The position numbers and the translations under genes are program-made. Positions 1 to 32,476 of a DNA stretch of 32,476 nucleotides are shown in pieces (the stretch's first letter is position 1; every line of letters begins with the position of its first letter). Source of the stretch: Acidimicrobiia bacterium (GTDB lineage: Bacteria > Actinomycetota > Acidimicrobiia > Acidimicrobiales > AC-14); the NCBI GenBank assembly GCA_023265025.1, contig JAHFUP010000061.1, positions 1-32,476 of the forward strand, written 5' to 3'. The notes under the pieces were generated by a model. It did no database searches. It had not been told where the DNA came from and was given only the letters and a program-made list of their open reading frames with translations.

Positions 1-1
1 C

Positions 2-103
2 ATCCGGCCCGAGGTCGTGCTCGATGGCCGCCCTCTCGAACGGCCCGGGCGGCTCAGAACCGCGCATAAATGCGCCTCTGACGAGGATCGGAACAGGATC
101 TGA
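2..103 (+). CDS. possible C-terminal end of a gene entering from the left
   Basis: Frame 2 is open from the window edge to a TGA at 101-103 (33 codons) and mostly uses G or C in the third codon position. I recognise no family. The stretch includes a perfect inverted repeat, GCGCAT-AA-ATGCGC, at 62-75. Such a short open frame is weak evidence in G+C-rich DNA, so this could equally be non-coding. Confidence 0.22.
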   Translation: MRPEVVLDGRPLERPGRLRTAHKCASDEDRNRI

Positions 104-707
104 ACGGAATCAGGCCTGGGCAAGCAGCGGGCAGAAGAGGCGCTCTTCGGATCGCGAGACACGTGCCTCGGCCCGGCACGTTCGAAAAAGACTCCTTGTC
201 GATCGCCAACCCCTCTGTCTGCGCTAGATCAGTAGACGTACCCACCATCTAGTTGGCACCGCTGAGGTCGCAAGAATCGAATCCTGGGTGTCAGTCGCCA
301 ACGCGTCCCGCAGCTCGCCGCCTCCTCAGAGCTACCGGAACCCGCTGTCGTACTGAGCGCCGGGCGGATATGGGAGCGCCGAGTAATTGAAGCTTGGGCC
401 GTTGATAGACCGCATCGCGGCCAAGACCCGCTCGGAGGAATGTCGGGATCCAGGAGTCTTCTGCACGACCCCTGGGGCGTCCGGATGAACGACCACTAGA
501 AACAGGTGGCCCAGCCCGAGCCAATCGTGCTGGGGATCAGCTACCCAGACGTGCAAGCGGCGCTCGCGGAAGCCGTCGGCGAGCGCGAATCTCACTGTCG
601 CGGCATTCAGTTCGCATCACAGCTTGCACTTGAACGGTCCAATCTCCGCCGACAGGTCATCCGTTTTACGGAAGGGGGCACTCCGGAAGCAGAGGTGAGC
701 TGGGCGC
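104..707. other. stretch with no supported gene
   Basis: I see no reading frame here with recognisable protein content. A GTG-initiated plus-strand frame at 506-757 and an overlapping minus-strand frame at 332-595 are both open, but neither resembles a family I know and at most one could be real. The base composition is visibly less G+C-rich than the core genes to the right, which fits decayed or acquired DNA. No tRNA, repeat array or terminator was found. Confidence 0.4.
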
Positions 708-983
708 GTGAGCACTGTCGCCTTGCACTCCAGCGGAATCGAATCCGCCTGGGCTAGATCCGGCAAACGCCGACCGTGGACATCGGCATTTCTCAAGGAC
801 GATGATGACAAGGCGCTCCGGGTCGGACGCCTGCCCGTCCAATACTTCGTCGACCGAGATGGATTCCCCATGCGAACGAGTGACGGATGTTACGTAGATA
901 TGTTGCTCGATGAACACGGCCAGCTAGTGCTCGACGAAACCGGGACGGCCGTCCTCATCCCGATCGAGCCACCTTCGGCCTGA
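708..983 (+). CDS. hypothetical protein (91 aa), weak
   Basis: An open frame from GTG at 708. The second half (about residues 38-91) reads like real protein: alternating hydrophobic and polar residues around FVDRDGFPMRTSDGCYVDML and LVLDETGTAVLIPIEPPS, suggesting short beta strands. The first 35 residues look less natural, so the true start may lie further in, or the gene may be a remnant. I do not recognise the family. Its 3' end overlaps the minus-strand candidate ending at 924, so at least one of the two is probably spurious. Confidence 0.3.
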   Translation: MSTVALHSSGIESAWARSGKRRPWTSAFLKDDDDKALRVGRLPVQYFVDRDGFPMRTSDGCYVDMLLDEHGQLVLDETGTAVLIPIEPPSA

Positions 984-1418
984 CAGCAGCCATTGCGCCT
1001 GAGTATGGGAACCAGACGCAGTTACTACCGTCGCGTTGGTAATTGATGCCAGTGCCACAGGGTCCGTCCAGTTCTGGCCGTCGTTAGCCCAACCGCCTAA
1101 ATCTGGCCGGTAGGCGCATACAAGCCAAATACACGCATCGGGGTCGTACCAGAGCCAGTCGTTCCTGGTCTCGTCGCAAGCCGGGTAGCCCGCTGCCTGC
1201 GCAGCGGAGAGACCGCCTTCGCGAGTGGAGCGTGAAAGTGCAGTACCGTAATCCCCTTGAGTTGGGAAGCCGATACCGACCGAGTACGATAGGGCGAAGG
1301 CGATGATTCGCCAGCCGTGAGGGCCGGCGCTTTCGGGGTTCAATGTACTCCCGTTCCGCCATGTTGCCCTCCGCTCGTTCATGCGGTCCAGTGAAGCCGC
1401 AGTCGACGCGGTGGCCAT
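924..1418 (-). CDS. hypothetical protein (about 152-164 aa), weak
   Basis: A minus-strand open frame rich in Trp, Tyr and Asn, which is unusual for chance translation of G+C-rich DNA. Residues from about 36 to 150 look protein-like (IIAFALSYSVGIGFPTQGD, then a Trp-rich segment DWLWYDPDACIWLV). Two starts are possible, ATG at 1418 or ATG at 1382; the second begins right at the edge of the Tn3 relic on the other strand and is preferred because it removes the overlap. I know no matching family and see no signal peptide. It may be passenger DNA of the decayed transposon. Confidence 0.33.
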   Translation of the reverse strand: MATASTAASLDRMNERRATWRNGSTLNPESAGPHGWRIIAFALSYSVGIGFPTQGDYGTALSRSTREGGLSAAQAAGYPACDETRNDWLWYDPDACIWLVCAYRPDLGGWANDGQNWTDPVALASITNATVVTASGSHTQAQWLLSGRRWLDRDEDGRPGFVEH

Positions 1419-2666
1419 GGAGTCGACGGCGCCGGCACAACCGGTCGTCGACGCCTACCGCGCCCTCGGGACGTGGCTGGCCGAGCGCCCGCGCACCACC
1501 CGTCTGCCCGACACCGAGGTGCCGATGGGGTGGTCAACGCCTCCTTGGAGCCCCACGTTCGGGACCGGGAGACCGGCACGGTCGATCGGGCCGCGTACGC
1601 CTGCTGCGTGCTGGACCGCATCCGAGTCGGGCTCCGCCGGCGCGACGTGTACGCCCCGGGCAGTGTCCGGTGGGGCGACCCCCGGGCTGAGCTGCTCTCG
1701 CCAAAGTCGCGGGAGCAACGCCGGGAGCGGGCGTGTGAGGACCTGGCGCTGGACACCGACCCGGCCAGGGTTGTGGCCAACTTGGCCCAGACCCTCGACT
1801 CGGCGTGACGGCGGACTGCCGACGGGATGCCGAACAATCCGGACCTCCGCATCGAGCACCGTGACGGGGCTGGCCGGATCGTCGTCACCCCTCTCGACGC
1901 AGTAATGGAGCCGGCGTCGCTGGTCGAGCTGCGAGGGATGGTCGAGGCGCTGCCGCCCGAGGTCGAGATCGCCGACCTCCCCTTGGAGGTGCACGGCTGG
2001 ACCGGCTTCCTCGACGAGTACACCCACATCAGCGGCGCTCCGTCACGAGCCGCCGGGCTGGTGGAGTCGCTGTCGGGCCTGCTCGTCTCCGAGGCCTGCA
2101 ACGTCGGCCTCACGCCGGTCGTCGACGAGGGCTGCCCCCCACTCACCCGAGACCGGCTGAACTGGACGGCGCACAACTACTTCCGCTCAGCCACCCACTC
2201 CGCGGCCAGCGGTCGCCTCCTCGACTACCACGCCGACCTGGACTTGGCCCGCGACGCCTGGGGCGGCGGGAGATGGCGTCGGCCGACGGGATGCGCTTCG
2301 TAATCCCAGTTGCAACGATCCACCGCCGGGCCATCCACCGCATCCTGGCTCGCGGCGAGAGCCGCAACAGCCTGGCCCGGGACACCTTCCATGGAGGGCG
2401 GGGGCCAGCTGCGCCAGCACTACCAGGCTGGCCAGGAGAACCAGCTGGGCGCTCTTGGGCTCATGGTCAACGTCATCGTGCTGTGGCAGACCGTGTACAT
2501 CCAGGCCTCCCTCGGCCACCTTGCCGCCACAGCGCACAAGATCGATCCGGCGGACGTGGCCCGGCTCTCCCCGCTCGGACACCCGACCATAAACCTCAAT
2601 GGCCGCTACCGGACGACGGGCCGGGCACCCAGGGGCGGGCTGCGCCCCCTCCGGAGGGCCGGGTGA
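1381..2666 (+). pseudogene. tnpA: Tn3-family transposase TnpA, decayed remnant
   Basis: Pieces of a Tn3-type transposase occur in order but in different frames. Frame 1 (1381 to about 1535) gives a weak upstream part. Frame 3 (about 1535-2265) carries VDRAAYACCVLDRI, RWGDPRAELLS, LEVHGWTGFLDEYTHIS, SEACNVGLTPVV and LARDAWGGG. Frame 2 (about 2268-2400) carries SADGMRFVIPVATIH and then directly ARGESRNSLARDTFHGG. Frame 3 again (about 2400-2666) carries QLRQHYQAGQENQLGALGL and ADVARLSPLGHPTINL. Lesions are a TGA at 1806-1808 where the family has Trp (LDSA-stop-RRTADG), at least three frameshifts, and loss near 2325 of the roughly 300-residue segment that normally joins the first DGMRFVVP region to the RGESRHALAR region, which contains most of the DDE core. 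The family assignment is firm; the exact 5' limit is not. I see no terminal inverted repeats or resolvase. Confidence 0.88.
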
Positions 2667-2769
2667 GCGGAATGGCCGAGCCTCTCGACACCGAGGGTGT
2701 GGACGGGGGCGAGGTCGCCGAGGCCGCCACGCCGTCCGGTAGCTGCAGCGCCTCCGGGCGGCCGCCCGT

Positions 2770-2997
2770 ATGACCGTCGAAGATGTGGCCGAGCGGGCGG
2801 GGGTCGATGTTGAGTGGCTTCGACGGCTGGAGGCCGGCGAGGGCACCCATGACGTGCTCTACAGCCAATGGACGGCCCTGGTGCGGGCGACCCAGCCGCC
2901 TCGGCCCGAGTGGCGGGACGACGGCTACGATCACGACCTGAGCCTGCCGCCCGACGGCCACCGAGAGCCGACGACCGACAGCGGTCGGCGCTACTGA
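2770..2997 (+). CDS. small helix-turn-helix protein (75 aa)
   Basis: The N-terminus VEDVAERAGVDVEWLRRLEA is a helix-turn-helix of the XRE/Cro kind: an alpha helix, a turn at AGV, and a recognition helix. The C-terminal half is Asp- and Pro-rich and probably disordered. At 75 residues it is short for a full XRE domain, which usually has one more helix before this motif. The frame is closed by TAG at 2740-2742, so either the ATG at 2770 is the true start or the gene has lost its 5' end. It sits just upstream of a decayed nucleotidyltransferase, so it may have been the DNA-binding partner in a toxin-antitoxin-like pair (inference). Confidence 0.5.
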   Translation: MTVEDVAERAGVDVEWLRRLEAGEGTHDVLYSQWTALVRATQPPRPEWRDDGYDHDLSLPPDGHREPTTDSGRRY

Positions 2998-3043
2998 GCC
3001 CGGGTGGCGGCGGTGGCCGCCGAGATCGAGGAGCACTCCGGCC

Positions 3044-3480
3044 GTGGTCGATCCGGCTGACCCCGATGCCAGCTCGAGGAGCTGTGCCGGGTTCTCAACT
3101 ACTTCGGCGTGGGCTACGTCGTCTTCGGCAGTCACGTGGCCCGGCTCAACGGCGTGCCCGTGGAGACCGTCGACGTCGACGTCGTGCCGGCCCGGATGGT
3201 CGCGAACCTCATCCGCCTCGCCGAGGCTCTCGACCTGCTGCGGCCCCCGGTGGCGGGTCGAAAGCATCCCCGAGGGCATGAAGATCGACGGCGGCCTCGA
3301 AGCCCGCCACTTCCTGGGCGACTCGGCGGCCATCGGCCTGGTCACCCGCCTGGGCCGGGTCGACGTCGTGCTGGAGCCCAGGGGCTTCGAGGGCCGGCTA
3401 CACCGCGCTCATCGCCGGGTCGACGAGGTTGAGACGAGCAGCCGGGATGGACCTGATGGTTTGTCGGCAAGGGCGCAGTC
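3044..3480 (+). pseudogene. nucleotidyltransferase (DUF6036/AbiEii-like), frameshifted
   Basis: The translation follows a small minimal-nucleotidyltransferase fold across three frames. Frame 2 gives the start (GTG at 3044, VVDPADPDA). Frame 1 then gives LEELCRVLNYFGVGYVVFGS, a short run to VETVDVDVVPAR, and MVANLIRLAEALDLL. The G-S motif and the later D-x-D acid pair (DVD) match the catalytic core of this superfamily. Frame 2 resumes near 3250 with PEGMKIDGGLEARHFLGD and AIGLVTRLGRVDVVLEPRGF, and frame 3 from 3396 with GYTALIAGSTRLR. At least three indels are needed, so it is a pseudogene unless the sequence has errors. Such proteins often pair with a small DNA-binding partner, like the HTH gene upstream. 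The 3' limit is uncertain. Confidence 0.68.
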
Positions 3481-3744
3481 GAGACCGGGGCGAGCAAGGG
3501 GATCGGAGCTCTACGGCGGGCCGGGGAGCCCTCCACCGTGCTCGAGACGTCAGGGGACGACGAAGGACCGGCGGCCCACACGAGCCCAGGTGGTCAGGAA
3601 ATCCCGGCCGTGACGCGCGTCCTCTAGCCGTCTACCCCCGGAATCTCCAGAAACAGTCAAGAGACGGACATATTGCGCCGACAGGTAGGACATGCGGCGC
3701 CTCGGCGGAGCCTCCACGGGCGTTATGGGTCGGAGCGACCGGCG

Positions 3745-6700
3745 ATGGTGAAGACCGGCGCCTTGGTCCTCCCCGCGGGCGGCACCCTGCCGGTGGACGT
3801 CTGGCGGGCGCGACATCGCGGGATCGTGAGCCTGCTGTGGTGTCACGTTCCGGCCCTTTTTCTCTTCGCGGTGGTCCGCGGCAACAGCTGGTGGCACGGG
3901 CTCTTCGAAGTCGCTGGCATCGCCGTGCTGGCCACGCTGGCCGGCAGCGGCAGGATCTCTCGCCGGCAGAGCACCGTCTTCGCCTCCCTCGGCCTCATGC
4001 TGTCCTCCGCCGTCCTCGTCCACCTGTCCGGTGGGGTCATCGAGGCCCACTTCCACTTTTTCGTCATGGTCGGCGTCGTCGTCCTCTACCAGGACTGGGT
4101 CCCGTTCCTGATCGCCATCGCCTTCGTCGTCCTCCACCACGGGGTCATGGGGGTGCTCTCCCCCCACGACGTATACAACCACAAGGACGCGTGGGAGCAC
4201 CCCTGGACGTGGGCCGGCATCCACGGGGTCTCGATCCTGGCCATGAGCGTGGCGGGCATCGCCAACTGGAAGCTCAACGAACGATCGCAGTCCCAGCTCT
4301 CCTCCCTGGCCGCCATCGTCGAATCCTCCAGCGACGCCATCTACAGCTGGAGCATCGACGGCACCATTAACAGCTGGAACGTCGGGGCCGTCGAGCTCTA
4401 CGGCTACACCAGGGAAGAGGTCATCGGTCGGCCCTTCAGCGTCCTCATCCCGCCGGATCGGGCCGAGGAGTCGACGAGCCAGCTCGACCAGGTGCGCCGC
4501 GGCGCTCGAGCCGAAGCCTTCGACACAGAGCGGGTGCGTAAGGACGGCGGCCGGGTTCAGGTCTCGGTGACGGTCTCCCCCGTCCGCAGCCCGGGTGGTG
4601 AGGTCATCGGCGGGGCCACCATCGCCCACGACGTCACCGAGCGGCGCGGGATCGAGGAGGCCCTGCGGGCCGGCGAGGAGCGGACCCGCCGGATCATCGA
4701 CACGGCCCGGGCCGCCTTCGTGGGCATGGACAGCGCCGGACTGATCACCGACTGGAACCAGACCGCCGAGGCGACGTTCGGGTGGTCGGCCGATGAGGTC
4801 CTCGGGCGCCCGCTGGCCGAGACCATCGTCCCGGCCCGGTACCGGATCGGCGAGAGCACCGCTCACCCGTATCTGCTCACAGCGGAGGCTCCGGTGCTCG
4901 ACGGGCGGGTCGAGATCAGCGGTTTGCATCGCGACGGGCACGAGTTCCCGATCGAGGTGGCGATGTGGCCGGTGGGCACCGGTACCACGCAGCACTTCAG
5001 CGCCTTCATCCAGGACATCAGCGAGCGCAAGCGGGACGAGGAGGCGCAGCAGCGCACGCTCTCCCTGCTGGGCGCCACCCTCGAGTCCACCGCCAACGGG
5101 ATCCTCGTGGTCGACAGCAACGGGGGGATCTCGAGCTTCAACGGCCGGTTCGCCGAGATGTGGCAAATTCCCGAGTCGATCCTGGAGGCCCGCGACGACG
5201 GCGCCGCCCTGGGCTTCGTGATCGGTCAGCTCCAGGATCCTGACGCCTTCATCGCCAAGGTCAACGAGCTCTACGGGCAGCCCGACGCCGAGAGCCACGA
5301 CATCCTGCACTTCAAGGACGGCAGGGAGTTCGAACGGTCGTCGAAGCCACTGCGGGTGGGCGGGGCGGTCGCCGGCCGTGTGTGGAGCTTCCACGACGTG
5401 ACCGAGCGCAAGCGCCTCGAAGCGGAGCTGGCCGAGGCCCGGGACAAGGCCGTCGAGTCGTCGCGGCTCAAGTCGGAGTTCCTGGCCACCATGAGCCACG
5501 AGATCCGCACGCCGATGAACGGTGTCATCGGTTTGACCGGGCTGTTGCTCGGGACCGGGCTGACCAAGACCCAGCTCCAATACGCCGACGGGGTGCGGGC
5601 CTCGGGCGAGGCCCTCCTCGGCATCATCAACGACATCCTCGACTTCTCGAAGATCGAGGCCGGCAAGCTGGAGCTGGAGGTGGTGGACTTCGACCTGGCC
5701 GAGGCCATAGTCGAGGTGGCCAACCTGGTGGCCGAGCCGGCCCGGGCCAAGGGGCTCGAGCTGGTGGCCGTCTGCCTCCCCGACCTGCCCACCATGGTGC
5801 GGGGCGACGTCGGCCGGCTGCGCCAGATCCTGCTCAACCTCGTGTCGAACGCGGTCAAGTTCACCCCGGTGGGCGAGGTGGTGCTGCGGGCCAGCCTGGC
5901 CGCCCCACTGGACCCGGGGCCGGTGATGGTCCGCCTCGAGGTGGCGGACTCCGGCATCGGTATCGCCCCCGAGACGGCCGACCGGCTCTTCGAGCCCTTC
6001 TCACAGGCCGACGCGTCGACCACCCGCCGCTACGGCGGGACCGGCCTCGGCCTGGCCATCTGCCGCCGGTTGGCCGAGGCCATGGGCGGCACCATCGGCC
6101 TCGAAAGCCGGCTCGGCGAAGGGAGCACGTTTTGGCTCAACGTGCCGCTGGCCCGGGCCATCGATCCGATACGGTCGCCGGAGCTGCGGGAGCACCCCCT
6201 CGAGGGCCTGCGGGTGCTGGTCGTCGACGACAACCAGACCAACCGCCTGGTGCTGGCGACCCAGCTCCTGGCCTGGAGCATCGCCGCCGACCTGGCGCCC
6301 GACGCCTACATCGGCCTCGAGTACCTCGCGGAGGCGGCCACGTCGTCCCACCCCTACGACCTGGCCATCGTGGACATGAGCATGCCGGGCATGGACGGTC
6401 TCGAGCTCGGGCGCATCGTCAAGTCCGACCCGGCCCTGGCGTCGCTCCGCCTGGTGCTGCTGAGTTCCGTCAACGTCGAGGCGGAGGAGGCGGCCGGCGC
6501 CGGCTACTCGGTGCGCCTGACCAAGCCGGCCCGGCCCTCCCAGCTCTACGACGCCCTGGTCCGGGCCGTCGGGCCGCGCGAGGAGGCGCCACCGGGCGTG
6601 CGCGTGTCACCGGCCAACGTCGCCCTCTCCGACACTCGGCTGCTTATCGTGGAGGACAACGCCATCAACCAAGTGGTGGCCAAGGGCCTGGTGGCAAAGC

Positions 6701-7401
6701 TGGGCTACCGGTGCGACGTGGCCGGCAACGGCCTGGAGGCGCTGGCCGCCCTGGAGCGCCAGCACTACGACGCCGTGCTCATGGACTGCCAGATGCCGGA
6801 GATGGACGGCCTCGAGGCCACGGTGGAGATTCGTCGGCGGGAGGCGGGGACGTCGGGCATCCCGATCATCGCCATGACGGCCGGCGCGCTGGTCGAGGAT
6901 CGCGACAAGTGCCTGGCCGCCGGCATGGACGACTACATCGCCAAACCGGTGACGGGCACGGAGCTCGACCGGATCCTGCGGCGCTGGCTCTCCACCCCCG
7001 GGGTCAACGGCACCGCGACAGAGGCGCCGTCCGCGGCGGACGACCACGGCGGCGGCGAACAGGCGCCGATCGAGCCCGCCCGGCTGGAGGAGCTCGGGGA
7101 GCTCGACCCCGACGGATCGGCGGGGCTGGTGGCGTCGCTGTTCACGGACTTCCTTGCCCAGGCCGCCGGCGACCTCGCCTCGCTGGCGTCCGCCATCGAG
7201 ACCGGTGACGGCACGGCCCTGGGGCGGGCGGCCCACGGTCTCCACGACGCCGCCGGCAAAGTGGGTGCGACGGACGTGGCCCGCGTTTGCATCGAGCTGG
7301 AGGTGGCGGCGCGGTCTTCCCGCCTCGAGGATGCTCCTGGGCTTTTCCGCCGATTGGAGCGGAAGCTGGCCCAGGTGCGACAGGGCGTCGCCGGCACCTG
7401 A
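3745..7401 (+). CDS. membrane hybrid histidine kinase, PAS x3-HisKA-HATPase-REC x2-Hpt
   Basis: A 1218-residue multistep phosphorelay kinase. Residues about 28-174 are hydrophobic membrane helices with HLSGGVIEAHFHFFVMVGVV and LYQDWVPFLIAIAFVVLHHG, a MASE-like integral sensor. PAS domains follow at about 186-300, 312-430 and 439-558. HisKA has the phospho-acceptor His585 in MSHEIRTPMNG, and HATPase_c spans about 682-806 (NLVSNAVKFTP, ADSGIGI, GGTGLGLAI). REC1 has Asp877 (IVDMSMPGMDG) and REC2 Asp1014 (LMDCQMPEMDG). A C-terminal Hpt has His1164 in AHGLHDAAGKVGA; the usual H-x-LKG is here H-x-LHD. ATG 3745 is chosen over the in-frame TTG at 3673 because a GGAG lies about 11 bases upstream and the extra 24 residues look unnatural. 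No response regulator or partner gene is adjacent, so the output is unknown; this is an orphan kinase flanked by mobile debris. Confidence 0.93.
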   Translation: MVKTGALVLPAGGTLPVDVWRARHRGIVSLLWCHVPALFLFAVVRGNSWWHGLFEVAGIAVLATLAGSGRISRRQSTVFASLGLMLSSAVLVHLSGGVIEAHFHFFVMVGVVVLYQDWVPFLIAIAFVVLHHGVMGVLSPHDVYNHKDAWEHPWTWAGIHGVSILAMSVAGIANWKLNERSQSQLSSLAAIVESSSDAIYSWSIDGTINSWNVGAVELYGYTREEVIGRPFSVLIPPDRAEESTSQLDQVRRGARAEAFDTERVRKDGGRVQVSVTVSPVRSPGGEVIGGATIAHDVTERRGIEEALRAGEERTRRIIDTARAAFVGMDSAGLITDWNQTAEATFGWSADEVLGRPLAETIVPARYRIGESTAHPYLLTAEAPVLDGRVEISGLHRDGHEFPIEVAMWPVGTGTTQHFSAFIQDISERKRDEEAQQRTLSLLGATLESTANGILVVDSNGGISSFNGRFAEMWQIPESILEARDDGAALGFVIGQLQDPDAFIAKVNELYGQPDAESHDILHFKDGREFERSSKPLRVGGAVAGRVWSFHDVTERKRLEAELAEARDKAVESSRLKSEFLATMSHEIRTPMNGVIGLTGLLLGTGLTKTQLQYADGVRASGEALLGIINDILDFSKIEAGKLELEVVDFDLAEAIVEVANLVAEPARAKGLELVAVCLPDLPTMVRGDVGRLRQILLNLVSNAVKFTPVGEVVLRASLAAPLDPGPVMVRLEVADSGIGIAPETADRLFEPFSQADASTTRRYGGTGLGLAICRRLAEAMGGTIGLESRLGEGSTFWLNVPLARAIDPIRSPELREHPLEGLRVLVVDDNQTNRLVLATQLLAWSIAADLAPDAYIGLEYLAEAATSSHPYDLAIVDMSMPGMDGLELGRIVKSDPALASLRLVLLSSVNVEAEEAAGAGYSVRLTKPARPSQLYDALVRAVGPREEAPPGVRVSPANVALSDTRLLIVEDNAINQVVAKGLVAKLGYRCDVAGNGLEALAALERQHYDAVLMDCQMPEMDGLEATVEIRRREAGTSGIPIIAMTAGALVEDRDKCLAAGMDDYIAKPVTGTELDRILRRWLSTPGVNGTATEAPSAADDHGGGEQAPIEPARLEELGELDPDGSAGLVASLFTDFLAQAAGDLASLASAIETGDGTALGRAAHGLHDAAGKVGATDVARVCIELEVAARSSRLEDAPGLFRRLERKLAQVRQGVAGT

Positions 7402-7491
7402 TCAGGCTCACCGAAGCTCCCGCTCACCGTCATACCGAACCCCCCAGCCGAGCTGGCCGGCCGGCCTTCCCGAATAGCGACGCTCGAGAAG

Positions 7492-7823
7492 GTGGCGGCG
7501 CGAACGCGCACCCGACTGGCCGGCGCGGTGCCCGACGGCTCGACGCGTGTCGTATCTCTGCATGATCCGGACGCCCGGCCCATCGCCAAAGGACGTCTCG
7601 GCCGCCCCGCGGAGTTCGGCTTCAAAGCTCAGGTTGTGGACAACGCCGGCGGCGCCGTGCTCGATCACCACGTCGTGCGTGGCATTCGCCCGACGCTCCG
7701 ATGCTGGTGCCGGCCATCGCCCGCATCGCCGCCCGCTTCGGCCGGGTGCCGACGGCGGTCACCGCCGATCGCGGCTACGGCGGGGCCGCCGTCGACGTCG
7801 CCCTGGATCTGGGTTGCCGCTGA
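7492..7823 (+). pseudogene. DDE transposase fragment (IS5/IS1182/ISNCY-like)
   Basis: Frame 1 gives STRVVSLHDPDARPIAKGR, then LGRPAEFGFKAQVVDN and GGAVLDHHVV, the segment around the first catalytic region of this kind of DDE transposase. Near 7690 the reading changes to frame 3, where 7701-7823 gives MLVPAIARIAARFGRVPTA and VTADRGYG, the second DDE region (conserved Asp, then RGYG). The frame then stops. The N-terminal DNA-binding part and the C-terminal Glu region are missing, so this is an internal piece with one frameshift. The broad DDE assignment is good; the exact IS family is not certain. I could not find inverted repeats that bound the element. Confidence 0.75.
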
Positions 7824-7900
7824 CTTCGGGCGACAGGGTCCGCCTGGTTTCAGACCACAGGTGAGCGGGTCTGCCGGGCCTACAGGAAGGCCCAACGACC

Positions 7901-8215
7901 TTGTCAACACCGCGTCGAGCGAAGCGGTTTCTCACAGCAGAGCAGAAGTACGACTTGTGGCAGCGGATGCTCACGGGCAGATCACCACCGTGGCGGCCGC
8001 GGCCGAAGCGGGCGTGGACCGCTCGACGGTGATGGCTCTGCGCAAGACGGCCCGGACGGAGCGATCACCGCCTGCAGGCGTCCCGGCCGGGTCGGCCCAA
8101 GGCGGACCGGGCCGAGGCGTCCGAGCTCGCCGGCCTTCGGGCCGAGGTGGTCCGGCTGTCGACAACGATCGTGGAGCAGACAGTCGAGTTGGCGGCCCTG
8201 CGGGGAAAGCGACTC
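7901..8215 (+). pseudogene. IS3-type orfA / helix-turn-helix transposase protein, frameshifted
   Basis: Starting at TTG 7901, frame 2 reads MSTPRRAKRFLTAEQKYDLW and QRMLTG. Frame 1 continues from 7978 with QITTVAAAAEAGVDRSTVMA, a helix-turn-helix, and LRKTAR. Frame 2 resumes near 8068 with LQASRPGRPKADRAEASELA, then GLRAEVVRLSTTIVEQTVEL and AALRGK, the coiled-coil-like tail typical of these 90-110-residue transposase partner proteins. Two or more indels disable it. The last residues run straight into the PIN toxin remnant without a stop, which marks an insertion or deletion junction near 8215. No orfB catalytic subunit remains. Confidence 0.65.
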
Positions 8216-8485
8216 GGCGTGCTTCTCGCCTCCGCCGAGCACCGCGGCGCGCGTCAGAGCTTCCTCGATGACGTCCTACAGGTGATCCCTATCCTCGACT
8301 ATGACCGCAACGTCGCGGACGTGCATGCCGAACTGCTCGCTCATGTCCGGCGCCAGGGAAGGCCCCGGGGAGCGCACGATCTGATCATCGCCGCCACCGC
8401 GAGGGCGGTGTCACGAGTTGTCGTGAGCGCTGACCAGTCCGCTTTCGTCGACCTTCACGGTGTGCAGGTCCAGCCTCGTCGGTGA
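8216..8485 (+). pseudogene. VapC-type PIN toxin, C-terminal half only
   Basis: The frame-2 segment GVLLASAEHR, then FLDDVLQVIPILDYDRNVAD and VHAELLAHVRRQGRPRGAHD, and LIIAATARA, VVVSADQSAF, is the C-terminal half of a PIN-domain RNase toxin, including the conserved Asp of GAHDLIIAATA. The N-terminal strand with the first catalytic Asp (usually I/V-x-D-T/S) is missing, and the frame is now joined to the orfA relic upstream (open from GTG 8147 to 8485). No VapB antitoxin precedes it. It is almost certainly non-functional as a nuclease because one catalytic face is gone. Confidence 0.75.
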
Positions 8486-8502
8486 AGGCGAGGTGGTCGA
8501 CC

Positions 8503-8931
8503 TCAGGCGCCGAAGCGACCTCGGTACTCGATGGGGATGAGCGGCTTCTCGCCCCTCACCTTGAGCTCCTGTACGGCCCAGGCGTTGCCGTCCGGGTCGG
8601 CGAAACCGAAGAACGTGCCGCCGTCCTCTGGCGAGAACACCATGATCTCGTCGCACTCGACGCCCCGGTCGACCAGTTCTCGGCGGGCCGCCTGCGCGTC
8701 GGCGACGACGAGCTGCAGGCCGCGCATCGAGCCCGGCTCCATCTGACGCTGTGACGGCAGGTCCCCGAACACGATCGAGCAGCCGGAGCCTGGCGGCGTG
8801 AGCTGCACGACGTGCATGTGCTCGTTCGTCGTGTCGTGGTCGAGGACGAACCCGACCTTGTCCCGGTAGAACGCGATCGCGGCGTCGATGTCGCCGACGG
8901 GCAGGACGACGACTTCGAGGGTCCAATCCAC
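8503..8931 (-). CDS. VOC-superfamily protein (glyoxalase/bleomycin resistance-like)
   Basis: A 142-residue single-domain protein with the two beta-alpha-beta-beta-beta modules of the vicinal-oxygen-chelate fold: residues about 5-60 (VVLPVGDIDAAIAFYRDKVG, then HVVQLTPPGSGCSIVFG) and about 70-130 (GLQLVVADAQAARRELVDRG, FFGFADPDGNAWAVQE). FADPDGN is the usual end-of-module signature. The start is GTG at 8931, with AAGGAG 7 bases upstream. Family members bind metal and act on small molecules or sequester drugs; the substrate cannot be read here. It is divergent from the ABC exporter genes starting at 9054, about 120 bases away, so shared control is possible but not shown. A neighbouring drug exporter makes a resistance role conceivable (inference). 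Confidence 0.9.
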   Translation of the reverse strand: MDWTLEVVVLPVGDIDAAIAFYRDKVGFVLDHDTTNEHMHVVQLTPPGSGCSIVFGDLPSQRQMEPGSMRGLQLVVADAQAARRELVDRGVECDEIMVFSPEDGGTFFGFADPDGNAWAVQELKVRGEKPLIPIEYRGRFGA

Positions 8932-9053
8932 CGGGCGGCTCCTTCATCCTTGTCGGCTCAGGTCCGGCGCAACCTACAACCGATGAGAAAGACATGGCCC
9001 CGACGTCCGACGTATGTGGCACGTTGAAGCCGCTCCCCGGAAGGACTCCCTTG

Positions 9054-10013
9054 ATGAACAACGCCGTCGAAGCACAAGGCCTGGTGAAGCGCTACGGGTC
9101 GACGACCGCTCTGGGCGGGATCGATCTCGAGGTGCCCACCGGCACCGTCATCGGGGTGCTGGGGCCGAACGGCGCCGGCAAGACCACCGCCGTCCGCATC
9201 CTCACCACCCTCACCGACCCCGACGAGGGCCACGCCACCGTCGCCGGGTTCGACGTCGGCACCCACGGTCACGAGGTCCGCCGGCGCATCGGCCTGGCCG
9301 CCCAGGACGCCACAGTCGACCCGCTGCTCACCGGGCGCGAGAACCTCGTCATGCTCGGTGAGCTGCACCAGCTTCGCCGGCGCGATGCCGTGGCCCGCGC
9401 CGCCGAGCTGCTGGACGCGTTCTCCCTCGGCGACGCCGCCGACCGCCGGACGTCCGGCTACTCCGGCGGCATGCGCCGGCGCCTCGACCTGGCCGCCACG
9501 CTCGTCGGCCGTCCCGAGGTCCTGTTCCTCGACGAGCCCACCACCGGCCTCGACCCCCGCGGCCGCAGCGAGCTGTGGACGGTCATCGACACCCTGGTCG
9601 GCACCGGCACAACGGTGATGCTGACCACGCAGTACCTGGAGGAGGCCGAGCGCCTGGCCGACGACATCATCCTCATCGACCACGGCCGCATCATCGCCAG
9701 AGGCGACGCCCGCAAGCTGAAGCGGCAGGTCGGCGGCGACCAGGTCTCCGTCGTCGTGGTCGAGCCCGCCCACCTGGCCGAGGCCACCCGCATCATCGCC
9801 TCCATCACCGGCAGCGAGCCCAACGTCGACGCCGGCGCCCGATCGGTCACCGCCCCCACGACGCTCGGTGTCGAGACCCTCGTCCTCGCGGCCAAGGAGT
9901 TCACCGAGGCACAGATCGCGGTCGACGACATGAGCCTGCGCCAACCCACCCTCGACGAGGTCTTCCTCACCCTGACCGGATCCACCGCCGACGACGCAGA
10001 GGAGTCCAAGTGA
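9054..10013 (+). CDS. DrrA-type ABC exporter ATP-binding protein
   Basis: A 319-residue ATPase of the daunorubicin-resistance (DRA) class of ABC transporters. Walker A GPNGAGKTT is at residues 37-45, the signature YSGGMRRRLD near 135-145, Walker B VLFLDEPTTGLDP near 157-169, and the switch region TQYLEEAERLADD follows. The C-terminal 100 residues end in QPTLDEVFLTLTG, typical of DrrA. ATG 9054 is preferred because GGAAGG lies 9 bases upstream and the sequence MNNAVEAQGLVKRYG begins the fold directly. It overlaps the permease gene by 4 bases (GTGA), so the two are co-translated. It energises export of a hydrophobic compound that cannot be named from sequence. There is no regulator next to it. 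Confidence 0.94.
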   Translation: MNNAVEAQGLVKRYGSTTALGGIDLEVPTGTVIGVLGPNGAGKTTAVRILTTLTDPDEGHATVAGFDVGTHGHEVRRRIGLAAQDATVDPLLTGRENLVMLGELHQLRRRDAVARAAELLDAFSLGDAADRRTSGYSGGMRRRLDLAATLVGRPEVLFLDEPTTGLDPRGRSELWTVIDTLVGTGTTVMLTTQYLEEAERLADDIILIDHGRIIARGDARKLKRQVGGDQVSVVVVEPAHLAEATRIIASITGSEPNVDAGARSVTAPTTLGVETLVLAAKEFTEAQIAVDDMSLRQPTLDEVFLTLTGSTADDAEESK

Positions 10014-10861
10014 CCGCATTGACCATTCCCGAGCAGACCGTCACCTCCGGCGGCCCCCAGGCGTCACGGGGCATGCTCCACGACATGTGGGTCATCGCCC
10101 GCCGCGGCCTGGTGCACATGAAGCGCCAGCCCGAGGCCCTTTCCGACGCCACCATCCAGCCGATCATGTTCGTGCTGCTCTTCGCCTACGTGTTCGGCGG
10201 CGCCATCGACGTCCCCGGCGAGGGCAACTACCGCGAGTTCCTGATGGGCGGCATCTTCGCCCAGACCATCGTGTTCACCGCCTTCGGCGTGGCCATGTCG
10301 CTCGCGCACGACCGCAAGAACCAGGCCGTCGACCGCTTCCGCGCCCTTCCGATCGCCCGAGGTGCGGTGCTCGGCGGCCACGCCATCGCCAACCTGTTCA
10401 AAGCGCTCCTGCCCATCGTGCTGATGTCGCTCTGTGGCCTGGCCATCGGCTGGCGCATCCACGACGGTCTGGTGCACGCCGCCCTGGGCTACCTGCTCCT
10501 GATCGGCTTCGCCTTCGCCATGATCTGGGTCGGCGTCCTGCTCGGCAGCGTGGTGGCCACGCCCGAGGGCGTCCAGGGCATCGCCTTCGCCATCATGTTC
10601 CCGATCACGTTCATGGCCAGCACGTTCGTCCCGACCGAGAGCATGCCGCCGTTCCTGCGGACGGTCGCGGACTGGAACCCGGTGACCACGCTCGCCAACT
10701 CGGCACGAGAGCTGTTCGGCAACCCGACCACGGCCGCCGGCCCGAACGACCCCTGGTCGATTGCCCACCCGATCACCTACTCGATCATCTGGATCGTCGC
10801 CATCATCGCCGTCTGCGCCCCGCTGGCGGTGCGGGCCTACCAGCGCTCAGTCGCCAAATAG
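10010..10861 (+). CDS. ABC-2 type permease (DrrB-like)
   Basis: A 283-residue membrane protein, partner of the ATPase just upstream. After a short soluble start and an amphipathic piece (RRGLVHMKRQPEALSDATIQ) come about six hydrophobic helices: PIMFVLLFAYVFGGAI, a segment around FAQTIVFTAFGVAMSLA, LPIVLMSLCGLAIGW, YLLLIGFAFAMIWVGVLLG, GIAFAIMFPITFMASTFV and a last one (IIWIVAIIAVCAPLAV). NPVTTLANSARELFG before the last helix is a family hallmark. GTG 10010 overlaps the upstream stop as GTGA. Its 3' end overlaps the convergent GNAT gene by 25 bases, so transcripts of the two will be antisense to each other at their ends. Confidence 0.93.
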   Translation: MTALTIPEQTVTSGGPQASRGMLHDMWVIARRGLVHMKRQPEALSDATIQPIMFVLLFAYVFGGAIDVPGEGNYREFLMGGIFAQTIVFTAFGVAMSLAHDRKNQAVDRFRALPIARGAVLGGHAIANLFKALLPIVLMSLCGLAIGWRIHDGLVHAALGYLLLIGFAFAMIWVGVLLGSVVATPEGVQGIAFAIMFPITFMASTFVPTESMPPFLRTVADWNPVTTLANSARELFGNPTTAAGPNDPWSIAHPITYSIIWIVAIIAVCAPLAVRAYQRSVAK

Positions 10862-11409
10862 TCGGCCCGACAGAGCACCCACACCTGCTGGCTACCGGTC
10901 TGGGCCGCAGCCTCGACGTCGACCACGTCGGTGCGATCGAGCCGGTACCCCAGCTTGGGTGGGATGGCGGCGCTGGCCACGTTGGCCGGGTCGCAGCGGA
11001 TCTCGATCCGGTCGACGTCAGGGTGGTTCGCCAGCGCCACTGCCGTGAGCACGCGTGCCGCTGCGGTGGCGTAGCCGCGCCCGGTCCGGTCGCTGCGGAC
11101 CCAGTAGCCGATCTCCAGGATCCCCGGCCCCCGCCGGTCGTGGAGACCGACGCCACCGACGATCTCGCCGGCCGCGTCGACCAGCGCGAAGCCGACGGAG
11201 GTCGCCGACGGGACATCGACTGCGGCCGTCTCCAGGAAGGCCCCGACCGACTCGGCCGTGGGGTCCTCCTTGGCCCACGGCATGAACCGGCGCAGCTCGG
11301 GCATGCTGGCCTCGATCGCGGCGAAGAGGCGCTCGCCGTCCGCCAGCCGCCACCGCCGCAAGACCAGCCCGTGCGCCCCGACGTCGACTTCCTCGGGAAG
11401 CGCGGCCAT
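10837..11409 (-). CDS. GNAT N-acetyltransferase (RimJ/RimL-like)
   Basis: A 190-residue acetyltransferase of the ribosomal-protein-acetylase-like branch. LVLRRWRLADGERLFAAIEA starts the domain. Strand beta4 is GILEIGYWVRSDRTGRGYAT, with the acetyl-CoA pyrophosphate loop R-T-G-R-G-Y-A, followed by AAARVLTAVALANHPDVDRI and IRCDPANVASAAIPPKLGYR, the usual C-terminal helix and strand. ATG 11409 is chosen because an upstream extension to 11511 adds 34 Arg-rich residues that do not look like protein. The target (a ribosomal protein, an antibiotic or an amino acid) is unknown. It converges on the ABC permease with a 25-base overlap and diverges from the C1 peptidase gene. Confidence 0.88.
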   Translation of the reverse strand: MAALPEEVDVGAHGLVLRRWRLADGERLFAAIEASMPELRRFMPWAKEDPTAESVGAFLETAAVDVPSATSVGFALVDAAGEIVGGVGLHDRRGPGILEIGYWVRSDRTGRGYATAAARVLTAVALANHPDVDRIEIRCDPANVASAAIPPKLGYRLDRTDVVDVEAAAQTGSQQVWVLCRADYLATERW

Positions 11410-11522
11410 CGCCCATGGTGACGGACGCCGGCGCCGGCGGTCGAGCGATTTGCACCTGTGCACAGAGACGGGATTGCCCATAGGCTCGACGGAGAGGCTG
11501 GGATCAGGCACGAGGGGGCGGC

Positions 11523-13340
11523 ATGGCTGGTCCGAAGAGCACGCTGAAGGACGACGAACTGGCGACGCTCCGGGCTCGATCGAAGGTGGTGTCGCCGGAG
11601 GAGATCGCCGATCGCGTGATCCAACGCGACGGCCGGACCGTCTTCCGTGCCGTGCGCCGGACGACCCGTGCCGCGGCCGGCGCGCTCGACGTCCAGGAGG
11701 GCGCCACGCCGGCCGCCGATGAGTACGAGGTGGTCGAGATCACGCTGATCAGCGCCGCCGACTTCGACTACACCCCGAAGATCACCGGCGCCGACAAGAA
11801 GGCCGCCCAGCCGATCGACGCCAAGCTCGACCGGCTGAAGGGCTACTACGCCTACGACCCCGGGCTCTCGGCCACCAGGTCCGCCCCCGCCGGCGAGGGC
11901 GACACCGAGGTGCCGGCCGTGGTCGACCACCGACCGCTCCAGTCGCCGGTCAAGGATCAGGCTGGCCGAGGCACCTGCGTCTCGCACGCCTCGATGGGCC
12001 TGCTGGAGGCGTTCGGGCACATCGACGACAATCTCTCCGAGCAGTACACCCACTACAAGTTCAACCAGTTCCTCAACCGTCCGCACAACGAAGACGCCGG
12101 GCTGAAGACCACCGACGCGGCGCCGTTCCTCGCCCGCGCCGACGGCCGGGTGTGCCTCGAGTCGCAGTGGCCGTACATCCCCAACCAGGCCACCATCGAC
12201 GCCGCGGTGGCCGCCGGCGCCTACGCGCCGCCGGCGGCGGCCGTCCAGCACCAGGCGTTCGGCGTCGGCGCCTACAAGATCATCGGCGACAACGGCCTCA
12301 CCGGCGAGAGCATCAAGAACACCCGGTACCTGGAGGCCCTTCTCTACCAGGGCTACAACATCGTGCTGGGTTGCTGGGCGTCATGGGACGACAAGGACAA
12401 CGACGGGGTCCTCACGCCCCTGCTGAACAGCAACGGCACGCCGGCCGGCACCGGCGGGCACGCCATGGTCATCGTCGGCTACGACCGCGACAAGCAGTAC
12501 TTCATCCTGAAGAACAGCTGGCAGCCGACGTGGGGCCACAACGGCTACGGCTACTTCCACTACGACTTCATCCGGGCCTGCGCCAAGTACGGCTTCGTGG
12601 TCGACAGCGTGGTTCCCGCCGCCCCTGCCGCGGGCGCGCCGGCCAAGCTGGTGAACTCGCCCTACAGCGCCACGAGGATCAGCCGGGCCGACCTCCGGGC
12701 CGCCATCGTCTTCTTCAAGACGTCCTCGGGCCGGTACGCGGTGGCCGAGGCCTACGCCGGCGACAACCTGCTGCTGCGCAACCTGCGGGTGTACAACGCC
12801 AACGGCACCGTCCACCTGACCCGCGACAGCCTGGTCGTGCGCAGCTCGTTCCTATGCGACCTCGACACCGGCGCCGAGACGTCCACCAACGCCGACTTCT
12901 GGTGGCACGGCGTGAGCCCCGGCGTGCATTTCCTGGAGCCCCGCAACGGCGCCGGCGCCTGGCTGGCGTACAACCTGGCCGCGCTCACCGGGCCCCAGAT
13001 CGCAGCCATGAGCCTCTCGACCGCCGCGGTCGACTGGGGCCAGTTGCGCTACGCGGTCGTCGTCGGCAAGACCAACGCCGGCCGGCCGTTCAAGATCCTG
13101 GCCCACGCCAAGTCCGGCAACGTGCTCCAACTCTCCTACATCGAGGTCTTCGACCCGAGCGGGGCCCGGTTCAAGTACGGGGAGTCCGTCAACGTCCCGT
13201 CGTCGTTCACCTACAACCTCGACAGCCTGGCCCAGGGTGGTGGCAGCTCGGCCGACATCTGGTGGAACGTCGTGTCGAACGGCGTCGGTTTCCTGCGGCC
13301 GAACGGCACCGCCAGGATCCGCTACGTGTGGTCGTTGTAG
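11523..13340 (+). CDS. papain-like C1 cysteine peptidase with two C-terminal repeats
   Basis: A 605-residue protein with a papain-fold domain at about 130-365. The catalytic residues are all present: oxyanion Gln146 and nucleophile Cys152 (KDQAGRGTCVSHAS), His313 (GGHAMVIVGYD) and Asn331 (LKNSWQPTWGHNGYGYFHYD). The first 130 residues are Asp/Lys-rich with no signal peptide and could act as a pro-segment. After the peptidase come two related repeats of about 95 residues, near 391-487 and 508-605, aligned at LRAAIVFFKTSSGR / LRYAVVVGKTNAGR and ADFWWHGVSPGVHFLEP / ADIWWNVVSNGVGFLRP. GAGGGGG lies 4 bases upstream of the ATG, and a TAGGCT -10-like element is at 11481-11486. Lack of a signal peptide suggests a cytoplasmic or non-classical location. 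Only 7 bases separate it from the small gene downstream. Confidence 0.92.
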   Translation: MAGPKSTLKDDELATLRARSKVVSPEEIADRVIQRDGRTVFRAVRRTTRAAAGALDVQEGATPAADEYEVVEITLISAADFDYTPKITGADKKAAQPIDAKLDRLKGYYAYDPGLSATRSAPAGEGDTEVPAVVDHRPLQSPVKDQAGRGTCVSHASMGLLEAFGHIDDNLSEQYTHYKFNQFLNRPHNEDAGLKTTDAAPFLARADGRVCLESQWPYIPNQATIDAAVAAGAYAPPAAAVQHQAFGVGAYKIIGDNGLTGESIKNTRYLEALLYQGYNIVLGCWASWDDKDNDGVLTPLLNSNGTPAGTGGHAMVIVGYDRDKQYFILKNSWQPTWGHNGYGYFHYDFIRACAKYGFVVDSVVPAAPAAGAPAKLVNSPYSATRISRADLRAAIVFFKTSSGRYAVAEAYAGDNLLLRNLRVYNANGTVHLTRDSLVVRSSFLCDLDTGAETSTNADFWWHGVSPGVHFLEPRNGAGAWLAYNLAALTGPQIAAMSLSTAAVDWGQLRYAVVVGKTNAGRPFKILAHAKSGNVLQLSYIEVFDPSGARFKYGESVNVPSSFTYNLDSLAQGGGSSADIWWNVVSNGVGFLRPNGTARIRYVWSL

Positions 13341-13347
13341 CGCCGGC

Positions 13348-13656
13348 ATGCGCCGCATCCACGCCGAGCGGTCCGACGCCATCCGGCTCGCCGTGGGCGA
13401 GACGATCGAACTGGAGTCCCTGCGGCTGACCGTGGCGCCGCCCCACGTGCTCGTCGTCCCAGTGGCCGAGGAGCCAGACGTCGTCGAAATCGTGGGCCAG
13501 GAGCCCCTGGACGAGGACGGCGTGCATGTCAGCATGTACCGGCTCCGGGGCGTCAAGGTCGGGACGGGCCGTCTCCACCTCGGCTACAAGGACCTGCGCA
13601 GCGGCGAGCTGGTGGCCGAGAAGGAGATCAGGGTCCGGGTCGACCCCTCGCCGTAG
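13348..13656 (+). CDS. small beta-rich protein, possible chagasin-like peptidase inhibitor
   Basis: A 102-residue protein starting at ATG 13348, 7 bases after the C1 peptidase stop. It is predicted almost all beta: AIRLAVGETIELESLRLTV, HVLVVPVAEEPDVVEIV, VSMYRLRGVKVGTGRLHLGY and VAEKEIRVRV. The order of strands, the GVKVGTGRLHLGYKD segment and the final alternating strand recall the immunoglobulin-like chagasin fold (MEROPS I42), whose members inhibit papain-family peptidases. The hallmark NPTTGY loop of chagasin is not visible, so this rests on fold-like pattern and on location. No signal peptide. Other readings: an Ig-like accessory domain or a chaperone for the peptidase. The gene is surely real; the function is inferred. 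Confidence 0.8.
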   Translation: MRRIHAERSDAIRLAVGETIELESLRLTVAPPHVLVVPVAEEPDVVEIVGQEPLDEDGVHVSMYRLRGVKVGTGRLHLGYKDLRSGELVAEKEIRVRVDPSP

Positions 13657-13681
13657 CGGCGGTCAGACCACCCCCCCTCGC

Positions 13682-13707
13682 TGCTAGCATTGAGAGCAGG
13701 AGGACGT
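13682..13707 (+). promoter_or_regulatory. promoter and probable operator of the toxin-antitoxin pair
   Basis: A perfect 8-base palindrome TGCTAGCA at 13682-13689 overlaps a -10-like TAGCAT at 13685-13690. AGGAGG at 13698-13703 is a strong ribosome binding site 4 bases before the ATG. Ribbon-helix-helix antitoxins repress their own operons through short palindromes at the -10, so this is a plausible operator (inference). Confidence 0.5.
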
Positions 13708-13953
13708 ATGGCTGCGTTCAGCATCCGGAACATCGACGAGGACGTCAAGGAGCGGCTGCGTCTGAGGGCGGCGACGAACGGGCGCTCCGTTGAGGCGGAG
13801 ATCCGCGCCATCCTGGTCGAGGCGGTCACCCCGTCGCTCCCGTCGGCGGGATTGTTCGGGACGCTCCTCGAACGCTTCGGCGAGCTCGGCGGCACCGAGC
13901 TGGACCTGCCACCGCGGGTGGCGGTTCCCCGTAGTTCGGCCCTCACCGAGTGA
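13708..13953 (+). CDS. FitA-type ribbon-helix-helix antitoxin
   Basis: An 81-residue protein. The N-terminal FSIRNIDEDVKERLRLRAA, followed by NGRSVEAEIRAILVEAV, is the strand-helix-helix of FitA/Arc-type antitoxins (plasmid-stability family); residues about 2-8 would form the DNA-contacting strand in a dimer. The C-terminal 30 residues (GLFGTLLERFGELGGTELDL) resemble the toxin-wrapping peptide of FitA. ATG 13708 follows a near-perfect AGGAGG. The stop overlaps the toxin start by 4 bases (GTGA), so the two are co-translated with the antitoxin first. It should neutralise the PIN RNase encoded next and repress the operon as a complex. Confidence 0.9.
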   Translation: MAAFSIRNIDEDVKERLRLRAATNGRSVEAEIRAILVEAVTPSLPSAGLFGTLLERFGELGGTELDLPPRVAVPRSSALTE

Positions 13954-14369
13954 TCGTCGTCGACACGAATGTGACCTCGGAACTGATGCGACCGGCGCCG
14001 GATGCCGGCGTCCGGGACTGGGTCCTGGCCGCGAGACCGGCCGACCTCTTCACGACCGCCATCACGCTCGCCGAGATCCGCTACGGAATCGAGCGGTTGG
14101 CCGCGGGCCAGCGCCGAGACGTGCTCCGGGACACCGCCGAGGAGATCTTCTCGGCGTTCGAGGCACGCGTGCTCCCGTTCGACGCGGACTCGGCCGGCCG
14201 GTACGCGGTCATCGTCGACCGCCGGGAGCGGTCGGGCCGTCCGATCAACGGGTACGACGCCCAGATCGCCTCGATCTGCCAGGTCCACGGCGCCACGCTG
14301 GCCACCCGCAACACCCGGGACTTCGAGGGCACCGGGGTCGAGCTGGTCGACCCGTGGGGGTCCGGATAG
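13950..14369 (+). CDS. FitB/VapC-type PIN-domain RNase toxin
   Basis: A 139-residue PIN-domain protein with the full acidic set: Asp5 (VVDTNVTSELMR), Glu42 (TLAEIRYGIERL) and Asp103 (NGYDAQIASICQ), plus Asp near NTRDFEG. The closing FEGTGVELVDPW is standard for FitB-type toxins. The reaction is Mg-dependent cleavage of RNA when released from the antitoxin. Start GTG 13950 overlaps the antitoxin stop. All catalytic residues are intact, unlike the truncated PIN remnant at 8216-8485, so this module is probably active. The RNA target cannot be read from sequence. Confidence 0.93.
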   Translation: MIVVDTNVTSELMRPAPDAGVRDWVLAARPADLFTTAITLAEIRYGIERLAAGQRRDVLRDTAEEIFSAFEARVLPFDADSAGRYAVIVDRRERSGRPINGYDAQIASICQVHGATLATRNTRDFEGTGVELVDPWGSG

Positions 14370-14575
14370 CGCCGGCGCCTCGTGCCCTGACCACAAACGT
14401 TCGCCGCGTTCGTGGGGTTTCCCGTCCGTGGCCGCCGTCGCCGCCGAAGGCGGCCCCTCCGGCTGCGGACACGAGGGAGGGACAGGGCGGAGGCGGCGCG
14501 AGCTCCGCTCGCCCGCCGGAGCACGATCACTTCGACCGAATGGAGTGAGCGAAGCGAACGAATGAGGTCGAGGCA
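14370..14575. other. intergenic stretch with a short hairpin and a purine-only run
   Basis: No gene is seen. A perfect hairpin GCCGCC-GAA-GGCGGC is at 14440-14454, without a following T-run. Near 14538-14567 one strand is almost purely purine with CGAA and GAGTGAGCGAAGCGAACGAA motifs, of the kind often dispersed between genes in G+C-rich genomes. It lies between the convergent toxin gene and the small minus-strand gene. Confidence 0.5.
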
Positions 14576-14806
14576 CTAGGCGGCGGCGAAGGGCCGGCGC
14601 AGGGCCGGTTCGGCCGCGGCATCGCGGCGCCAGACGGCCACGATCTCGGCGCTGCGGATGCTGGCGATCCGCACGCTCCAGCAGTCGACCACGCTCCGGC
14701 CGTCGAGGGCGAAGAACGTGGTGAAGGGACCGTCGGGCTGATAGGCGTCGGCGCCCTCGACGATCTCGACGGTGCCGTCCTTGAGCTTGACCTCGAAGCT
14801 GGCCAT
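14576..14806 (-). CDS. small conserved-looking protein of unknown function (76 aa)
   Basis: Starts ASFEVKLKDGTVEIVEGADA, then a segment with GPFTTFFALDGRSVVDCWSV and ASIRSAEIVAVWRRDA. The alternating pattern implies a compact beta sheet of about five strands. No motif for catalysis, metal or membrane is present. I recognise similar small proteins in actinobacteria only vaguely and assign no function. ATG 14806 is preferred over ATG 14818 because a -10 element (TATGGT) covers the upstream ATG and stands 7 bases before 14806, the arrangement of a leaderless mRNA. Confidence 0.72.
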   Translation of the reverse strand: MASFEVKLKDGTVEIVEGADAYQPDGPFTTFFALDGRSVVDCWSVRIASIRSAEIVAVWRRDAAAEPALRRPFAAA

Positions 14807-14813
14807 GACGTCG

Positions 14814-14819
14814 ACCATA
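14814..14819 (-). promoter_or_regulatory. -10 element of a leaderless promoter
   Basis: On the minus strand TATGGT is followed by 7 bases and then the ATG at 14806, so transcription would begin at or next to the start codon. There is no Shine-Dalgarno sequence, consistent with a leaderless message. Confidence 0.5.
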
Positions 14820-14882
14820 GGACGCCGGCCCTGTGGTGAGGAAGCCCCATGACATGAGGATCTGCGGTGGAAAACCGGTGGA

Positions 14883-15497
14883 CTATTTGACCCCGATGCC
14901 CCGCCACAGCATGTCGACCACCCGCTCGGGGAGCCCCTCGTCGAGCTCCATGCCCGTGACGAGGAAGCGGTGCATGAGGAGGGCGACCACCCCGTCGGCC
15001 ACGAGCTCGGGGTCGACGTCGGCCCGCACCTCGCCCCGCTCGACGCCCCGGCGGACGGCGTCGACCACCCGGGCCCGGCGGGGCTGCACAAAGTCCTCGC
15101 GGAAGGCGGCGGCCAGCTCGGGGCTGCGCGACAGCTCGGCGATGACGGCCGGCATGACCCGGCCGGCGTCCGAGGTCCGGATGTGGTCCCGGAAGCCCTG
15201 CACGAAGACGAGGAGGTCGGCCCGCAACGACCCGGTGTCGGGCGGGGGCGGGGTCCCCAGCTCCCGGCAGGCGGAGAGGGCGTCCACGACGAGCGCCGAC
15301 TTCGACGCCCACCGCCGGTAGACGGTGGCCTTGCCCACGCCGGCCCGGCAGGCGACGCCCTCCATGGTCACCCCGCCGTAGCCCTCGTCGGCCAGCAGGT
15401 CGATGGTGGCGGTCAGGATGGCCCGATCGGCCTCTGGACTGCGGGGCCGCCCCGGGGGGCGGCTGACGTCGACGTCGATCTCGGCCGTATTCGTCAT
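14883..15497 (-). CDS. TetR-family transcriptional regulator
   Basis: A 204-residue regulator. The N-terminal HTH lies at about 25-70: AILTATIDLLADEGYGGVTM, then EGVACRAGVGKATVYRRWAS and KSALVVDAL, a canonical TetR DNA-binding domain. The C-terminal part is helical (GFRDHIRTSDAGRVMPAVIA, RRARVVDAVRRGVERGEVRA) and fits the TetR_C ligand domain of the AcrR type. ATG 15497 overlaps the MFS exporter stop by 4 bases (ATGA), so it is the second gene of that operon. It probably represses the operon through the 12-5-12 palindrome at 17053-17081 and is released by the exporter's substrate (inference from the standard arrangement). Confidence 0.92.
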   Translation of the reverse strand: MTNTAEIDVDVSRPPGRPRSPEADRAILTATIDLLADEGYGGVTMEGVACRAGVGKATVYRRWASKSALVVDALSACRELGTPPPPDTGSLRADLLVFVQGFRDHIRTSDAGRVMPAVIAELSRSPELAAAFREDFVQPRRARVVDAVRRGVERGEVRADVDPELVADGVVALLMHRFLVTGMELDEGLPERVVDMLWRGIGVK

Positions 15498-17041
15498 GCC
15501 ACCTCCACCTCCACGAGGTCGAGCTCCCCATGGATCTCGCCGGGCGACTCGCCTTCGGCCCGGGCGTGCGAGGGCAGGAAGGCGATGGCGATGACCGACC
15601 CGAGCAGGGCCACGCCGGCGGCGACGAGCACGCCGACGCCCATCCCGTCCACGTACGCCGACTTGGCCGATGCGGCCAGGGCTGCGCCCTGCTCTCCGCC
15701 GAGCTGGCGGGCCAGGTCGAGGGCGGCGCCCACCGAGGCCCTGGCCGCCGCCGGCACCCCCTCGCCGAGCCGGGAGGCGTACGTCGACGCCAGCAACGAG
15801 CCCAGGATGGCCACGCCGAGGGCACCACCGATCTGGCGGGTGGTGTCGTTGACCGCGGAGCCGACGCCGGCCTTGGCCCGGGGCAGGGAGCCCATGATCG
15901 ACTCGGTGGCCGGCGCCATCGTCATGCCCATCCCGAGGCCCATGATCAGCATGCTGGCCAGCACCGGCGGGTAGCCGGAGGTCACCGTGGCGAACGACAG
16001 CACGACCAGGGCCGACGACACGATGGCCAGGCCGGTGGCGACAATCAGCTTGGTCCCCACCCGCTCGACGAGCCGGGCGCTGATCGGGGCGGTGACCATG
16101 AGCACGAGGGCGATCGGCCCGACCCGCAACCCGGCTTCGAGGGCGGTGTAGCCGAGGACGAACTGCAGGTACTGGGTCTGGAGGAACGTCGCCCCGAACA
16201 GGGCGAAGAACACCAACGTGATGGCGGTGCTGGCCGCGCTGAACCGGGGGTTGGTGAAGAAGTGCACGTCGAGCATCGGGTGGTCGGTGTGCAGCTCCCA
16301 GGCGATGAAGCCGGCGATGAACACGCCGGCGACACCGAAGGTGGTCAGGATCGTCGGGTCCGTCCAGCCCGACCCGGGCGCCTCGATGATCGCCCACACC
16401 AGGGTGACCAAACCGACGATCGACAGGAGGGCACCGATCGGGTCCAGCCCCCGGGGCGCGGGGTCCTTGGACTCCGGGACGAACAGTCGCCCGCCGATCA
16501 GGGCGAGGCTGACGATCGGGATGTTCACCATGAACACCGAGCCCCACCAGAAGTGCTCCAGCAGCCAGCCGCCGCTCAGCGGCCCGATGGCGATGCCCAT
16601 GGCCGAGAATCCCGCCCACACCGCGATGGCCCGGGCCCGCTCCGCCGGCACCGTGAACACGTTGCTGATGATGGAGAGCGTGGCCGGCATGATCAGGGCG
16701 CCGCCGATGCCCATCAGGGCCCGGGTGCCGATCAGCTGGCCGGCCGACCCGGACAGCGCCGAGGCCACGGAGCCGGCGCCGAAGATCAGCAGCCCGATGC
16801 TCAGGCCGCGCCGGCGCCCGAAGCGGTCGCCCAGGCTGCCGGCGGTGAGGAGGAGGCCGGCGAACACGAGCGTGTAGGCGTCGACGATCCACTGGAGCTG
16901 CGACGTGGTGGCGTGCAGGTCACGCACCAGCGTGGGCAGCGCCACGTTGAGGATGGTGTTGTCGACGCCGATGACCATGAGGCTCAGGCACATCACGGCC
17001 AGCGTCCACCACCGCCGGGCGTGGATGGCGACTGGGTCCAT
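15494..17041 (-). CDS. MFS drug exporter, DHA2 (EmrB/QacA-like) family
   Basis: A 515-residue membrane transporter of the 14-helix DHA2 kind. The first helix ends in the family signature MVIGVDNTILNVALPTLVRD; motif A follows as GSLGDRFGRRRGLSIGLLI; helix 5 carries a motif-C-like stretch (GFSAMGIAIGPLSGGWLLEH). Later helices include IPIVSLALIGGRLFV, LVTLVWAIIEAPGSGW and GMTMAPATESIMGSLP, typical of EmrB/QacA. It uses the proton gradient to export cationic or amphipathic drugs; the substrate is unknown. The start ATG 17041 is preceded by AGGTGG about 7 bases upstream. The TetR gene follows with a 4-base overlap, and the operator sits right before the start. Confidence 0.93.
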   Translation of the reverse strand: MDPVAIHARRWWTLAVMCLSLMVIGVDNTILNVALPTLVRDLHATTSQLQWIVDAYTLVFAGLLLTAGSLGDRFGRRRGLSIGLLIFGAGSVASALSGSAGQLIGTRALMGIGGALIMPATLSIISNVFTVPAERARAIAVWAGFSAMGIAIGPLSGGWLLEHFWWGSVFMVNIPIVSLALIGGRLFVPESKDPAPRGLDPIGALLSIVGLVTLVWAIIEAPGSGWTDPTILTTFGVAGVFIAGFIAWELHTDHPMLDVHFFTNPRFSAASTAITLVFFALFGATFLQTQYLQFVLGYTALEAGLRVGPIALVLMVTAPISARLVERVGTKLIVATGLAIVSSALVVLSFATVTSGYPPVLASMLIMGLGMGMTMAPATESIMGSLPRAKAGVGSAVNDTTRQIGGALGVAILGSLLASTYASRLGEGVPAAARASVGAALDLARQLGGEQGAALAASAKSAYVDGMGVGVLVAAGVALLGSVIAIAFLPSHARAEGESPGEIHGELDLVEVEVA

Positions 17042-17052
17042 CGGTCCCACCT

Positions 17053-17081
17053 TTCCGAAACGAGCCCGTCTCGTTTCGGAA
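17053..17081. promoter_or_regulatory. TetR operator, perfect 12-5-12 inverted repeat
   Basis: TTCCGAAACGAG (17053-17064), 5 bases (CCCGT), then CTCGTTTCGGAA (17070-17081): a perfect 12-base inverted repeat. It lies 11 bases upstream of the exporter ATG. Length and symmetry suit a TetR dimer or pair of dimers. Bound protein would cover the transcription start predicted from the -10 at 17083-17088. Confidence 0.82.
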
Positions 17082-17097
17082 GACCGTAGCGCGGTCT
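17081..17097 (-). terminator. short hairpin after the aminotransferase gene
   Basis: AGACCG - TAGCG - CGGTCT forms a 6-base stem starting at the aminotransferase stop codon. There is no T-run, and the same bases contain the proposed -10 of the exporter operon, so a terminator role is weakly supported. Confidence 0.25.
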
Positions 17098-17111
17098 CTA
17101 GAGCTTTGTAA
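17083..17111 (-). promoter_or_regulatory. candidate promoter of the MFS-TetR operon
   Basis: On the minus strand TTACAA (17106-17111) and TACGGT (17083-17088) are separated by exactly 17 bases. The start would fall near 17075, inside the operator. The -35 match is moderate. The promoter overlaps the 3' end of the aminotransferase gene. Confidence 0.4.
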
Positions 17112-18270
17112 GCGCTTTTCTCATGTTGCGGACGGCCTGGCCGATGCGCTGCTCGTTCTCGATGAGGGCGAAGCGCACGAAGCCGTCGCCGGTCGGCCCG
17201 AAGCCCACGCCCGGCGAGGTGGCCACCTTGGCCTCCTCGACGAGGAACGACGAGAAGGCGAGCGAGCCCATCTCCCGGTACGGCTCGGGGATCGGGGCCC
17301 ACGCGAACATCGTCGCCTTGGGGCGCTCGACCTCCCATCCGATCCGGTTCAGGCCGTCACACAGGGCGTCGCGCCGGCTCCAGTAGATCTCGTTGACCTC
17401 CTTCGGATAGTCCGAGGCCTCGTTCATGGCCACGATGGCCGCGATCTGGACCGGCTGGAAGGTGCCGTAGTCCAGATACGACTTCAGCTTGCCCAGGGCG
17501 GCCACGATCTCCGCGTTGCCCACGCAGAAGCCCACCCGCCAGCCGGCCATGGAGAACGACTTGGTCAGGGTGTAGAGCTCGACCGCAACCTCCTTGGCCC
17601 CCGGCACCTGCAGGATCGACGGCGGCTGGTAGCCGTCGAACGCGGTGTCGGAATAGGCGAAGTCGTGGACGAGGATGACGTTGTGCTCGCGGGCGAAGGC
17701 CACAAGCCGCGCCAGCCACGGCAGATCCACGCACGTCGTCGTGGGGTTGTGCGGGAACGAGAGCACGATCACCCGCGGCCGGGGCCAGGCGTTCTCCCAG
17801 TCCTCGAGGAGGTTGGCGAAGAAGTCCTCGTCCGGCCCGAGGGGGATCCGCCGCACGTCGGCGCCGGCGAACAGCGGGGCGTAGATGTGGATCGGGTACG
17901 ACGGCGTCGGCACCATGGCCGTGTCGCCCGGCCCCAGCAGCACCCACATGAGGTGGGTGAGGCCCTCCTTGGCGCCGATGACGTTGATGACTTCGGTCTC
18001 TGGGTCGAGCTCGACACCGAACTTGCGCAGGTAGAGGGCCGACGCCGCAGCCCGCAGCTTGGGGATGCCCCGGCTGGCCGAGTACCGGTGGTTCTTCGAG
18101 TTCCGGGCCGCTTCGGCCAGCTTCTCCACCGCGATGTCGGGCGACGGGATGTCGGGGTTGCCGAACCCCAGGTCGATCACGTCGTCGCCGGCCCGCCGTG
18201 CCGCCATCTTCAGGCTGTCGATGATGGTGAAGACGTACGGGGGCAGGGCGTTGATCCGGCGGAACTCCAT
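17098..18270 (-). CDS. alaC: AlaC-type class I aminotransferase (glutamate-pyruvate)
   Basis: A 390-residue PLP enzyme, fold type I. It follows E. coli AlaC closely along its length: [20 protein letters not shown] at the start, [81 protein letters not shown], the PLP lysine Lys237 in [31 protein letters not shown], and [14 protein letters not shown] with the carboxylate-binding Arg. The reaction is transfer of an amino group from glutamate to pyruvate giving alanine; related substrates are possible. ATG 18270 matches the family start better than the TTG at 18279. It is the third gene of a probable operon, 10 bases after the LLM gene. Confidence 0.93.
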
Positions 18271-18280
18271 GGACGCCAAA

Positions 18281-19066
18281 CTACCGGTAGGCGGCAGACA
18301 CCTCCGAGAGGATTTCGACCGCTCCGTCGTCGGTGCCGATGTCGAGGGGCGCGCAGATGGCCCACGAGGCGCCGGCGGCGACCAGCGCGTCGAGGTGGCG
18401 GTGGAGGTCGTCGACCGTGCCCGACACGAGCCCGGGGCGGCTCCCGTGCATCCGCAGCTTGGCGTCGGCCTCGGTCCGGGAGCGACCGATGAGCACCTGC
18501 CCGGCCCAGGTGAGCGTCCGCCCGGGGGCGACAGTGGCGGCCTCGCGGGCGAAGAGGGCGGCGTCGGCGCCCCAGCTGTTCCACCCGTCGGCCTCGGTGG
18601 CGGCGTGGCGAAGCCGCTCCGACCGACCGCCGACCCAGGTGGTCACGCCGGCCGCCCGCAGCTCCCGGCAGCAGCTGACCAGCGACGCCAGGCGCTCGGC
18701 GGCCGGCGGGAAGGCGATGCCGTAGGCCTCGTTCTCCTCGCGGTTCGAGGAGTCGCCGGTGCCGAGGGCGGCGATCAGCCGGTCACCCGCCATCCGGTGC
18801 AGGGAGACGAGGGTGTGCACCAGCACGGCGTCGGGCAGGAGGCCGACCCGGGCGACGAGGGGGCCAAGGGCAACCCGCTCCGTCTCGACGGCCAGCGCCC
18901 CGAGGAGGGTGAACGAGTGCAGGGCCGGACGCATCCGCTGGCCCAGCGGCCACAGGTGGTCGAACACGAAGACGCCGTCGATGCCGGCGGCCTCGGCCCG
19001 CCGGGCGGTCGCGATGGCGGCCTCGGCGTCGTGGCGGAACTGCGGGAGGGTGACGCCGATTCTCAT
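18281..19066 (-). CDS. LLM-class (probably F420-dependent) oxidoreductase
   Basis: A 261-residue bacterial-luciferase-like protein. [20 protein letters not shown] and [13 protein letters not shown] give the first strand-helix and the substrate-side loop; [31 protein letters not shown] and [16 protein letters not shown] follow the TIM-barrel order, with [20 protein letters not shown] near the C-terminus. It is shorter than the usual 290-340 residues, with a compact middle. Actinobacterial LLM proteins mostly use F420H2, but some use FMN; the sequence alone does not decide. ATG 19066 is 4 bases after the lipoprotein stop, and the aminotransferase follows after 10 bases, so the three are probably one transcript. 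Confidence 0.9.
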
Positions 19067-19070
19067 CGGT

Positions 19071-19604
19071 TCAACAAGTGGCCCGCTCCGGGCCCTGGTT
19101 GACGTAGAGGCGGATGAACTCGGCCAGCCGCGGATCCTTCGCCGAATCGAGCCGCAGCTGCCGTCCCCATGCCGTGACCACGACCGGCGCCGGCAGCCCG
19201 TCGCCGAAGGGCGAGAGCAGCACATGGTCGCGGCCCCGGGCCAGCGAGGCCAGGAACTGGACGTCCGCCGTCGGCAGGTCGGGCCGGTAGGTGATCCAGA
19301 CGGCGCCGTGCTCCAGCGAGTGGACCGCCTTCTCGTTCGGCACCGGCACGTCGTAGACCGCGCAGGCCTGCCAGATGGGGTTGTGGGCGCCTCCGACCGG
19401 CGGCGTCTGCGGATACGACAGGGGCCCTTCGGCGTGGGCCGCCTCGACGACGAACGTCTGGACGCCCTCCATGGTCACCCTGGTCGTGACGGTGGTCGCC
19501 GGCGCGCCGGTCGCCGGCGCCGGCGCCCCCGCGCTTTCACCGCCGCCGCAGCCCGCCAGCAGGAGGGCGATCAGTACGACCACGGGCAACCATCGGCGGG
19601 ACAC
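19071..19604 (-). CDS. DUF3105 lipoprotein
   Basis: A 177-residue exported protein. VSRRWLPVVVLIALLLAGC is a signal peptide with lipobox LLAG-C19, followed by an Ala/Pro/Thr-rich linker. The mature domain has the DUF3105 pattern: PLSYPQTPPVGGAHNPIWQA, CAVYDVPVPNEKAVHSLEHG and AVWITYRPDL, with conserved His residues near GGAH and SLEHG that could bind a metal. The function of DUF3105 is not known to me. GTG 19604 is chosen because it places the signal peptide at the N-terminus and because a TACCAT -10 stands 7 bases upstream; the longer frame to 19694 adds a Pro/Gly-rich tail. First gene of the operon with LLM and alaC. Confidence 0.9.
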   Translation of the reverse strand: MSRRWLPVVVLIALLLAGCGGGESAGAPAPATGAPATTVTTRVTMEGVQTFVVEAAHAEGPLSYPQTPPVGGAHNPIWQACAVYDVPVPNEKAVHSLEHGAVWITYRPDLPTADVQFLASLARGRDHVLLSPFGDGLPAPVVVTAWGRQLRLDSAKDPRLAEFIRLYVNQGPERATC

Positions 19605-19611
19605 CGCGGGG

Positions 19612-19617
19612 ATGGTA
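19612..19617 (-). promoter_or_regulatory. -10 element of a leaderless promoter
   Basis: TACCAT on the minus strand, 7 bases before the GTG at 19604. It supports that start and would give a leaderless operon message for DUF3105-LLM-alaC. Confidence 0.5.
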
Positions 19618-19643
19618 GGCGGCCGTGGAGAAGAAGAACCGCC

Positions 19644-19673
19644 GGCCCCCGGGGGCTGGGGAGCCCGGGGGCC
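19644..19673 (-). terminator. rho-independent-like terminator of the sepH-to-ROK run
   Basis: GGCCCCC pairs with GGGGGCC (7 bases) and an inner GGGCT pairs with AGCCC around a GGGG loop, with small bulges. Reading on the minus strand the stem is followed by GGCGGTTCTTCTTCTCC, a T-rich tail. It begins about 24 bases after the ROK stop codon. Confidence 0.6.
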
Positions 19674-19697
19674 AACGGCCCTCTCACCGTACAACGC

Positions 19698-20642
19698 TCA
19701 GGTCGGCGCGATCTCGCGAACTGTGTCGAAGAGCGACGCGGCGCCGATGGCGCCGGCGTGCTCGCCGAGGGTGGCCGGCACGATAGCGATGGGCGGGCGG
19801 TGGGAGCCGCTGCTCAGCAGACCGGCGAACGCGGTCCTGACTGGGCCGAGCAGGAGCTCGCCGGCCTCGACGAGCCCGCCGCCGAGCACGAAGGCCTCGG
19901 GGTCGAAGGCGTTGGCCAGGTTCACGAGCCCGAGGGCGATCCACCGCCCCAGCTCGACCAGCACCGCCTGCGCCTCGGCATCGCCTTCGGCGGCGGCGAT
20001 CGTGACGTGCTCCCCGTGGACCTGGGCAGGGTCGCCGCCGGCCAGGGCCAGGATCCGGGCGGCCCGCCCCTCAGCCGCCGCGTGCTGGGCGAGCCGGCCC
20101 AGCCCTCCGCCGGACGCGAACCGCTCCCAGCACCCCCGCTGCCCGCACGGGCACGGCGGCCCCTCGGGGTCGATGACCATGTGACCGATCTCGCCGGCGA
20201 AGCCGTTGGCGCCCCGCATCAGGGCACCGCCGACGACGATCCCGCCCCCGATGCCCGTGCCCAGCGTGACCAGGATCACGTCGTCGTAGCCCCGGGCCGC
20301 ACCGACCTGGCGCTCGCCCCAGGCCGCGCACGTGGCGTCGTTGTCGACTCGCACCGGCACGCCGAGCCGGGACTCCAGCTCGGCCCGGATGGGCAGGTCG
20401 AAGACGCCGGGCAGGTTCGGCGCGAACCGCAGCACCCCGGTCCGGTCGACCAGGCCCGGCACGCCCACGCCGACACCGAGTGCCTCGGTCCCGCCGACCG
20501 CGGTGGCCACCTCGGCCAGGGCGTCGAACAGCGCGACCTCCCCCACCGGTGTGGGGATCCGATCCTCGCCGACCACGGTGCCGCCCTCCAGTGCGACGGC
20601 CAGGCACTTCGTCCCCCCCAGGTCGACCCCGACAGTACGCAC
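19698..20642 (-). CDS. ROK-family sugar kinase (glucokinase-like)
   Basis: A 314-residue sugar kinase. The N-terminal phosphate loop is TVGVDLGGTKCLAVAL; GVGVGVPGLVDRTGVL, DNDATCAAWGE (catalytic Asp), VILVTLGTGIGGGIV and GEIGHMVIDPEGPPC follow. The ROK zinc motif is complete: CPCGQRGCWERFASGGGL (three Cys plus the His of GHM). The reaction is ATP-dependent phosphorylation of glucose or a similar hexose in the cytoplasm. There is no DNA-binding N-terminus, so it is a kinase and not a NagC-type repressor. Start GTG 20642; 11 bases separate it from the release-factor-like gene upstream. Last gene of the minus-strand run ending in the terminator at 19644-19673. Confidence 0.93.
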   Translation of the reverse strand: MRTVGVDLGGTKCLAVALEGGTVVGEDRIPTPVGEVALFDALAEVATAVGGTEALGVGVGVPGLVDRTGVLRFAPNLPGVFDLPIRAELESRLGVPVRVDNDATCAAWGERQVGAARGYDDVILVTLGTGIGGGIVVGGALMRGANGFAGEIGHMVIDPEGPPCPCGQRGCWERFASGGGLGRLAQHAAAEGRAARILALAGGDPAQVHGEHVTIAAAEGDAEAQAVLVELGRWIALGLVNLANAFDPEAFVLGGGLVEAGELLLGPVRTAFAGLLSSGSHRPPIAIVPATLGEHAGAIGAASLFDTVREIAPT

Positions 20643-20653
20643 CTGACGGCTGC

Positions 20654-21772
20654 TCAGTACCGGAGGAGGGCGCCGATGCGGCCCATCACGTCGAGGTCAG
20701 CATTGTCCCGGCAGACGGCGACCCGGCACGCCTGGGCCAGCGCCTCCTCGACCGCCTCCTCCACCACGTCGTCCACAGCCTCCATCCCCGCCGCGCAGAG
20801 CGGGCACTGGCGGCCGAGCGTGCCGACCCACGCGCAGGCGGGGCAGCGCCAGCCCGGCGCCTCGTAGCCCTCGGACACGATCAGGGTGTCGACCCGGCGG
20901 GCGAGGAGGGCCTCGAGGACGGCCTGGAGCCCAGCGGCCCCGCCGGCGCCGACACCGACCGCCTGGCGCAACCGGGCCACGATGACCACGTCCCGCGCCC
21001 GCTCGACACCGGCCTCGACGTCCTCGACGGCCTGGCGGATCTCGTCGTCGGAGGCCTGAACCGGGAGGTGGACCCGGGCGGCGAGGCGCTCCCGGAGGTA
21101 GGCGTGCAGGTCGCGCTCGACCTCGGCGGTGACGTCGTCGGGGCCGCAGAGCACCAGGTGGTCGAAGCCCTGTTCCTGGTGGAAGGCGAAGGCGGCCGCG
21201 GCGGCGTGCCGGAGGTGGCGGTGGGCGGCCGCCGCCGTGTGCACGGCGACCTGGTCCTTCCCCAGCTGGCCGCCGTCGTCGTCGTGGCGGGGCAGGAGGT
21301 CGATCTGCTCCTGCTTGTCGAGCAGCTCACCCTGAAGGAACAGGAACAACCGGGCCCGCTGGCGATCGACGAGCAGGACCGCGAACCGCTCGTGGCGGGC
21401 GACGAGCGCTTCGAGCTCACGGACGTAGGGCGTGTGGTTCACGACCAGCCGGTCGGGCACGGGCACGGCCAGCTCGACGACCTCCCAGAAGTCGTGCGCC
21501 GAGCAGGAGAACAGGGCCAGGCCCCGGACGTGGGAACGGTCGATGCCGCCCCGCACGTAGGCTTCCATGCGGTCGACGTCGGCGCAGACGGAGGTCTGCC
21601 CCTCCTGGTGGTGACGTTCACGGACCGGGCGGACGATGCGCTCCAGGGCCAGCTCGACGTCCCGGGCCCGGATGCGCGTCCGGCCGTCGACGTCGAGGTA
21701 CAGCGAGGTTACCGGGGCGTCCTCGCCCTTGAAGCCCGCCAAATCACGGATCCTGCTCTCGTTGATCGGCAT
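20654..21772 (-). CDS. bacterial archaeo-eukaryotic release-factor-like protein (baeRF)
   Basis: A 372-residue protein. The N-terminal part has the VTSLYLDVDGRTRIRARDVE start used by baeRF proteins, then ALFSCSAHDFWEVVELAVPV and ERFAVLLVDRQRARLFLFLQ, the central eRF1 domain-2/3-like fold. The C-terminal part has GFDHLVLCGPDDVTAEVERD and RVDTLIVSEGYEAPGWRCPA, ending in a zinc ribbon (CPAC and CPLC, 15 residues apart). The archaeo-eukaryotic peptidyl-tRNA hydrolysis loop (GGQ) is not seen at the usual place, so release activity is uncertain; a role in ribosome rescue or stress is inferred from the family. The start at 21772 is backed by TACGAT six bases upstream. The gene overlaps the membrane-protein gene by 29 bases. 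Confidence 0.82.
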   Translation of the reverse strand: MPINESRIRDLAGFKGEDAPVTSLYLDVDGRTRIRARDVELALERIVRPVRERHHQEGQTSVCADVDRMEAYVRGGIDRSHVRGLALFSCSAHDFWEVVELAVPVPDRLVVNHTPYVRELEALVARHERFAVLLVDRQRARLFLFLQGELLDKQEQIDLLPRHDDDGGQLGKDQVAVHTAAAAHRHLRHAAAAAFAFHQEQGFDHLVLCGPDDVTAEVERDLHAYLRERLAARVHLPVQASDDEIRQAVEDVEAGVERARDVVIVARLRQAVGVGAGGAAGLQAVLEALLARRVDTLIVSEGYEAPGWRCPACAWVGTLGRQCPLCAAGMEAVDDVVEEAVEEALAQACRVAVCRDNADLDVMGRIGALLRY

Positions 21773-22241
21773 GGGGCGATCGTAGGCCGCTCCCGCCCCG
21801 CCTCGGGTCGGGGGCGCGCGCCGGGAAGGTGGCGTGGCATGCCGCCCACAGGCCGCAGAGGCCCAGCCCCCACATCGGCACGAGGGCGCCGGCGGCGAGG
21901 CTGGTGTACGGCCGGGCGCCGGCGGTGGCCAGGGCCACGACGACCTGGACGGCGAGCGCACCGAGGAGGCTGCGCCGCACCTCCGGGGGCGTCGGCGGGC
22001 CCATGAGGAACCAGATCTGGGCCAGCTCCATCTCGTCGGTCCGGCTGCGCCCGGCGACGAGGACGAACGACCAACCGAAGACGGCGCACCCGCCGGCGAA
22101 CAGGGCGATGGCGACGGCCAGCGCCACCGGCTCAAACGTCGACGGGGCGATGGCGGCGGCGACGGCGGTGACGACGAACGCCGCGGTGCCTCCCCACGAG
22201 GCCCGGCGGACGCCGTCGCCGGGCTGGTCGACCTGGCTCAC
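21744..22241 (-). CDS. four-helix membrane protein of unknown function
   Basis: A 165-residue protein starting SQVDQPGDGVRRASWGGTAA, with four hydrophobic segments: AFVVTAVAAAIAPSTF, ALAVAIALFAGGCAVFGW, LGALAVQVVVALATAG and ALVPMWGLGLCGLWAA. A loop with SRTDEMELAQIWFLMGPPTP lies between helices two and three. The C-terminus is RDPRR-like and basic. Similar small membrane proteins accompany the pimB-like gene in other actinobacteria as far as I recall, so a part in lipoglycan assembly or envelope is possible, but no function can be read. GTG 22241 overlaps the glycosyltransferase stop by 4 bases (GTGA). Confidence 0.85.
   Translation of the reverse strand: MSQVDQPGDGVRRASWGGTAAFVVTAVAAAIAPSTFEPVALAVAIALFAGGCAVFGWSFVLVAGRSRTDEMELAQIWFLMGPPTPPEVRRSLLGALAVQVVVALATAGARPYTSLAAGALVPMWGLGLCGLWAACHATFPARAPDPRRGGSGLRSPHADQREQDP
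21779..21784 (-). promoter_or_regulatory. -10 element of a leaderless promoter inside the upstream gene
   Basis: TACGAT on the minus strand, 6 bases before the ATG at 21772, within the 3' end of the membrane-protein gene. It could give the baeRF gene its own leaderless transcript besides read-through. Confidence 0.42.
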
Positions 22242-23359
22242 CCGACGCCCGCCAGGTGGGCGACCAGGCCGGCGGCCAGGCGGTCGTAGTCGAACTGGTC
22301 CTCCGCCCGCCGGCGGGCGGCGACGCCGAAGGCCCGGCACAGCTCGGCGTCGTCCAGGAGGCGGGCCAGGGCGCCGGCGACGGCCACCGGGTCCTCCGGC
22401 CGGCCGACCACGAACCCGGTTTCGCCGTGGGCCACCGCCTCGTGGGATCCACCGCTGGCGCCGGCCACGCCGGCGACCCCGCACGCCGCGGCCTCGAGGA
22501 ACACGATGCCGAAACCCTCCTGCTCGAGGCCGCCCCAGCGGCTCCGGCAGGGCATGGCGAACACGTCGGCACCGCCCAGCAGGCCGGGCATGTCGGCGTC
22601 GGGAACGAAGCCGAGCAGGCGCACCGGGGCGCCGGTGGCCCGCACGAGCCGCTCCAGCCGGGCCTGGTCACGGCCGGCGCCGGCAATGGCGACGATGAGG
22701 TCTGGCCGGGTGGGGGCGAGGAAGGCCGCCGCCGCGATCAGGACGTCGAACCCCTTGCGGGGCACCAGGCGGCTCATGCCGACGACGAGTCTCCCATCCA
22801 CCGGCAGGCCGGCCGCGGCGCGTGCCCGGCGGCGCTCCTCGTCGCCCAGCGGCCGGAAGCGACCGACGTCGACCCCGGGCGGGACCACGTGCAGCGGCAG
22901 GCCGGCGCCGGCCAGCCGGGCCGCCTCGGCCGCCGGGTAGCCGCCGGCGGCGACGACCGACGCCGCGCCGCGGAGCACCTGTCGGAGGAGGTGCCGGGCC
23001 ACGGGGATGCGGGCGGGCACGGTGACTTCGGCCCCGTGGAGCACGACGCCGTACGGCAGGTCCAGGTGGGGGCCGAGGAGCCCGACCGGGAGCGCGGGAT
23101 CCAGCAGCACAAGGGTGGCGCCGGCGTCGGCGGCCACCCGCCGGACCTCGGCGGCGAGCGCCGGCGTGGGGAGGAGCACGTCACCGGACCGGCGCCGGAC
23201 CCGGAAGGGCTGCCGGGCGTCGAAGGCGGCGGCGCCGGGATGAGCGGTGGTGAGCACGGTCACCCGGTCGGCGGGGAGCCGGCGCCAGAGCTCCCAGAGG
23301 TAGGACTGGATACCACCGACCTTGGGCGGGAAGTCGTTGGTGACCAGGACGTGCGCCAC
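22238..23359 (-). CDS. pimB: GT4 glycosyltransferase, PimB-like mannosyltransferase
   Basis: A 373-residue GT-B enzyme. The N-terminal loop VTNDFPPKVGGIQSYLWELW is the acceptor-side signature of PimB (GDP-mannose-dependent phosphatidylinositol monomannoside mannosyltransferase). GVVLHGAEVTVPAR and VVPPGVDVGRFRPLGDEERR follow. The C-terminal donor domain has VGMSRLVPRKGFDVLIAAAA, GFVPDADMPGLLGGADVFAM and the GT4 E-x7-E motif EGFGIVFLEAAACG. The likely reaction adds a second mannose to PIM1 at the inner membrane. GTG 23359 stands 14 bases after the sepH stop. The specific PimB call rests on these motifs and the actinobacterial context; another GT4 donor or acceptor cannot be excluded. Confidence 0.82.
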   Translation of the reverse strand: MAHVLVTNDFPPKVGGIQSYLWELWRRLPADRVTVLTTAHPGAAAFDARQPFRVRRRSGDVLLPTPALAAEVRRVAADAGATLVLLDPALPVGLLGPHLDLPYGVVLHGAEVTVPARIPVARHLLRQVLRGAASVVAAGGYPAAEAARLAGAGLPLHVVPPGVDVGRFRPLGDEERRRARAAAGLPVDGRLVVGMSRLVPRKGFDVLIAAAAFLAPTRPDLIVAIAGAGRDQARLERLVRATGAPVRLLGFVPDADMPGLLGGADVFAMPCRSRWGGLEQEGFGIVFLEAAACGVAGVAGASGGSHEAVAHGETGFVVGRPEDPVAVAGALARLLDDAELCRAFGVAARRRAEDQFDYDRLAAGLVAHLAGVG

Positions 23360-23373
23360 CGGGCCCGGGTGGC

Positions 23374-24780
23374 TCAGCGGGACCGCATTCGTCGCCGCTT
23401 GGCCCGGTCGCCGGGCAGGGGCTCAGCTCGGGGCAGCGGCGGGCGCTTCGCCGGCAGGCTCACCGCCGGCGCACCGTCGTCGGCCGTCCTTCTCGGGGCC
23501 GGTACCGTCACCTTGCGCACCCGGGGCGGCTGCGGTTCCTGGCCGGGCGGGGGCAGCGGCCGGGGCTGGAACGCCCGTCCCTCAACCGGTTCCGGCGGTC
23601 GGCGCGACCGCGCCGGCTCGGGTGCGACCGGCCGGCGGGGCTCGGTGGGTTGGGCGCCGTTGCCGGCGCCGGCCCGTGTCGGCCGGCGGACCGCCGCCGC
23701 CCACGGCGCCCGGTCCGCGGTCGCCATGCTGGCCGCCACCCGCGCCGTCGAGACCCGGGCCACGGCCATGCGCACCCCGCCGGAGCCGGCAGTTGGGCCG
23801 ACGTCGGGTGCCGGTGCCGCCTTGGCCGGCCGGCGCTTGACCGGGGCGGCGCGGGTCGCCCCCTTCGTCGCCGCCTTCGGGGCCGGCGCCTTCGCCGTGC
23901 CCGACTTGACCGCCTTCGTCGTCGCCGCCCTGGTCGCGGCCGGGCGTCGGGCCGCAGCTCGGCTCTTGGGCACCGGCGCCACAGGGGCCGGGAGCGCGGC
24001 GGCCGACCGCTTGGCCCGCGCCACCGCCTGGGCCATGGGCTCCGGCCTGGCCGGCGCCGGCCGGGCCCGCCGGCGCGGCGCCACGACCGGTTCGTCGCCG
24101 TTTGGAAGGTCCTCGGGCTCGGCCGCCGCCCACCGGTCCGGGCCGACGTAGCCGAGGTCGGAGGCGTGGCGGTTACGGGCCCGCAGCCGGCCGGCGGGAA
24201 CGTCGATCTCCCACTGCGCCTCCTGGTCCTTGCCCCGGGCCCGGTACCGGAAGCGGACCATCCACACCGCATCGTGGATCTGGAACGCGCTCCAGCCGGC
24301 GTGAGCCATGTCGTCGGGCAGGAAGACGCCCCGGTCGGAGAGGTTCTGCAGGACGGATGCACCCAGCGGCTCGGTGGAGTCGCCGAGGCGCGGCTTGGCG
24401 TAGACGAGGGCCCGGGCCAGCTCCACGACCTGGGCCTGCTCGGCCGCGATAGGCACCGCGAACCGCGACACCCACTCGGTGTCGACGCCCGCCTCGGCCG
24501 CCACCTCCTCGATCGACCGACCGGAGCGCAGCCGCGCCTGCATCTCGCGGGGCGTCAGCGCGCTTTCGCTCCGGCGCCGCTTCGGCACGGCGGCGACATC
24601 GGCGACGGCCACCGCCGCTTCGGCCCGGGCCCCGTTCGCCTGGTCGCCCGCCTGGACGATCGCAGCCAGGAGCTTCTCGTCGAGGGGCACGATGAAGCCA
24701 CCGGACTTCGAGCCCTTTCGCGCCGTGAAGATCAAACCGTCGCGGTCTGTCGTCAACCCGACGAGGTGGAGCTTTCGCAA
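23374..24780 (-). CDS. sepH: SepH-like septation protein
   Basis: A 468-residue protein. The N-terminal domain (about 1-170, DUF3071) begins RKLHLVGLTTDRDGLIFTA and carries an HTH-like region TPREMQARLRSGRSIEEVAA, EAGVDTEWVSRFAVP. A conserved second part is QIHDAVWMVRFRYRARGKDQ, EAQWEIDVPAGRLRARNRHA. From about residue 235 the protein is a low-complexity, Ala/Pro/Arg/Lys-rich tail, as in SepH. SepH binds FtsZ and promotes Z-ring assembly in Streptomyces and mycobacteria. The start is TTG at 24780; no better start lies upstream. It heads the minus-strand run to pimB, so cell division and lipoglycan synthesis genes are together. Confidence 0.88.
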   Translation of the reverse strand: MRKLHLVGLTTDRDGLIFTARKGSKSGGFIVPLDEKLLAAIVQAGDQANGARAEAAVAVADVAAVPKRRRSESALTPREMQARLRSGRSIEEVAAEAGVDTEWVSRFAVPIAAEQAQVVELARALVYAKPRLGDSTEPLGASVLQNLSDRGVFLPDDMAHAGWSAFQIHDAVWMVRFRYRARGKDQEAQWEIDVPAGRLRARNRHASDLGYVGPDRWAAAEPEDLPNGDEPVVAPRRRARPAPARPEPMAQAVARAKRSAAALPAPVAPVPKSRAAARRPAATRAATTKAVKSGTAKAPAPKAATKGATRAAPVKRRPAKAAPAPDVGPTAGSGGVRMAVARVSTARVAASMATADRAPWAAAVRRPTRAGAGNGAQPTEPRRPVAPEPARSRRPPEPVEGRAFQPRPLPPPGQEPQPPRVRKVTVPAPRRTADDGAPAVSLPAKRPPLPRAEPLPGDRAKRRRMRSR

Positions 24781-24870
24781 GCAATGCTCCCGATGGCCAG
24801 CGGCCCGAAGACCGGGCCATTTCGTGCGGACCGTACCATTCTGCCCGTCCGCCGTTGGGTGATCCCCACA
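24781..24870. other. intergenic space, no gene
   Basis: Ninety bases between the Cys-rich gene's stop and the sepH start, both on the minus strand. I see no clear hairpin, no -10 at a leaderless distance from the TTG, and no conserved motif; the sepH promoter is probably here but cannot be placed. Confidence 0.4.
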
Positions 24871-25062
24871 TCAGAACGCGGCTCTGACCCGCCGGCGCAG
24901 CGGCGGGACCAGCCCAGCCTCCCCGAGCAGGCGGACCGCTCGGGCCTCGGCCACGTCGATCACCACCACCTCTCCGGGCTCACACCCGCAGATGAAGGTG
25001 ACCACACAGTCCTCGCACGCCGGGGTGTCCTGCATCACGCAGTCGTCACAGGAGATTTCCAC
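24871..25062 (-). CDS. small Cys-rich protein, putative metal binding (63 aa)
   Basis: The first 30 residues hold six cysteines as C-x2-C, C-x2-C and C-x-C: ISCDDCVMQD, ACEDCVVTFICGCEPGE. The rest, VVVIDVAEARAVRLLGEAGL then VPPLRRR, is a strand and a helix conserved in the same order in related actinobacterial proteins as I recall them. The Cys pattern suits zinc or an Fe-S cluster, but no enzyme motif is present. The function is unknown. GTG 25062 follows a TAGGTT -10 by 7 bases, again a leaderless layout. It lies between sepH and the divergent SDR gene. Confidence 0.82.
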   Translation of the reverse strand: MEISCDDCVMQDTPACEDCVVTFICGCEPGEVVVIDVAEARAVRLLGEAGLVPPLRRRVRAAF

Positions 25063-25112
25063 ACCCGTGAACCTACCGAGGGGGTGAGACAGGAACCCCG
25101 TAGCATCGCTCC
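25063..25112. promoter_or_regulatory. 50-base divergent intergenic region with two leaderless promoters
   Basis: On the minus strand TAGGTT (25070-25075) is 7 bases before GTG 25062. On the plus strand TAGCAT (25101-25106) is 6 bases before ATG 25113. Neither gene has a Shine-Dalgarno. The two promoters share about 25 bases of DNA between the -10 elements, so polymerase binding at both may compete. Confidence 0.55.
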
Positions 25113-25895
25113 ATGGCTCGCTGGCCCGTCGCCCTGGTCACCGGAGCCTCCAGCGGGATCGGCCGGGCCATCGCCGTCCGGCTGGCCGCCGACGGTTCGG
25201 ACCTCGTGGTCGTCGCCCGGCGCAAGGACCGCCTCGAGGCCCTGGCCGAGGAGCTGCACAACAGGCACGGCGTCGACGTCGAGGTCCTCGTGGCCGACGT
25301 CACCGTCCCCGAGCAGCTCGCCGCCGTCGAGGACCGGCTGCGCACCGGCGAGCCGGCGGTCGACCTCCTGGTCAACAACGCCGGCGCCGGCGGCCAGGGC
25401 CCGTTCGCCGAGCAGGACCTCGACCACCACGACAACCTGGTCCGGCTGAACGTGCTGGCGCCGGTGCGGCTCACCCATGCCGCCCTGGAGCGGATGCTGC
25501 CCCGGGGCCACGGCGGGATCCTCAACGTGTCGTCGATCGCCGGCCTCCAACCGCTTCCGAACGTCGCCACCTACGCGGCGACCAAGGCGTACCTCTCCAG
25601 CTTCAGCCACGCCCTGCACGAGGAGGTCCGCCACCGGGGCGTCAGTGTGACCGCGCTGCTCCCCGGCTTCACCCGCACGGAGTTCCACGAGGCCGGCGGC
25701 ATCAACCGCACCGTCGTCCCGGGTCCGTTGTGGATGAAGTCCGACGTGGTCGCGAAGGCCGGCCTCCGCGCGGTGGCGCGCGGACGGGCCCAGTGCGTCC
25801 CGGGCCCCGTGTACCGGGTGGCGGCGGCCATCTCCGGCGTCACACCGTGGGCGCTCAGCCGGCGGGTGCTGGGCGCCGTGCTGGGCACCCCGTGA
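25113..25895 (+). CDS. short-chain dehydrogenase/reductase (classical SDR)
   Basis: A 260-residue NAD(P)-dependent oxidoreductase. The Rossmann motif is TGASSGIG (10-17), with RRKDR after strand two suggesting NADP preference. NNAG, the catalytic Ser near 141 in NVSSIAG, and Tyr154-x3-Lys158 in YAATKAY complete the site. The C-terminal GVSVTALLPGFTRTEFHEAG is typical of the DltE-like SDR group. The substrate is unknown. It is co-transcribed and overlaps with the GNAT gene downstream (GTGA), starting from a leaderless promoter. Confidence 0.94.
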   Translation: MARWPVALVTGASSGIGRAIAVRLAADGSDLVVVARRKDRLEALAEELHNRHGVDVEVLVADVTVPEQLAAVEDRLRTGEPAVDLLVNNAGAGGQGPFAEQDLDHHDNLVRLNVLAPVRLTHAALERMLPRGHGGILNVSSIAGLQPLPNVATYAATKAYLSSFSHALHEEVRHRGVSVTALLPGFTRTEFHEAGGINRTVVPGPLWMKSDVVAKAGLRAVARGRAQCVPGPVYRVAAAISGVTPWALSRRVLGAVLGTP

Positions 25896-26413
25896 CCGCC
25901 AGGGTCGGGGTCCGCCGTGCCCGCCCCGAGGACGTCGACGCCATCGTCGACCTGTTCGTCGCCGTGGTCGACGAGGGCCGGTGGCTCGGGACGCAGCCTC
26001 CCATCGACCGCGACGCCCGACGGGCGCAGTTCGTGGAGGCCATCGAGGCGCCGGCGGGGATCGCCTCGCTCGTCGCCCTTGTCGACGACGGGCTCGTCGG
26101 CCACGCCCACGTCGACATGACGCCGTACAACGTCGCCGGCCTCGGGATGATGGTCGACGCCCGCTGGCGCGGCCTCGGCGTCGGCGGCGCACTGGTCCGT
26201 GGAGCCATCGACGCCGCCCGCGACATGGGCGCCCACAAGGTGGCGTTGCAGGTCTGGCCGCACAACGACGTCGCCCGCCGTCTCTACCTACGGCACGGCT
26301 TCGTCGAGGAGGGCGTCCTGCGCCGGCATTACCCAAGGCGCAACGGCGAGCTCTGGGACGCGGTCATCATGGGTCTGGTCCTCGACGAGACCTCCCCTGG
26401 TTCCGGTTTCTAA
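25892..26413 (+). CDS. GNAT N-acetyltransferase
   Basis: A 173-residue protein. VRRARPEDVDAIVDLFVAVV begins the domain, GLGMMVDARWRGLGVGGALV carries the acetyl-CoA loop (RWRGLGVG), and HKVALQVWPHNDVARRLYLR with HGFVEEGVLRRHY closes it, as in RimI/phosphinothricin-acetyltransferase-like enzymes. The target is not known. GTG 25892 is inside the SDR stop codon region (4-base overlap), so it belongs to the same operon. After the gene, GCGACC-TAC-GGTCGC (26415-26429) forms a small hairpin without a T-run. Confidence 0.92.
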   Translation: MTARVGVRRARPEDVDAIVDLFVAVVDEGRWLGTQPPIDRDARRAQFVEAIEAPAGIASLVALVDDGLVGHAHVDMTPYNVAGLGMMVDARWRGLGVGGALVRGAIDAARDMGAHKVALQVWPHNDVARRLYLRHGFVEEGVLRRHYPRRNGELWDAVIMGLVLDETSPGSGF

Positions 26414-26486
26414 GGCGACCTACGGTCGCAATTCGCCCGGGCGTATTTGGCCCGCCGCGCCCCGTATCCGGACCTTTCTTCCCGAA

Positions 26487-26903
26487 ATGGACATCGCTCA
26501 AACAGACGTTCGTGACGTTATGCTGAACCTCATCGAAGTTCGTACGGTGCTCGGGCCCCACCCCACGAGCGTGGGCGCAGCGCGCCGGTTCGTCCGCGAC
26601 GTACTCATGAGCCGCCAGGTGTCGATGAACATCGTGGACACGGTCGAACTTCTGACCAGCGAGGTGGTCACCAACGCCATCATCCACGGTGGGTCGGGCC
26701 CGCAACTGGCCGTGGAGATCGACGGGGACGTCATCCGGGTGGCGGTCCGCGACGCCAGCCCCGAGGTGCCAGTGCGGCGGCTCGGCCGGGTGGACGACGT
26801 ATCGGGGCGCGGTGTGGTGATCGTGGAGGAGCTGGCGTCGGCGTGGGGCGTCGAGCGCGAGCGCAACGGCGCCAAGCGGGTGTGGTTCGAGGTCGCCTGC
26901 TAG
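26487..26903 (+). CDS. RsbW-like serine kinase / anti-sigma ATPase
   Basis: A 138-residue HATPase_c_2 domain protein. The N box is LLTSEVVTNAIIHGGSG, the G1 box VAVRDASPEVP, and the G2-like loop DVSGRGVVIVEELASAWGVE, giving a complete GHKL ATP site without any sensor domain. Proteins of this kind phosphorylate anti-anti-sigma factors or bind sigma factors; actinobacteria have many orphans. Two starts are possible, ATG 26487 and ATG 26520 (127 aa); neither has a clear ribosome site. No STAS or sigma gene is nearby. Its stop TAG overlaps the convergent HNH gene's stop in a single CTAG. Confidence 0.88.
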   Translation: MDIAQTDVRDVMLNLIEVRTVLGPHPTSVGAARRFVRDVLMSRQVSMNIVDTVELLTSEVVTNAIIHGGSGPQLAVEIDGDVIRVAVRDASPEVPVRRLGRVDDVSGRGVVIVEELASAWGVERERNGAKRVWFEVAC

Positions 26904-27361
26904 ATCCGGAGGACCAGGAGGTATTGACCGCCACCGGCCTCGATTTCACAACGGGCGGCCATTCCCGGATGTAGCCGTGACAGGCGGTCGACCAACCACA
27001 CCGCGGCCTCCTCGGCGTCGGGACGGGTCGGGCACCTGGCCATGACCTCCCGTCCGCCTTTGCGTTCGAGGCGGTCCGCACTGGCGATGATCGGGGCGGG
27101 GTCGACCACGAAGAGGCGCTCGGGCCAGGGCACCACCGGCGCCACCGCACCCTTGCCGGTGTTGCAGCCGCGATGCGCCAGCCGCTCCTGCCCGTCATTG
27201 CCGGCGTTGGCCTTCGACTTGGCCCGCGCCTTGGACTTGGTGATGCGTTGGTCGATGCTCGGGCCGCGTCCGTCGTTCACCGACATCGTCGGATCGACCG
27301 GTTCGTCGCACAGCCAGCACCGCCATCCGTCGGCATCGCCAACGTCCTCGAGCCGACCCAT
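26900..27361 (-). CDS. HNH-nuclease-like protein downstream of dnaE2
   Basis: A 153-residue protein with an N-terminal zinc-type HNH layout: CWLCDEPVD (C-x2-C), then SIDQRITKSKARAKSKANAG, and RLAHRGCNTGKGAVAP (H-x2-C-N). In standard HNH enzymes the middle element is D-H; here it reads D-Q, so the first catalytic His is replaced and nuclease activity is uncertain. The C-terminal half, RLFVVDPAPIIASADRLERK then WLVDRLSRLHPGMAARCEIE, is a separate alpha/beta part I cannot name. ATG 27361 stands 10 bases after the dnaE2 stop, so it is probably expressed in the SOS response with the polymerase. It shares a CTAG stop with the convergent ATPase gene. Confidence 0.82.
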   Translation of the reverse strand: MGRLEDVGDADGWRCWLCDEPVDPTMSVNDGRGPSIDQRITKSKARAKSKANAGNDGQERLAHRGCNTGKGAVAPVVPWPERLFVVDPAPIIASADRLERKGGREVMARCPTRPDAEEAAVWLVDRLSRLHPGMAARCEIEAGGGQYLLVLRI

Positions 27362-27371
27362 GCCGCAACAA

Positions 27372-30300
27372 TTACCGGAAATCGCGGGACTTCGCCGGCG
27401 CCGCCGACAACGACAAGGCCTCGATCTTCTCGGCGATGAGGTTCGTCACCCCCTCGGCCCGCTCCAGGCGACCGCGGATCAGCAGCGCCGGCGACGACCG
27501 GGCCACCCGCCGGTACGTGGCCCACACCGCGGCGTTGCAGATCACGTTGGCCATGCCGGTCTCGTCCTCCAGGTTGATGAAGATCGTCCCGTTGGCCGTT
27601 GCCGGACGCTGGCGGTGGGTGACGACGCCGCCCACGCTCACCCGCCGGCCCGACGGCACCTGGGTCAGCCCGGCCACGCTGACCGCGCCGGCGGCGTCGA
27701 GCCGGGGCCGGGCGTACTGCACGACGTGGCTGTCGGGCGCCACGCCCGTGGCCCACAGGTCGGCGGCGGTGAGCTCGGGGTCCGTCATCGCCGGCAGCTG
27801 GGGGGCGTCGGTGCCGCACACCACCCCTTCCAACCGGGTGTCGGCCGTCTGGGCGACGGCCCCGGCGCCCCACAGCGCCTGCCGGCGCCCCAGTTCCAGA
27901 GATCCAAACGCTCCTGCCGTGGACAGGGCCTCGACCGCCGGCAGCGTCGCCCCCGTCCGCCGCACCAGGTCCTCCATGGACGCGTACGGCCGGCGCTCGG
28001 CGATCCGCTGGGCCAGGTCGTCGCCCACGTTGCGGACGTACTCGATCCCCAGGCGCACCTCGGGTGCGTCCTGCGCGCCCTCCAGCGTGGCCTTGACGTC
28101 GCTCAGGTTCACGTCGGGGCCGTGGACGGTGACGCCGTGCCGGCGGGCGTCGGCCACCAGGGTGTTGGGTGAGTAGAACCCCATGGGCTGGGCGTTGAGC
28201 AGGGCGGCGCAGAAGGCGGCCGGGTAGTGCAGCTTCATCCACGACGACGAGTAGACGAGGTAGGCGAAGCTCACCGAGTGGCTCTCGGGGAAGCCGAAGT
28301 TGGCGAAGGCGGCGAGCTTGTCGTAGATGGCGTCGGCGACCTCGCCGGTGATGCCGTTGGCGGCCATGCCCTCGTACAGCCGGCCCTTGAGCGCCTCCAT
28401 GCGCTCGGTGCTCCTCTTCGACCCCATGGCCTGCCGGAGCTGGTCGGCCTCGCCGGCGCTGAAGCCGGCGACGTCGATGGCCATCTGCATGAGCTGCTCC
28501 TGGAAGAGGGGCACGCCGAGGGTCTTGGCCAGCGACTTCTCCAGCAGCGGATGGAGGAAGGTGACCGGCTCCTGGCCGTTTCTACGTCTGATGTACGGGT
28601 GGACGGAACCGCCCTGGATCGGGCCGGGGCGGATGAGGGCGACCTCCACCACCAGGTCGTAGAAGTGCCGGGGCTTGAGCCTGGGGAGGGTGGCCATCTG
28701 GGCCCGGCTCTCGACCTGGAACACGCCGATCGAGTCGGCCTTGCACAGCATGTCGTAGACCTCTGGTTCCTGCGGGATGGTGGCCAGGTCGACGTCTGTG
28801 CCGTGGTGTTGCCTGATGAGATCGACGCCGAGGTGGAGGGCGGTGAGCATGCCCAGGCCGAGCAGGTCGATCTTGACCAGGCCGACGGCGGCGCAGTCGT
28901 CCTTGTCCCACTGCAGGACCGATCTGTTCTCCATGCGCCCCCACTCGACCGGGCACACCTCGACGATCGGGCGGTCGCAGATGACCATGCCGCCGGAGTG
29001 GATGCCGAGGTGCCGGGGGAACCCCTGGATCTGTTCCGCCAGCTCGATGACTGGGGTCGGGATGTCGTGGTCCTTGGTGTCGGACAGGCGGTAGCCGTCG
29101 GTCTGCTTCGACCAGGCGTCGAGCGCTCCTTGGGGGTGGCCGAGGGCCTTCCCCATGTCCCTGACCGCTGATTTCGGCCTGTAGGTGATGACGTTGGCCA
29201 CCTGGGCTGCGTTCTCCCGGCCGTAGCGCTCGTAGACGTACTGGATGGCCTCCTCCCGCCGGCCGTTCTCTATGTCGAGGTCGATGTCGGGCGGGCCGTC
29301 CCGCTCCGGCGACAGGAAGCGCTCGAACAGCAGCTTGAGGCCGACGGCGTCGGCGTTGGTGATGCCGAGGGCGTAACAGACCGCGCTGTTGGCCGCCGAG
29401 CCCCGGCCCTGGCAGAAGATGTCGTTGCGCCGGCAGAACTCGACGAGGTCCCAGACGATCAGGAAGTAGCCCGGAAAGCCCAGCGACTCGATCATGGCCA
29501 GCTCGTGGGTGATCTGGGCGTACGCCTCGCCCCGCCCCCCATACCGCCGCGCCGCACCACGCATCGTGAGTTCTCTGAGCCAGGACATCTCCGTATGGCC
29601 CGCGGGGACGGGGTAGTCGGGGAGGTTGGGAGCGACAAGCTTCAGGTCGAACGCGCACTGTTGACCGATGTCGGCCGCTCGCTGGACGGCACCCGGATAG
29701 CGGGCGAACCGCCGGGCCTGCTCGGCGCCGCTCCTGAGCGATGCGGTGGCGCCGGCGGGGAGCCAACCGTCGAGCTCGTCGAGCGATCGTCTCGCTCTGA
29801 CCGCAGCCATGGCGGTGGCCAGCGGACGTCTCGCTTGTGTCGCGTAGTGGACGTTGTTGGTGGCGACGATGTCGATGTTCGCTCTCGCCGCGATGGTGGC
29901 CAGGGCGTCGTTGCGCACAGAGTCGACCGGGTCGCCGTGGTCCCAGAGCTCGACGGCCACATTGTCCCGGCCGAACGCGTCGACGAGCGTGTGCAGCTCT
30001 CTGGCCGCCGCGGCCGGCCCCCGTTCGAGGAGGGCGGCGGGGACGGTGCCCTTCCGGCAGCCGGTGAGGACCTGCCAGTGGCCGTGGTTGTTCGCCAGGG
30101 TCGCGAGGTCGGTCTTGGGCACGCTCTTCTCGCCGGCGCTCATGTGGGCGCCGGTGATGGCCCTGGCCAGGTGGGCATAGCCGATGGGGTCTCGTGCTAG
30201 TACGACGAGATGGCGGCCGGCGGGGTCGGGGGCGCCGGCCTGCGAGCGTCTCGGGAGGTCGAGGGTGAGCTCGGCGCCGAAGATGGTCGGGACGTGGAGG

Positions 30301-30617
30301 GCGGCCGCCGCCTCGGCGAACCGGACGATGCCGTAGAAGCCGTCGTGGTCGGTGATGGCGAGGGCTCGTAGGCCGAGCCGGGCCGCCTCCTCCACCAGCT
30401 CCTCGGGGTGCGACGCCCCGTCCAGGAAGCTGAAGTTCGAGTGGCAGTGCAGCTCGGCGTAGGCGACGCCGGCGGTGCGTTTGGGGAGTTGCGGGGGCAG
30501 GTACTTGCCCCGCTGGTTCGACCACGCCGGGCTGTCCCCGCCGTCGGCGTTGTACGGTCGCCCCGACAGCCGGCGCTCCAGCTCCGCCCACGGCACCGGC
30601 GGGTTCGTCCACCCCAT
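27372..30617 (-). CDS. dnaE2: error-prone DNA polymerase III alpha subunit DnaE2
   Basis: A 1081-residue C-family polymerase. The PHP domain begins with YAELHCHSNFSFLDGASHPE and GLRALAITDHDGFYGIVRFA. The catalytic palm includes FCQGRGSAANSAVCYALGIT, LLFERFLSPERDGPPDIDLD with Asp444 and Asp446, then HLGIHSGGMVICDRPIVEVC and DLLGLGMLTALHLGVDLIR. The finger and thumb regions have PLFQEQLMQMAIDVAGFSAG and FANFGFPESHSVSFAYLVYS. The C-terminal OB domain (VSVGGVVTHRQRPATANGTI, FINLEDETGMANVI) matches DnaE2. DnaE2 is the mutagenic lesion-bypass polymerase used in the SOS response; its usual partners ImuA and ImuB are not in the window. ATG 30617 is 6 bases after a TACACT -10 and just below a LexA box. 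Confidence 0.96.
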   Translation of the reverse strand: MGWTNPPVPWAELERRLSGRPYNADGGDSPAWSNQRGKYLPPQLPKRTAGVAYAELHCHSNFSFLDGASHPEELVEEAARLGLRALAITDHDGFYGIVRFAEAAAALHVPTIFGAELTLDLPRRSQAGAPDPAGRHLVVLARDPIGYAHLARAITGAHMSAGEKSVPKTDLATLANNHGHWQVLTGCRKGTVPAALLERGPAAAARELHTLVDAFGRDNVAVELWDHGDPVDSVRNDALATIAARANIDIVATNNVHYATQARRPLATAMAAVRARRSLDELDGWLPAGATASLRSGAEQARRFARYPGAVQRAADIGQQCAFDLKLVAPNLPDYPVPAGHTEMSWLRELTMRGAARRYGGRGEAYAQITHELAMIESLGFPGYFLIVWDLVEFCRRNDIFCQGRGSAANSAVCYALGITNADAVGLKLLFERFLSPERDGPPDIDLDIENGRREEAIQYVYERYGRENAAQVANVITYRPKSAVRDMGKALGHPQGALDAWSKQTDGYRLSDTKDHDIPTPVIELAEQIQGFPRHLGIHSGGMVICDRPIVEVCPVEWGRMENRSVLQWDKDDCAAVGLVKIDLLGLGMLTALHLGVDLIRQHHGTDVDLATIPQEPEVYDMLCKADSIGVFQVESRAQMATLPRLKPRHFYDLVVEVALIRPGPIQGGSVHPYIRRRNGQEPVTFLHPLLEKSLAKTLGVPLFQEQLMQMAIDVAGFSAGEADQLRQAMGSKRSTERMEALKGRLYEGMAANGITGEVADAIYDKLAAFANFGFPESHSVSFAYLVYSSSWMKLHYPAAFCAALLNAQPMGFYSPNTLVADARRHGVTVHGPDVNLSDVKATLEGAQDAPEVRLGIEYVRNVGDDLAQRIAERRPYASMEDLVRRTGATLPAVEALSTAGAFGSLELGRRQALWGAGAVAQTADTRLEGVVCGTDAPQLPAMTDPELTAADLWATGVAPDSHVVQYARPRLDAAGAVSVAGLTQVPSGRRVSVGGVVTHRQRPATANGTIFINLEDETGMANVICNAAVWATYRRVARSSPALLIRGRLERAEGVTNLIAEKIEALSLSAAPAKSRDFR

Positions 30618-30623
30618 ACCGCC

Positions 30624-30645
30624 AGTGTAGACGAACACCTGTTCG
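30624..30645 (-). promoter_or_regulatory. dnaE2 promoter with LexA (SOS) box
   Basis: CGAACAGGTGTTCG (minus strand, 30632-30645) is a perfect GAAC-N4-GTTC LexA box of the Gram-positive/actinobacterial type. TACACT at 30624-30629 follows after 2 bases and stands 6 bases before ATG 30617. LexA would therefore block the polymerase site, and after DNA damage a leaderless mRNA for dnaE2 and the HNH gene would be made. No clear -35 is seen. Confidence 0.85.
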
Positions 30646-30669
30646 CCCCTTGCAGCCGGATGAAAGGGC

Positions 30670-31314
30670 ATGACATGCTGTTCGCCAGTGACGAGGCGGA
30701 CGGCGATCCCAGCAGCAGTGGCGGCCCTTGCCCTCCTCGCGTCCCCCGCCTGTTCTCGCGGTGGCGGCGAGCGGGGTTCCGCCGGCGCCGGTCCGACCGC
30801 CACCGTCGGCACCGAGCCTCCCCGCACGACAACCACCAACCCGTATGCGGTGCCGGCGGTAATCGATGTTGCCTATGTGAATAGAGTGCTGGCGGGTTTG
30901 GATTCGATTACGGGAGACGTTGTCAGACTGGTCGTAGCCTCGAAAACTATTCCTCGGGAAGGATACGACCGCCTCCGCTCCATATATGACACGGACGACT
31001 GGCTTCAGCTTCATATTGATATCTTTCAAGCCGACCTCAGAAAAGGTCTAGCTGGATATCAACCCAATCCGGGCAACGCTAAAACAACCGTTACACAACT
31101 CATCACCGTGAAGCCCGCGTGTGTATTCGCTCGCGTCAATCGGGACTTTTCTAAGGTCGGCATAAACTCAACGACCTCAGATACCCAGTGGGTGGCTCTA
31201 CGTCCACTGAAGAATGTGAGGGATCCACAGCGCTATAACCAGACGTCGTGGGCATTTGCTTACGACGGATTTACGGAGACACAGAAGCAGCCGCCGGATC
31301 CATGCGCCGACTAG
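30670..31314 (+). CDS. secreted protein or lipoprotein of unknown function
   Basis: A 214-residue protein with an N-terminal export signal: basic RR, then AIPAAVAALALLASPAC. The Cys28 is a possible lipidation site, but the preceding SPA departs from a standard lipobox. After a Gly/Thr/Pro linker the mature part (about residues 60-214) has helical YVNRVLAGLDSITGDVVRLV and DDWLQLHIDIFQADLRKGLA, then a beta-like ITVKPACVFARVNRDFSKV. I know no family. G+C content drops: lines 30901-30960 and 31021-31080 each have 30 G or C of 60, against far higher in neighbours. The 3' end overlaps the next gene's start by 13 bases, so the two are a translational pair. The start may also be GTG 30688. Confidence 0.78.
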   Translation: MTCCSPVTRRTAIPAAVAALALLASPACSRGGGERGSAGAGPTATVGTEPPRTTTTNPYAVPAVIDVAYVNRVLAGLDSITGDVVRLVVASKTIPREGYDRLRSIYDTDDWLQLHIDIFQADLRKGLAGYQPNPGNAKTTVTQLITVKPACVFARVNRDFSKVGINSTTSDTQWVALRPLKNVRDPQRYNQTSWAFAYDGFTETQKQPPDPCAD

Positions 31315-32225
31315 CTTCCATCCTGTTCGGCGCGGCAAGTCTGACCTTCGCTGTCGCCACGGCCCACGCCGACGGTCCGCGGGTGTGCGCCCGCACTTAC
31401 ATCGGCCCGCAGGCCCAACAGACCACGCCAGGCGATGCGCCTGAACCGCCAAATGGCGTACTTTGCTTGGGCGAGGACACCTCCGTGTCGAATCCGACAT
31501 ACCTATCGAGCAGTGGCAACACGGGCTCAACCAAGTCTGGAACATCGTCGTCTGGCTCCCCGGGAAACCCGACACGATACGTTCCCTACGACCGTTTGGG
31601 TGTTGGACCAGACGGCGAGCCTTGCGCTACGACCGGTTATGTCGCTGAAGGCACTCAGCCGCCGGATGAGCGGCTGCTCGTCGATCCGAATCCCCGAGAG
31701 ACGAACATTCCAGTCACGGGCAATGACCTGAGCATCTTGGCGAACTATCCTCCTTGTCCAGCCCAACCACGTGTCCCGGGTCAACCTGCGCCGGTCGAGA
31801 CGAGAGCCATGGTCGCGGCACGGTACTGGGAGCAGATACCCCTGCCCAGGCCGCAACCAACGATCGCGCCCGGACGAGCCATCACCGGCAAGTTGGCGTA
31901 CCTCGAGACTCGCGGTGAGATCACTCACACCTATACGAATAGCACCGTCTTTGGGCCGGTTCAGATCGTCGCTACGGGCTCTTACACGGTCAACTGGGGC
32001 GACGGCACGACGACTGGGCCGCACCGGTTCGAGGGCAAGCCTTGGCCCTACGGCCAGATCACTCATGACTATCTGAACGTCGGCACCTACAACGTAGTGG
32101 TGACGGAGAAGTGGACCGCGACCTGGTCGCTCGACGGCGAGAACGGGGTGCTTCGCACGCTGCAGACCACTGGGCGCATCGACAATTTCCCGGTTGAGCA
32201 GATCCAGGCGGTTATCGGGCGGTAG
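31302..32225 (+). CDS. secreted protein with a PKD-like domain
   Basis: A 307-residue protein. RRLASILFGAASLTFAVATA and HA-DG give a signal peptide cleaved after Ala23. Residues about 60-115 are a Ser/Gly/Pro/Thr-rich linker. The C-terminal part (about 205-300) has a PKD/Ig-like pattern: TGSYTVNWGDGTTTGPHRFE, then GQITHDYLNVGTYNVVVTEK and WTATWSLDGE. WGDGTTT is the diagnostic PKD loop, and the HDYLNVGTYNV strand is typical. PKD domains usually mediate binding of proteins or glycans at the cell surface. No membrane anchor or sortase motif is at the end. It overlaps the upstream gene by 13 bases and may act with it outside the cell (inference). Confidence 0.83.
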   Translation: MRRLASILFGAASLTFAVATAHADGPRVCARTYIGPQAQQTTPGDAPEPPNGVLCLGEDTSVSNPTYLSSSGNTGSTKSGTSSSGSPGNPTRYVPYDRLGVGPDGEPCATTGYVAEGTQPPDERLLVDPNPRETNIPVTGNDLSILANYPPCPAQPRVPGQPAPVETRAMVAARYWEQIPLPRPQPTIAPGRAITGKLAYLETRGEITHTYTNSTVFGPVQIVATGSYTVNWGDGTTTGPHRFEGKPWPYGQITHDYLNVGTYNVVVTEKWTATWSLDGENGVLRTLQTTGRIDNFPVEQIQAVIGR

Positions 32226-32238
32226 CGCACGGAGGTTT

Positions 32239-32275
32239 GGCACACTTTTCCGCACTATTTGCCGAAAAGTGTGCC
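32239..32275. repeat. perfect 12-base inverted repeat, 13-base loop
   Basis: GGCACACTTTTC (32239-32250) and GAAAAGTGTGCC (32264-32275) are perfect inverted repeats. It lies 14 bases after the PKD-protein stop. It may be a terminator, or one of a pair of repeat elements with the palindrome beginning 8 bases further on; the T-run lies inside the stem. Confidence 0.7.
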
Positions 32276-32282
32276 CACTTCG

Positions 32283-32331
32283 GAAGTCGGCACGGTTTTG
32301 CAGTCCTGGACTCTAAAACTGTGCCGACTTC
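32283..32331. repeat. 49-base near-perfect palindrome, probable bidirectional terminator or repeat
   Basis: Left arm GAAGTCGGCACGGTTTT (32283-32299) pairs with right arm AAAACTGTGCCGACTTC (32315-32331) with a single G-T mismatch, and an inner AGTCC-T-GGACT (32302-32312) continues the stem after a 2-base mismatch. It sits between the PKD-protein gene and the end of a minus-strand gene. Its arm resembles the first repeat (GGCAC then TTTT). Confidence 0.75.
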
Positions 32332-32364
32332 GCCGGCGCCGGCGCCGGCCCCAACCGCCGGCCC

Positions 32365-32476
32365 CTACGTGACCGGCTCCGACTGCTTGGCCACACGCCG
32401 GCGGGGCGCCGGCGCCGGCGGGTGCTGCCGGCGGACGAGCACGACGGCCAGACACATCGCCAGGCCCAACCCGAGG
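32365..32476 (-). CDS. C-terminus of a membrane protein cut by the window edge
   Basis: Reading from the edge on the minus strand, an open frame gives LGLGLAMCLAVVLVRRQHPP, then APAPRRRVAKQSEPVT and a TAG at 32365-32367. This is a hydrophobic helix followed by a basic, Pro/Ala-rich tail, the usual look of a single-pass C-terminal membrane anchor with a cytoplasmic end. Only 36 residues are visible, so the identity is unknown. It converges on the PKD-protein gene with both palindromes between. Confidence 0.5.
   Translation of the reverse strand, partial: LGLGLAMCLAVVLVRRQHPPAPAPRRRVAKQSEPVT

What the first reader, a model, noticed from the sequence alone, without database searches (positions are those of the whole stretch)
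11523..13656. Papain-like peptidase followed by a candidate inhibitor or partner
A C1 peptidase with full Gln-Cys-His-Asn set, no signal peptide, is followed after 7 bases by a 102-residue all-beta protein whose strand order and GVKVGTGRLHLGYKD segment recall chagasin (I42). A cytoplasmic peptidase needs control, and peptidase-inhibitor gene pairs are known (for example staphopain-staphostatin). The NPTTGY loop is absent, so it may be a new inhibitor type.
Basis: inference. Interest (0 to 1): 0.68.

Follow-up and report, generated by a model that had tools for sequence, protein, structure and literature searches.

The report
Leaderless papain-like peptidase with chagasin-fold partner
Two neighbouring genes encode an intracellular protein-cutting enzyme and a small protein predicted to have the shape of known blockers of such enzymes, and the pair is found together in very distant bacteria and an archaeon, so it is probably an enzyme-and-brake kit of a kind seen before but with a new-looking brake.

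Summary
Window 11523-13340 encodes a 605-aa C1 peptidase (Q146, C152, H313, N331; no leader); 13348-13656 encodes a 102-aa protein. The pair is conserved: of six genomes found with this peptidase (this one, Anaerolineae, Desulfobulbaceae, Methylococcaceae, Halogeometricum limi, Poribacteria), five have the small gene directly downstream (gaps 7-12 nt, or ATGA overlap); Poribacteria lacks it. The small protein is modelled confidently (pLDDT 90.9); all 10 PDB chains with Foldseek E<=0.001 are chagasin-type inhibitors. Profile comparison with eight I42 domains gives probability 80.6 over 91 columns (13 decoys <=0.24), though two earlier versions were weaker. Pfam I42 misses all five partners, and NPTTG, GxGG and RPW are absent; LDEDG and G[FY][RK]D are invariant instead. 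Best reading: a diverged chagasin-fold inhibitor, co-encoded to hold a cytoplasmic peptidase in check. Binding and inhibition are untested. Peptidase-inhibitor pairs are known, and two other C1/I42 gene arrangements turned up here, so this is a new variant of a known kind. The peptidase's C-terminal two-repeat domain had no convincing match in the PDB or BFVD searches.

The parts
11523..13340 (+). Leaderless C1 peptidase, 605 aa: conserved N-terminal region (about 1-125, possible prosegment, inference), papain-like catalytic domain (131-351), C-terminal two-repeat beta domain (376-605)
   Evidence: Pfam PF00112 E 8.2e-11; best PDB sequence hit 3ois, cysteine protease, E 4.1e-13; four full-length relatives 50-68% identical
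11958..11978 (+). QAGRGTC: glutamine Q146 (oxyanion hole by homology) to catalytic cysteine C152
   Evidence: Q and C invariant in 5 of 5 full-length sequences; roles recalled from papain
12459..12461 (+). Catalytic histidine H313
   Evidence: invariant in 5 of 5
12513..12515 (+). Catalytic asparagine N331
   Evidence: invariant in 5 of 5
12648..13337 (+). C-terminal two-repeat beta domain (each repeat with an A-D-[FIL]-W-W core)
   Evidence: AlphaFold2 pLDDT 93.8; no Foldseek match with E<=0.001 in PDB or BFVD; best VIA Z 5.8 over 64 residues, an Sm protein
13348..13656 (+). 102-aa chagasin-fold partner, candidate inhibitor of the peptidase
   Evidence: AlphaFold2 pLDDT 90.9; Foldseek top ten all chagasin-type; profile comparison with I42; adjacent in 5 of 6 genomes
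13507..13521 (+). LDEDG (residues 54-58), tip of the hairpin at the place of chagasin loop L4
   Evidence: 5 of 5 partners; place by model secondary structure and profile alignment
13582..13593 (+). G[FY][RK]D (residues 79-82), at the place of the chagasin RPW loop L6
   Evidence: 5 of 5 partners; place by profile alignment

Best explanation
The two genes form a peptidase-inhibitor operon. The peptidase is made without a leader and stays in the cytoplasm. The small protein, translated just after it and probably coupled to it, folds like chagasin and is a dedicated inhibitor: three loops at one end of the beta sandwich (residues about 24-35, 52-62 and 82-88) enter the cleft around Cys152 and block substrate, reversibly, so that the cell is spared until the inhibitor is outcompeted, removed or degraded. 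Shown here: the genes, their adjacency across distant lineages, the catalytic residues, the predicted chagasin fold and a distant sequence relation to I42. Inferred: co-transcription, binding, inhibition, which loops bind, and the release signal.
For: Adjacency in 5 of the 6 genomes found with this peptidase, with gaps of 7, 7, 12 and 7 nt or an ATGA overlap, and one copy per genome. Pairwise identities of peptidases and partners run in parallel (r 0.94 over 10 non-independent pairs of 5 genomes). The other neighbours differ in these genomes as far as the ORF lists show by eye. Model of the partner pLDDT 90.9; Foldseek against PDB: 10 of 10 chains (seven entries) with E<=0.001 are chagasin-type inhibitors, best E 3.8e-6; VIA-align Z 10.6, 10.3, 9.9 and 9.4 for the top four, all of that type. 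Profile-profile comparison with eight I42 domains: probability 80.6, single-pair E 1.3e-5, 91 columns; 13 decoys score at most 11.9 against 33.5. Chagasin-family proteins inhibit C1 peptidases (PMC2607524, part 1 of 3 read). I42 genes or domains sit beside C1 genes without a leader in two other arrangements found here.
Against: No binding or inhibition data. All three chagasin signature motifs are missing in 5 of 5 partners, and Pfam I42 does not detect any of them even at E 10. The Poribacteria genome has the peptidase with intact catalytic residues and no partner, so the partner is not strictly needed, or the draft misses it. Invariant positions are not significantly concentrated in the three presumed wedge loops (10 of 30 against 15 of 72, Fisher p 0.14). 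Z for chagasin (9.4) is tied with unrelated Ig-like domains such as PADI6 (9.4). The first two profile comparisons, with another or a partly faulty I42 set, were weaker (probability 11.8; 39.1). The family rests on six genomes.
Confidence: 0.62

Rival explanations
1. The partner has a chagasin-type fold but is not an inhibitor: it is a chaperone, activator or substrate-recruiting subunit of the peptidase, or binds its C-terminal or N-terminal domain.
For: Loss of all three inhibitory motifs (0 of 5); Pfam I42 silent; the invariant LDEDG and G[FY][RK]D are not among the conserved loop motifs of chagasin named in PMC2607524; the peptidase family has extra domains that a subunit could bind.
Against: The fold's nearest relatives are inhibitors of C1 peptidases, and the neighbour is a C1 peptidase; the other C1 neighbours found here have a Pfam-recognisable I42. 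The Poribacteria peptidase exists without a partner.
Confidence: 0.22
2. A toxin-antitoxin-like or defence module: the peptidase is a conditional cytoplasmic toxin, the small protein its antidote, released under stress or phage attack. (This overlaps with the best explanation, as the small protein would still be an inhibitor.)
For: Scattered over six distant lineages at 50-68% identity and rare in each group sampled (own only of 396; one true match each in 242, 199, 131 and 126 genomes); tight gene spacing; an antitoxin/PIN toxin pair follows at 13690-14369. A parallel HTH / M78-I42 / C1 operon lies on plasmids typed conjugative.
Against: No PADLOC match for either protein at E 0.01; no regulator gene seen in the pair; peptidase alone in Poribacteria; in the phage, plasmid and IMG/VR searches made at most distant C1 matches appeared.
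Confidence: 0.12
3. The partner is a generic Ig-like protein with no descent from or function like I42; the likeness is that of any small beta sandwich.
For: VIA Z values of unrelated Ig domains are close (PADI6 9.4); no HMM match; phmmer against PDB best E 0.062, pertactin; first profile comparison weak.
Against: All ten Foldseek chains under E 0.001 are chagasin-type, the next hit has 2.5e-3; full-length profile match with 13 decoys negative.
Confidence: 0.1

Closest known systems
Chagasin / ICP family, MEROPS I42, Pfam PF09394 (chagasin, EhICP2, amebosin, Pseudomonas Cip1)
   Same: Size, predicted fold, distant full-length profile similarity; the neighbour is a C1 peptidase, the known kind of target (part 1 of PMC2607524, passages of PMC5014320)
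   Different: None of NPTTG, GxGG, RPW/F; no Pfam match; LDEDG and G[FY][RK]D invariant instead
I42 gene just upstream of a short C1 gene (G404, G451, same order as the window; 'xylellain-type' would be my label)
   Same: C1 peptidase without a leader paired with an I42 protein, gaps 26 and 28 nt
   Different: Inhibitor gene first; I42 above Pfam's cut-off; peptidase of 305-322 residues without the C-terminal domain
M78(ImmA/IrrE)-I42 fusion next to a C1 peptidase gene (Bradyrhizobium and Sphingobium plasmids, there after an HTH gene; G423)
   Same: I42 domain encoded next to a C1 peptidase without a leader; on plasmids typed conjugative
   Different: Inhibitor domain fused to an M78 peptidase domain; regulator gene in front on the plasmids
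Staphopain-staphostatin, SpeB-Spi, Bacteroides C10 protease-Bfi/Bti pairs
   Same: Papain-like protease gene with a small co-transcribed inhibitor gene next to it (PMC3462683, passages)
   Different: Other peptidase families (C47, C10); inhibitors of other folds (staphostatins resemble lipocalins by a title in that paper's reference list)
Bacillus subtilis IPI and the intracellular subtilisin Isp1 (I22)
   Same: An Ig-like protein proposed to inhibit an intracellular peptidase (PMC3901451, passages)
   Different: Serine peptidase; strand order differs from I42; not tested against this family here
Xylella fastidiosa cysteine protease 3ois (species and the name xylellain recalled)
   Same: Best solved sequence relative of the catalytic domain (E 4.1e-13)
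   Different: Chain of 291 residues, so no room for the C-terminal two-repeat domain

Membership tests
Peptidase family C1 (PF00112) | HMM match above the curated cut-off | tested here: met
   42.8 bits against 20.7
Peptidase family C1 (PF00112) | Gln-Cys-His-Asn catalytic set | tested here: met
   Q146, C152, H313, N331 in 5 of 5 full-length sequences
Peptidase family C1 (PF00112) | Peptidase activity | not testable with these tools
   no assay
Inhibitor family I42 (PF09394) | Chagasin-type Ig-like fold | tested here: met
   predicted model only: pLDDT 90.9, 10 of 10 Foldseek chains with E<=0.001 are chagasin-type, VIA Z 10.6 to 9.4 for the top four, background 9.4
Inhibitor family I42 (PF09394) | Pfam I42 HMM match above cut-off | tested here: not met
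   0 of 5 members at E up to 10; profile-profile comparison does link them
Inhibitor family I42 (PF09394) | NPTTG (L2), GxGG (L4) and RPW/F (L6) motifs | tested here: not met
   0 of 5 for each motif; motifs as given in PMC2607524
Inhibitor family I42 (PF09394) | Tight reversible inhibition of C1 peptidases | not testable with these tools
   no assay; no complex predicted
Staphostatins | Lipocalin-like barrel fold | tested here: inconclusive
   not among the 50 listed matches, which does not exclude it
Peptidase-inhibitor gene pair | Small gene adjacent to its peptidase in unrelated genomes | tested here: met
   5 of 6 genomes
Peptidase-inhibitor gene pair | Co-transcription and cognate inhibition | not testable with these tools
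   only spacing and order seen

The most novel reading that the evidence does not exclude
A previously undescribed family of C1-peptidase inhibitors that uses the chagasin scaffold with a wholly replaced wedge (LDEDG hairpin tip in place of GxGG, G[FY][RK]D in place of RPW, no NPTTG), matched to one mobile leaderless peptidase whose C-terminal domain has no recognised relative, and spread between bacteria and haloarchaea as a two-gene unit of conditional intracellular proteolysis.
Probability: 0.35. Interest if true: 0.68.

Novelty: new variant of a known kind. Interest (0 to 1): 0.52.

Why it matters
If the small protein inhibits its neighbour, the chagasin scaffold can block papain-like enzymes without any of the three motifs used to describe the family, so bacterial and archaeal inhibitors may be hidden from present HMMs. 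It would also be a fully cytoplasmic papain-like enzyme with its own co-encoded brake; in the bacterial pairs read about here, staphostatins and Spi are thought to stop enzymes that become active too early in the cytoplasm (PMC3462683, passages), with IPI/Isp1, a subtilisin, as a proposed intracellular case (PMC3901451, passages). It raises the question of what such a scattered cytoplasmic enzyme cuts and when it is released.

Tried and rejected
Single-sequence searches with the small protein found nothing beyond the window: Pfam and NCBIfam, PDB sequences (best E 0.062), the genus (own of 3), 396 genomes of the phylum (own only), viral contigs. Also nothing: its profile against PDB sequences (best E 0.92) and viral contigs, and the Desulfobulbaceae partner against plasmids. 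The family only appeared through the peptidase. That scan needs exact short peptides, so the six genomes are a lower bound.

Weak hits inspected and rejected by eye: G772 (L044), an ATPase-like ORF, and G1269 (L049), a nitroreductase-like ORF. G094 (L043) matches part of the C-terminal domain (E 6.7e-7) in an ORF that looks propeller-like and has no Pfam match under E 0.045; kept as a side observation.

Of 298 genomes of the order, 17 have a match to the peptidase at E 0.001; besides the own one the 18 loci of 16 genomes match over parts at 29-43% identity. I read ten of these 18 loci (L004-L013) and later L015; none of those read shows the C-terminal domain by eye, and I do not count them as members; the other seven were not read. 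In one search loci on the minus strand were first read on the wrong strand; one search repeats five of them.

The profile comparison with I42 was made three times. (eight I42 rows cut to the HMM match): probability 11.8, E 0.0025, 37 columns. (changed set: L027 and L031 left out, L006 and L045 added, flanks added, but the L037 row read in a wrong frame): 39.1, E 3.1e-4, 49 columns, 0 of 200 column shuffles as high. (L037 frame corrected): 80.6, E 1.3e-5, 91 columns; one of its eight rows, L033, is below Pfam's I42 cut-off. These E-values are for one pair, not for a database, and the choice of rows matters.

Enrichment of invariant residues in the presumed wedge loops was not significant. Foldseek and VIA searches with the C-terminal domain gave no convincing match, nor did its profile against PDB sequences (best E 0.26) or its sequence against plasmids; this does not show a new fold. 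PADLOC and PHROGs gave nothing for the small protein; the peptidase has a PHROGs match named peptidase over residues 271-351.

A prediction of the complex was considered and not run: the structure tool folds one chain and hands back no coordinates; the second job went to the C-terminal domain.

Full report
What is there. Window 11523-13340 (+) is a 605-residue ORF with a Peptidase_C1 domain at residues 131-349 (E 8.2e-11, above Pfam's cut-off). Seven bases after its TAG stop, an ORF of 102 residues starts at ATG 13348 and ends at 13656. The catalytic Gln146, Cys152, His313 and Asn331 are invariant in the five full-length sequences aligned, and no hydrophobic leader is seen at the N-terminus of these five. 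The best solved sequence relative is 3ois, a cysteine protease (E 4.1e-13).

The pair is kept together. A scan of one genome for each of 84,980 species with six short peptides of the window's peptidase gave five genomes with close relatives: Anaerolineae (68% in the best segment), Desulfobulbaceae (65%), Halogeometricum limi (51%), Poribacteria (49%) and Methylococcaceae (61%; the gene runs off its contig). The scan needs exact matches to such peptides, so more carriers may exist. A relative of the small protein lies directly downstream in Anaerolineae (gap 7 nt counted from the second of two ATGs, 4 from the first), Desulfobulbaceae (12 nt) and H. limi (ATGA overlap). A genome search with the small-protein profile found it once in each of these and once in the Methylococcaceae genome, on another contig, 7 nt after the 3' part of the peptidase gene. 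Poribacteria has none at E 0.01, nor any such frame by eye in the 0.7 kb after the peptidase. So 5 of 6 genomes with the peptidase have the partner, and 5 of 5 partners found are adjacent. The Methylococcaceae peptidase reading is interrupted by an in-frame TGA. Pairwise identities of the two proteins run in parallel over five genomes (r 0.94, ten non-independent pairs); the partner changes faster (36-48% identity to the window's, against 54-68% for the peptidases of the same four genomes, one of them over 271 residues only).

The pair is rare. Besides the query genome, no genome of 396 sampled in the phylum has the small gene by single-sequence search, and the profile of the C-terminal domain finds one partial match there, G094. 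With the profiles, the only match taken as true is the carrier itself among 242 genomes (class of H. limi; one further hit rejected), 199 (class of the Anaerolineae genome, C-terminal domain profile), 131 (order of the Methylococcaceae genome) and 126 (order of the Desulfobulbaceae genome; one further hit rejected). Rare presence at 50-68% identity across bacteria and an archaeon suggests horizontal transfer (inference). The G+C content of the stretch does not stand out in the window (0.69-0.72 per kb from 11 to 14 kb, 0.68-0.75 around it).

The small protein has a chagasin-type fold. AlphaFold2 with five sequences gives mean pLDDT 90.9 and eight strands. Foldseek against the PDB lists ten chains of seven entries with E<=0.001, and all ten are cysteine-protease inhibitors of the chagasin type: EhICP2 (best E 3.8e-6), chagasin, amebosin (EhICP2, as amoebiasin 3M86, and chagasin are placed in I42 in passages of PMC3901451; amebosin's place in I42 is recalled). 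The next hit has E 2.5e-3, and Pseudomonas ICP is rank 14. VIA-align puts EhICP2 (Z 10.6, 2.4 A over 95 residues), amebosin (9.9) and chagasin (9.4) on top, but unrelated Ig-like domains such as PADI6 reach 9.4, so the structural argument rests mainly on Foldseek. Independently, a profile comparison of the five partners with eight I42 domains, seven from the window's own and related genomes of its order and one from a plasmid, gives probability 80.6, single-pair E 1.3e-5, 91 columns; 13 decoys (the reversed I42 alignment, the two C-terminal halves and ten windows of the peptidase alignment) score at most 11.9 against 33.5. Two earlier attempts with other sets were weaker (see Tried and rejected).

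It is not a standard I42 member. Pfam's I42 model matches none of the five partners at E up to 10, and NPTTG, GxGG and RPW/F, the motifs of the three contact loops of chagasin (PMC2607524, first of three parts read), occur in 0 of 5. LDEDG and G[FY][RK]D are present in 5 of 5 and fall where the L4 and L6 loops would be by the model's strand order and the profile alignment. Invariant residues are not significantly enriched in the three loops as a whole (10 of 30 against 15 of 72). I therefore say that it probably works like an I42 inhibitor and do not file it in I42.

Precedents found on the way. In the same order as the window, G404 and G451 have an I42 gene 26 and 28 nt upstream of a short C1 gene. 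On Bradyrhizobium and Sphingobium plasmids, both typed conjugative, and in G423 a protein with an M78 (ImmA/IrrE) domain and an I42 domain is encoded directly before a C1 peptidase; on the plasmids an HTH regulator gene comes first. The five C1 proteins concerned have no hydrophobic stretch before the catalytic domain. Thus the pairing of C1 peptidases with I42-type domains was seen in three arrangements, this one included. In the literature, C10 and C47 papain-like proteases with co-transcribed inhibitors of other folds are described (PMC3462683, passages). Searches for chagasin with I42 and cysteine peptidase (6 of 6 papers listed), with operon (3 of 3), as 'chagasin-like' with bacterial papain-like inhibitors (10 of 10), with IrrE (5 of 27 listed) and with gene cluster and prokaryot (1 of 1) showed in titles and abstract starts no paper on such a gene pair; this covers only the open-access library held, and most of these papers were not opened.

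How it probably works. The leaderless enzyme would be active in the cytoplasm; a co-translated inhibitor in about equal amount would occupy its cleft, as chagasin does, and could be released by competition, dilution or degradation. The short gaps, with the small gene next to its protease gene, are those of the known pairs. That the Poribacteria peptidase stands alone shows either that the enzyme can be controlled otherwise, for example by its own N-terminal region, or that the partner is missing from the draft.

The C-terminal domain. Residues 376-605 form two similar beta repeats (pLDDT 93.8). No PDB or BFVD match reaches E 0.001; the best VIA Z is 5.8 over 64 residues to an Sm protein, below the level of common arrangements. 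It may be where substrate or partner binds (speculation).

Verdict. What is missing is any evidence of contact or inhibition.

Noticed in passing
window 12648-13337; G094:C5 (L043): C-terminal two-repeat domain of the peptidase without a convincing match in the PDB and BFVD searches; a partial relative (E 6.7e-7) occurs in a propeller-like ORF (by eye) of another genome of the phylum, sharing an A-D-I-W-W pattern.
   Followed up: partly
window 13690-14369: An antitoxin-like ribbon-helix-helix gene (FitA-like, PF22513) and a PIN-domain gene (PF01850) follow directly after the pair.
   Followed up: partly
L045, L046 (plasmids), G423:C36 (L034, L015): M78-I42 fusion gene next to a C1 peptidase gene, on two plasmids typed conjugative with an HTH gene in front, and on a chromosome contig; the M78 protein of L045 matches CapP and RmrA models in PADLOC. 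A possible regulated peptidase-inhibitor module worth its own study.
   Followed up: partly
G000:C158 (L032), L028, L029, L033: Rieske domain and I42 domain in one open frame, in the window's own genome and three relatives (two of the genus, one of the family); I42 is below Pfam's cut-off in L033.
   Followed up: partly
L041 (Methylococcaceae), peptidase frame: In-frame TGA inside the catalytic domain, where the five full-length copies are open; sequencing error, decaying gene or recoding.
   Followed up: no
window 3673-7401: Large hybrid histidine kinase with PAS, receiver and Hpt domains.
   Followed up: no
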